Assembly: GCF_954871325.1 (NCBI RefSeq)
Contig: NC_088775.1
Coordinates: 36,805,561-36,869,560, forward strand
Direction: 5' to 3'
DNA from: Gordionus sp. m RMFG-2023
Lineage: Eukaryota; Nematomorpha; Gordioida; Chordodea; Parachordodidae
DNA length: 64,000 nt
Position numbers and translations under genes: made by a program. The notes below the pieces were generated by a model that saw only the letters and a list, made by a program, of their open reading frames with translations, was not told where the DNA came from and searched no databases. This document shows positions 1 to 64,000 of this stretch, piece by piece (within the stretch, counting starts at the first letter, position 1; every line of letters starts with the position of its first letter).

Positions 1-1020
1 CCTACCACCCAGCCTCTCTTTAATCCACACGATTTAGATTCAAGGATTACCTTCTTTTTTTCATATACACCAGAAGTTACCTAATATATCTCACTTTTTT
101 ATTTTTTATTTCCTTCAATATTTATTATTAAAACTTATTCAATAACACATTCATATCCAATAAATTCACATATTAGTTTTTTTAATAACATTTAACCTTC
201 AATTAATTTTACACTTATATCATACCAATAAATTCACATATAGATTTTTTAATATTTAACATTTCTACTAATTTAACACTTATATTATATATTCAATAAA
301 TTAACATATTGATTTTTTAAATAACATTTAACCTTTCAACTAATTTAACACTTATATATATGTTTATTTTTTCTTTCATAATCACAAATTCTTTTTTTTA
401 CATGCATATTTTTTCTTTGTACACATTTATTCCTCACAATCATTCGAACAAAAAATTAATTTTTTTTATATATTCTTCAAGACTCAAATTCTCTTATCCT
501 CTTAATATCCCCATTAATACAAATGTACTCTTTTAACCTTTAACTATCAAAAAAATTTTTCCCTTCATATACTACAACTCTTTTTCTTTTTTTACCATTA
601 TATTTCATTATGATTATAACTATAACTCACTCTTAAACACAACCTACCAACTCCAACATTCTTTAAGTCCATTCCTATTTTTCTTGCTCTATCACATTTC
701 CATTCAACATTAAATACAACAATTATATCGCTTAATGTTTCTTATACATCCCTTAATCTTGCAAAATAAAACATTTTTTTTCCATACCCAAAAACATACT
801 CAAAAATAATTTTTTCTTTCCCTTTCATAAACATACTCAAAAAATTTTTTTTCCCCTTTCATATATATTCCTCAGTTTTTTAATTTTTAATTTTCTCTAA
901 CCATTACATTTATTAAAACAAATAATCAACCTCTATCAAACACCAACTAACCCGAACAATCCTATGCCCATTTTCTCTTTTATATTAAAAAACCTTATCT
1001 TTACAACATAATTATTCTCC
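1..1020. repeat. G-poor, pyrimidine-rich AT tract upstream of LINE
   Basis: No gene is seen here. The plus strand is nearly free of G, with C and T runs, and short phrases recur with variation, such as 'aataaattcacatat' and 'catttaacctttcaa' between about 150 and 350. The tract runs directly into the LINE coding region, which shares the same G-depleted strand. It may be that element's 5' untranslated region, but this is inference. Confidence 0.45.
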
Positions 1021-1137
1021 GTAGATTATTTCTTCTTACTCTCTGTCACATCCCCATTCACTACACAATTATCTTGACATTTTTTCCCTCTCTCACAAGT
1101 CTTTTCACTCAGTTCACAACCTATCCTTATCCACACA

Positions 1138-4036
1138 ATGATACACTGTCCAGCATGCTCTAAAAACATAAAAATCACAAAACCCGGCCTCTTCACCAAA
1201 CACAAAATCAATGGAATTGTTTGTCCTGATTCGTGAAAGCGTCCTTCTCCTCTCTTCCTAAATCCCCTTTTCATTTTTTCTACTCACAGCCATTCTTCCA
1301 CCTCATCCAATAACGCCTACATACCAACCACATTAGACACATTTATTCCCCTCCAACCTACCACTCATGGCCACATCATCAACTTCCTAAAATCCGACAA
1401 ACCTTTTATTATCTCTTGAATTCCTAAAGGTTCCAGAGTACAAGTAGCCAAAGCCCTCTCCACTTGCCTTCAATCATTATTAAATAACTTCTCCTCTCTC
1501 GATTGGCTCAATCTCTTCACATTTTCCTTCACGACTCTCCAACCTCCCAATCCAGAGATTCAAAAATCTTTAACCCAACAAATCAAAGACACAACTATAC
1601 ATCCCCTCACCCTTACAACCACAATATCTTCTCATGAACCCAAAAAACTTTTTAGCCTACAATTAAAGGCAAAGTTAATTTCCAACAAAATTAAAAACTT
1701 AAACATCAAATCCGCTCTTCGCTTACTAGCATCTGATGATTCATTTGTTACTAGTAACGAAGAAAGTTTCAACAAACTCAAATTAAAGCACACCTCCGGA
1801 GTTGATTTCATATCTCCCCCTCCCAATATTCTTTCTACTGATTTCACCCCCGCCGAGGTGCGTAAATCTTTTCTATCCTTCCATCACGACTCTTCTCCCG
1901 GTTACGATGGACTTCGTCCCATCTTCCTCCAGGGTCTTACATCCCCCCTCATAGTCAGCCAGGTCCCAATTTTACAAAATTTAACAACACTTTGTAATAA
2001 AATAGCACACGGACTCGTCCCTGAGTCCATCAGATCACTCTTATTCGGTGCTAAACTAATCGCACTCGAAAAACTCAATAAGGATATCCGCCCAATAGTA
2101 ATTGGGACCTTATTCCACCGTCTTGTCGCAAAACTAATATCTTCCAAAATTAAGGACAACGCAGCCTTAATTTTAGCACCTCACCAACTAGGTATCATCC
2201 AAGGTGGCTGCGAAATAGCCACACACTCTACTCGTATCCATCTCCAAACCAACCCAAGTAATGAAATCCTCGTTAAAATTGATTTCTCTAATGCCTTCAA
2301 CTCCATTCGCCGCTCTCACTTTCTCCCACAAATGTACCACTCATTCCCCACCTTTTCTCAATTCTTCCATTTCTGCTATTCCATGCCATCTCATCTCCAA
2401 TTCAACAACTATTAATTTCATCATCAGAAGGGATCCAACAAGGCGATCCTCTGGGTTCAATACTTTTCTGCATTGGAATCAACGAAATGGTCAAAAACAT
2501 TTCTTCCAACTGCAATCTTCCACTGCACACTTGGTACATTGACGACGGAATACTCTGCGGTCCCCCTAACGAGGTTGCTAAGGCACTCGCCATCATCAAA
2601 ACGCATTCCCATGCTATCGGACTCTCACTCAACGAACAAAAAACCGAGATCTGCCCACTTCATTGCTTCATCCCATTCACCCACAACTTCCACACAACCG
2701 AACTCTCATCCCTCAGTCATCTCGGCTCTCCAGTCGGTGGTCTGGAATCCATCAATTACTTTTTCACTAACGCATCATCAACTTCCACACAACCGAACTC
2801 TCATCCCTCAGTCATCTCGGCTCTCCAGTCGGTGGTCTGGAATCCATCAATTACTTTTTCACTAACGCATCATCCAGCTTACTTCATTTCAAAAACATTT
2901 CTAAGTTTCTCCCTCCTCATCAAGCTTTTTTTTCTCCTCAAAAACTTTTACTACATTCCTAAAATTCTTTATGCCCTTCGATCCACCTCAATTTTCAAAT
3001 TCCCTGACTCATTAAAATCATTTGAAATCTCCGTCAAATCTCTTGCTGAAGAGATCCTTAATCTCCGCTTTAAACATAATTCATGGTTACAAGCATCACT
3101 TCCATGCAAGCTCGGGGGTATCGGCTAACGCTCACCTCTATCTCACCATCAGTGATTTCATCGTCTTTCATCTGACTCACACATTAGCCAGCTTTCTAAT
3201 TTCCCTGACCCCTTATTAGCTGAAGCCCAGACCATTTGGGACAATTCCGTTGTCCCAAATACTCACGACCCTCCTCATGTTCACAGAGAGACTGGGATAT
3301 TCCACACAACGAAGGCTCCGTCCCTTACCTAAAATCGATCCTTCACGACGACGACGATCTCACAGTTTTTCACCAATTGAACCAAGGAGCCGGTTACAAG
3401 TTTGTGGAAACCATACCCTCCAACAACCTTGATTTGTTGCTCTCCGCTGACGAGCTAAGATTTGCTATTGGACTACGGTTCAATTGATTGTTCTTCCGTA
3501 TCAATGCAAACATTGCAAAACAAACCAGTGTCAACATAAAGGGTAGACATTGTCTTCATTGTCGCTTTTGACGTGGCCGTTTTTCACAGCACACCTTATG
3601 CAACGACATCATACTACGCGCCCTCAAATCATGAGGCATTCCATCTAGACATGAACCAACCGGAATTTTTAGAACAGATGGAAAACGTTTTGATGGAATG
3701 TCCTTGATTCCTTGGTCAAGGGGTCAGCTCCTGGTTTGGGACTTCACCTGCATTGACCCAAATGCACCATCTAACCATAACGTTGATGCCCTCGCCCTCG
3801 TAGAATCTCGAAAAACTATAAAGTACAGTTTATTAGACCCTTCTTTCTTATTCATATCCATCGCCTGCTCCATTCTCATCACCTTCGGTAGCAAAGCTCA
3901 ACGTTTTTTCAAAGAATTAGGCAAACGGATTTGCGAAAAAACCGATCAGCCTAAGGAATCCCTCTTCTTACGCCAAAGACTTGCTACCGCCATTATTCGC
4001 TCTAACTATCAAAGTTTCATATCTTCCATTGAATAA
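1138..4036 (+). pseudogene. Non-LTR retrotransposon polyprotein (zinc finger, RT, restriction-like endonuclease), decayed
   Basis: This is one LINE-type polyprotein in broken frames. It opens at ATG 1138 with a C2H2-like finger (CPAC...H...C). An IPKG motif follows near 1423, and a frame stays open from about 1421 to 2415 covering the early RT blocks (SPGYDGLRP, KIDFSNAFNSI). RT continues with QQGDPLG near 2427, the catalytic YIDDG near 2536, and LGSPVGG. A Cys/His cluster near 3500 precedes the C-terminal RTDGKRFDG...LVWDFTCID near 3680-3760. The last motif resembles a PD-(D/E)XK endonuclease, although the usual Pro of RPDG is Phe here. I know this architecture as a widespread metazoan RT family with zinc finger and RLE-like nuclease; its exact clade name is not certain. 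Breaks include a TGA replacing an Arg codon just before IPKG, a one-base loss near 2413, a 95-bp duplication, and stops between 3125 and 3690. The copy is not functional. Confidence 0.85.
2685..2874 (+). repeat. 95-bp tandem duplication inside the RT domain
   Basis: Bases 2685-2779 and 2780-2874 are near-identical copies starting 'aacttccacacaaccg'. The unit of 95 shifts the frame. A run of eight T at about 2926-2933, where the family sequence expects seven, restores it, so the reading frame 2487-3128 stays open across both changes (95+1=96). Confidence 0.9.
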
Positions 4037-4215
4037 CCTTCCATATTCCTAGCTTCCTTTTTTTATCCCCTATCCTTTCCCGTAAATTCTATTTTCTACA
4101 TTTTTCACTTTTATTTATTTTACCGTTTAAAAAAATTAATTATTTGCTACTACATTTTGACAACATATCATATCAGTAAATATTCAAATAAAGTAACCCA
4201 TGACCGGAAAATATA
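4037..4215 (+). other. Probable LINE 3' tail
   Basis: The stretch after the polyprotein stop stays pyrimidine-rich and contains 'aataaa' near 4193, followed by a short (at)n run at about 4210-4222. It looks like the 3' untranslated tail of the LINE. No clean target-site duplication was recognised. Confidence 0.4.
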
Positions 4216-5530
4216 TATATATAATTATTCACAAATATTAATAACGAATTCAATTCAAAATCTTATATAAATAAGAATGAATATTAAAATTTAAAAGTTA
4301 ACGTTGTTTAACAAATTTTTATAAATTTGATGATTAAAATAACGTCTAAAGTACATTTGTCCAATCTAATTTGTAGTGGGGTTACTTAATAGTAGTGCAC
4401 TGAAGGATCTTTCCATCAATACTTACGAGTAAGGAGCAGCTAAAACTACGTAAGGCAATTTCTGGTTATATATTAAGCAATTAATTTTTGTCGTAATATC
4501 TATTAACGAATTAGGGTTAAATAACATTGAATACATTTCAGCTCATAATTAAACTCGAGCCAACTATTGGGTCAACTAACCAGAGCCAAATATTAGGACG
4601 AAATCAAATCCTGAGCCGACTCGAGCAAAATTCAACTCATTTAGGCGGTTTAAGCCTAAACCAATTCTTTAGGTCAGACCCCGAAAATAAAATAAATAAA
4701 CATACCCGAATTTTTTTGATGATATATGAATTATAAATATCTAAATACCGATAAATTCATAATAAAGTTAGTCCGGTCCTATAAGATAATTATTTCGAAT
4801 TCGATGCTAAATATTTAATTAATATTGAATTGAACCACTCCTTCTCTAATTTTTAAATTGGTTTATAGATCAAAACGCGAGTTTGCTACTCGAGTTTCTA
4901 GTTTAAAATAAAAATTATCAAATTTTTATAAGAAGTGAACAATTTAAAAAAAAAGAATTCTTAAAGATAATTATTTCTATGCTAATTTTAAAATACTCGT
5001 CCTCTATGCATAAAAATATGATTGTGCAAAATATTATGAATATTATATTATTTGTTTTGGGTTGGTGCACGACTTGGTCGGTGCTTGAGTTAGTAGTGCT
5101 CGGGTCTATGGATTTGGTCGACAGATCGACCCATTTGGTTAGGTTGGTTCTGGTTCATTTTTTCTACCAAAAACCTGACCAAAAATTATGCCAATTCGAC
5201 CCAACCATGCAATTCCCACACTACATCAACGCTAAGCAAATCCTAGCCATCGGCGTAGCCACCGTTCTCGGTCTTTCTGGAGAACAGACATCACAGTCGT
5301 CTACTCATCTTTCTAAAAGGGGATGATTAATTATCAGTTTGCTCGACTGCTTAATGCCTTTCCAAGGGCTTCGTCTGACAAATGAAATTAAAATGATTGA
5401 AAATTATTGATGATTTTTTTTTTGTTCGATGGTTTGATCAATCTTTGAAAAATATACATAAATGATGATATTTTCTCACTTGCTAAAAACTTTAAATAGT
5501 TTGAGAAAAGTGAATGCCAATTTTACAATG
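4216..5530. other. Anonymous AT-rich stretch with 'ggttcgg/cgagcc' words
   Basis: No gene is recognised. Segments at 4545-4690 and 5060-5210 are rich in repeated words of the type 'ctcgagccaac' and 'ggttggttctggttc', typical of subterminal repeats in hAT-like MITEs. A short GC-richer block at 5215-5330 encodes nothing I recognise on either strand. Confidence 0.35.
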
Positions 5531-5546
5531 GTATATGTTGTGGATT

Positions 5547-5756
5547 GTCTTGTGAAACGGCTCGATTTGAGCCGATTTTTAAATATGACTAACTCAATAT
5601 TTTAGCTGGAAAAATACCTTATAAGTCTCGAGATTTCGCTAATAGATGTCCAAACTTTTGTGCCACCTGTGAGCAAAATCTTCAGGCTTGCTTAATATTT
5701 TTGAGGATAAAATATTGAGTTAGCTGTTTTTAAAAATCGTCTCAAATATAGCCATT
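5547..5756. mobile_element. Palindromic MITE, TTGTGGATT target duplication
   Basis: The long inverted repeats read 'gatttgagccgatttttaaa...actaactcaatatttta' on the left and the reverse complement on the right. The 9-bp duplication ttgtggatt flanks the element at 5538-5546 and 5757-5765. Close relatives lie at 53304-53519 and 57665-57846. Length and target size fit a non-autonomous Mutator-like element; this is inference because no transposase is present. Confidence 0.8.
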
Positions 5757-6031
5757 TTGTGGATTATTGGAAATCATAATATAGGAATAGCTTAGAGATG
5801 GCCAGACATAAACACCTTTCTTACAAATATTCTTTTAGAACTCAATCTGTCAAAAATTATTGGATTCAGAATTTACTAATACGATTAATAAATTTAAATT
5901 GCGTAACATACTATATGTATAAAAATATTAAAAAAAAGAGGAATATGTATTAACATAATAATAGCTAAATATAAAAATTAAATAAACCTCGCTTTGCTAT
6001 GCTCGTTCTCTCACTCTGTTTCACAGAGACT

Positions 6032-6948
6032 CAGTAGCGTAGCCAGGATTGATCCATAAGGGGGGGGGGGTTAAAAATTTTTCCATTTTAAAAGTTTACC
6101 AATATTTTGTGCTTTATTAGTGTCTAAAACCAGTATAGTAGCCAGTATAAATGAAAAAATATTGGAACAAAATTTTATCCAAATTTATGATTAATACGCA
6201 ACTGAAAGCATTATTATGAAAATTTTATCAATGTTTAGTCAATTGTAAATTAGTTAAATCCATTCGGTGTAGAAAGAAAAAAAAATCGCCCCCCCAATAC
6301 TCCCATTATTTATAATCACTCAATATATTATTCTATGTTAAAAATGATTATTTAAATTAAATTTTTGCATATAACAAAATTTTGCAGAGAATTTCATTAT
6401 GATTTTGTTTATTATTAAAATACTTTAGTATAAATAACACCCCTTTATTTAACTATGTACAATAAAATAAATTTTAAAATGTAGAGAAATTTTATACAGA
6501 TTATATTAAAATTTTTTTCTAAATAACTATTTAAAAAAAAATAAAATTACAATAAAATATGAGTAATTCTTGTACGGCATTTAAAAAATCTAATTTAACA
6601 ATATTAAAAATGAGTATATTAACAAAAATAAATAATTCTTATTAGAGATCTACGAAATTAGGAAAATCGTGTTCGGGTTGGGTCGGGCCTAATGTTTTTT
6701 AAAAAAATTCGGGCGGGTTGGATCGGACCTTGAAATTTTTTAAAATATATCTAAATATATCAATTTTATGTTAAATTTTTTATGTAAAATAAAATATTTG
6801 ATTTCATTTATAAAAACTAGACGCCATATAACATATATCTTTTATTTTGAGCAATTATAAAAATGAATTTCTATATTTAAATAAGTTTGGGCCAGGCCGA
6901 CAAAACTTTTTTAAAGGTTTAACTTCCCCACCCTTGTCTACGCCACTG
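6032..6948. mobile_element. Non-autonomous hAT (CAGTAGCGTAGCC ends) with perfect 8-bp TSD
   Basis: The left end CAGTAGCGTAGCCAGG and the right end GTCTACGCCACTG are inverted. The 8-bp sequence cagagact is repeated exactly at 6024-6031 and 6949-6956. A poly-G run follows the left end. Terminal 'GGCGTAGCC' with G-runs is a common animal hAT MITE end type. A second element (6643 to about 6910) is inserted inside. Confidence 0.85.
6643..6910. mobile_element. Truncated 'cgggcc' hAT-type MITE nested in 6032-6948
   Basis: It begins TAGAGATCTACGAAATTAGG and has 'tcgggttgggtcgggcc' subterminal sequence, matching the intact family member at 24601-24961. The right terminus is missing where the host element resumes. 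Confidence 0.6.
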
Positions 6949-6959
6949 CAGAGACTATA

Positions 6960-8392
6960 ACTCGTTCGAAGCGCATTAGGATGGGTAACAAGGGTTAGAT
7001 TTGTTGGGAGACTAAAGTTTGGATATAGATGGGAAATCAGTTGAATATTCATAGTTAAAAATGACATATTTTTTTTGGTTGAAATCTGACTATTTTTAAA
7101 AATCGGCTAAAAAGAGTGTTTCGTACATCACTAGTAGTGCGTAATAGGCGCATAAGTGGAGGTGGGTAAAGAAAATGACTAATAAATAAAATAGATGTTT
7201 ATTTATATTAATAAAAGTAATTAGAATTATGGAAAAATCTTTATGTAATTATAACGTTATTGTGATAACTAGACCTGCTCAATTCTAACCAGTTTGCAGG
7301 ATGTTCATATATTAAAAAGAGTGACAATTTTATCTAGAATACTTGTATTATTTTTAATAAAATTTTGATTGAAAATAATTTTTTCCAATCCATTTTTGAA
7401 CCACATAACAGATTGTAAGAAAATCTATTTCTTTTCTTAGTTACTAAGTCACCTGCTTTAAAAAAATAATAGTTCACAAGGAACGGAATTATATATATTT
7501 TTTAATATAAAATGTCTATTATTCAGAATATTTAGAATAAAAACATGTAAAAGAAAACGAATATTATTCTTTTAAGAATTAACATAACTAAGAGCCTGCA
7601 ATACGTTGACTTAAAGACCTCCGATAAAATTTATGGGGAAAACTACCTAATAGTGCCCCCCCCCCTCTAGCAAAACCCCGCCCACGCATATGAAGGAGGG
7701 GTTATCGTTTATATCTTCAAAACTACTAAATAAATTTCTTACTCTTAATCTTTTCCTAATATTGAAATCCACTTTATTTTTTTTATTAATTATTACAATT
7801 TTTAATTAAAAAATAGGTTTAAAATTAAAAAAAAAATAAATGATTCTTTGTCACCCCTAAAAATCGGCAAAATATCAGCGCCCTGGATAAAGTTCACTTT
7901 TCATAACCTATAGTATTTAGTAAAAATAAATATAATTGGCTTCTTTAAATTTTCTTCTGATATCCCAAATTTTAATATAAATATTTGAAAAAAATGGTAG
8001 ATTTTTAGACAATTCTTAATAAAAAAAGTCCGTCTTATTGATTTGAATCTAGTTACGCCTACAAATTTAAAAATCTTGGTTTTTTAAAATATTTTTATCG
8101 GCATATAAAAATTTTAAATTGGTGCTCATATTTATTTTATAATTAGAAAAGCGATATCGAGACAATGTGTTTTAACGATTTATCTCACTTATTCACTGCT
8201 AAAAATACCATGAAATTGTGTGATGAGTTGATAAATACATACCTAGAGGCTAATATGGATGATAGAATGACAAAAAGTAATTATTAAAAAAATTAGAAAT
8301 TTTGGTTGAATTTGATGGTGAATTTATATTTTACATTTGCCAAGTTTAAAACTAACGAATAACATACTTAGATATTCGCAATTAATATTAAA
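6960..8392. other. AT-rich stretch without a recognisable gene
   Basis: A fragment of the palindromic MITE family ('tttttaaaaatcggctaa') lies near 7090-7115. A poly-C run at about 7650 ('agtgcccccccccc') suggests another decayed hAT end. Nothing else is recognised. Confidence 0.35.
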
Positions 8393-8803
8393 ACTAGCTG
8401 ATAGCCCGTCAAGAATGATGGGGAATCAGAATTTTCTTATTTATTTAATGATGGATGAATAATAAATTTTCCTATTTTTACACAAAACTCATCTAGTAAG
8501 AATATACTTTTTATATTAAAAATTACAAATACAAATGAATAAAAATTTAGTTTAAAAGATTTTTTATTGTGCACATAAATTAAAATACTAACCATATACT
8601 TCATAGACATAATTTATAAAAAATAATGGAAAATTCTAGAATAACTTCATCTAAATAAATATAAATTTCTGAATCACATCTCATAAGATAGGGAAATTTT
8701 TGATTCATTCATCATCAAATAAAGGTAAAATTTATTATTCATCCATCATTGAATAAAGAAGAAAATCTGATTCCCCGTCATTCTTGACAGGCTATCATCT
8801 AGT
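8393..8803. mobile_element. TIR MITE with 'GATAGCCCGTCAAGAATGA' ends
   Basis: The left end reads ACTAGCTGATAGCCCGTCAA and the right end is its reverse complement with few changes; inverted repeats extend about 45 bp. There is no coding content. Solitary fragments of the same end occur near 14470 and 61018. The superfamily is unresolved. Confidence 0.75.
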
Positions 8804-10429
8804 AACTTATATTTTTGATAACGGGTTCTTAAAAAATCCCTAAAATATATGTAAAAGGAAAGGTCACAACAGGCATTATTTTTTTTGTTATTGATGCTAA
8901 AATAAAAATGGATTAATATTTCCTCCATACTTACACTTCACAATGGTTTTCTTTATTTTTTGTGTACAACAATTTCTTGAATCCAGCAATTATCAGAGAT
9001 TTTTTGCAAATGATTTAAATAAATAAGGCATATCTGTGGTTTGATTATTCCTTTAAGTTCCAATAAAGTCAGATGGAAAAAGAAATAATTCAGTTATTGA
9101 AATTAGAGACCTTCACGGGCCTTGATTTATTCATCCGCCTCCAGCCCAGGTTAGCAGTAAGAATAATTTGCAAGCCCAGTCCATATTTAATAAAATATTC
9201 AAACCCAAGCTCATCATAAGTTTCAAAAATTTTGCCCAAACCCATATCCAAAAATTTAATTTATTGTTTTAAATGAATAAATAAAATATTTAAGTGTATT
9301 TAGGCAATCACTTTGATTGCAATACTGACATTTATTATTATTTAAAATGCAATATATTTTTAAGTTAATTAATAACAGTTTAATAGGCTAAATTTAAATG
9401 AAATTTTTTTATACTTTTTATAAAAACCCTGTCCTGGCCCAGGCACTTTAATAATTATATTATACCTGGCATCCCTTATTAAAATATTTTGTCACCTGAG
9501 TTAGAGATTATTCTATCCCCATTTTTATCAAGAATAATTTTTTTGATTGATTGATTATTTAAGAATATATTAATCTATTTACATAAAAAAATCTTAGATT
9601 ATTCTATCTATATTTTTTTTTATTGATAAAAATATATTATTCTGATTCTTTAAAACATTTTCAAGTATTATGTAAATGGAATTAAGAGTTTTTGAACTGA
9701 TTGTATGGTTTTATATAAGGATCCTGATACTGGTTCAAAAAACAAAAATTTTTTTTTATTATTATTTAAAGAAAAATAATATTGCAATTTTTATTCATAT
9801 AGTAATTATTATTTTATAAAATATTTGGATTTAGAGAAGTTGTTTGGAGAATAGAATAATATTTCTTAAAATAAAAAATAAAATTTAATATTTATTCTAT
9901 CTCCAGTTTTAGAATAATAATAAAGATGATTTTTTAAGAAATATATCATGGTATTTTATATAATTAAGTGATGAGGAACTATTAACACATGAATTTCATA
10001 TAAAACCTTCTCTTATCTCAAAAAACATATAAATGCTTTTAAGACCTTCATAAATATTCTTTTAAACAAAGACCTCCTAACATAGATTTGAATCGAATAT
10101 GGGGTCAACCTGATTGTGTCACAAAAACTATGTGGTGGTATTCATCCCATTGCAATTGGCTATTTAGAAGATTATTAGCAAAAATAATTTCTATGGGTCA
10201 AAATCCAGAGTCTTGATTTATTAAGTATAAAGATTGAGTGTTAAGGGAGAAGTCAAAATAGCATGCCATTCGTATTATATTCAGAATCCTCTTCCTAACA
10301 TGGATATTATCAAAGTCTACTTTAAAAATGTTTTGATAACAAATTTCGAGAACATATCATTAATTGTTTTACTCCTAAATTCCTAGAGACATACATGGTA
10401 AAATGTGTTAGAACTTGTAGCTTGTCCTG
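8804..10429. other. AT-rich stretch with decayed repeat pieces
   Basis: A possible MITE end, 'tagagaccttcacgggcc', lies near 9103, with 'ctggcccaggcac' near 9435. No coding region is seen. Confidence 0.3.
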
Positions 10430-11259
10430 TAATTCACTGGGGAAACACACAATTAAGTGGCTTATCCACCCAAAAGGGGCATATCCAGTGTAGTGAATTT
10501 GCATCCACTGTTTGGCAGTAAAATTTACCCTACTGTCAAGGCCCATTTAATTAAAGAAAAAATGATCTGATTCAATAATTGACAATAATTTACCCTACTG
10601 TCAGGGCCCGACAGTAATTTACATCGGTAAGAATAGAGAAATAAGAAAATATATAATTAATAAATAGTGTGCTTATCTTTTTAGAGTATTTGTTTCAGTA
10701 GATTAATGAATTTTTGAATGATTATATGAATCCATAATTGTAACAAAATATTTGATAATAAATCTAGAAATAAAATTAATGAATGATTATAAAAAAAATT
10801 AATTAGTTTCTGTGAAAATTAATGTGGTGTATCATTGCATCTAATCATTAATAGTTTATCATATTAAAAACACACAATTAAGTTGCGTCCACAACCCAAA
10901 AGGGGGCATAACCAGTGCAGTGAATTTGCATCCACTGTTTGGCAGTAAAATTTACCCTACTGTCAGGGCCCATTTAATTTAATTAAGAAGATGATGGTAC
11001 CTGATCCACTAATTGACAATATATCCTACTGTCAGGGCTCGATAGTAATTTACATAGATTATTGGTAAGAATAGAGAAAGATTAAATGCAATGATATTCA
11101 AAAATTCACTAATCTATTGAAACAAATACTCTAAAAAGATAAACTATTTATTAATTATATATTTTCTTATTTCTCTATTCTTATCAATAATCTATGTAAA
11201 TTACTGTCGGGCCCTGACATTAGTGTAAATTCTGTCAATTACTGGATTAGGTATTATCA

Positions 11260-13525
11260 GGGTCAATTCCATATCAAATCAATCACTTTACAACACAAAC
11301 ATCTCAGATTTTGCTGAAATTTGGTATATAAGTTAATGAAGTGTTGTAATTGCCCCTTAACTCTACAAGAACCGGAGATATAGGGTCTCAAAGTAGCTCT
11401 GCGAGGTTATTTTTCGAAATAAATGATTTTTTAAAATCGGGATAACTTTAATATTAAATATAGTATATTTATCTATCATGGCTCATTTTATATCCCTAAG
11501 TAAACTCTTCCATATATTTTAAATGTTAATAATTTAATTTATAAATTTTTTTAAATCGCGGTCAAAAATTTGTAATTAATTTTTTTAAATGTTAGTATAA
11601 ATTTTTTTTTCCAATTTTCAGATATTTTGTAAAGAGTATCAAGAATTATTCATATAAAAATTTTCAAAGTGGTAAAAAAAGAATTAAGTAAAAGAAATCC
11701 AAAAAATAAAAAAACAGCTAGATGGCGTTAATAATTTTAAATAGCTTAAGATTTTATTTTTGAAAATATAAGTCAATCTACCTTTTATTTATATCCTATA
11801 ATATAATATTTGTTGAATAAAATCGCATTTTGGCACAAAAATAAAATTTCCGCTAGATAGCGCAAGTATTCTAAAATAAATAAATATGATTTAAATTAAT
11901 TATCTATATTACAAAATTAATAATTCATTGAATCATATAAGTTATGTTGCTATATCCGATTCGTTGGAACATAATACGTGTTTATTTCAAAAAAAATTAA
12001 TAAACTTTCTAAAAAATTATTTTTTATCAGAGCCTAAATACATTTATTATTATTCCGATGGGTCCGCGGCCCAATATAAAAACAGGAAAAATTTCATAAA
12101 CTTGTGTTAACATAAGGTAGACTTCGCTATCTCAGCAGAATGGCATTTCTTTGCTACTGCGCATGGGAAAATTGCCTGCGATGGAATAGGAGGAACTGTG
12201 AAACGCATGGCTGCACGGGCTAGTTTACAACGACCTTATGAAAATCAAATAAAATCTTGCGATTTCTTCAAATTCGCTGAGGAAAATATAAAAAATATTC
12301 ATTTTTCTTATACATCCCATGAAGAATATCAAGAGGAAGAATTTATAAAAGATCGGTTTTTCAAAAGCTCTTTTCAACCTGGAACTCAAAAAATTCATTC
12401 AGTTTATCCTGTTAGCTTATCACAAATAATTACGAAAAAATATTCCTGTGCTATTCAAAACAGAAAATATTCAAAATCGAATAGGCGAGGTATCAACCAA
12501 TGATATAAAAGGGTATGCATGCTTTTATGATAATGAAGGGTGGGTAGCTTATATACTAGCCATTATTAGTCCTGAGGAGGTAAAGGTTATATTTTTACAC
12601 CCTAATGGAACATCTAATTCCTTTTACTATCGATCGATAATAAGATATTCTTATTCGTCCGAAAAGTGATATTCTAACTGTTGTCAATCTTTTGACCACT
12701 ACAGGAAGAACTTTATAATCTAACTCGTGAAGAATTCGAAATGGCTGTAAACAAATTAAATTTACGGATATCAATATAACCAAGCTTCTATACTATAATT
12801 AATTTTACTATGAATTAAATTAATAAAATATTATAGAATAAATAAAAATATCTACTGACATATTTCACAAAAATGAGGTTTTTACCTATTTTAGAATACT
12901 TGCTCTATCTAGCGGAAATTTTATTTTTGTGCCAAAATGCGATTTTATTCAGCAAATATTATATTATAGGATATAAATAAAAGGTAGATTGACTTATATT
13001 TTCAAAAATTAAATTTTAAGCTATTTAAAATTATTAACGCCATTTAGCTGTTTTTTTATTTTTTGGATTTTTTCTATTTAATTCTTTTTTTACCACTCTG
13101 AAAATTTTTATATGAACAGTTCTTGATACTCTTTACAAAATATCTGAAAATTGGAAAAAAAAATTTATACTAACATTTAAAAAAATTAATTACAAATTTT
13201 TGACCGCAATTTAAAAAAAATTTATAAATTAAAAATTAATCCCATTTAAAATATGTGGAAGAGTTTACTTAGGGCTATAAAATGAGCCATGATAGATAAA
13301 TATACTACATTTAATATTAAAGTTATCCTAATTTTAAAAAATCATTTTTTTCCAAAAATGACCTCGCAGAGCTACTTTGAGACCCTATATCTCCGGTTGT
13401 AGTAGAGTTAAGGGGCTAATATTTTGGATTCGTCAATTACAACACTTCATTAACTTATATAAAAAATTTCAGCAAAATCGGAGATGGTCGACTTGTAAAG
13501 TGATTGATTTGATATGGAATGACCC
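11260..13525 (+). mobile_element. Long-TIR DNA transposon of a possibly undescribed family, copy 1 (internally deleted)
   Basis: Inverted repeats of about 630 bp run 11260-11890 and 12893-13525, with outer ends GGGTCAATTCCATATCAAAT and its inverse. The sequence atca flanks the element at 11256-11259 and 13526-13529. A paralogous unoccupied copy near 13931-13950 reads 'aggtactattatccttc' where the joined flanks read 'aggtattatcatccttc', so the duplication is exactly 4 bp. The interior (about 11920-12775) encodes the C-terminal half of the family protein only. Relatives are at 34576-41350 and 44861-47540. The Sola superfamily also uses 4-bp duplications and is the first family to compare. Confidence 0.85.
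11916..12777 (+). pseudogene. Putative transposase of the long-TIR family, C-terminal half
   Basis: Three adjacent frames give one protein. The first (about 11920-12107) reads ISDSLEHN...YYYSDGSAAQYKNRKNFIN. The second (about 12120-12490) has AEWHFFATAHGKIACDG followed by IGGTVKRMAARASLQRP and ends in a basic region. The third (12448-12669) holds YACFYDNEGWVAYIL...FLHPNG, and a last piece near 12700 reads TTTGRT. I recognise this order from uncharacterised proteins repeated in many invertebrate genomes. Conserved acidic residues in SDG and CDG, plus the family's upstream acidic residues, would suit an RNase-H-fold DDE nuclease; that is inference. Interruptions are a stop near 12108 and frame changes near 12480 and 12670. 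The N-terminal half is absent, so the copy cannot be autonomous. Confidence 0.7.
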
Positions 13526-14160
13526 ATCATCCTTCTTTAATTAAATGGGCTCTGACAGTAGGGTAAATTTTACTGCCAAACAGTGGATGCAAATTCACTG
13601 CACTGGATATACCCCCTTTTGGGTGGTGGAAGCAACTTAATTGTGTGTTTTTAATATGATAAACTATTAATGATTAGATGCAATGATACACCACATTAAT
13701 TTTCACAGAATAACTAATTAATTTTTTTTATAATCATTCATTAATTTTATTTATAGATTTACCATGAAATATTTTGTTACAATTATGGATTCATATAATC
13801 ATTCAAAAATTCTAATATATTGAGACGAATAATCTAAAAAGATAAGCACACTATTTATTAATTATATATTTTTTTATTTTTCCATGTAAATTACTGTCGG
13901 GCCCTGACAGTATGGTAAATTACTGTTAATTAGAATCAGGTACTATTATCCTTCTTTAATTAAATGGGCCTTGACAGTAGTGTAAATTTTACTGCCAAAC
14001 AGTGGATGCAAATTCACTGCACTGGATATACCCCCTTTTGGGTGGTGGAAGCCATTTAAATGTGTGTTTTTAATATGGTAAATATTAATGATTAAATGAT
14101 GATACACCACATTAATTTTCACAGAATAACTAATTAAATTTTTATATTAAATATTAACAG

Positions 14161-15280
14161 TTGAGTCTTTAAATCTTCCATCAAGTTTATTCTGAAATCT
14201 AGATATATATTTGCGTACCATCTTTAAATCTTCTATTAAGTTTATTCTGAAATCTGGGTATATATTTGCGTATCATAATAATATTTTCATAGAGTTTTCC
14301 ATATGATTTATAAATAGAACTGGTAGATAAATTGAATGCATCTTGAGTTTGGTAAGGTGATTACTAGTGAACCGATTAAACTATAATTATTTTTATTGGA
14401 CAAATATGTTTTAAAAGAACACAATTGGCTAAATTTGATTGACGCTTTTTGAGAATATTATTATTAAATAATTTGCTGATAGCCCTTCAAGATGACGGGG
14501 AATCAGAATTATCTACTTTATTTTAATTAGCTTCTATTTGATATCCATAAAAATTTATGCTGATAAAAATATTCCCAACCATCCAATACCTAGATCCGAC
14601 CACTTAAAGTGATTTAACATAATAGTCAAAAGAGATTTTAATTACCTTTTATTGATACAGGGATCCAAACTATAACGAATGTTGGTTCGGTTTAGGTTCA
14701 GATAAAAATAACGAGTCAAGGTTCAGGTTCATAAAAATAATAATATCAGTTCGGTTAAAACTTTAAATAGGTTCAAACTTTTTCACATACAAGCGTATTA
14801 AAATTATGTAAAGAAAAATAAAGATTTTTAAAATTTTATCACTATTCTCTAAAAAATAATATTGAACCATGTATCATTAAAATATTTTCAAGATTTTCTT
14901 CTGTCAAATAAATTTATAAGAAGAAAGATAAATTTTATGACTGAGAACACTTCTATGTAAAACTGATTTATGAATCTCAATTGGTTATTAAGTATCTTTA
15001 AAAGAGTTAAAATATCAAAAGATTCAAACAGGTTCACAGGCACTCTTTGGCTATATTCAGGTTCGAATAACAAATATTTTAACGGTTCAGGTTCGGTTTA
15101 AGCTTATCGTATAAAGAGGAATATAAAATACGTAATAATTTTCATTGCCTTTATTTCATAAATCTATTAAAAAATTTTGTGCATATAATGATTAACAAAT
15201 ATTTCTAACAAGAAATATCATTTTATTTTGCATTTTAATTTGCTATCTATCTTTCCTAGAGTAACTTTTATAATATATTT
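14161..15280. other. Decayed MITE remains
   Basis: A 60-bp local duplication ('ttaaatcttc...atatatttgcgtatc') lies at about 14168-14275. A solo end of the 'GATAGCCC' MITE lies near 14470. A segment at 14680-15105 is bounded by 'ggttcggtttaggttca' and 'ggttcaggttcggttt' words, suggesting a hAT-like non-autonomous element. No gene is supported. Confidence 0.4.
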
Positions 15281-16215
15281 TTCTTCTTTAAAAAAAAACA
15301 CTATCAGGAATTTCATCCTTTTTTTTTAAAAAAATATCTTGAAAACTTATTTTCTCCTTTATATTTTCCATAATTCAAATCTATCTTTTCTTTAACATCT
15401 TTCGTCTTGCTTTTCTTTTACATTAAATTTTATACTCTATATCTATTTTACAATTTACCTTCCAATCTTTTAATTTTCACACTAAACCCAGAAACCTCTA
15501 TCATAATCCTAAAACTTAGATATCACACACAAACCTTCTAACACTCATTTCTTTATAATGAAGCGCGGTTAACAATTTAAAACATTTATACACATAAAAT
15601 TTAACTCATTTATCTAGATAAACTATTATTCAATAACATATATAAAGTATTATACATTTATATATCCGAAATTTTATTTATAAACATTTAAACTCATTAA
15701 TCCGTGACTTCTTAACTTTCAATTATTCTTTCTACATGTTTAACATCTAGGATTTAAAATACTTTTATCTTGACACATTATTTTTATATTCCATTCCTCA
15801 TAATATTCTCTTTTTTAAAAAAATATCATATCCATTTTTTCCCTTAAACACCACATTTAGCAAAATATTTACCAATTTTTCTTTACACATTTTTAATTCT
15901 TTAAAAATATTCCCTTTCTATTTATAAAAATTCCTATTTTTTTTTCCATTACAAACTATTAATAATTCCTTCCTTTATTTATTACATATTCCACACCCTC
16001 TTTTTTTCTATAAACTTTTATCTTCAGTATAATACATTCACATCAAAATTCAATATTTTAAATAACATAATTACTTTTAACCTTTATCTTTTTTTAAAAC
16101 TTATAAATATCTCTTTTTAGAACATATCCAATTTCAACTTTAATTTCTTCCTTTCATTTCTTTTTCCTTCCATCTATTTCATTCTACTTCCACTTTCTTG
16201 TTTTTCCTTTTATAA
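15281..16215. repeat. Second G-depleted pyrimidine-rich tract
   Basis: For about 900 bases the plus strand is almost free of G and rich in T and C, with the composition of 1-1020 ahead of the LINE. No open frame or repeat unit is evident. It may be a detached LINE 5' region; this is inference from composition only. Confidence 0.4.
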
Positions 16216-16850
16216 TATCATTAAAATATGTGATTTATAGCGCTTTTGCACTCTGACGTTGAAGATTTAATAGAGCAGGTATTCCTCATTTCCATCTAAC
16301 TGGAACTAAATTAATTAAAAATGAGAAGCTCTCTACACGTTTGTGGGCAAGCCGCAAGTACATATACGCGCAAACAGTTCGAAAAGTTGCTTAAACGTCT
16401 ATAGACATAAAAAATAAAGCAGGGCAAAAAAGGCTATACCCAAGAACTATAATATAATTTAATTACTTTAAGGGTTGGGGCGTTATGATAATTTTAAGTT
16501 TAAAATTTCTTTATGTAAGTTAATTGATTTCAAATCGATTTTGAGAAGTTTTCATGTATTTGATTACTTTACATATTGAAGGATTTATTGATTACTATCA
16601 AAAATAAAGAATTTAATATATCATATCATTGTATTTCATATTTTTATAATTTATCCTAGTGATATAGATATGTATTTGATAATAATATCGTTATTTGTAT
16701 ATGGTATATGATTGAAGAAAATTTGAAGTATCTCCCTTTAAAACGAATAGTTTTTTGATAAATCTCTTATAGTTATTTAGTTTTATAAATTGTTTCATAT
16801 TGATATTTAACCATCACATCTTTAATAATTTTATAGTACCATAGTGATTT
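16216..16850. other. Stretch without recognised features
   Basis: A slightly GC-richer block at 16230-16440 ('cgcttttgcactctgacg', 'cacgtttgtgggcaagccg') stands out from its surroundings but encodes nothing recognisable. The rest is plain AT-rich DNA. Confidence 0.3.
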
Positions 16851-17497
16851 GTACTTTGTGTACCATTTGTATGTATAAAGCCATGTGATGGCATCATGCA
16901 CTATATTGTGATCATGTGGGCTAGAAACCGGATTCGGCGTTTTTTTAATGTCGTTGAGATGATTATTGGATTCAGAGGAGGAAATTATTTATAAAGTATT
17001 GGAGTCGTCTATTTTCTGTTTTGTTAATTTCCCATATGTCACCTCCATAGACTAATATGGGAATAATTATCTAGTTGAAGTTACTTAGTCTGACGAGATC
17101 TCCTTTGTTCACAATTTTATATAGAGGTAGAAATCACCTCTCGCCTTTTGTATTTTAATTTTCATTTCCTATTTGCAACTACCCTTATTATCAGTCTACT
17201 ATTTTAACTGCGTTAGCTACCGTAAAATTTTGAGCGGTGGCGCGTATGGGAGGGGAGAATAACCGTTTTGTTGAAATATATCTCTAGTCCAACTCTATGA
17301 CTTAAGGCTTCTATTCTTCGATATTTTTGGTTATCACTACAAAGTCATCTGCATATGATATTATTTATTTTCTAAAAATAGCATCTCTTTTGACCCTCTA
17401 TCAATTAAATCAGTCGCGCCAAGTGCATCTTTAATGATTTTATTTATTATGACGTTAAACAAAAGTGGCGATACAACCTTGTTTTACACCTTTTTTT
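16850..17497 (-). pseudogene. LINE reverse transcriptase fragment (YADD type)
   Basis: Minus-strand frames read GVKQGC followed by the LFNVIINKIIKDALG type of block, then ISYADDFVVI near 17350 and ILVYGGDIWEINKTENRRLQ near 17000-17060. These match the finger/palm region, the catalytic YADD box and the downstream YGSETW-type segment of common animal non-LTR retrotransposons. It is a different family from the YIDD element at 1138-4036. Several frame changes and stops break it. The upstream RT blocks are missing because a hAT end (17511) abuts it. Confidence 0.7.
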
Positions 17498-17895
17498 TTC
17501 TGAAATTTTTAGAGTTGTTAAAAGATCCTTTTTAATGGATCTAGATACAGATACATCTTCTAAAAATTTATCTAGATACAGATACAGCGTCCAAAAGGTT
17601 ATCTTGTTACTGATACAATTGTAAATATATCTAGATACAGATACATTTTATTATACTCTTAGATGAGGTTTGAATAAACCGAAATTAGGATTCTATTGTG
17701 AAAATTTATGAAATGAGCTAAAAAATTTATCGACTCGATATCACATTTATCAAAATATAACTAAAATAATGATTTTTAGATATTAATATAATATATGAAT
17801 AATTATTAGATTTCATTAATAAAATAATATAATATATGATTAAATGATTATAAATAATTATTAGATTTCAGTAATAAAATATTTTCAAAATTTTG

Positions 17896-19570
17896 GACCG
17901 GCCGCCGACCTTTCTTGGTTACACCGAAAACGCCGCCGTTTAAGATAATCACGCCGGCCGCCGCAAATTTCTTTCATATTTTATACCTTTTTATTATAAT
18001 AATTGGTCAACATCAATCTTGTAATTTTTTAATGTCAATAGGATTTTGATTAATTTTTATTCTACTATTTTAAAATCATAATTATATTGACGTCATTATA
18101 GAATTCAATCAATTAAAAATCTAAAATTCCAAATTACCATAATTTTACATATTTTTAAAATGGATGCATCTACATTTAATAATTCTATAAATAATTTTAG
18201 TATCTAACTCTAAATAATAAAAAATCCATAGTCAGGAAATTTTTTGCAAAAAATTAGAGAAATTATTACTGCTCTAAGATACAAAACTGCAGAGGTTGAA
18301 TTTGAATTCGAGGAATATCAAAGAAAATGCCTACAATAGATTTAATATCAGACATGTTAGATCTTAACAGCATTGATCCATACCCGGATACCCGTTTTCA
18401 AATTGGCAATACCAATGATAATAATAACAATAATTCCAGGCATATGAAAACCTTAAAATTAAATGTTCCATCCCAACACGTTGGCATAGTATATTAATTA
18501 TGCTAGAAAGCATATCTGGATTAAATAAGAATTTAATTAATAATGTTTTGAAAAGAATTGTGAAGCACTTTCTCAAATTAGGAATCTGATCTGGTAGAAG
18601 AACTATTAGCATTTCTTTCAAAATTTAAAGAAACTGTCGAATTTCTTTCAGTACAAAAAGGGCCTACTTTAAACTTGGCATTACTTTTTAGAAGTGAAAT
18701 TGAAACACATTTAATAGTAAATGATAGTGATAGTTCTGAAATTATTTCACGGAAAATATGCTAAAAAAACTTGCGTTACGATCGGTTTGTAATCTGCAAG
18801 TAATATATAATATTCTTTTATTTTTTATTTAAAATTATCTAGGTATTGGCTTCTCTTTTAGATCCAAGATTTTAAAAATTGACAATTGTATCAAAGTATT
18901 TAATAGAGCAAAATTGCTCAGCTTGAATTTATAATAAAACATCTTAAACTTTAGAGAGTGATGATAATCAGTTAGTAAATATAGCTAATGAGGACGAAGA
19001 TGAATTATTAAATTCAAGTTATTTGACAAAATTGGCAAATAAACATTCAACAAATATATATTATGATTCCAAGTTAGGTGACTTAGAACAAGAATGCCAC
19101 AGTTTTCTTGAAAAACGACATTCACAAGATATGGACGTTCTAAATTTTTGGAGAGAAAAGAAGAATCAACTTCCCAATCTTTTCAGGCTCGACAAAAATA
19201 TTCTTTGCATTCCGGTGACTAGCACACCTAGAAAGAGTTTTCTCTACCGCTGGATTGACGTTAAATTCAAGGAGATCATCATTATGTCCCGAAAATTTAA
19301 ATAAAATAATTTTTATACATGATATTGATAATTATAAAATTACGAAATTGATTTTGGATATAATAAGCTTTCTATTAAATGAATATTAAATAATATGCCG
19401 AGATATCTGTAGAAGTATATTTTTTTGTTTTTTTTAAAAAATTAATAGGCAATTAAAAAAATTTAAGTTATAAAAATTTATAACTGCGTCGATTTACGAC
19501 GATTTTATTGACGGCGGCTAAAAATCTGTGCGCCGGCCGCCGATAGTTTCGTCGGCGCACAGGTCTAGAT
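17896..19570 (+). mobile_element. hAT family A inserted in family B copy 1
   Basis: GC-rich subterminal repeats of 'ggccgccg' type lie at both sides (17897-17965 and 19500-19565), and the right end reads GTCGGCGCACAGGTCTA. Transposase remains lie on the plus strand at about 18300-19310. The left terminus appears shortened relative to the right. Confidence 0.65.
18560..19313 (+). pseudogene. hAT transposase, C-terminal part
   Basis: Plus-strand frames give FKETVEFLSVQKGPTLNLAL (about 18625), VLASLLDPRF (about 18843) and an open segment at 19023-19304 with LEQECHSFLEKRH, LNFWREKKNQLPNL and ILCIPVTSTP. Reading on in the next frame gives ERVFSTAGLTLNSRRSSLCP. Together these are the LDPRF block and the C-terminal dimerisation domain of hAT transposases. 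One frameshift just before ERVFS and earlier stops break the gene. The N-terminal half, including the BED finger, is absent. Confidence 0.8.
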
Positions 19571-20263
19571 ACTAAAAAGTCTTTCTACCGGGGCGCTGGA
19601 AGGGATGTGTTATTTATATTTAATGAATAACAATTTTATAGCAGGATATTGTTTAAAAATACTAAAATCTCTACATTCATTTTTGAAAAAAATATTTAAA
19701 ATTTGATGATTATCAGAATTTAAATCATTAACAATCATATCTCCCTGATGTGGGATACTGAAAAAAATCGGATATTAAATTATTAGTTTTTTTACAGGTT
19801 AATTGTTAGCACTCAGTTGAAGACTTTGATAATTCATCAACTAATCTTTCTATTAATTGTTTTTTTTTATTAATATTTTCATCCATTTCTAATAAATATC
19901 TATTATTTTAAAAATAATTTCTAAAAATTTAACATAGTTTTCCTAATTTAATGAATCAGTAGCATCTATACAAATATCTCCTTTAATATAAGTTATCAAA
20001 AATATTTTATGAAAATTAACATATAAAATATATAAAAATCAGTAAATTAACAAATATATCAAAAATTAGCCAATAAGGAATTGCTGTTTATTATTGTACA
20101 TTGTGTCATTTGAGAAAATCTAAAAAATAGAAATTACTTTATAAATCTTTATCTCTAAAAATAATTAAAATTTACATGTTATTGTACAAGAGCCTTTTTA
20201 GACTTTTGAGGTCGACCTCTGCCTCATTTTTTCATGATGTAATTTTGGTATTATACAAAATTA

Positions 20264-22106
20264 CAGAGTTGTTAAAATATCTAGATATAAAAATGTTATA
20301 TCTGTATCTAGATAGATTTTTGATTAAAGTATCTGTATCTAGATATTATTTTAGAGGTATCTGTATCTGTAAAAATACTTGAATGTAAAATTTATTTTAT
20401 TTCATATGAGCATATAGCTCAATATTATATATATTAAAAAATTATATATATATGTAAAATATTAAAACTTATATATAAAAAAGAATATATAAATATTAAT
20501 TAAATATTATGTCCAAGTTATCAATAACAAGCAAATTCTAATTATGCCATTTTTAATTGTAATGGAATTGGTGTTTTATTTTATTCTATTATATTAATTT
20601 TTAAGATTAATATTGATGACGAGAATGACGACATTCCATGGCCAATTTATAGACCATATTTTAAAATAATATCTCAAAATAAAGAAAACAAATTTCAGTT
20701 AGCATTACCTCAACTTGCAACATTGTAAAACATTTAAGGGTAATAGATACTAAATAAATGTTTACAATTTTAATTTTAAATTTTAAGAGAAAACATCAAA
20801 CACTCTTAATCCAAATAAAAAAGGGGGAAGGAGAAAAAATCTATTAAAGAAAATATTGGACTAGGATCATCGTCCATTGATTTTTTTCCCAAGAGACCTC
20901 AGACTTTAACCCAAACCACTTTAGATGATTTAATAACTTATTTTATTATAGATAGCATTCAGCCATTTTCAGTTTTTGAAAATCCATCATTTATAAAAAT
21001 GATCAAGACATTAGCTCCACAAAAAAATATAATTTGCAGACAGACAATGGTTGCTAGAATTTCCTAAAGATGGGAGAATGAAAAGAAAGAAATCATTAAA
21101 AGTCTAATAGAACCAACGTTAATATGCACAACAGCAGATTGTTGGAGTGTCTATCGCCGGTATAGCTAACATTAAAATTTGTATAATTATTTAATTACAA
21201 ACAAATTATTTGAGCTGTTTTAAGAAATGTTAATTTTTAGTTCATACATAGGAGTCAGTTCACAGCTTATTACTGTGCAACTATTTCCCAGCTCATTATT
21301 AAATTGAAAAATTTTAAACAAATGAACCTGAAATTTTGTTTACCACTCTTAAATGCCTTACTTAAAGGGATTGAAGATAGGTAAATTAATAATAAATTAA
21401 TCAATATTTAATAATTCTAGGTTTATTGGGACAATTTTTGAAGATGAAAATATTTTGTCAAATAATTTAATACCCGATTTTTTTCAGTATCCAACAGCAG
21501 GAGATATGATTGTTAATGATTTAAATTCTACAAATTTTAAATAGTTTTTTCAAAAATGAATCCCGAGATTTTAGCATTTTTAAACAATATCCTGATATAA
21601 AAATGTTATTCATTAAATATAACACCACAATCCCTTCCAGCTCCCCTGTTGAAAGACTTTTTAGTATAGCTAAAAATGTCATTACAGATAAACGAGGATG
21701 TTTTAATGACCAAAATTTTGAAAATATTTTATTACTGATATAATCTAATAATTATTTATAATCATATAATCATATATTATATTATTTTATTAATGATATA
21801 TAATAATTATTTATATTAATCATATATTATATTAATATCTAAAAATCATTATTTTAATTTTTTGATAAATGTGATATCGAGTATAAATTCTTTAGATCAT
21901 TTCATGAATTTTCACAATAGAATCCTAATTTAGGTTTATTCAAAACTTATCTAAGACTATAATAAAAAATATATCTGTACCTAGATACATTTTAAATTGT
22001 ATCTCTATCAAGATAACTTTTTAGAAGCTGTATCTGTATCTAGATAAATTTTTAGTCTCTGTATCGGTATCTAGATCCATTTAAAAAGTATCTTTTAACA
22101 ACTCTG
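20264..22106 (+). mobile_element. hAT family B, copy 2, inserted in the gypsy 3' LTR
   Basis: The ends CAGAGTTGTTAAAATATC and its inverse ...ACAACTCTG bound 1843 bp. The 8-bp flanks caaaatta (20256-20263) and ctaaatta (22107-22114) differ by one base. Subterminal repeats of 'atctgtatctagata' occur at both ends. The target sequence is the gypsy LTR, whose other copy reads ctaaatta uninterrupted at 26755-26762. Confidence 0.88.
20590..21741 (+). pseudogene. hAT transposase (BED-type), family B
   Basis: Plus-strand pieces in order are: WPIYRPYFKII with a degraded BED finger (about 20640); TTLDDLITYFIIDSIQPFSV then FENPSFIKMIKTLAP (20910-21025), the typical hAT N-terminal block; TLICTTADCWSV (about 21120), the catalytic D..W region; and SSSPVERLFSIAKNVITDKR with NFENILLLI (21630-21741), the C-terminal dimerisation domain. 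Stops and frame changes lie between the pieces, and the middle of the protein is strongly shortened. The element may therefore have moved with transposase supplied elsewhere. Confidence 0.8.
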
Positions 22107-24600
22107 CTAAATTATAATACACGTTAATTTTATTAGTTGCATTCAACAGAAATCACATTATTAACGTCAATCATATATACATTAATCATGATAATATAAT
22201 CTAAATAAACTGTAATATAAAGTGTATGAAATATAATAATATCTTATATAGCATTTATCACATTTCCCCACACCTAAAATTTTAAAACTCCTTATTCAGA
22301 CGATGTGTAGGTTCCTCGATCATTGTTTTGTCTGCCTCATTGTTGTTTCTAGTCCTCGAGCTAATGAAGATATATCCTGTGGACCCGAATTTTCATCAGT
22401 CTTTTCCATTTTGCCGTTTTCTCCCTCTATAGGTGGTCCTTCTATATTTTCCAAATTGTCAACAATTTCCGACTCCATATTTTCTTCCTCTTTCCCTGAC
22501 TTCTCAACTTCTTTCGTTACATTATTTTCACAGTTGATCAGCACGCTTTCGTATCGTTCTGTCTTTACTTTCTACGGAATAGGAATATCTACTAGTTCTG
22601 GATTTTATAATTCCGTGAATTGATTTCATTATGTACCCATACATGTTGTAAAATTTCGAATTCCCTCACTTGAATTGTTTATCATGAGTTGCCTTTTGTC
22701 GCATATTATCTCATTTGGATGTAACTAATCTAATCCAGTTTTTAGATTGCGCCCCAACAATTTTTGCAGGTAAATGTCCAGTTGATTGGTGCTCGCTCAT
22801 TCTGTATGCTGTCAAAACTCCTCCCATAGCTTCCTCTGGCTCCTTAATATCTTTTCTAGTGGCAAAATATCGACTCTTAAGTTTCATATTGTTCTTTCAG
22901 CTAACCCATTTGCTTTGGGATGATAAGGTGTTGAATGTATTAATTTAATATTTTTCTCTAGACAAAATCTTCGAAATTCTCCGGAAATAAACTGAGGGCC
23001 ATTATCTGACACAATTTGTCTCCCAAACATGCGAACCATTTCCTTAGCGCCTTGATCATTGTTGTAGACGTGGTCTCTCTCATCAACTCAACCACCCATT
23101 TAGAATGCCATCAACTCTAACCAACCATGAATATAAATCGATAGGTTCGAACTAAATGAATACGTTCCCATGGAGTATAAAGGAATCTCCATTATATTCG
23201 ACCAGTTACTTTGATATGGAATACATTATCATGTTGTTCAATGTCTTTATCGCAATTAGGCCACCAACAATACATTCTTAAAATTGATTTCATAACATTT
23301 ATTCCTACGCGTCCTTTGTATGATAGATAATATTGATTTCTTCTACATGGTTGAAATTAGCAACTATCCATTTCATTCAATGATATCTCGATCTGCTGAT
23401 AATTCCTTCTGACGATTATTAAAACAAACAAACTCTGCATCATTTTTAGCATCAACCATCCTTGCTCGATGTTTTTATTACTTTATTTAGCAATCTATCT
23501 TTTCTTGTTTCTTTCTGGTGTTCGATTTATATCGAGCAAATTTATAGCGCTAATTTTTAATGCATGTTTCTGGTCGATTCGACTCCACACTTGTTACTGG
23601 AAGTCGAGATAATGTGCCATGTTTTATTCCTGGACGATATTCAATTTCAAAATCTTACATTTTCCATGCCCAGCGCGTTAATCGACTATTGGATATTTTT
23701 GGTAGTTCCCGCTTATCACCAAATAATTTTTCCTAAGGTTTGTGATCTGTTCATTATATAAATTTCCCAAATAAAGTGCTCGTGCCTCTTTTTCTATTGG
23801 TGCATAATTTTTTTCTGACTTCAATAATGTTCACAAAGTAAATGCGATAGGTCTGCTAACCCTTTTTGACTACGTGAAGTAGCACAGCTCCAAAATCAGT
23901 TTTAGAGGCGTCACATTCCAGATTGGCAAGTCTGGCGAATAACGAATTAAGGTTTTATCTGTTGACAAAGCTGCTTTATTTTAATAAATATATCTTGCTC
24001 CTTGTCAGACCAACCCCAGGAACTTTTAATGCTTGTTAATTTATGCAGTGGAGGGCTATAGCTATACCATGTAAATGTGGTAAAAATCTCTCGTGTTAAT
24101 TCATAAGTCCTAAAAGATAGCAATCGGTGTATATTCTTAGGAGTTGGTATCCTTCGAATAGAATCTATTTTTTCCTTCGCTGGGTGCATGCCATTTTCAC
24201 CTATTACGAATCCCAGAAAATTAACTGATTCTAAAAAACATATTTTCGCCCATTTTGCCTTCAAACCAGCCTATTTTAATTTCATTAATACTTTCTTCAC
24301 ATTGTTCAAATGTTCTACATAATTTTTTCCCATTATAATATCGTCCAGGTATACTCCTGTCATTTTGCAGTCCTGTAATATAAATCAATATATCTTTGGG
24401 AAATAGTTGGCGGACTAGAGAGGTCGAAAGGCATGGCATACATTGATATCGAAAATACCCATGAGTTGATATAGTTAGGTATTCTTTTGAGCTCTCTTTT
24501 ATTGGTAGCTGAAAAATCTTTTAAATCTATTTTATAGTAAATTTCACACCCCCTTTTAATTTGGCTAGTAGATCATCCACAGTTGGTATAATATGGTAAT

Positions 24601-24961
24601 TAGAGATCTGCAAAGTTAAGCCGGCCCGGCCCGAACGGGCTTCGGGCTCGGGCCTAATTTTATTTAAAATAATTGGGTTCAGGCCCGGCCTAATATCTTT
24701 AAAAAAAATTCTGGTCTGGTCGGGTCGGACCTTGGAAATTTTTTAAAATAAATTTATCAATTTTATATTGAATTTTTTATGTAAAAAAATATTTGATTTT
24801 ACTTATTGAAACTAAACGACAAATAACATATGTCTATTATTTTGAGTAATTATAAAAATTAATTTCTATATTTAAATAAATTCGGGCCGGGTCGGGTCGG
24901 TAAATTTTTAAAAAAAAATTTCGGGCCGGGCTTGAAAAATTAGGCCCGATGCAGATCACTA
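24601..24961. mobile_element. hAT-type MITE with perfect 8-bp TSD, in gypsy
   Basis: The ends TAGAGATCTGCA and TGCAGATCACTA are inverted, with cggcccg-rich subterminal repeats at both sides. atggtaat is repeated exactly at 24593-24600 and 24962-24969. No coding sequence is present. It lies inside the reverse transcriptase region of the gypsy fossil. Confidence 0.92.
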
Positions 24962-25706
24962 ATGGTAATCATAAGATATATGGATTTGGCATGACCTTAG
25001 AATCAGCAGTTATCCTGATTTCTCCATTTGTTTTGACGTTTACTGTTGGATTTCCGATTTCATCAATCTATCGAGTTCCATTTCGATTGGTTTACGTAAT
25101 GGAAAAGGTGCTCTAAGTGCTGGGTATGATTTCGAGCTTGCTGCATCACTCAGAGGTATGTAACTTCAAAATCATTAACTAGTCCTAACTTAACATCAAA
25201 AACACTGACAAATTATGTAGTCATGGCAGCAATTTGTTTATCAATTGTTATAATGTCTTTACTTGTTATACTACATGTTTTAACTTGACTTGGAATAAAC
25301 ATATTAAATGCCTGTATCCACGGTGGTCCAAACAGTGGTATATATCATTGTAACCACAATTTGTAATGATCGGCCTATATTTTCAAGTAGCACCCTTACA
25401 ATAGTTTCACCAAGAACGTCCAGCTGTTGATTACCGTAAGCTGACAATGATTTTGTTGGATTAGGCATTGGTCTGCCAATTTCATCCCAATATTGTCTAT
25501 TACCGATACCTGTGCGCCCGTATCATAATCAAATTCAATCACTACTCTGTTTATCCTTATAGATATCTTAGCACTGTTTCTACCAATTTGGGAGATGTTA
25601 TTAATTGAATCTGATGATTCTTTATCATCTTGATGCATAGCATGTAGCTTACGTGCATAGTGCCCTACCTTTTGACAATTGTAACATGTTATCAAAACAT
25701 TGGAAT

Positions 25707-25815
25707 TAGTGATCTGCATCGGGCCTAATTTTTCAAGCCCGGCCCGAAATATTTTTAAAAAAGTTTTGTTCGGCCCGGCCCGAACCCGAAATTTTTTTTC
25801 TTTTACAGATCTCTA
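25707..25815. mobile_element. Short member of the same MITE family
   Basis: It has the same ends (TAGTGATCTGCA and ACAGATCTCTA) and 'ggcccggcccga' core, and is shortened to 109 bp. Flanks attggaat and atagggat match at five of eight positions. It interrupts the gag region of the gypsy fossil. Confidence 0.75.
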
Positions 25816-26986
25816 ATAGGGATTAGGTGTAAGTTCTTCCACCTCGTGAACAGTCATTGTTCTTATACATATCATTATTGTTCAATTTACTAATCTCTCT
25901 GCTTACAATTGTTATTATAATTATTATAATAATAATTTCCTATTCTTTAATATTATATGAGTACTTTTGATTAAAAAAAATTCCTTGATTATTTTCCAAT
26001 CGCTCCTTAGATTTATTAACCTTTTTTTTAACCATCATATTTGTAACTTCATTCTCAGCTCTTTCCATTGCCAAAGCCATATATAAAACTTGCTGAAAAT
26101 TCACCCTTTCTCCCAGGCTATTTATTCCATCTGGAAATCTGGTGTGAATATCTTTCAACAATGCTGCCATTTTTATTCCCTCTACCATCGATCTCTTAAT
26201 CTTTCATCCAGATCTGATTCAAAATTACACTCTTGGGACAATTTTTTAAGCCACCCTTAAAATTCAGCAACTGTTTCGCATTCCCCTTTTTCTATTCGAA
26301 TGAACTTAATTCTAGAACTAAATAGAATATTAGTAGGTTTAACTGCTTTGCCTATTTATACTATTTCATCAATTTAGTTCTTTCAAAATTCTTGGATATA
26401 TAAATGACATCATCTCTGCCAAGTTACTATCCCCCATGTATGCAAATAATATTTTTTTCTTGGTTTCCTTATCCACCAATATTCCCATTATCTCCAAAAC
26501 ATCATCTATATTTCAATAAAGTCATGAAAATTGTTTTGTTTATCAAAGTTATCAAATTTTACTTGAGTTATATTTATTATTTCAAAATTTTTTTTAATTA
26601 CCATTGTTCGTTTCACTTTATTATAATTGTTCGTTTCACTTAAAATATTTAATTCACAACATTAATTAGAATGTTTGATTCATCAATTTTACCAATTACA
26701 GTAGTTTGTTTTTCTTCTTTATTCATAATAAGAGAATCCTTCGTCGCTATTATACTAAATTATAAAACATGTTAATTTTCTTAGTTGCATTCAACAGAAA
26801 TCAATGAACGTCAATCATATATACGATAATCATGATAATATAATCCAAATAAACTGTAATATAAAGTGTATGAAATATAATAATATCTTATATAGCATTT
26901 ATCACAGGTTAAGGATGATGAATTTCTATAAACATTAGCCCAAAACATGACAATTGATTTGTTACCAAAAACCAAAATATGTGAAT

Positions 26987-29023
26987 TAGAGGTGGGCGCG
27001 GGCCATGAAATTACGCCTGTAAATTTTAAATTATTAGGCGTGACGGGCCTTCCCAAAATTTTTCCCGGGCGTGATCGGGCGTGAACATAAATTTCCCGTA
27101 AATTACGGAAATTTTAATTTTTAAAATTGTTTTTTTGTAAATATAAATATAAATTTGCAATTTATTATATTATATATTTTCTAATTTAATTTAGTTCCTT
27201 TTTTACAGAAAATTTAGTTACATTTTATTTGCAAAGATCTATGGACAACAAAATAGAAAAGATATACTTGTGAGCAGGAAAACTCTCATGAAAACTATAA
27301 TTCCATATAAATATAAATTTGCAATTTATTATATATTTTCTAATTTAATTTAGTTCCTTTTTTACAGAAAATTTAGTTACATTTGCAAAGATCTATGGAA
27401 ACAAAATAGAAATGATATACTTGTGAGCAGGAAAACTCTCATGAATACTATACCAAAAATATACGATGAAATTAAGATTAAAAGCATGATCAATAATAAT
27501 TACTTGTCCATAACCACTGATTTTTGGACGGATGACAATAAAAATCGAAGTTTTTTAACCATTACAGGACATATTATCATTAAGGATTTTGAATTAACAT
27601 TTGTTTTGGCCACAAGGGAAATGAAAACAGGCGTCATTATTAAGTGTAGTCAATTTTTTTGGAAGAATACACAGAAATAGAAAATTATTTAAATAAATAT
27701 ATAGTTGTGTGACTGATAACGGAGCAAATCATATATGGGCATTCAAAGATGACGAAACGCTAGCTTGTATAAGCCATATACTAAATAATATTATGATGGT
27801 ATAAAAAAAATAGTGCAATGTTTCAAATATTCTACAGCTAATATCAAGCTAAGCCACACTCTTATCAAGATTTAATAACGAGATGGAACTCTATATCATG
27901 ATACAGAGTTTCTTAAAATCATATTCTGAAATACAGGTGAACTTGTTTAGCAAGCAAGAATTAAATAGATTAGCTACAATTGATATCAACATCATACGCG
28001 ATTAGATTAATTTTTTCAATATAGAATTCTCGGATAATCTGAGCGCAGATTCTCGTCCCACAATAAATGATTATCTATGGAAACAAAAATTAGTAAAATT
28101 TTGTTAATCTTTTGAACGTGATACAATAATAATCAAAACCTTAAAAAACAGAACAAGATTTCTTTTAAAAGAAAGATTTATTATGCAGCCACTACACAAG
28201 GTAAGCTTAATTCTAGATCCGAATTTCAAAAGTCTTAAGTTTTTAATAGAAGAAGAAAAGGATGATATATATAAAACAACCTTAAAAATGCTAAATGATA
28301 TAAAATTAGATAATATGAATAAGTCAATGCCAACTATCATTTATAACTTTCCTAATTTATCCTAAACTCATAAAAACCCGTATGTTTCTAAATGGTCAAT
28401 GCCAACTATTATTTATAACTTTCCTAATTCATCCTACACTCATAAAAGACCGTATATTCTAAATGAAAAATTTAGAGAATTTTTAGATGATTCAGATGAA
28501 ACATTAACACCTAGAAAGCTGTTAGGATGAACTTAAAAAATTCATCGCTCATAGACAAATAACAAGACAATATTTTGAAGTTTTGGAAGCAGGAATATTC
28601 ATTTCCCTTTTTGAGAAAATTAGCCAGTAAATTTTGTTAGCCCCGGCAAGTTTGGCTTCTAGTGAAAGGTTATTTTCTGTAGCGAATCTCTTATTAGAGG
28701 AAAGGCGTACACAATTGATATAAAAAAAGATGGACATTCTTCTTTTTCTAAATAAAAATTTCGATTTATAGATTGTATTTATTTTTTATTATTAATATGG
28801 ATTATGAAATGAGAAATAAATTGAAATTCAAAAAAGTGTAAAATTATAGCAATAGTTTTGAAAAATTTAAAAACACCTTAAATTTTCGGGCGTGAATCAA
28901 AATATTGCCTTTCGTGAGCGGGCGGGTCGAGTCGAAAATTTTTTGGTGGATAGCGTAAATTTTTTAATTACCACCGTGAACGAGCAGGTCGTGAATAAAA
29001 AATTAGGTCCGCACCCATCTCTA
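26987..29023 (+). mobile_element. hAT element with perfect 8-bp TSD
   Basis: The inverted ends are TAGAGGTGGGCGCGGGCC and GGTCCGCACCCATCTCTA. The flanks atgtgaat are identical at 26979-26986 and 29024-29031. GC-rich 'gggcgtga' repeats lie just inside both ends. The interior carries a broken hAT transposase. A local duplication of about 164 bp starts at 27141 and 27305, and a shorter one of about 65 bp lies near 28325-28450. Confidence 0.93.
27423..28771 (+). pseudogene. hAT transposase (broken)
   Basis: The open piece 27423-27677 has LSITTDFWTDDNKNRSFLTI, the first catalytic Asp region of hAT transposases. CVTDNGANHIWAF near 27710 is the second Asp region, and ACISHILNN follows. A piece at 28183-28362 contains SLILDPNFKSLKFL (LDPRFK block). 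The C-terminal dimerisation domain is at 28590-28770: ILLAPASLASSERLFSV, then NLLLEERR and MDILLFLNKN. Stops lie between the pieces (for example near 27678, 28003 and 28630). The N-terminal BED finger is not recognised. Confidence 0.82.
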
Positions 29024-29371
29024 ATGTGAATGACTTATGCAGCATCTGATATTAATACTTCTTTAACATATGTCCAGATATTAGTTTAACACCCTTAATT
29101 AAAGATTTAAAAACAAATTCATAATATTCTCTTTTTCATTATAACACACTCAAGCCCAAATAATGGAAATACCTATTGCATAAGAAGCACCTACAAATAG
29201 ATGGCACATGGAGCTTAATTGAAAGACTAGCTAGATTGTGAAAGCTTTTTATAGATATGAAAAATCTAAATTAAGCCTTTTCATCATCATTTATTTCAAA
29301 ATTTGTTATAAAGGCAGCATCTTCAGAAATTGGTAGTAATGATTTTTCAGTATGCTATTCTTCCAATTCCC

Positions 29372-29597
29372 CTAATCTTATAATAGATAGCCTTATTTTT
29401 TTGTCTTTAGTCTCATTAAAAAATTTCTTATTTGATTTATTGAAGGTAATATATTTTTTTTTTGTAAATATTACATAATCATTTTACTAATCTTATAATA
29501 GATAGCCTTATTTTTTGTCTTTAGTCTCATTAAAAAATTTCTTATTTGATTTATTGAAGGTAATATTTTTTTTGTAAATATTACATAATCATTTTAG
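29372..29597. repeat. 115-bp tandem duplication
   Basis: The units 29372-29486 and 29487-29597 both begin ctaatcttataatagatagcc and end in 'tacataatcatttta'. They differ by only a few bases, mainly T-run lengths. The surrounding interval 29032-30128 shows no recognised gene. Confidence 0.85.
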
Positions 29598-30128
29598 GGT
29601 TGAGACGCATTTTAAATAAAGTTTCTATTTCTAATTTTACATTACTAAGAATTTTGAGAATGATAAATTCTTGCAGTACATTGCTTTCCTCTTTTTTAAA
29701 CTTAATTACATTTAAAATATAAAAAAATTATTTATTAACTGACAAAAATTTAAAATTTCTTAATAAAAAAACTCCCCGAATAATTCGCCGTCTTTTTTAA
29801 ATTAAGCAAATATACATGCCATGTTGAATGTTTTTCACATCATGGACTCCCCTATGTCTGATATTAAATTTTGTTTGTATTATATATTGCATTTTATATC
29901 TTATTTAATCTATGAATAGTGGAATTTTATATGTTTAGGTATTGCTTTAAAGTTGTTTCTTTATCCCTGTAACTTATATATAATTTAAAATAATGGAATA
30001 AAAATGAAACAGAGAAATATTAAACTAAGATGAATTTTTATTTAACTAATCAAAAATCATTAATTGTATAAAATAACTTCTAACATCATATAGATTGGAT
30101 TTCATAAAATACTTATTTCACATTCACA

Positions 30129-33100
30129 CAGGCTTGTTAATCGAGATCTCTTCAAAAAAAAATATCGAAATCCAGGATCGACCTTTTTTTAAAAAAGTTT
30201 AAATTTCTGAAGGAAATTGTGATCGATGCAAAATTAATTAATATAAAAATAATATGGTGCTATTTATTGTAATAGAATAATATAATATACAATTAGAATA
30301 TATTTATTTGTAATTAAAATTAGCCTTTAATAATACTTTTTTTTAAAGTTTCATTTAAACATCCACGTCTTTCATTAAGTACATGTTTAGCTTGTTATAT
30401 TCACTAAATATTTTTTTAAACTTTATATAAATATTAAAAATATTAATTGAATCATCATTTGAATAAAAAAATATTAATGGAAATTGTGAAGAATTTTTCC
30501 CCAAAAATTATCTATATCATCCATACATTCATTTGAAGAATCTGCATGTGGTTGATCTTGCAGATTTTCCAAATGCAACCTTTCTTTTACCAACAGATTT
30601 TGTGACAGATTAATATAAGGCCAATTTAGCTTAAATTTTGCTGCTTATGTTACTTTCATCAAACAGTGAAGGAAATCTATATTAAGAAATGATAATTATA
30701 TTAAATAAGTGTTCATTCATATAAATCAGATATCTGTCAAAAGTCTTTTCAAATTTTACAGTCAGTTCTAGCCTAATATCTATATGGTATTTATAGGGTC
30801 ATATCATAAATATTGATTAAAACATTATATTTAGACTTAATATACAAAGAAATAAGCATATTGTGATCTATTTTTAAAGAATATTAATCAATATATAAGA
30901 TTAAAATTCAAAAAATCTATTAAACTTTTTGTGCCTGTGCTGGCCCATTAAAATTTTACCAGATATCAGATTTAGTAGGCCTCTGGCCTGTTAAAAATAT
31001 TTTACTAAATTTGCCAAGTTCATTGCAATTTTTTAATAAATTTTACAGATCTATAATACTATTAATATAAAATAATTGCATAAAAATTTAATACTTTTTT
31101 TTATCAAAACCTCTACGAACACACTCTACAAGGGGCTGACAATACCGCATGCAGCTAAATTTCCTTAATTTATCTATTAGAGGGGTTAGATAGCGCTGGT
31201 CCATAATCCTTCCGTTTCAAGATCTTTAATGATGTTTCCAAGGGTTCCATAACCTTAATATTTTTATTTTAATTATTTAAATAAAAACATTATATTATTA
31301 CCAGAGACCCGAACCGTTATATATAACGGTTCGTTATATATAACGGTTCAGTTTGGTTACGGTTCAATATGTAAAATATTATAATGGTTACGTTTTGGTT
31401 ACGGGTTTTAAGAAAAAATTTACAAAGGTTGGTTCTGTTCAGCTAATTATAATGGTTCATAATGATTCATTACTGTTAGAAATTTTTTTTTTTGAAGCAA
31501 CACCATCGTTAATTTATTTTTATTATAAGATCTATGAATTATATATAAAAAAATATATAAGATTCAAAATAACTCATTTTTAAATATATTATAAGTAATA
31601 TATTTTCTAATATAAATGGATTCATATTTGTTTGTTGTGACGATAACACAAATTTTAGCCCCGAAAAGGCCCTTTCTACAGAAACTTGTGTTGCGGGAAC
31701 CGCCAGTACTATAAGAGTAAGTTTATATAATTCTGGATATTCAAATTTTTTTGATTCCTAAAATATATAAACTGAACCGGTTTAACCTTTTTTATAAAGG
31801 TTCTTTTTACTCCTTCAAAAAATAATTATATCGGTTCGATTACGGTTACGGTTCTGTGAATCCAATTTGATCACAAATTTATTTCATTGACTGAAAGTAG
31901 GAGTTCAATTTGGTCTTGTTGGGAGCTATAAGATATTTTCTCAATTTCTCCAATAGAATATCAGCCATTTTAGGGGACATATTTTATTTGTTAATTAAAG
32001 AAACATTTAGCAAATGTTGATCTCGATATTCGCTTAAAATTGATATCATTTTCCACCTTCTCCGCATCTGTGGTTGCAATAAGGTTCAGATTTCGAAAAC
32101 AACAACGTTGATGTTTTGGTAGGCTAAAGGATTATTTGAGTCATCAACAGATAATATGTCATCTAAATTTATTAATTCCAAATCTTCACTATCTTCATTT
32201 TCTTCAAAAACTCTAGAAAAAATATAAAATTTAACCCTAACCAAAATAATTTTTTGAAATATTACTTAAAATCCTTGATAAAGTTAGTGCCATTGTCGGT
32301 CATCTTCACCACCTTATTTTTATTTTATAAGACTCATGAATATCCATAATTTCCTTAGCCAAAACATCATACGTTAGCTTTCCAATTATGCGCTCAGTGC
32401 CAAAGCTACTGATCTTCTCTTGAGGGTTAATGGGTCCAGCAAATGAGCAGTAATTTCGATAAAAGCCTTAAAATAGTACATTATAAAATTAACATAAAAA
32501 TAATATACCTTCAATGACCACTCCAACAATTAGTAGTGGGGCATACATATGAGGCTTAACTTCAGACAAATCTCTTATAAGATATGTTAGGCAATAGATA
32601 TTTTGTTGCCCACATAATTTTTATAGTTGGAGAAAATATTTTAATGATTTTCACAAATGAAGGATCATAAACCAGTTGGAAGATATCAATAATATATTCC
32701 ATTATAACCTTGTCAGTTGTTTTTTGTGATATTGCTGGAATATTTAGATTATTAAAATCTAATTTTGTTTGCTTGGATTTGCAACCACTTTGGTTTTGCA
32801 GAGATTAATTTGTTTTTTTAGAGAATTCATTTATGTGTTTGGCAATGTCATTTTAATTCACTATGCCTTCTCTTTATAAAAGAAAAATATTATATGTATT
32901 AATAAATATGTTGACATTAAGATTAACAAATAAAAAAAATTTAAAAGAAGTAAATTATTTCTAAATGCCTTTTGAGGTTTGAACTACTAACCTTTGAAGA
33001 TATGTTCTTACAGAAAGAGCATATCAAAGTTATCATGACATACTTCCATCCGATTCATATAAAGTAAAATACTTACGTCGCTTATGAAAAGGTAAAAGAT

Positions 33101-33345
33101 TCTCACTTATATCTGTCAAATCAATAGTAGGTGTATTATCTTTTAAATCTATAATGGACATTATTAAAACCTAGAATTAATTTATATTATATATATATAA
33201 TAATAAGTAAATAAAACTTGTAGGCTGTAAATCTCATAAATGTTCTCTATAAGTGGAATATAAAATATGATATAGATGGATATTTTTTAAAATATATTTT
33301 AATTTTTATTTTATTTATTGCTTTTTATAAAAAATAAATTTTTAG
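30129..33345 (-). mobile_element. hAT family C (CAGGCTTGTTAATCGA end), fullest copy, with nested hAT
   Basis: The left end CAGGCTTGTTAATCGAGATC matches copies at 45923 and 62065. Transposase on the minus strand is visible as a BED finger (CSFCKNISSKVSSSNLKRHL, about 32950-33040), a catalytic segment KVVKMTDNGTNFIKDF (about 32265-32315), and an HPKF block near 30625. The copy at 45923-47315 lacks the interior 30840-32950, so it is a deletion derivative. The right terminus of this copy is lost near 33345. Confidence 0.7.
31302..31856 (-). mobile_element. hAT remnant with 'ggttacggttc' repeats inside family C copy
   Basis: The left end CAGAGACCCGAACCG and the right end CGGTTCTG enclose repeats of 'ggttacggttc'. 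Minus-strand coding at about 31560-31750 reads LAVPATQVSVERAFSGLKFV, the hAT C-terminal domain, in a lineage different from families A, B and C. No matching 8-bp duplication was found (attattac versus tgaatcca), so the boundaries are uncertain. Confidence 0.55.
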
Positions 33346-33415
33346 ACTTTGGATTCAATGCTAAATTTTTTATAAATTAATTTTATTTCGCCTAAAAAAT
33401 ATTTTTACTCATAAG

Positions 33416-33915
33416 ACTGGATAACCTTTAACAAGTTATATTGGAATCCTATATTGATTCAATTGGTCATCAATAATTTGTCCACGCTTTTTTTGATACG
33501 AGTCATCTATAAAAAGTTTTCACCTACGTCAGCTGGCTTGATTGATCATGAAATCGTTAAAATTAGAAGATTGGAATACATTTTAAGAGGAATCATTATT
33601 AAATACGATAAAGTTAATAACTTTAATACAGCCTCAAATATTGAAAGTTGGAAGGGTAAGCGAATACTATTTAATTCTATCTTTCTTTCTCATTAAATTA
33701 TTATGATTAAATTATGTGTTTTCATGATAAGATCGAGTTTAAATCATAATTTTATATTTAAAAAAATATATAAAGTTCCAAAAAATTTTGGTAACAATGT
33801 TGAATGGATTGACATTTTGAAGAGTATGCTGACTTTTAATACTGACACCTTTAAACACAAAGATGCTTCCTTGTTTATGGATTTGACTAAAGAGTTAGAA
33901 AAATTTCTTTTATAA
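33416..33915 (+). CDS. Possible last two exons of an unrecognised host gene
   Basis: An open stretch 33416-33655 follows a 'tttttactcataag' acceptor-like site and ends at a GGTAAG donor (GT at 33656). The next open stretch 33776-33915 follows 'tatataaag' and ends in TAA. Joining them keeps phase (G + TT gives Val) and yields ...NIESWK-V-PKNFGNNVEWIDI and a C-terminus DLTKELEKFLL. The first exon encodes hydrophobic then basic segments (LIDHEIVKIRRLEYILRG). I do not recognise the protein, and neither piece looks like a transposase. A chance pair of open frames in AT-rich DNA is the main alternative. Confidence 0.35.
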
Positions 33916-34575
33916 TTATCTTATTATTACCACTTCAGAGATGTGTCGATATAACATTTTAGCCGATACGATGTATTGGTTAATACCTGTGGCATTGATA
34001 CTTATATATTGTATGTCTTATATGAAATTTTGGATTTCTCATTAAATGTAAAAACCACTATCAATTTTTTTTTTATATGAATTTAATTCTATTCTTATTG
34101 ATATTTCGCCTTCATTTTTTTGTGGTAGTTTTACCCCAGTTCGCATCAATGTATTCGCCTACTTATTACTTGATGTTAGTTTAATTTGCGTCATTTTTGT
34201 TAAATTTCGCAGTTCTGGCTGCAGTATTCCTATAGATATCAAAGGAAGACAGATACTGTCGAACGTGTAAAGGCCGAATCCTCAGAAACAACCAAGCAAT
34301 TTGTTGATTTACTGAGTCTTAAAATCTGCCCAAATACCGGCCATACTTGAACCATCTTGACTTTTTAGACCCGATGATATCACTCTGATCCCAGGAGAAG
34401 CCTATTTCTCGTTTGAAACTATTCCTCCATTGATCCGTTGTCATAAAAAGAATACTTAAAATTGGCAAATATTCTGAAATTTGCAAAGATTACGTTTTCA
34501 TACCAATTATATTCACTATCTTAATATACTTCGGTATACTTTTTATCCGCCTTAAAAATTTGCGATCTCACATCT
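33916..34575. other. AT-rich stretch without recognised features
   Basis: A GC-richer block at 34200-34440 ('ctggctgcagtattcc', 'cgaatcctcagaaac') has no convincing open frame. Nothing else is recognised. Confidence 0.3.
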
Positions 34576-35289
34576 GGGCCATTCCACGTCAAATCGCACG
34601 ATTCGGCCGAACTCTTTTAAAATTGTTGAAAATTTCTCGAATTATTTATCATCTCAAAAATTATTTATAGTAAAAGAAAATATAATATATCAAATTGTAG
34701 GTACATAAATCTCTAAAGGGCTATCAAAATAAAATAAAGATTGGCTCCAATTTGGGTCTTTAACTTCCGATTTACCTATATTGCTTTACCTGTATTTTTA
34801 AGCAAAAAAGGGAGTTTGTTTTCAAATTTTTTTTTGCTTTTTTTTAGACACCTTTTATAAATATATATTATATGTCAAAACCTTGGCGACGCTATCGACT
34901 CTCCCGTTAACAAAAATTGAAAAAAAATAGATGACGCTTTACTAAATTATAGATTATGCTTAGAATTTGGTTGCTAACTGACCAATAACAGGATATTTTT
35001 ACTTTTTATACCGAACAATTTCAAATTTCTATTAAATATACTAATTAAACTGAGGGGCAGTGTGGGCTAATCCCCATTAGACACTTAATAATGTAACAAA
35101 TTTACAATTATAAATATCTTTGGTACAATTTTTATTAATAATATAGAAATATAGATGGATAATCCTATTCATTCCATAATTTAAAATATATTTGAAACAA
35201 AATTTAGTTAAATATAAATAATTATACATTTTAAGAAAATAAATTAAAAAGATGAATAGTTTTAATTGTCTCATCCTTATGTAAAGTAT

Positions 35290-38200
35290 ATATTCTTTCG
35301 ATAGCAGTTGAAGGACTGACTATCTAAAATTTGCGATTTATGTATCCACAATTTGTCAATTAAGGATGGATTTGTATAAGAATTTGAGGGTCTTGAGGAT
35401 GCAAAAAACTAACTAACACCTCTTTTTCGATTGTTTTCTCTAAAACATAGACTCACCATTGATTGTCATAGATATATGTTAAATATATCCATTTTTTCAT
35501 ATAGTAAATTCGCATAAATATTCGAGTGAAATGTTATATTTAATATTTGTGATTCTATTGAGTTTGAATAAAATTTTGCTTCAATTTTATCCTAAGAAAT
35601 TGGTTGAAAAGTATGCGTTCCTGTTATTGTACGCGCTTTATTGAATCTCTCATTTTCTCTTTCTCATATTTGTCTTCCATAATATAGGAGAAATCTATTC
35701 CTTAATAAAACAAATTATAATATATGTTAATAAATTTTAAATCTTATACCTTTAATATTTTCCTTACATTTGCCAAAAAACTCTTTAGGACAAATGATTT
35801 GTTCTGAAACAGGTCTTTGTAAAGTAGCCCTGGCCAATAAACGTTTGACTGTACCTCCGACCCCGTAACAAGCTGATTTATCATGAGATGTGGCCCAGAA
35901 ATGCCACTTACTTTTATCCCATTAAAATTAATTCTTACTTGAATCTTTTAACTATTTTTTATTATAGAAACAAAATCCCTTTTCCCAAGCATCGATCTAC
36001 TATATTCATCATTGCTATGAAAAGTTTTGACAATAGCAACGCTGGCGGCATCTATTGTCTTACCGGGTTTAGGATTTGGTGTTGAGAAAAACCCTATTTC
36101 TTTTATTAAACCTGAACGCCATATGATATGAAATATTAAATTCTTTACAATTTTTCTTACTGTCAAATTTGATGGTAATAATGTTAAATCTATATTTATT
36201 TGTAATCCACGAATGTAGTCTCCCCTTTACCAAATTTATTAAAATGATTTTCTAACTCTTTAAACTGTTGGTATGAACATTCTTACAAAATAAAAATACT
36301 ATTATGATTTAAAAATAAAGATGTTTTTTGAGGTTATAGCTACTAGATTTATTTGAGAATATATTTTTTCTACATTTTAAACAAATAAATTTGTATCCAC
36401 CTTTTTTTAAACATTAATTTGAAAATGGAAGATTTGTATTATTGTTATCAAGAACATTTTCTTCCAGGGTACTTTTAACCATTAAGATTATCATTGTCTG
36501 ACTCAATTACATCGATTTCGATATCCATTTGCTATGAAATTTTAAATAATCTACAGCACCAGATGATTTAGGTTTATAATACAAAATATAATATCAGCTA
36601 TCCAACTTCTGTTCTTTTAAAAGTTAATAAGTTATTAAGCTCAAAATATATATTAATCAGTTAAAAACACGTAAAATAACATTATATTCACTCTAACCTA
36701 ATACCATATTCTTATAAATTATTTCAATCAAATAAATTTGATATTCTAAATTACACAATCACCAAATTGATTACAAACTCGAATGTTACTTTGTCATCCT
36801 TGAGGCATATTATACTGCTCTATTGCATATGGGTGTTCAAGTATACACACTCTGGTTCTACTCACCATCAGTATTCCTCACTCTCCATCACAAATCCCAT
36901 TATACAATAATGCTGTTATTAATGATATTAATCAATTACCCCATTATGAAACCATCTTTGCAATTAAAGCTTTCATATCCTGATCTCATATAAAAAACTC
37001 ATTTGAGAATAGAATATTAAAATTGTGCCTATTTGATATTGGATTGGCAATATAATAACTATTGATAGAATTATTCGATATAAAGAGTTTTAAATTTATT
37101 AGTAAATGGACTATATGATTGATGGTCACTCAACAACATAAATTTCATCATATTCTACTTATATGAATATTAATTTACAGAAGAATACATACAATTAGCC
37201 AATAATCACAATTGTGACAATCTGGTAAAAATTTTCAATTCATGAGCCTACCAGACCTCAGCACAGCACCTATATTAAATATAACTGCCCACTGAGTAAT
37301 AAACTTATAAAAATAAACAAATTGGGGCTATTGTCATCTCATCGAAACCAGAAAATTAAGTGTCCTCAATCTGGAATACTGATCTTATCACCAGCAATTC
37401 ATCGAACTCTTAATGCATTTTCTGCCCTTGCCCTCACAACTAAACAACCCATAGTCAACATTCCTACCACATTGGCTGATGTGCTTACTAGCCCAACAGT
37501 TCCTGTATCCACTGGCACAAATGTTTCCACGTTTGATCCAGCTGACTCCACAGATGTAGAAATATTTTTAGTGACACCAAAGATATTTCTCTTTCACGAA
37601 TACCTAAGGGAGCAAGGCTTCAAGTTGCGAGGCACCTGTCGAAAATTTGACTTCCTTTTTTATTTATTATTCTTATGTAAAACACTGGCTGGATACCCTG
37701 TCATTTGCCTTTACTACCTTGCAAGTTCCTGATCCCGCCAGCAAAAAATCTCTCACATAACAAATTAAGGATGCAACTATCTACCCCTTACCCATTAATC
37801 ACATTTCCACATTTTTAAGGGTAATGACACAGATAAAAATAAGAATCACAAAAATGACCTGACCAAAGCCAGGTTAATATCTAAAAAACTGGAGAACCTA
37901 AATCCGTCATACACCTGGCAACCTCTGACAATAAGCTGGCTCCCTACGATCAAGCAACTTATCAAGCTCTTCTCCTAAAACTACTTACAGGATCTTAATG
38001 ACGAAGCACCGTCTTACCCTGGAACTCCTCTAATTGTAGCCACTTATACCACAAGCGACGTTAAGAAGACTATTATCTCCTAATACTAGACTTAGGCTAT
38101 TTTGCTCCCAATTATAACGTTGACACTAAAAGGAAACTTAGATCTCAATCAATAAATGACAGCAAAAATTAATGACTATATATTTGTGGTTTACTAATAT

Positions 38201-38773
38201 TATACTTTTTTCCCGATAATTGTGAAAATTATAACTTATTTCGTAATTTTGTAATCATTTTTGACTTTATACTAAGCTTTTCTATTAATTGAATATTTAA
38301 TTAACTAATTTATTTGAATAAATTTTTTTTGTGGAAATTTTCATAATTCTTTAATTTTACAATAAAAACAGAGTATTTTTAATTTTAATATTTTAGTCGT
38401 TAAAACTTTTTTTTACTCTAGATATATATTTTTTAATATTTTTTTTCATAAGCGTCTCCCATTGATTGTAGAGATATATTAATGTTATCAATTACCCTAT
38501 GAAATCAATATCTACATTGTCATTTGAAGTATAAGGAATGTTTGCTAATTTTTGTCGACATGAAGAACATAATAACATATCTAAATTGATTGGTAAATTT
38601 TTTTGGGTTATCCAGGGTGGAATCTTTCTTAGATTCTTGCGATAATAAACATGTCTTTGTAGATTAAATGGGTTGCAACATTTTGATATTTTAACATTTG
38701 GTTCGTCCACCTGTGATATAGTATAAAATTTTAATTGATCTGCACCTAGAATATACGTTTTTGCACTCTCCAA
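35290..38773 (-). pseudogene. Putative transposase of the long-TIR family, with N-terminal Cys-rich and HTH parts
   Basis: Pieces in order on the minus strand: 38773-38492, open, with KCCNPFNLQRH...WITQKNL...LCSSCRQKL, a paired-Cys domain; an acidic stretch near 36520; 36290-35945 with SNLTVRKIVK, then IGFFSTPNPKPGKTID, EYSRSMLGKRDFVSI, an HTH-like region; 35905-35700 with WHFWATSHDKSACYGVGGTV then KRLLARATLQRP; and about 35680-35540 with ARTITGTHTFQPIS. These match the same uncharacterised family as 11916-12777 and supply the N-terminal half missing there. The residue equivalent to Asp in CDG is Tyr here. Frame changes separate the pieces, and a LINE fragment interrupts the gene. Confidence 0.68.
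37270..38090 (+). pseudogene. 5' fragment of the zinc-finger/RLE LINE, second copy
   Basis: NCPLSNKLIKI then GLLSSHRNQKIKCPQS aligns with the finger of the element at 1138 (CPAC...GLFTKHKINGIVCPDS), with the second Cys now Ser. An open stretch 37322-37730 follows. In the overlapping frame, SLSRIPKGARLQVARHLSKI near 37595 matches the IPKG block. ATSDNKLAPYDQATYQALLL near 37920 matches the ASDD block, and IVATYTTSDVKKTIIS near 38035 follows. RT domains are absent. Stops and shifts show it is dead. It lies antisense inside the long-TIR transposon's gene. Confidence 0.72.
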
Positions 38774-38924
38774 ATCCTGAAAGGCATACGAAAAAATAAT
38801 AATGATTATTTAAAATTAATCTGAATGGGCAAGTTAAAAATATTATGCAGAAAGAGAGATCGTTTTAAACAGTTTATTTTGTAAAATATATGCTAGTAAA
38901 ATATACCTAATAAAATATTCATTA

Positions 38925-40742
38925 CATTGTTGTGATGATTTAATGAAACATATTGACGATTAAATTAAAACCCATCCATATATAAGTATTTTGCTTAGAA
39001 TAATACATTTGAAATATATAAAAAAAATTTAAAATATTTTTTCTTTAAAATTAATTTTTATCTATAAACTGGAAGACTTTGAATGAGTTAAGATAAAAAA
39101 TTTTATGGGTAAAACTTAAGGTCAAATTATGATAATTTTTACCTAATTTCTTCATTGTTTATTTTATTTTCTATCAAATTTGCCTTTCTTATATTATAGT
39201 TTCGAAAATAACTTGTGAAATCTTTATAATGTATATTTATTTTATTTACATATTAAAGTTCAAAAAATATTTATTTTTCTATTTGCATTGCACATAATAT
39301 AACGAAAAAATATATCTATATTATATAATAATCTAGTGTAATAATTTATTAAATTAATTGTTCAAAGGAATAGATCGGATTCCCTCTTCGATATATCGTA
39401 TCGTATGTGAGTAGAAGACTGAGAAATCAGCCTCAATTATATGAATTCTGTTATTTGGTTTTGGATATATAGAGCGATACTGATTTTCCAAAACTCCAAA
39501 AAAATTTTCAATGGGGTTTAATTGCGGGGAATAGGGTGGAAGATATGCTATATTTTGATAATTTTCTGTTATTATATGAGCTCGGTGAATGGGCGCATTA
39601 TCCATAATTATTAGTGAATTCAACGGTAAATTTAATTCATCCAGGTAAGTTTTGAATTTTATTGATGTAAATGCCCCGTCTATAATCATGTATTTTTTAA
39701 GACCATTAATTCCTATGGTACACAAAACCGATACGTTTTTCCCCGTTGAAGGAGAGAGTTTGACGGATGGCCTCTTACGCAGAGGTGCCCATCCATAGTG
39801 GGAAATGACATGGGAATTGAAGCCTGTATTATCTAAATAGAATATATTTTGAAATGGCACGTTCATCATTTTTAGGCAATATTCTTTACGAATATTTATA
39901 ACATCTGGGAAATTCCGTCTATCGGGTTTTTTTCCAACCCTTTTCCTGCTCCACCCTATTGATTTAATGCATCTAGATATTCCCGAATCACTTATTTTGA
40001 GATGAGGTGGTAAATTTTCCACTATATTTTTTATCGTCAATCCATTATTATGTTCTAGTAGCTGTATAATTTTAGATTTCAATTCTGAATCATCATTTTT
40101 GTTCCTTCCTCTTTGATTGATTATGTAATCGGTCAAGGGGTCATCGTAGTATTCGGGGAATGTAATCCTTTTGAAACGGTATACCGAAATAATGGATGAA
40201 TTGAGATCTGGGCCATTGTCTTTATGCTTGCCTGTTCAAATTTAGGTTTACTAAGCCATTTTTTGGCTATGACTATTTTTTCTTGACTCCATTTGCCATA
40301 TTTCTTTTGTGGTTCATGATAGGTATCAGAGTTTGTTGTATGTTTGATTAGGTAAAGAATTATTTGTTATGTCAAATAAAGCGTGAAATATTTTGAGAAT
40401 AAGTTGATTCTTTCTGTGAGGAAAAATCTAAAAAATTATATATAATGTTAAATATTGAAAATCTGTAGATGTAGAAAAGTCTAAGATACGGGAGATAATG
40501 AAATTATAATAAATAAGTTAGGAAAAGTTTTTAAAAATAATTTATAAGTTTTAAAAAAAATTTTAAAGAAAAAAGAATTGCTTTTAATTTTTTATATGTA
40601 AATAAATGTGTTATTTTAATTATTTCTGCAAACAAAATACTTATATATGTGTTATTTTAATTATTTCTGCAAACAAAATACTTATATATGGATGGGTTTT
40701 AATTTAATCCTCAATATGTTTCATTAAATCATCACAACACTG
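38925..40742 (-). mobile_element. Tc1/mariner-like transposon
   Basis: Inverted repeats of about 65-70 bp run 38925-38990 and 40675-40742, with ends CATTGTTGTGATGATTTAA and its inverse ending CACAACACTG. A TA precedes the left end (38923-38924); the right flank is GA, a likely mutated TA. A 39-bp tandem duplication lies inside the right part (about 40608-40687). The element encodes one long transposase frame on the minus strand. Confidence 0.88.
39354..40136 (-). CDS. Tc1/mariner-family transposase (DDE), largely open
   Basis: This is a 260-residue open frame, the longest in the window. It has an HTH-like N-terminal half (TIKNIVENLPPHLKISDSGI, KSIGWSRKRVGKKPDRRN). The catalytic triad is YLDNTGFNSH, LIIMDNAPIH and LPPYSPQLNPIENFFG. 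Thirty residues separate the second Asp and the Glu, shorter than the usual 34 of Tc1 types, suggesting either a small deletion or a distinct subgroup. Without an internal stop, the frame extends upstream of the first ATG for roughly 100 bases (RFKRITFPEYYDDPLTDY), so the true start may be further 5' or in an upstream exon. Location inside paired terminal repeats supports a recent, possibly still competent copy; activity is not shown. Confidence 0.85.
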   Translation of the reverse strand: MTDYIINQRGRNKNDDSELKSKIIQLLEHNNGLTIKNIVENLPPHLKISDSGISRCIKSIGWSRKRVGKKPDRRNFPDVINIRKEYCLKMMNVPFQNIFYLDNTGFNSHVISHYGWAPLRKRPSVKLSPSTGKNVSVLCTIGINGLKKYMIIDGAFTSIKFKTYLDELNLPLNSLIIMDNAPIHRAHIITENYQNIAYLPPYSPQLNPIENFFGVLENQYRSIYPKPNNRIHIIEADFSVFYSHTIRYIEEGIRSIPLNN

Positions 40743-41350
40743 GAGGGCTAATAAGTCATTCGATATAGTAGTAAAGTAAAAATCTAAAAAATTTAAAACT
40801 TTTTAAGGATGGTGGGGGGGGGGAGAGGAGGCAGAAATAGGAAATTTTATCACATTTCTTATAAACGTATCAATATTTTAATTTTCCGAATAATATTTTT
40901 CAACCAATAGTGCCATCTATTTTTTTTCAATTTTTAGAATGTATATTTCGGAAAAATCGATAGTCGCCAAGGTTTTAACATTGTATGTATATTTATAAAA
41001 GGTTTCTAAACAAAAAGAAAAAAAAATTTCAAAAACAAATTCCTTTTTTGATTAAAAACACAGGTAAAACAATATAGGTAAATCGAATGTTAAGGTGCCA
41101 ATTTTTATCCTTTTTTGATAGCCCTTTAGAGATTTTCTTTACTACAATATGATATGTTATATATTTTTGTACTATAAATAGTTGATATACATATTAAAAA
41201 TTTTACAGATTCCAAAGTTGTTCTTTTTTGCACCTATGAGCCCCTATCAGGTGTGCTAGCGAGTTAAAATAAACGGCTTTCATTTTTTGACCTATCTAAA
41301 TAATTCCAGAAAATTTTAACAATTTTAAAACGGGTCGGCCGAAAACTTGC

Positions 41351-42305
41351 TTTTTTAATCGATTAACGGCAATCTACTCTCTAATTAGTTCTAAAACTCT
41401 TCCTTTTTTATTTTCTTCTCCTTTTAATGCTATATTTTTAAAATAATAATGATTAATATATTGTATAAAATAAGTTTTTAATGTTATTTAATAAATAAAC
41501 AATTTTTATTTCACGAGATCAAAATATTCTATTACGATATTATTGATAAGGTAAAAATATTGATAAAATAAATTATTAAAATAACAATATGAAAAAATTA
41601 ATTTAATGTAATTTTGTATTGACCATTAGTATTGGCCAATTATTACCCCTTTACGTTGACATTGCAATGGTAATTTTTATATCACGGCCTTTAAAATTTA
41701 TAAAACTATCATGTGTCTATGAACATGTTTACTCTAGTAAGAAAAGATCTGGACCAATGTAATCATTATAATCTAGTAGTTTTTCTTCAATGATTCAAAT
41801 TTAAAATTGTGTAATTGATCTGAAAACAAAAACCATATTTCATTATAAAGATTTATGTAATTAATTAACGATTTTGATGCTTTTTAATTTTTACTTTATA
41901 TTCTATATAATATAATCTCTTTAAAATACGCACAAGAATTTTGTTAAGACGATTGAAAAATGATAAAAGGATTGAACAAAGGAGAAGAAATAAAATATAT
42001 TCATTGATTAAATTTTATCATACTGTATAAAAGAAATATTGTTATATATAAATTAAAATCATTTTCAGTATAATGGGATGTATATTAAAAATATACACGT
42101 ATCTTTTTAATAACAATTTTTATTTTGTATAGTACATGTTAGAAGAGAATTAAAAGTGGTAGTATATTCAGTTTGAATGGAAACAAATCGAGTATTTACA
42201 GGCTAAAATTTGCCTTTTTCGCACATTAAATATATTCTTAGGCAAAATAAATGAAAAAAAAATTAAGTATAGTATGATTTATCTGAATATCTTAAAAACG
42301 AATTA
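41351..42305. other. Intergenic AT-rich stretch downstream of OGG1
   Basis: No gene, terminal repeat or recognised element is seen. It separates the right arm of the long-TIR transposon from the OGG1 3' end. Confidence 0.35.
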
Positions 42306-42307
42306 AC

Positions 42308-42313
42308 TTTATT
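42308..42313 (-). promoter_or_regulatory. OGG1 polyadenylation signal AATAAA
   Basis: On the minus strand an AATAAA hexamer lies about 60 bases beyond the OGG1 stop codon, a normal position for a cleavage signal in a gene with a short 3' untranslated region. Confidence 0.5.
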
Positions 42314-42372
42314 AATACTTCATGGGTATATATTATGCGATTAGCATATCATTTGATAACAAAATAAGAGCA

Positions 42373-42500
42373 TTAAAATATTTTTGATTTTTTTCTTCCT
42401 TTTTGAGATTTTGAATTTATATTTGGGCCAAGGTCGGATGTAAATAAATAAGAATGAGCCCAACCGGCGTATTCTCCATATAAGTTCCGGAATAAATCGC
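42373..42500 (-). CDS. OGG1: OGG1 terminal exon (YAGWAHSYLF)
   Basis: This exon is 128 bases including the TAA stop. The acceptor is 'aacataataag', with a weak pyrimidine tract. It encodes 41 residues including LYGEYAGWAHSYLFTSDLGP and a basic tail. Confidence 0.94.
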
Positions 42501-45500
42501 CTTATTATGTTTTTTAAAGAGAGCAATTAATAACCTTATCAGCCAGATTATAAAATAAAATATTCTTTCTCCTTTGAATATAAAAAACTAATCTTAATTT
42601 GGCGGATAAGATATATAAAAATTATTACTTATTCATAATGAATTCCGGCCTTAGACAGGGACCGAGCTTTTTTGAGGACTTTTTACGGTCCTTTTATATA
42701 TATTATATTATTTTTTTTAGAAAAGTTATTTTAATTTTTGTTGAATTTTTAGTTCATTTGTATTTGGCAATAAGAAAACAGTAAGTTTGTTAAACTAAAA
42801 AAAGCCATATGAAAATATTTTTGAGCCCCTGCAATTGTAAAAGCTAATGTTGCCCCTGGTCAAAGATGCATTGTACTTATAGTCCCAAAAAAACAGAGTA
42901 TATGTTCAATGTAGTATCAAATTTAATGTATCAAGGGCAACAATTAACAAAATAATTGTTTATAATTTTATTGAGTAATAAATTAATATCAAAATAAGCA
43001 GTATTTTTATAATCCAGATGTATGATGGATTTTTTGGTTCTATTCTAGGTTCGTCATAAGTCTATTTTTAAGTTAGGGTTTAAAAAAAATTAGAAACTTC
43101 CCAATAAAAAGAAATTAATTAATAAATTACAAAAATTCTAAATACCTACCGAATGATTTTTCATAATTGATTTTATATTGTTAACATAATACTAATTTTT
43201 ATGAATGAAGGTTTTAATTTAAAAACGGTTACAATTTATAGTAAAAGATATAAGTTATTAAAAATAATACTTAAAAAACATACTATTATATTTAAAATTA
43301 TAAAACAAGAATTAAATTAGGTAAAAACAAAATATTTTTAATAGCAAAAAATAAAGACCGGTCTTTTTATTTAGAATCACGGTCTGGATTGATCTTTTTT
43401 CAAGGACATTTATTAGATTTTAAATTTTAATTACCGATTTCGCGATACCGTTTTTTGCTGAGACTTTTATATGTTAAATCGCTTATATGCTCGGAATACG
43501 ACTTTTTGACGATTTGCAGAATGTGGGTGTCTATAGGGACTGCGCGAGTTTTGTTAAGAGACATCAAACATATGCAATCTGCCACCTCAATATAGAATAA
43601 AGATAATTATTTGAATTTGATATTAAAAAAATATATAAGTTGAGCTCGATTGGCTAAGAACTAATAAATCAATTTTTAATTTGAGTAATGAGTTGATCCA
43701 CTTTCATAATTTTATGCCTATTATGATAAACCTTGGGCCCTATTCCTGGGATAAGCATGAGTTCTTTATGTGCAGTTTCATAAGTAGCCATGTGTCTTAA
43801 ATTTTCCAGCCAATGATAGTGCTCCATTCCCGTACCCATATCAGATTTGCGTGTCTCGGCTAAATAAAGAAATTTAATTTATACTTTCATATCTTATTAT
43901 TTTAAAAATAATATTATTTATAGTTAATATAAAAATTTTGCTAACTCCAAAGAATAATTATTAAATGGCGGTAACAAATCTTTATATTTCTTTCTCATTG
44001 TAATAAAATTTTTTTTATCTAAATAAAAAGATTTTCTATTATACCAGCAAATGTACAGCACAAATTATGCAAGTAATCCATAGAAATAAAAATGGAAATT
44101 ATGTAATTTAAATATTTATTAAAACAATTGGGAAAACGAGAATAATTTTGTATAAAATTAATATGCATGTTTTTTCTTAAATAATTTTTTGCTTGATTTA
44201 ATTTAAATAAAATATATCGAATTTTCAAATTTATATAAATTCATAATTTTTGTTAACTAATACCCCATTGCATTTGTTTGTTCTCAATGAATTTTGCTGC
44301 TTCGTGAACATATTTAGCTCTATAACCAAATCCCAATCGAGCCAAGTTAGAATGAACGTCTTCTCGCGAAAGTCGGTCCAGTGTTGGAAAAGAATAATAT
44401 GTTTGATTTTCTAGGTCCCCCAACTAAATATCGTTCATAGGAGTTATAATATAGGAAATTTTGCAATTATTGGCACATTCAATTAGTGATTTGCTAAAAA
44501 GTAAAAAACTACATGATTTATAATAATAAATCATATTAAAAAATGTATTTTTTTGCAGTAAGTCGGGCATGTATTTATTGTACAATATCTAAAAGCAATA
44601 TTTTTTATAATATTGAGGCTAAAAATTCCATAAGTTTTTTTATCGCCTTTATATTTATTTTAAAAAAGCGAATGAAACTGGGAATAATTTTTTAGATGGT
44701 GTATTACATAATAACTGATGATTTACATATAATTTTTCATTGTGTAAGTGAAAATATCGTATGATAAAAATTTTAAACGTTAAAATATGCATGTCTTAAA
44801 AATCTATTATATTTAAATAATCCTAGAAAGAACCTGAGATCTCCAATTGTTCTATATATAGGGTCATTCCATGTCAAATCAATCACTTTTCGGCTTCGAT
44901 AAAAAAATGTAGGCTGATTATATGTTCACATATTATCATAAACAAAATTTTAGCGAATTAGCTATATTAGCGGAGATAACCGGGGTTAAAAATCTAAATT
45001 TTGCTTTTTACTGATCTAAATATGATCAAATATTGAATCTAATATCAATAGCTAAGTCAATAATGGATAATTATGGCGAAAACATCATAATTAATTTTTT
45101 TTAAATATGGGTCATCTTATGGTCAGTCGAAAATTTGAAATTAATATTTCGAAATGAATATGATCAAATTGTCCAAAGAAATCGGTATAAATATTGGTTG
45201 TTAATTTTTTTTGATATTATTAAATTTTTTATTGATATTATACATTTAGTAAATAAAATTGATATTATTGTAAAAAAAATATGAAGAAATAATCAATATG
45301 ACTAACATTCTAAATGACTTCTATTTAATCATACATTTTTTTATACTAATAAATAATAAATTGTAGCTGTATTAGATACGCACCGAATTGTCGCCGCGCT
45401 GAATTGACGTTGCGCCGAATTGACGTGGAACCGTTTAAAAAATTTTATATAAAAAACTTTAAAACGGAACATGTGATATGAGTTTCATTTTTTCTAACGT

Positions 45501-48500
45501 AAAAAATCGCAATCAAAGATATAGATATTTATTATCTTCTAAATATAGCCATTATTTTAGTATGATTAATATTTTATTACTAAATAAACAGAATATATTC
45601 CTTTAAAAATTAAAATTATGTATAGCTCAAAAATATTGATTTATATTGAAATCAGATCATTTCAAAAATTTCTGTTTTGACCAAAAATTATCAATATCTC
45701 AAAAGCAGTTAAATTTTTTTACATAAATGCTGATTAGAAAAAATAAAATTAATCTATTTTCATTCGTTTTTTAAATTTTGATAATGAGTCCCACTCTAAT
45801 TTTCTATATAATGGAAGTATTAAAAAAAATATGGATTAACCTCTGCTTTTAGATCTTGTACAATATAATGGCCGACAATTTAAAAAAAAATCAAAATTTT
45901 TTTTCCCAAAAATATATATATTCAGGCTTGTTAATTTATCCTTTTAAAAAGATCGAATCCCGATCACGATCTTTTCAAAAAAAGAGGACGAAATCCAGGA
46001 TGGACTTTTTTTAAAAAAAAAGGATCGCGATCACAATCTTAATATTTTCTTATTTAAATTTCTGAAGGAAGTTGGTGATCGATGCAAAATTAACTAATAT
46101 AAAAATAAATTAAATATGGTATAAATTTATTGTAATTGAATAATATAATATAAGTATAACAATTAGAATATATTTATTAATAATTAAAATTAGCCTTTAA
46201 TAAATATTTTTCTAAGTTATTATCATTTAAATATCCACGTCTTTCATTAAGCACATGTTAGCTTTACTAAACAAGCGCTCCTAGGTGTGTTAGATTCAAT
46301 ATATATTTTTTTAAATTAACATAAGTATTAAAAAATTCATTGAATCATCATTTGAATAAAAAAAAATTATTAATAGAACGAGCATTTTGTGAAGTTTTTC
46401 CAAAAAAAGTATCTATTTCATCTATATATTCATTTGAAGCATCTGCATGTGGTTGATCCTGCATATTTTCCAAATGGGCAATTAACCTTTCTTTTACCAA
46501 CAGATGTTGTGGCAGATTAATATAAGGCCAGTTTAGCTTAAATTTTGGATGAATTATTGCTGCCAATATGTTACTGTCATCATACAGTGAAGGAAATCTA
46601 TATTAAGAAATGATGATTAATTTATTATTAAATAAGTGTTCATTCAAATAAATCAGGTATCTGCAAAACTTAGCACTTTCAAATTTAACAGTCAGGCCTG
46701 GTCCATAATCTGTATGGTATTTATGGTCATATCACAAATATTGATTAAATTTAATATTATATTTAGACTTTGAGGTTTTAACTACTAATCATTGACAAAG
46801 TTATTTTGTTCTTACATAAATATAGTTACTTCCATCCGTTTCACATAAAGTAAAATACTTATAATTATGAAATGGTAAAGGATTCTCATTCTCACGTATA
46901 TCTTCACATCAATAGTAGATATAATATCTTCTAAATCTATAATGGAGGACATTATTATAACCTAGAATTTATTTATATTATATATAATATAATTAGAAAA
47001 AACTTGTAGGCTCTAAATCTCGTTCTAGATAAAATTTAGGAAATTGTTGAAATATAAAATATGGCGGAATGGAAGTTGATAAAATATGATGTAGATGGAT
47101 ATGTTTTTTAAAAAATAAATATTTTAATTTAATTTTCACGATTTTTATTTTATTTATTGCTTTTTAAGTAAAAAATTAATTTTTAAAAGAATCGGGATCG
47201 AATTTTAAAAAAAAGTTCTCGATCACGATCCTCAATTTAAGTCATGATCAAAAATCCGGGAAAATTGACAAATTTAGCATCGATAATCTTTTGATTCGAT
47301 TCATTAACAAATCTGTATACTGTATGTTGTAATAATGCTATGTAAAATCATTAGTTTTTAGTAAATCAATAAATGAATGGAGGCCAATAATGATAAAAAT
47401 AAGATATTTGACCCCGAATACCTTTAAAAATATAGGTATATAAGAGCTAAAATTTTGGCTTAGCCTTATTTATATATACCGAATTCTGAAATTTAAAGGG
47501 GTCGGCTGAAATGTTATTGTTTTGACATAGAATTAACCCTAGGAGGGACTTGTTGAGAACTAGTCCCGCCCACCTGATAACTCAGTCCAAAACGAGGTAT
47601 CCTTTAGGTATCTTCACCATAATTTGGTAACAATCACTTTTTTTATAAAATACTATTAAGTAATGTTGTTAATCGACTAAATTTAGTCGACTAACTATTT
47701 CGACTAAAAACTTTAGCAACAAATTAGTCACTAAAACGACTAATTTAGTCGACTAAAAGAACTAATTAAGTCGACTAAAAGTACTAATTAAGTCGACTAA
47801 AAGTACTAATTAAGTCGACTAAAAGAACTAATTAAGTCGACTAAAAGAACTAATTAAGTCGACTAAAGTAGTCGACCCTTTTAGTCAGCTTAATCGACCC
47901 GTTTTAGTCGACTAATCAAATTTTTGAGCCTAATCGAAACTGCATAACTGTATAATCGGGGTTAGTGTGGTTAATTAGTCTAGTTTTTCAGACTACTTGA
48001 GATATCATAGAAGATGAACTAAAGTATATCTATCTTATCGTTATTTGTAATATTTTTTGAAGTTTTTGGAAGAGACGGTAAAATAATAAATTGTACATGC
48101 TAAATTAAAATTTCAGTGAAGAGTACCATAGAAAAATGGCAATAGTAATAATCGTTATTTTTGAACTTTTTTGAATTTTTTAGGTAAAAATATATGTTGT
48201 AAAGATGTAAAAATAAAATTTCAGTGAAGATGTACCATCATAGAAAAATACAATTGTCATAATCGTTATTTTTGAACCTTTTAAAGTAAATAGGTAAAAT
48301 ATATATTGAAAAGATGTTAAAATAAAATTTCGTGAAGATGCACCATAGAAAAGTGACAATTGTCATAATATTTATTTTTGAACTTTTTTAAAGTAAATAG
48401 GTAAAAATATATATTGTAAAGATGTTAAAATAAAATTTCAGTGAAGATGTACCATAGAAAAGTGACAATTGTCATAATATTTATTTTTGAATTTTTTTAA

Positions 48501-51500
48501 GCAAACTGGTAAAAATATTTATTGTAAAAACATGTTAAGATAAAATTTCAGTGAAGATGCACTATAGAAAAGTGACAATTGTCATAATATTCATTTTTAA
48601 ACTTTTTTTAAAGCAAACTGGTAAATATATATTGTAAACATGTTTTAAAATATCAATGAAGATACCACAGAAAAGTGACAATTGTCAAATATTTATTTTT
48701 CAACTTTTTTGAATTTTTTTAAAGTAAATAAGTAAAAATATATATTGTAAAGATGTTAAAATAAAATTTCAGTGAAGATGTACCATAGAAAAGTGACAAT
48801 TGTCATAATCGTTATTTTTGAACTTTTTTGAACTATTTTAAAGCAAACTGGTAAAAATATTTATTGTAAATATGTTAAGTTAAAATTTCAGTGAAGATGC
48901 ACCATAGAAAAGTGACAATTGTCATAATATTTATTTTTAAACTTTTTTCAATTTTTTTCAAAGCAAACTGGTAAATATATATTGTAAACATGTTAAATTA
49001 AAATTTCAGTGAAGATACCGCAGAAAAGTGACAATTGTCATAATCGTTATTTTTGAACTTTTTCAGAGACCTGCAGAGGTACCATTTGCACGGCACGGCC
49101 CGGTTTTAAATTTTTTAAGCCCGGCCCGGATATTTTTTAAAAAAAATTTTTATGGCCCGGCCCGGATTTAAAAATTTAAGGCCCGGCCCGGATATTTTTA
49201 AAAAAAATTTTTTACGGCCCGGCCCGGCCCGGATTTTAAAATTTCAGGCCCGGCCCGGATATTTTTTAAAAAATTCAGGCCCAGCTTGGAATTTTTTAAA
49301 ATTATATTCGACCTGGTATATACAAAAAATTCACCTATGAGGTATTTTATCATATTTTTCAGCGAGTATTATCGCTTATTATATAAAAAATGCATGTAAA
49401 AAGCTAATATTTTGAGAATATTATATTGAATTTATAAAAATTATAAAACTGTTATTTATAAAAATGGATATTTTGAGCATATACTATATTTTATATTGCA
49501 TTTATAAAAATAAAACTAATATTCATAAAAATGGTAATAATATTTGTCATATACTATATTTTATATTACATTTAAAAAAAATAAAACTAATATTTAATTT
49601 ATAAAAATGGAAAATATTTTGAGAATATAATATATTGTATTTAATTTACTATTTAATTTATAAAATAAAAATAAATCGCTATTTAAAAAAATGCATGTAT
49701 AATAAATAGTATTTTGAAAATATAATCTAATTGCACAATATTAATATAATTTATTTTATAATATAAATTTTTAACAAAAGAAGATAATTGTATTATATAA
49801 TATTGTAAAAAAAAATAATGAAAAATGTTGGATTAAAAACTTTCATGACTCAAGGTAAATATAATAAATGCAATAAATATTTGACAGTTTGCAAAGTAAA
49901 AAACCAGCATGATTGACGAAACCCTATACTCAAGAATGATATTAAATATTCACAAATTATCATGAAGAAAGAGAAGCATATCTACCTTTTCAGGTTGAAG
50001 ATTACTTCTTCTTTCTTCAAGAATTCTCCCAGTAGTGGGAAAATTCCGCTCACAGCTTGCACTTAAAGCAGGAATTGCCAATTTTGCTAAAATTGGAAAT
50101 TCGCTTTGATGAGCCGCCCACCACTCTAACAAATTATCCACCTTAAATGTTTTATCTATTATTTATGTAATTATAATATTCATCATCGGGTATTGACATA
50201 TTTCCAGAATTACCATCGCCCCATTTATCATAAAACGATTCAGTTTGTTTAACAACAGTCGTAATTTGACTGGTCGATGGTATTTCATTTACTTCCTGAG
50301 CCTCTTGTAATTTAATATAATCTTTTATATAGTTTTCCGTCATTTTGCGATCTGTCCACTACATACGTAATTGCTTGAATCAGAGAAAAAGAGAAATAAA
50401 ATGATACTTGTGTAAAACAAATTTTTCAATTAAAAAATGCTTTATATTAAGTAAAATCAATTACAAACTTTAAGAAGTGATAATTCTTTATTTGATTGTT
50501 TTGGTAAATTATATTCTAAAAATTTAGATATGAATTATAAAAAAATATATTAATAATACTTGAATATTGGGGCTTATTTAAGATATTCCTTTATTTGATT
50601 GTTTTGGTAAAATATGTTGTAAAAATTTAGATATGAATTATAAAAAAATATATTAATACTTTGAATAAATTTGCAGGAAATTAATAATTAGATCGATCTG
50701 TGGGTTGTTAGGTAGTGTTAACCATCACCCAATATTATATAAATCATAACTATAATATAATATAATCTTATAACCATTAACTCATAATGTAAAAATTTTT
50801 ATAAAAAATATTAAGGCCCGGCCCGGGTTTAACAATCTTAAGCCCGGCCCGGCCGGGGTTTAACAATCTTAAGCCCGGCCCGGATATATTTTAAAAAAAA
50901 TTTTTTAGGCCCGGCCCGGATATGTTTAAAAAATTTTTTTTAGGCCCGGCCCTGCAGGTCTCTGACTTTTTTAAAGCAAATTGGTAAAAATTTTTATTGT
51001 AAACATGTTAAGTTAAAATTTCAGTGAAGATGAACCATAGAAAAGTGACAATTGTCATAATCGTTATTTTTAAACTTTTTGAATTTTTTTAAAGCAAACT
51101 GGTAAAAATGTGATGTAAACGACAATTGTCATAATCGTTATTTTTCAACTTTTTTGAATTTTTTCAAAGCAAATAGGTAAAAATATTTATTGTAAACATG
51201 TTAAGTTAAAATTTTAATGAGGATGTACCATAAAAAATGATAATTGTCATAGTCGTTATTTATTATATTTTTTTGCCCAAATGATCTGAATTTTAACCCA
51301 CGCCCCCCTTCTATCTAATTGGGCGGGCTAGCTAAATAATTTAAAAAGTACTAACGGACCTTTGAAAAATTTTAACAATGGGCTGGCCAACAAACAACTT
51401 ACTTTTATTTGTTATTTAAAATATATTAGGCATTAAATAATATATGCTTCATAAATTTTTTTTATAAATATCAGATTATCGATAACTGTTGTGGATGTTA

Positions 51501-54500
51501 TCGTCGGAAAAATTAATGAGATAAAAAAAACTTATTGGATTTGATTTGCAATTATAGGGTCGAAGTATTTCGTCCGATAATTGATCAAATTATAAACATC
51601 AGAACGGTTTTCTGCTAAAAGAGAGCTTATTTTGATTGTGCAATATTTACATCCTAGGCATTTTGATGAAATAATAGTAAAGGTATTTCTGAAAAGGCCT
51701 TGGAAAAACTGACACAATTGGCAAATATATTGAGTGTTAAATTACGTAAGAAATTGTGTTCATTTGTTTGTGAATTCAAAGATTTAATAGCAGAATTAAA
51801 TGAAACGGACGATGATATCGTATGTGCAGGTGAGTAGTCTAATGAAAAAGTGCAATAAGATAATAACTTAGAATGTGAAATGTGATAATAAATGTAACAA
51901 TTGTTTAATATGCGAGTTTGAAATTCTAAAGATATAATATGTACACAAGTTCATATACAAATTTATTTTTGACATATGAATTCATTTTAACTTTGTCATT
52001 TGCACAAGTTAATTGAGAGAGAACATTTAGTAAATTAAAAATTATAAAAAATAGGATGAGAATTAATATAGACGAAGAAAAATTAGGATCGTTTTTAATG
52101 TAAGTTGAATGAGAACTTTTAGTGGAGATTGAACTAGAAGATATTCTTGTTTATTTGCGCAAAAATTCAAAATAAGATTTATCAACGTAAAAATTATATA
52201 TTATCTTAATTCTTTTATTTAAAAATCATGTAATTCAAATAAAAAAAAAATTTTTTAAAAAAATAAATATTGTTAATGGTGGAAAAAATGGTATTTTTTA
52301 AAAAAATAGGAACGCTTTTGAAACAAGAAAATTTGGAATCATTATTATTTTTGCATATTAGATGCTTAAAAAATTTGAAGAATGGGCATATTTAAATTTT
52401 ATATGGGGGGCAGCGTGGTTAATTTTTTTATATGGGCAGGGCAAGACGAAAAGTCTATAAAAATTATTTAAATTTTATTTCACTCCAAGATTAAATATCT
52501 CTTATAACAATAACTAAAAATTCTGCATTCTTCTATGATAAAAAAATTCAAAGAAAGACACATTTAATTTAATTCAATTTTTTAATAAATAAACGTACCC
52601 ATAATTTATTTTTATTAAAAATACGCAGTTACCATACAAAAAATAAAGAAGGAATTTTTTTTAAATAGAAATTAAAATAAAAGTTTTTTTAAAAATAATT
52701 TTTTTTTTAAAATACAAATTTTTTTAAAATAAAAATTTAAAACAAAAACTTACTGGTGCCATCAAGGCGCTATAATCATTGAAACTTAAAATAATAAATA
52801 TAAAATACAAAAAAATAATGGTGCCACAAGGTCTATAATTCGAAAGGCTTGTTGGTAATACGAAAGGCTAAAAAATAATTGAAAATAAAAATAACAAAGA
52901 AAATGTTTAATGAGATATTTGATTGATTTATTGCTTTTTTTGGAGAAAAAATATTATAATAACATTACATTATAATATATTAAAAATATGGAAATTTTAA
53001 GATCTTTTTAATAATTCTTTGAAATAATTTGCGGTTTTTCAAAATTAATTTTATATTAATTTTTAAATTAATATTTTTAATTAAATTAATATTTGGTTAT
53101 GATTTTATATATTAAGTAAGTATAAATATATTGTATTAATGATAAAGAAGTAAATGAGATATATAAATTTTTTAAGGATTTTTAGATGTATTTTTTTACG
53201 TTTCCGGTTCAAAAAATAATTTTTTTGTCGCGAAAGCATTTTAGAGGGGAAAGGCTAACATCTTAAACGTAAAAAAATACATCTTTTTGGATAGAGAATT
53301 TTAGTGTTGTTAAACGGATCGTTTTGAGCCGATTTTTAAAAACGGCTAACTCAATAATTTAGCTAGAAAAATATTGCCTAAGCCTCAAGATTTCGAAAAT
53401 ATATGTCTATACATTTGTTCCTTCTATGAGCAAAATCTTCAGGCTTGGGTAATATTTTTATGGATGAGGTATTGAGTTAGCCGTTTTTAAAAATCGGCTA
53501 ACGAGCCGTTTAACAACACTAGAGAATTTAATTCTGAGTTCGATGATAATATTTATAATTACGATTAAGATGTTAGCCTTTCCCCTTTAAAATGCTTTCG
53601 CGACAAAGAAATTATTTTTTGAACCGGAACGTAAAAAAATATATCTAAGCGGTTTTGGATAGAGAATTTAATTCTGAGTTCAATGATATAATAATATTTA
53701 GTTTAAAATGTTAGCCTTTCCCCTTTAAAATGCTTTCGCGACAAAAAAATTATTTGAACCGGAAAAAAATACATCTAAAAATCCTTAATTTTATATTTCT
53801 CATTCACTTCTTTATCATTAATTACAATATATTTATACTTAATATATAAAATCATAACCAAATATTAATTTAATTAAAAATATTAATTTAAAAATAAAAT
53901 TAATTTTTAAAAACAGCAAATTATTTCAAAGAATTATTGAAAAAATTGAAAAGATCTTAAAATTTCCATATTTTTAATATATTATAATGTACAATAAATA
54001 AAATCTCAAAATGTGATGATATTTTACTATATGAAAATAAAAATAATATTGACAATATATGGGTTTTCCATTTTTGAAAAAAAATTATTAAAAGAGGAAA
54101 AGATTTGTTTTGACTGTATGATCAATTGCGAGAAAAATTTTTTTTGAGGGAGAATTATGAAAATCGATTTTGTGGAAAAAGGTTTAGCTATCCCCCCCCC
54201 CCCCCCTTTTCCCCCATTTATTCTTAAATATTTTATACATATAATAACAAATTCAGTAACGTTTTATAATATTTTTAAAAAAAAATACATGTTCGCATTT
54301 TTAGGCGTGGCGATTAAAGGTGTGAACTCCGGGTATGAGAGTTACACCACTAACCAATTAACAAAACTCAATCTTTCTTTTATTTAAATAGTTTTCAAAT
54401 CAAGAAATTTTTTTATGTATAATTGTAAATTTACAAATCAATCTCCTTACTTTCAAATTTTAATGTTTTGTTATGTAATTAAAAAGTGTTCTCTCCTCTA

Positions 54501-56911
54501 TTAACCTCATCTACTCTTCTGTTGTGATTTAATCTTGGTGGATGCTACCTATTTCAAACATTGCATTTAAAATTTAATAATTGAATTTTCTTTGCTTTTG
54601 GGAAAACGGGTCAATCATATTTTTATTCACGTCGATGTTATAATCTTCCATGCAAATCAAATCTAAGAATTTTTTTAATCTCATTAGCTTCTCCCAAATA
54701 TAATATCCACAACAGTTATCTGTACTTTGGTATTGAAAATGTTAAAATTTTATGAAACATATATTTTTCAATGTTTACCTAATAAATTTTAAATAACAAA
54801 TAAAAGTAAAAATTTGTTAAACGGTCAGCTGGCAATTTTTAATATTATTTAGGTAGCTCGCCCAATGCGATAAATGGGCGTAGGCTAAAAGTCAGCTCGT
54901 TTCATCAAAAAAGTGAAAAATAAATATTATGACAATTGTCACTTTTCTATGGTAAATCTTAACTGAAATTTTAACTTAACATGTTTACAATAAATATTTT
55001 TACCTCTTTGTTTTAAAAAAAATCAAAAAAGTTCAAAAATAACGATTATGACAATTATCACTTTTCTATGGTACATCTCCACTATTTTAATTTATCATCT
55101 CTACAATATATATTTTTACCTATTCTTTTTAAAAAAATTCAAAAAAGATTATAAATAACGATTATGACAATTGTCATTTTTCTATGGTACATCTTCTTTG
55201 AAATTTTAATTTAACATCTTTACAATATATTTTTACCTATTTATTTTAATAAATTCAAAAATAAAAAATAGCGATTATGACAATTATCACTTTTCTATGG
55301 TACATCTTCACTGAAATTTTAACTTAACATGTTTACAATAAATATTTTTACCTCTTTGTTTTAAAAAAAATCAAAAAAGTTCAAAAATAACGATTATGAC
55401 AATTATCACTTTTCTATGGTACATCTCCACTGAAATTTAATTTATTATCTCTACAATATATATTTTTACCTATTCTTTTTAAAAAATTTAAAAAAGATTA
55501 TAAATAACGATTATGACAATTGTCACTTTTCAATGGTACTCTTCACTGTAAATTTAATATAACATGTTTACAATATATATTTTTATCTATTTTCTTTGAA
55601 AAAATTCAAAAAAGTTCACAAATGTACTATAGAAAAGTGACAATTGCCATAATCGTTATTTTTGAACTTTTTAAATTTATTTAAAGTAAATAAGTAAAAA
55701 TATATATGGTAAAGATGTTAAAATAAAATTTCAGTGAAGAAGATGTACCATAGAAAAATGACAATTGTCATAATCGTTTTTTGTGAACTTTTTTGAATTT
55801 TTACTTATTTACTTTAAATAAATTTAAAAAAGTTCAAAAATAACGATTATGGCAATTGTCACTTTTCTATAGTACATCTTCACTAAAATTTTATTTTAAC
55901 ATCTTTACAAAACATATTTTTACCTATTTACTTTAAAATAACTCAAAAAACTTCAAAAATAACGATTATGACAATTGTCACTTTTCTATGATACATCCTA
56001 ATTTAAATTTTAATTTAACATGTATATTTTTGCCCATTTGATCCAAAAAAATTAAGAAAAACAAAAAATTATTAAAAATAACGAATATGAGATTTGTGAC
56101 TTTTCTATGGTTTATCTGGAAGAACTAGACTAACCCCGACTATAGAGTGGTTAGGTTCAGTTAGGCTCAAAAATTTGATTTAGTCGACTAAATTAATCGA
56201 TTAAGCATGTAGACTAAATGGGGTCGACTATGGTGACTAAATTAGTTGTTTTAGTCGACTATATTAGTTGTTTTAGTCAACTATATTAGTTATTTTATCG
56301 ACTATATTAGTCGTTTTAGTCGACTAATTAACAACACTACTATTAAGTAAAGGTTGTACAATTACAAATGATAGAAATTGAAATTTTCGGTTAGGGTTAT
56401 GTTGATCGGAAAAAAGTATTGCTGATTTGAGGTTAACTTTACAAGAGGCTTTTATAATAAAAAAATGGTAAATAGCGGCTGATCAAAACAAAAACTGACA
56501 GTCACTATGCACACACCAAAATTATATTAAAATTAATTTCCATTTTACGTTGTTAAAAATAATCTTTTATATCTAATTGAGGCGTCCGCTCCCTTTTCCC
56601 TGTTGAATTAGCCTAACTAGCTTGCTCAAATTCTAAAAAGTTCTTCGACTATTTTAAATTTCTGGTTCCTTGAGAAATAATAACTAATATATTATAGATA
56701 GATAACCTTTTCTCCAAAGTGTATACATAAGCTCTCAACCATTTTCCTGATCCGGGCAACGTTGTTGTTCGACGAACAAATAAATGAAAAAATATTCTCG
56801 ATGATATTTTGTCTCAATATTCGAAGACCCTTGTAACGTTGGATCATGGGTTTTATGTGATCATCTTTGGCTATCCAGGATAGTATATGTTGCTCAATGT
56901 CAATGTCCAAG
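42373..56911 (-). CDS. OGG1: 8-oxoguanine DNA glycosylase OGG1 (five 3' exons)
   Basis: OGG1 excises 8-oxoguanine from DNA in nucleus and mitochondria and has AP-lyase activity. Five coding exons join in phase: 56911-56707, 44423-44264, 43859-43732, 43585-43435 and 42500-42373, with GT..AG borders and 256 visible residues. Diagnostic blocks are LRILRQN...FSFICSSNNNVARI, YYSFPTLDRL, GFGYRAKYVHEAAKFIE, the helix-hairpin-helix LIPGIGPK|VADCICLMSL with the catalytic Lys before the fourth exon junction, the active-site Asp in AVPIDTHI, and the C-terminal LYGEYAGWAHSYLFTSDL. No stop or frameshift is seen. The short basic tail is KSQKGRKKSKIF. The N-terminal roughly 80-100 residues (beta-sheet domain) must lie in an exon upstream of 56911 that I could not locate. 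The second visible exon is preceded by a 12.3-kb intron of nested transposons. Confidence 0.95.
42501..43434 (-). other. OGG1 last intron
   Basis: This intron is about 934 bases. Words such as 'cagggaccgagc' near 42655, 'acggtcctttt' near 42685 and 'gaccggtcttttt' near 43355 hint at an inserted MITE, but its ends are not paired convincingly. Confidence 0.4.
43435..43585 (-). CDS. OGG1: OGG1 exon d (VADCICLMSL, catalytic Asp)
   Basis: This exon is 151 bases. The acceptor is 'ctatattgag' and the donor is TCG|GTAATT. It encodes 50 residues with AVPIDTHILQI, plus one base completing a Gly codon. Confidence 0.95.
43732..43859 (-). CDS. OGG1: OGG1 exon c (HhH, catalytic Lys)
   Basis: This exon is 128 bases. 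The acceptor is 'ttctttatttag' and the donor is CAAG|GTTTAT. It encodes 42 residues ending GIGPK, whose final Lys is the Schiff-base residue of the family. Confidence 0.95.
44264..44423 (-). CDS. OGG1: OGG1 exon b (YYSFPTLDRL...GFGYRAKYV)
   Basis: This exon is 160 bases. The acceptor is 'cgatatttag' and the donor is TGGG|GTATTA. It encodes exactly 53 residues plus one base that completes an Ala codon with the next exon. Confidence 0.95.
44861..47540. mobile_element. Non-autonomous member of the long-TIR family, copy 3, split by a hAT
   Basis: The left end GGGTCATTCCATGTCAAATC and the inverted right end (reverse complement GGGTTAATTCTATGTCAAAA) match at most positions over about 33 bases. Weaker similarity continues to about 150 bp ('caaaattttagc', 'ccggggttaaa/ttcggggtcaaa'). 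No family protein is detected inside. The hAT family C copy 45923-47315 is inserted. It sits in the long OGG1 intron. No 4-bp duplication could be read at the flanks. Confidence 0.65.
45923..47315 (-). mobile_element. hAT family C, deletion derivative
   Basis: The left end CAGGCTTGTTAATTTATCC and the right end inverse to CAGATTTGTTAATGAATCG. Flanks tatatatt and tatactgt match at six of eight. Minus-strand pieces are AAIIHPKFKLNWPYINLPQH (46566-46348 frame) and the C-terminal NERRGYLNDNNLEKYLLLKA (about 46190-46265). The interior present in the copy at 30129 is deleted. Confidence 0.75.
47670..47935. repeat. 'agtcgactaaaa' short tandem repeats at element end
   Basis: About a dozen units of the form 'taagtcgactaaaagaacta' with palindromic GTCGAC cores occur here. 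The inverse set is at about 56165-56335 at the other end of the 8.7-kb element. Confidence 0.9.
49064..50964 (-). mobile_element. hAT element inside the satellite array
   Basis: The ends CAGAGACCTGCAGAGG and ...CCTGCAGGTCTCTG are inverted. The flanks aacttttt and actttttt share seven bases. Many 'ggcccggcccgg' repeats occur inside both ends. The interior carries the last part of a hAT transposase on the minus strand. The family recurs at 59964. Confidence 0.9.
49950..50343 (-). pseudogene. hAT transposase C-terminal domain
   Basis: On the minus strand, 50343-50152 encodes an acidic linker (SFYDKWGDGNSG, IPDDEYYNYI). After a frameshift near 50150, 50141-49950 encodes NLLEWWAAHQSEFP, LAKLAIPALSASCERNFPTT and LQPEKVDMLLFLHDNL, the hAT dimerisation domain. 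The canonical S-ERVFS is SCERNFP here. The catalytic region is missing. Confidence 0.85.
51700..52445 (+). pseudogene. ZMYM/Tip100-like hAT transposase, C-terminal fragment
   Basis: The plus strand reads KLRKKLCSFVCEFKDLIAEL near 51750, ending at a CAG|GTGAGT donor-like site near 51830. It resumes near 52015 with ERTFSKLKIIKNRMRINIDE, then LGSFLM and LVEIELEDILVYLRKNSK. The block ERSFSKLKLIKN is typical of the zinc-finger-MYM-like hAT group. 'ggggggcagcgtgg' and 'gggcagggc' near 52408-52443 look like that group's G-rich right end. Stops break the frame. Confidence 0.65.
52955..53995. repeat. Palindromic core of the 8.7-kb element
   Basis: Arms of about 340 bp or more are inverted around a centre near 53410-53540, with markers 'tgtcgcgaaagcattttaga/taaaatgctttcgcgaca' and 'tctttatcattaat'. 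The right arm contains a roughly 130-bp duplication (about 53525-53780). The MITE 53304-53519 sits at the centre. Confidence 0.85.
53304..53519. mobile_element. Palindromic MITE with 11-bp target duplication
   Basis: The inverted ends are GTGTTGTTAAACGG and CCGTTTAACAACAC. The right flank is tagagaattta; the left is the same with one extra T. The paralogous empty site near 53653 reads 'ggatagagaatttaattctg' without the insert, confirming the boundaries. Confidence 0.93.
54000..54915. other. Interior of the 8.7-kb element with a poly-C run
   Basis: A run of about 15 C lies near 54192. A block 'ggcgtggcgattaaaggtgtgaactcc' near 54304 differs from its surroundings in composition. 54690-54900 is the inverse of 51280-51500. 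No gene is supported. Confidence 0.5.
54920..56120. repeat. Satellite array, right arm (inverted)
   Basis: About eleven units of the same 110-bp satellite as 48045-51260, mostly in opposite orientation ('gattatgacaattgtcacttttctatgg'-type units). A short local inversion lies near 55620-55800. Confidence 0.92.
56707..56911 (-). CDS. OGG1: OGG1 exon a (LRILRQN...SSNNN)
   Basis: This exon is 205 bases. The acceptor is 'gattattttag' just above 56911 and the donor is AAAG|GTTATC. It encodes 68 residues after one carried base, including FSFICSSNNNVARI, the DNA-binding Asn-rich turn. Confidence 0.93.
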
Positions 56912-57045
56912 CTAAAATAATCTAAAATTTTTTTTTAAAAGGCCCTTTATTTATTATTTAGTTTCTAGAAACCCTTACCTATGAAAAATAAGATATCATG
57001 AAGTTCATATAGATTATATTAATTAAATTTAGCTTTCGATGAGTA

Positions 57046-57215
57046 GGGTTGGGCAGTAACGCAAATACTTGTATTTACGAATTAAATATTCCTTTTTTAT
57101 TTAGTATTTATTTGAATATTTTAGAAAGTATTTGTATGTTAAATACTAAAAAAATAAAAAGTATTTTGTATTTATTACAATTTCGTGATTTTCACACGAA
57201 TACAAATACTTTTAT
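57046..57215. mobile_element. Possible 'gggttgggc...aaatacttgtattt' MITE
   Basis: 'agggttgggcagtaacgcaa' is followed by 'aaatacttgtattt' and ends near 'cacgaatacaaatactttt'. The repeated 'aaatact' words and terminal 'gggttgggc' recall hAT-type MITEs. No target duplication was read. Confidence 0.4.
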
Positions 57216-57664
57216 TATAAAATAAATTGTGTAAATCCAGTTTTTTAATTTAAATTTGTGATCCGAATTAGAGAAAAAATTATCATCTTCCATTTTAAAT
57301 CCTATTTTATTTTTAAAATGAGTATTACCTTACCGAAAATAAAAGTTTTTTGAAGAATAGAATATATGGTATAGTAAATGAAGAAATAGAAAGCTATTAA
57401 GTTCATAATATTTTTGCAGGGATTCTGTTACAATGTCAACATTCTTTAAATGTAATTTGACAATTTTAGATAGAATTTTTCCCAAAATATCATCAAAAAT
57501 CAATAACATAGTGAAAGCCTAGTATCTGCTTAACTAAAAATTAAACCAAAAATATAATTGGAGCGATTTAATTATCCATTTAAAAGTATTTATACTTCTT
57601 ACGTTATATGTGAGAAGCTAAATATCTCAAGATTCAGTGATAATGAACTAGAGTATTTGGGATA

Positions 57665-57846
57665 GTGTTGTTAAACGACCCTATTAAATTTTAGCAAAAA
57701 TAATATTATGTAAGCCTGGAAATTTTGCTCACAGGTGACAGAAAGATTTGGACTTCTATTTGCCAAATTTTGAGGCTTACATAATATTATTTTGTCTAAA
57801 ATCTTAATCGAGCTAAATCGACCCAAATCGGGTAGTTTAATAACAT
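57665..57846. mobile_element. Palindromic MITE, third copy
   Basis: The ends are GTGTTGTTAAACG and ...TTTAATAACAT. An inner palindrome has 'taatattatgtaagcct' and 'aggcttacataatatta'. Flanks 'atttggga' are repeated on both sides within about 11 bases. Confidence 0.85.
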
Positions 57847-58690
57847 TAATTTGGGAGAATATTAAGACCCATTAGCTTTGACAATTGACATTACATGGTC
57901 AAAAGCTATTATGGGAACTTGTACCTATTCTATTTGTCATAAAAAGAGATATTGCAAAACTAGAATTATCTGATTTTTATATTGCAAATATGGTTAGAAA
58001 CCAATATTAAAAACGCAAAATAAACGAAATATTATATTGGTTCTAAAATATTAGTATTAGTTTATACAATATTTTCTATTTGTTATTTTGGTATTGGATT
58101 ATATTGGTATTGATTTAAATTTAAATGATTAAAGATTTAAAGAATGAAAATAGTGATTTAAAAAAAACCTTAATTGAAGTTAAAATAAATATGGAAAGTA
58201 AACTATGAAGCATTACTATTTAAAAAAACAGGGCTGAGAACCAACTTTCGAGATTTTACTGAATCCGAATCATATTTTAAACAAGAATCAAATTCCTGAA
58301 AATATGAAAAATTTTGATTTAATCGTAAAATATTTTATATCAACAAACCGATACCAAACCAATCAAATAAAAAAAGTAAACACTTTGATTTTGAAACCTT
58401 TTATTTAACACATAAATATAGTAAATAAAACTTAAAAATATATAATTGTTTACATAAAATACAGTGCAAAAGACAGGAATTTATAAGTTAATGATAGTCA
58501 CTACCAAGTAAAAGTATAGCAATTTTCTAAATACCAAAAAAATTTGCTAAATACCGACCAAAATTTAAAATGTAATAAGACCCTTATTATTTAATATATA
58601 TTATAACGTAATCACGTAGTCGAGTCTGGCCCCTATATATCATCTCCCCAAGGACGGAACCACCAAGTTAGATTAAGAAAAAAAAACCTG
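57847..58690. other. AT-rich stretch without recognised features
   Basis: No gene or paired repeat is seen. The missing OGG1 N-terminal exon was looked for here and on to 64000 (SGQSFRW-like motif on the minus strand) and not found. Confidence 0.3.
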
Positions 58691-58763
58691 ATCATGACTG
58701 GGATTCGAACCCATAACCATCGGATTGATAAGCGACGCTCTTGCCGACTAGGCCACAGAGGCT
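58687..58763 (-). ncRNA. tRNA-like Pol III module (SINE head or tRNA pseudogene)
   Basis: On the minus strand, an A-box-like TGGCCTAGTCGG is followed by a perfect B-box GGTTCGAATCC at tRNA spacing. The T-arm 'tgggttcgaatccca' pairs. The anticodon stem pairs only partly, and the 3' acceptor side does not pair with GCCTCTG at the start. It is therefore not an intact tRNA; a tRNA-derived SINE is likelier. Confidence 0.65.
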
Positions 58764-58899
58764 TTCCAAATATCATGATTTTTCAAATATACATATATTA
58801 TATATAAATTTGGTAGTGCCTTTCAAATGAAAAATAAACATAATACAAATTTGATAGCTATTACCTTAAAAGGTAGTGACTATCATTAACTGAATTTAC

Positions 58900-59760
58900 A
58901 AGTATAATTTTAAAATGCGCATTCAATTTTTCAGGCATAGGCAAGCTTGTATAATTTTCATCTAATGAATAACGTTGGTCGAAAACGCTTCTTCAGTGCT
59001 AGTTGAAATTGTAAGGTAAACTCTGAAAATTTTCGAAAATATTGGATAAATTTTAATTTCCATCAGTTTAGTGGATTTGTTTATTTAAAAACGGCGGATT
59101 CGTCAATATACTTGTTTAACCATAACTTTCTTCAATCTGATATATTTTATCAAAAAATTCATTTTCTTGGATTCATTTTGTGTTTCATGTTCATCTAAAT
59201 TGAAATTATTATTTATTCTATACATATTTACTCTTCCGTTAGATATTTTATGAGAATGAGGGTTTCTAAGCATTATGTTTAAATAAGTGTCTTGATTTTA
59301 GCGCGGATCAATCATTGTCGATTATTTATGTTTAATATCTATTCATTTAAGCTAAAAAAGCTAGCCGTAAAACAGCATTAAAATTATTGAATAATAGTTG
59401 AAATTGAGTATTTGCACATGAGGCCATGTCCATATCAAAAATAAATGGGATCAGAAATTCTTGATAAATTTCTATATTATTCCAGGCTAAGGCATTAATG
59501 TAACGTTGTTCATTGGTGTTTTGTAATCGATTGGAACATTTGATAGATTAAATTCCAACGAGTTAGTAAATCCAAACATATCAGAGGAATTTTTCATGTT
59601 GGATTCTTGTCAGGATACATATTTTCCAGTTTATAAAATTTTGATAGATTAAAAAAAATTTTTTAAGGTTTCATTTATAGGCTCTAGGGTGGCCATAACA
59701 GCCAAATGAAAAAAAGCATTTGCACATATCATCAGATAGTGGATTAGTAGAAAATTAATT
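58900..59760 (-). pseudogene. hAT transposase remnant
   Basis: Minus-strand pieces are MICANAFFHLAVMATLEPIN (about 59715), IPLICLDLLTRWNLIYQMFQ (about 59565; the D..TRWNSTY block), ALAWNNIEIYQEFLIPFIFD then MDMASCANTQFQLLFNNF (about 59400-59490), and ISTSTEEAFSTN (about 58980; dimerisation block). Many interruptions mark it as old. Terminal repeats were not recognised. Confidence 0.6.
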
Positions 59761-59963
59761 GCACTAAAGAAATATTGTATGTAATAATAATTAAGGTGAG
59801 AAATTGAGAGGAAGAACAAAAAAATATCAGCGAGAAAAAACCAATAATGTTTATATATTTATCTATTTTTTTAATATTGGTATATAGTGTTTTACAACAA
59901 TATATCAATCCAATATATTTAGATAATCGGTATTGGCTTATTTTAAATTGGGTTATATTTGTT

Positions 59964-60630
59964 AAAGACCTACAGAGGTATCATTTGCACGGCCCGGCCC
60001 GGCTGGATTTTTTTAAAAAAAAATTATTTTAAGCTGGGCCCAGATTTTTTTTTATAAATTTTTTTAGGCCCGGCTCGGAATTTTTTTTTAGATTATATTC
60101 GACCTGGTATATATAAAAAATTCACCTATTCGGTATTTTATCATATTTTTCAGCGAGTATTATCATTTAATAGCAAGCATATTACATATTTTATCTTCTA
60201 AACAGATATTTAGTATATTATAAATTGATACTTTAAAAAATTTGTGTAAATAATATTTTGACAAATACTATATTAATTGTATTTATAAAAAAAAATAAAA
60301 CTGATATTTATAAAAATGGAATTAAATAATATTTGAGAATATACTATATTCTATTGTATTTACAAAAAAAATAAAACTAATATTTATAAAAAAAAATGGA
60401 AGTAAATAAAATTTTGAGAATATACTATATTATATATTGCATTAATAAAAATAAAACTAATATTTATAAAAATGGAAGTAAATTATATTATTATTATAAC
60501 CATATCTAATTGACGAATATAATAATTCATGATGTAAGGCAAGGCCCGGGTATTTAAAAAAAAAATTTCAGGCCTGGCCTGGGTGTATTTTAAAAATTTA
60601 AAATAGGGCCAGGCCCAACTCTCCACACCC
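59964..60630. mobile_element. Decayed non-autonomous copy of the 'gacctgcagaggtacc' hAT
   Basis: The left end 'agacctacagaggtatcatt' plus 'tgcacggcccggcccgg' matches the element at 49064. The same 'attatattcgacctggtata' segment follows. The right side has 'ggcctggcctggg' and ends in 'ctccacacccctatttt', which does not match the expected terminus, so the right end may belong to another element. Confidence 0.6.
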
Positions 60631-61719
60631 CTATTTTAAAAATAGATGGGTAGAATGTAATGAGAAAAAAGATGTTTGCAACATACGTGTTTAGATGAAG
60701 CCCTCTTAATTAGAAAAAAAGAGATAATGGAGAAAGCAAATATTTCATCGCCTTATGTTAAGGAGGATGATTATCTTAATTCCGAAAATTCTATATGAAT
60801 AATGCTTCTAACGATGAGTTAGAAGTATTTTAAATTATTAAAATGAGCAAAAAGATATATAAATGGTAAATAATTATAAAAAATCATTTTTTTAAAAATA
60901 TAATTCTATAAATTTAATCAATAAACATAAATTAAATGATATCTTTTTTAAAAACATATTATATGCTATCATTTTAATTATAAATATAATATTCTTTTAT
61001 TAAATATTATGTAATAACTAGTTGATAACCCGTCAAGAATGACGGGAATAATAAAATCTTGAACTATTATATGAATTTTTTTTTAAATACATTTTTTTAT
61101 ATAAAATAAATGACAATTTTAGTGATTATTTATTCATTTTATTAAATTTAGCGTAAAATATATTAAATTGTAATCAAAAATGTAGTGTAGATATTGATAA
61201 ATTGGTATTGTATCATTTCCAGAGTTCAAATATTGTTGTTGAGATAAAATTTTTATACTGGCATATTTTGGGGTGGTAGTATGAGATAAATGTATCTAAA
61301 TATAATTTAAATTTATTTGTTAAATCTAAATTATAATAAGTATTTAGGATTAATGAGGGATATTATTTTTCTGGCATGAGAAGATATTGATAAATAGGTA
61401 TTTTATACTATTTGCAGAGCTCGCATATTGTGGTTGAGATAAAAATAATTTATAAAAATTAATAATTTACTTTGATTGAATATAAATACTTACGCTAAAA
61501 TTAATATGAGATAAATGTTTATTTTTCAATTGGCTAAATATAATTTAATTTGCTATTTTAACTTTAATAATATTCATTCTTATCATAATTTGAGGTGAGG
61601 TTAGTATTCTTTTTAATATAACACAATAAGATCTAAATTATATAAATTAATCGAAAAATATGTTAATCGCAAATTAATAACATATATAAGAAAGATTATA
61701 TTACAAAATTTAATATAGA
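60631..61719. other. AT-rich stretch with one solo MITE end
   Basis: At 61018 'actagttgataacccgtcaagaatgacggg' is a lone end of the MITE family at 8393-8803. The block near 61190-61430 contains a diverged duplication ('gatattgataaattggtattgtatcatttcc'-type at 61190 and 61386). No coding content. Confidence 0.4.
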
Positions 61720-61721
61720 AG

Positions 61722-61790
61722 GTGGTTGAGTGGGAAGAACGTTTGCCTTTAAAACGTTAAGTCATGGGTTCGAATCCCATAATGTACAAA
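61722..61790 (+). ncRNA. tRNA-like Pol III module
   Basis: A-box-like TGGTTGAGTGG and a perfect B-box GGTTCGAATCC lie at tRNA spacing. The T-stem ATGGG/CCCAT pairs fully, and a CGTTT/AAACG anticodon-like stem is present. No acceptor stem forms, so this is a tRNA-derived sequence rather than a functional tRNA. Confidence 0.6.
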
Positions 61791-62064
61791 AAATTTTCTT
61801 AAAATTTAACATTAGAAATATATAGTCTCCCATCGATTTATTTAACATTAAGAAGATAGGAAAGTTGATAGAAAAAATAAAAATTAAGATGATAGGAAAG
61901 TTAACAGGAAAAATAAAAATTAACATTAAGATTATACGAAAACGTTCATTTCTTGATTACGGTGATTGACTTTAATTCGGTGCCTGCAATATTCATTTTA
62001 TTGTAAAATATAATTATGCCAAAATTTATTATTTTCTCTGTAAAATGGTGATATGATTAAAATT

Positions 62065-62446
62065 CAGGTTTGTTAATCGATCCTTTTAAAAAGATTGAAT
62101 CCGATCACGTACTTTTGAAAAAAAGAGGATCGAAATTTTTTAAAAATTACTGATCGATGCAAAATTAACTAATATAAAAAATAAATAAATATGGTATATA
62201 TTTATTTATAATTAAATTAGCCTTTAATAATAAATTTTTTTCTAAATTATCATCATTTAAACAACCACGTTTTTCATTAAGTACATGTTTAGCTTTACTA
62301 AACAAGCGCTCCTTGGTAAAGGTGTGTTATATTCAATAAATGTTTTTATTAATTAACATAATTATTAAAAATATTCACTGAATCAAAAAAAATTATTAAT
62401 GGAAAGAGCATTTTGTAACGAGTTTTTCCCAAAAAAGGTATCGATC
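62065..62446 (-). mobile_element. hAT family C, 3' fragment
   Basis: The end CAGGTTTGTTAATCGATCC and downstream sequence match 30129 and 45923. The minus strand retains the C-terminal HVLNEKRGCLNDDNLEKNL type block near 62230-62310. It is cut at about 62446, where another end ('ccacgggcgtcgctagcc') begins. Confidence 0.75.
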
Positions 62447-62939
62447 CACGGGCGTCGCTAGCCTTTGCAATCTCAGGGAGATCAACTAGAAAAATTTTTA
62501 TGGGGGAAGGCCTCCCATAGCCAATTTTTAATAAGAGTATATTTTTGATATTATTACAAACTACTATTATTTTAAGATGTAATATACTAACTTGAGGTGG
62601 TGCGACAATTATATATAAAACTTATTTGCTATCTTTATATCATTATGTTTCTTATTATATAGTTACAAAATGTTTCATTTCTTTTATGGCATCCTTGCCA
62701 TGTAAATAACTCAAGGCTTCAATATATTTGAATAATTTTTTCTAAAGATTTTTAATGTTTTTCTGATATGAGTTAAGTTTATGCATCATTAAAAATGGAA
62801 GATAAATCTTTTAGAAATTTAATACCTCACAATAATTTTCTCGGCTACTTATCTAACTTCCATCATATCATCTAAGAGGAAGCTCTAATCCCAATATAAT
62901 TTGATGATTTGGATTGGTGGTTTATATTATCTATTTAAA
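62447..62939. mobile_element. MITE-like segment with 'acgggcgtcgctagcc' end
   Basis: A GC-rich terminus and 'gggggaaggcctcccatagcc' follow the truncated hAT. This end type resembles animal hAT MITEs. The opposite end was not identified. Confidence 0.4.
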
Positions 62940-64000
62940 CAGGGCCGTAGTCACAGGGGGGCCCGCCCCCACCCAAATAATTTTTTGGCGCCCAAACCTG
63001 GCTCCCAGAAAAAATCTTTGGCCCCCAAAAATTTTTCTGGTCACCCCAAATTTGAATTTTTTTTTTAGAATTGATTATTTTTATATTTTTAATATAAATT
63101 TTGAATATTTTTCTATTTAGAATTGATTATTTTTATATTTTTAAAATAAATTTTGAATATTTATTCTACAAACATGTCTAGTTTGTAAATTTTTTTCTAT
63201 CCTGTTTTATTTTTATTTTTACCCAATATTAAATTATCATTCATTCATTTTTTTTCATTTATTTTTGTTGTGTATAATATTCTCTATAGGTATCACATTT
63301 ATATTATAATATATAACCAGTTATTTTATTTTACAGCGTTTATTTTAAAATTATGAAGAAACAATCAGTTGTTAACTCTTATTTTAAGTTAAAGTTAAAC
63401 AAATGTCAAGCAACATCACCTCTACAAACTACTAGTAATACTACATCAGAAATTTCAGAAACTGATTATTCTCATAGTTAGTATAAATTTATATTATTAT
63501 TTCATGACTTATATGATATTGATATAGGGCAATACCTATATATTATTATTTCATATATATTTATTTTATATAAGATAAGAGACAGACATTTATTATTAAT
63601 ATTATCATTTTTGTATAATAATTTTAATTATTAAAATAAATATATTCACTCATATTTCAAGATATGAATGAAGCTAATAATCTAGAAAATGATCCTCACT
63701 ACACTCAGGAGGAGGAAGATGGTAAATAGTTTAAAATTTAACCCAAATTTTTCTATTTATATATTTTTGACAATATCAATAGGAGTAGGAGATTATGGTG
63801 TTTCATTATTACTCTTTGATTTTAAAACAAATAAAGACGAAGAAGAGACTCAATCATCTTCATCTAGCAGCTCAGTCCTCATTGTCAAGAGGCAACTAGT
63901 AATTGATTTATAAATATAAAAATATTATATTTTTTTGTTAATCTTTAAAGATATAATGTTTATGACCTTTTTCTAGTTTTTAATACTGAATATCTATAAT
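62940..64000 (+). mobile_element. Start of a Tip100/ZMYM-type hAT, running off the window
   Basis: The end CAGGGCCGTAGTCACAGGGG with strong G/C runs is typical of the zinc-finger-MYM-like hAT group. At 63353, after 'ttttattttacag', a short reading frame MKKQSVVNSYFKLKLNKCQA begins, like that group's N-terminal peptide. A second acidic piece MNEANNLENDPHYTQEEED begins at 63663. A low-complexity acidic/serine stretch (EEETQSSSSSSSV) lies near 63840. The remainder is outside the window, so completeness is unknown. Confidence 0.6.

Follow-up and report, generated by a model that had tools for sequence, protein, structure and literature searches.

The Sola superfamily of DNA transposons, as described in the part of PMC10741241 that treats it, combines a DDD transposase with a 4-bp target-site duplication (TSD), a length of mostly 2-9 kb and terminal inverted repeats (TIRs) of 11-1124 bp, and the relevant section of PMC3627910 gives dictyostelid Sola2 elements an AT-rich AWWT target. 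Here we compare with these systems a protein family that has left remnants in a 64,000-nucleotide stretch of the genome of Gordionus sp. (the window), and that very probably serves as transposase to autonomous cut-and-paste DNA transposons whose TIRs are long and whose TSDs measure 4 bp. This reading draws on features of the elements (TIRs, TSDs of exactly 4 bp, empty sites and a recent spread to many copies) and on the protein family itself, with its predicted fold and conserved triad. A sequence-only reading of the window had already proposed that the protein with the motifs SDG..QYKNR and WHFFATxHGKxxCDG is a transposase, and fold, triad, TIRs and TSDs agree with that proposal. The first copy in the window (element 1, 11260-13525, 2.3 kb) and its surroundings comprise the following features:

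10443..14082, no strand assigned: older repeat complex with CACACAATTAAGT... arms, the target of the element 1 insertion
11256..11259, no strand assigned: left TSD, ATCA, with a related empty site at 13881-14028
11260..11884, plus strand: left TIR, starting GGGTCA(A)TTCCATATCAAATCAATCACTTTA
11904..12636, plus strand: remnant of the transposase (family residues ~476-741) that retains D529 (SDG) and D570 (CDG) and lacks D445
12881..13525, minus strand: right TIR, pairing with the left arm 11260..11884
13526..13529, no strand assigned: right TSD, ATCA
13881..14028, plus strand: relative of the host repeat without element 1, with a single target site (here ATTA), 90% over 150 columns

The arms of element 1 (~625-645 bp) are 91.3% identical over the 646 columns of an arm-to-arm alignment and are flanked by an exact 4-bp duplication, ATCA/ATCA, so that the paired TIRs and 4-bp duplication claimed for this element are borne out. 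When its flanks are joined with one ATCA, they align without interruption to the repeat relative at 13881-14028, which thus appears to represent the state preceding insertion, and two more host-repeat relatives match the joined flanks at 88%. The surrounding region (10443-14082) holds direct and inverted copies of this other repeat, with its CACACAATTAAGT... arms and a CACTGTTTGGCAGTAAAATTTACCCTACTGTC block. The coding remnant matches the family at 43-54% identity in two stretches; it runs into a stop codon within its frame near 12108 and switches frame near 12450-12500, and a protein-versus-DNA comparison of the window found no family match left upstream of residue ~476. Truncated and defunct, this copy is what remains of one such transposon, and its gene can no longer yield a functional enzyme. 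Since it has no functional gene, it must have moved earlier, or by an enzyme supplied in trans. Its nearest kin among the fetched elements described below, L019 and L021 (~79.5% identity over 2049 aligned columns), are ~1.3 kb longer.

A second copy and a third remnant are laid out as follows:

34577..34938, minus strand: arm of copy 2 that bears the end motif GGGCCATTCCACGTCAAATC
35234..35912, minus strand: copy 2 C-terminal coding remnant, residues ~555-784, with CYG in place of CDG
35933..36211, minus strand: copy 2 coding remnant, residues ~160-256
38504..38683, minus strand: copy 2 N-terminal Cys-rich coding remnant, residues ~10-69
40909..41343, minus strand: other arm of copy 2, decayed, terminal motif lost
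44861..45165, plus strand: third remnant, from an element of L015/L016 type (its end and inner TIR), 76% to L016 over 361 columns

The sequence-only reading had placed copy 2 at 35290-38773, which is too small, as the element spans ~34577-41343; its statement that the family occurs in two long-TIR elements sharing a start motif holds insofar as both elements are real, but copy 2 retains the motif at one end only. Copy 2 is older and larger than element 1. Its arms (34577-34938 versus ~40909-41343) are 76% alike over 317 columns, and its TSD is unreadable because the terminal motif is gone from the right arm. A repeat scan of 34000-40000 found no arm pair, since the second arm falls beyond that stretch. 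Nested within copy 2 lies a DDE_3 (Tc1/mariner/IS630-like) transposase gene (39354-40235, minus strand, Pfam E 2.4e-22). A tblastn search of the window gave no transposase match near the third remnant. Elsewhere in the window (1420-3128, plus strand), two overlapping open frames with RVT_1 (reverse transcriptase) matches mark a broken retroelement.

The 287-Mb host genome contains at least 150 protein matches to a 130-aa fragment from the window (of 1428 candidates), a lower bound made up of the proteins closest to that fragment. Some of these copies have open frames of 735-767 aa within elements of 4-5 kb. Inverted arms of at least 440 columns flank the frame in 17 of 20 fetched loci, a count that is biased because the loci were chosen for long open frames (up to 767 aa). 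Fourteen elements measure 3.6-4.9 kb, with TIRs of ~570-860 bp. Six subfamilies (types L009, L015, L017, L019, L027 and L028) show a mutual identity of 63.6-68.2% where more than 800 columns align. Within subfamilies, 13 of 18 pairs show 97.9-99.3% identity over their full length, and the five pairs that include L011 reach 94.5-94.8%; this near-identity points to apparently recent movement, and the genome offers almost identical full-length copies for testing the mechanism. Empty sites were also found for L010 (99% of 160 bases, inside an L027-type element) and for L027 (96%, inside the window itself at 50478-50640). All frames of at least 250 aa inside set element ends come from the transposase family, and the motif-less frames in L021, L023, L024, L026 and L027 align to other regions of the family protein. 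One locus (L023:3778-9923) holds two family copies head to head, with arms of 2732 columns at 99.1% identity, flanked on both sides by TTATA, five bases and not four; it is possibly a product of aberrant transposition or recombination.

The flanks of these elements agree at length 4 in 12 of 16 cases and at length 5 in none (0/16); when flanks are mispaired, agreement at length 4 drops to 4 of 240. The 12 exact TSDs are ATCA, CTGC, ATTT, TTTT, CATA, TTTG, ATAT, ATAT, ACAA, TGCA, TACT and ATAG. No matching TSD is present in L011, L013 and L024, and the outcome for L020 depends on the end chosen: with the left end at a weak motif at 2115 the flanks mismatch, and at a shortened motif near 2612, where the arm in fact starts, they read ATAA/ATAA, which would bring the tally to 13/16. 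The count omits L012, L022, L023, L025 and L026, in which one or both ends are missing, rearranged or unclear.

The association between gene and ends also holds at the genomic scale. The end motif GGGTNATTCCATRNCAAAT occurs 787 times in the genome (reversed control, 0), and its first 100 listed places span C1:1-32.34 Mb. Of the 22 protein matches in this stretch, 11 are flanked on both sides, at a distance of up to 5 kb, by an exact motif in the correct orientation, seven on one side and four on neither, compared with 0.19% (both sides) and 1.2% (any side) for random positions. Across the whole genome, 44 of the 150 proteins lie within 5 kb of one of two longer exact subfamily ends (random, 0.2%). 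The opposite possibility, that the family consists mostly of single-copy genes outside TIR pairs, does not describe the window's own genome, where it is multicopy and mostly found beside ends. Among adjacent convergent motif pairs in C1:1-32.34 Mb, 11 of 21 enclose a protein among the matches listed and 10 enclose none; the latter, 2.5-3.6 kb long, may be non-autonomous elements or carry more diverged transposases.

An AlphaFold model of one relative (pLDDT 86.7) contains an RNase H/integrase core in which D445 (DFSENY), D529 (SDG) and D570 (CDG) are positioned as a DDD triad, and each of the three is conserved in at least 100 of 101 proteins. This prediction recovers the fold proposed for the family, with the three conserved Asp residues located where such a core would have them, and the Asp of SDG and CDG, suggested earlier to be part of a DDE site, correspond to the second and third residues of the predicted triad. 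The best Foldseek E value is 0.003, with top rows occupied by Argonaute/PIWI proteins, which are RNase H folds too, and a search against viral models gave no decisive match. Among the matches listed, identity to the solved structures of retroviral integrases, Mos1 and IstA is 7-16%, and the end sequences and TSD lengths of these systems are unlike those of the family. At least 893 relatives were found in one search, and most of those among the matches listed are filed as ‘uncharacterised’ where named at all. Cc8L18.2-like or uncharacterised proteins of Bemisia tabaci, Brassicogethes aeneus and Pycnogonum litorale are family members (47-49% identity, with 95-100% of the query aligned); they carry no transposase label, whereas the JGI relative P0135 does. 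A transposase identity lets such ‘uncharacterised’ genes be separated from host genes. At the sensitivity used, scans for prokaryotic and viral relatives gave 34 and 77 pattern matches, respectively, with 0 confirmed in either. Counting against the transposase reading are the Foldseek E of only 0.003, the four of 22 proteins without an exact end within 5 kb and the three or four of 16 elements without a matching TSD.

As to classification, it is fairly likely that the family belongs to Sola. It agrees with that superfamily in its DDD transposase (conserved D445/D529/D570 and a predicted RNase H-like fold), in its 4-bp TSD (12/16 at length 4) and in dimensions, since the 14 elements lie inside the published ranges of length and TIR size, as does the window element (2.3 kb, ~625-645 bp). 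This likeness is drawn from described features and not from transposase sequence, and the AWWT pattern of dictyostelid Sola2 fits only three of the 12 TSDs; that target is not known to define the whole group. We file the family as a DDD cut-and-paste transposon, probably Sola by features rather than by sequence; it is not filed as a proven member, because the defining criterion is similarity of the transposase sequence and the match rests on features. Distinctly less probable is a separate DDD superfamily with 4-bp TSDs, so far unnamed in Pfam or the papers searched: Pfam and NCBIfam scans of family members gave no convincing match, a PDB sequence search found no credible relative, cc8L18.2/cc8K15.2 had no text match in the literature search, and searches with cc8L18.2, the terminal sequences and Sola did not turn up the family by name, but the features match Sola, and Repbase or Dfam may already contain the family. 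It is highly improbable that another transposase moves these elements and that the protein is merely cargo, as a passenger or a host gene they have captured. The window copy does appear mobile and yet cannot encode the enzyme, but each frame of at least 250 aa inside set ends is family (including the five motif-less ones), all six subfamilies, with their mutual identity of 63.6-68.2% (>800 columns aligned), carry the protein, and its predicted core and triad are transposase-like.

Groups with other target requirements do not fit. TTAA, the target of Kolobok and the one described for piggyBac, is found in 0 of the 12 exact TSDs. The TSD lengths given in the passages of PMC10741241 on Mutator-like elements (7-12 bp) and Tc1/mariner (2-bp TA), and in the corresponding passage of PMC7776569 on the P element (8 bp), likewise differ from the 4 bp seen here.

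We infer the chemistry, end recognition and intermediates of transposition as follows. The N-terminal Cys-rich region and a helical domain would bind the element ends at the end motif GGGTNATTCCATNNCAAAT and, in many elements, also at an inner block TCGGCCGACC. Excision of the element would fall to the RNase H core (D445, D529, D570), and the same core would join it to a target that has no set sequence and is cut with a 4-bp stagger; repair of the staggered cuts would leave the 4-bp duplication.

The inner block, or a variant of it, lies downstream of the end motif at both ends in five of the six subfamilies, and in L028 at one end only (as seen in the alignment; the pattern scan missed the block there). 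The combined pattern of end motif and inner block occurs 325 times in the genome (control, 0). Among the 100 of these places listed, the spacer is 10 (45), 11 (14), 20 (36) or 19 (2), with 18, 21 and 8 once each and 12-17 never. Convergent pairs among the same 100 places join a short to a long end in 19 of 21 cases (long-long, 1; short-short, 1); the binomial value for this pairing, 5e-5, ignores the kinship of the copies and is not readable as a probability, because the copies are not independent. The side of the long end differs between subfamilies: L009-type elements (10 and 19/20) have the short end upstream of the gene, L011 excepted, L015-type elements (20 and 10) have the long end upstream, L017-type elements have 11 upstream and 20 downstream, and in L019- and L027-type elements the spacer is 10 on either side. 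In L011 (1585-6524), the long and short ends have traded places with respect to the gene, as judged against other L009-type copies, and no TSD matches; this copy may be rearranged, possibly by inversion through its TIRs. It is tempting to speculate that a 10/11-bp end pairs with a 19/20-bp end, that the long side differs by subfamily and that two subfamilies have dropped the rule. We hold this doubtful rule as a hypothesis because common descent could give the pattern without function; the short and long ends could simply have been inherited in a few element lineages.

The part of PMC7776569 on the P element reports spacers of 9 and 21 bp and likens them to the 12/23 signals of V(D)J recombination. 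The present family differs from the P element in its TSD (4 bp, not 8) and in the two of six subfamilies (L019, L027) with two short ends, and the likeness seen is one of spacing. Like both systems, many elements here have a short- and a long-spacer end (10/11 and 19/20 bp), and in all three cases the gap between short and long spacers is about one helical turn. If true, the pairing would constitute a 12/23-like end rule in an unrelated DDD family with 4-bp TSDs, and its 10/20 spacing would offer a separate way of testing why certain DDE/D recombinases require two dissimilar ends.
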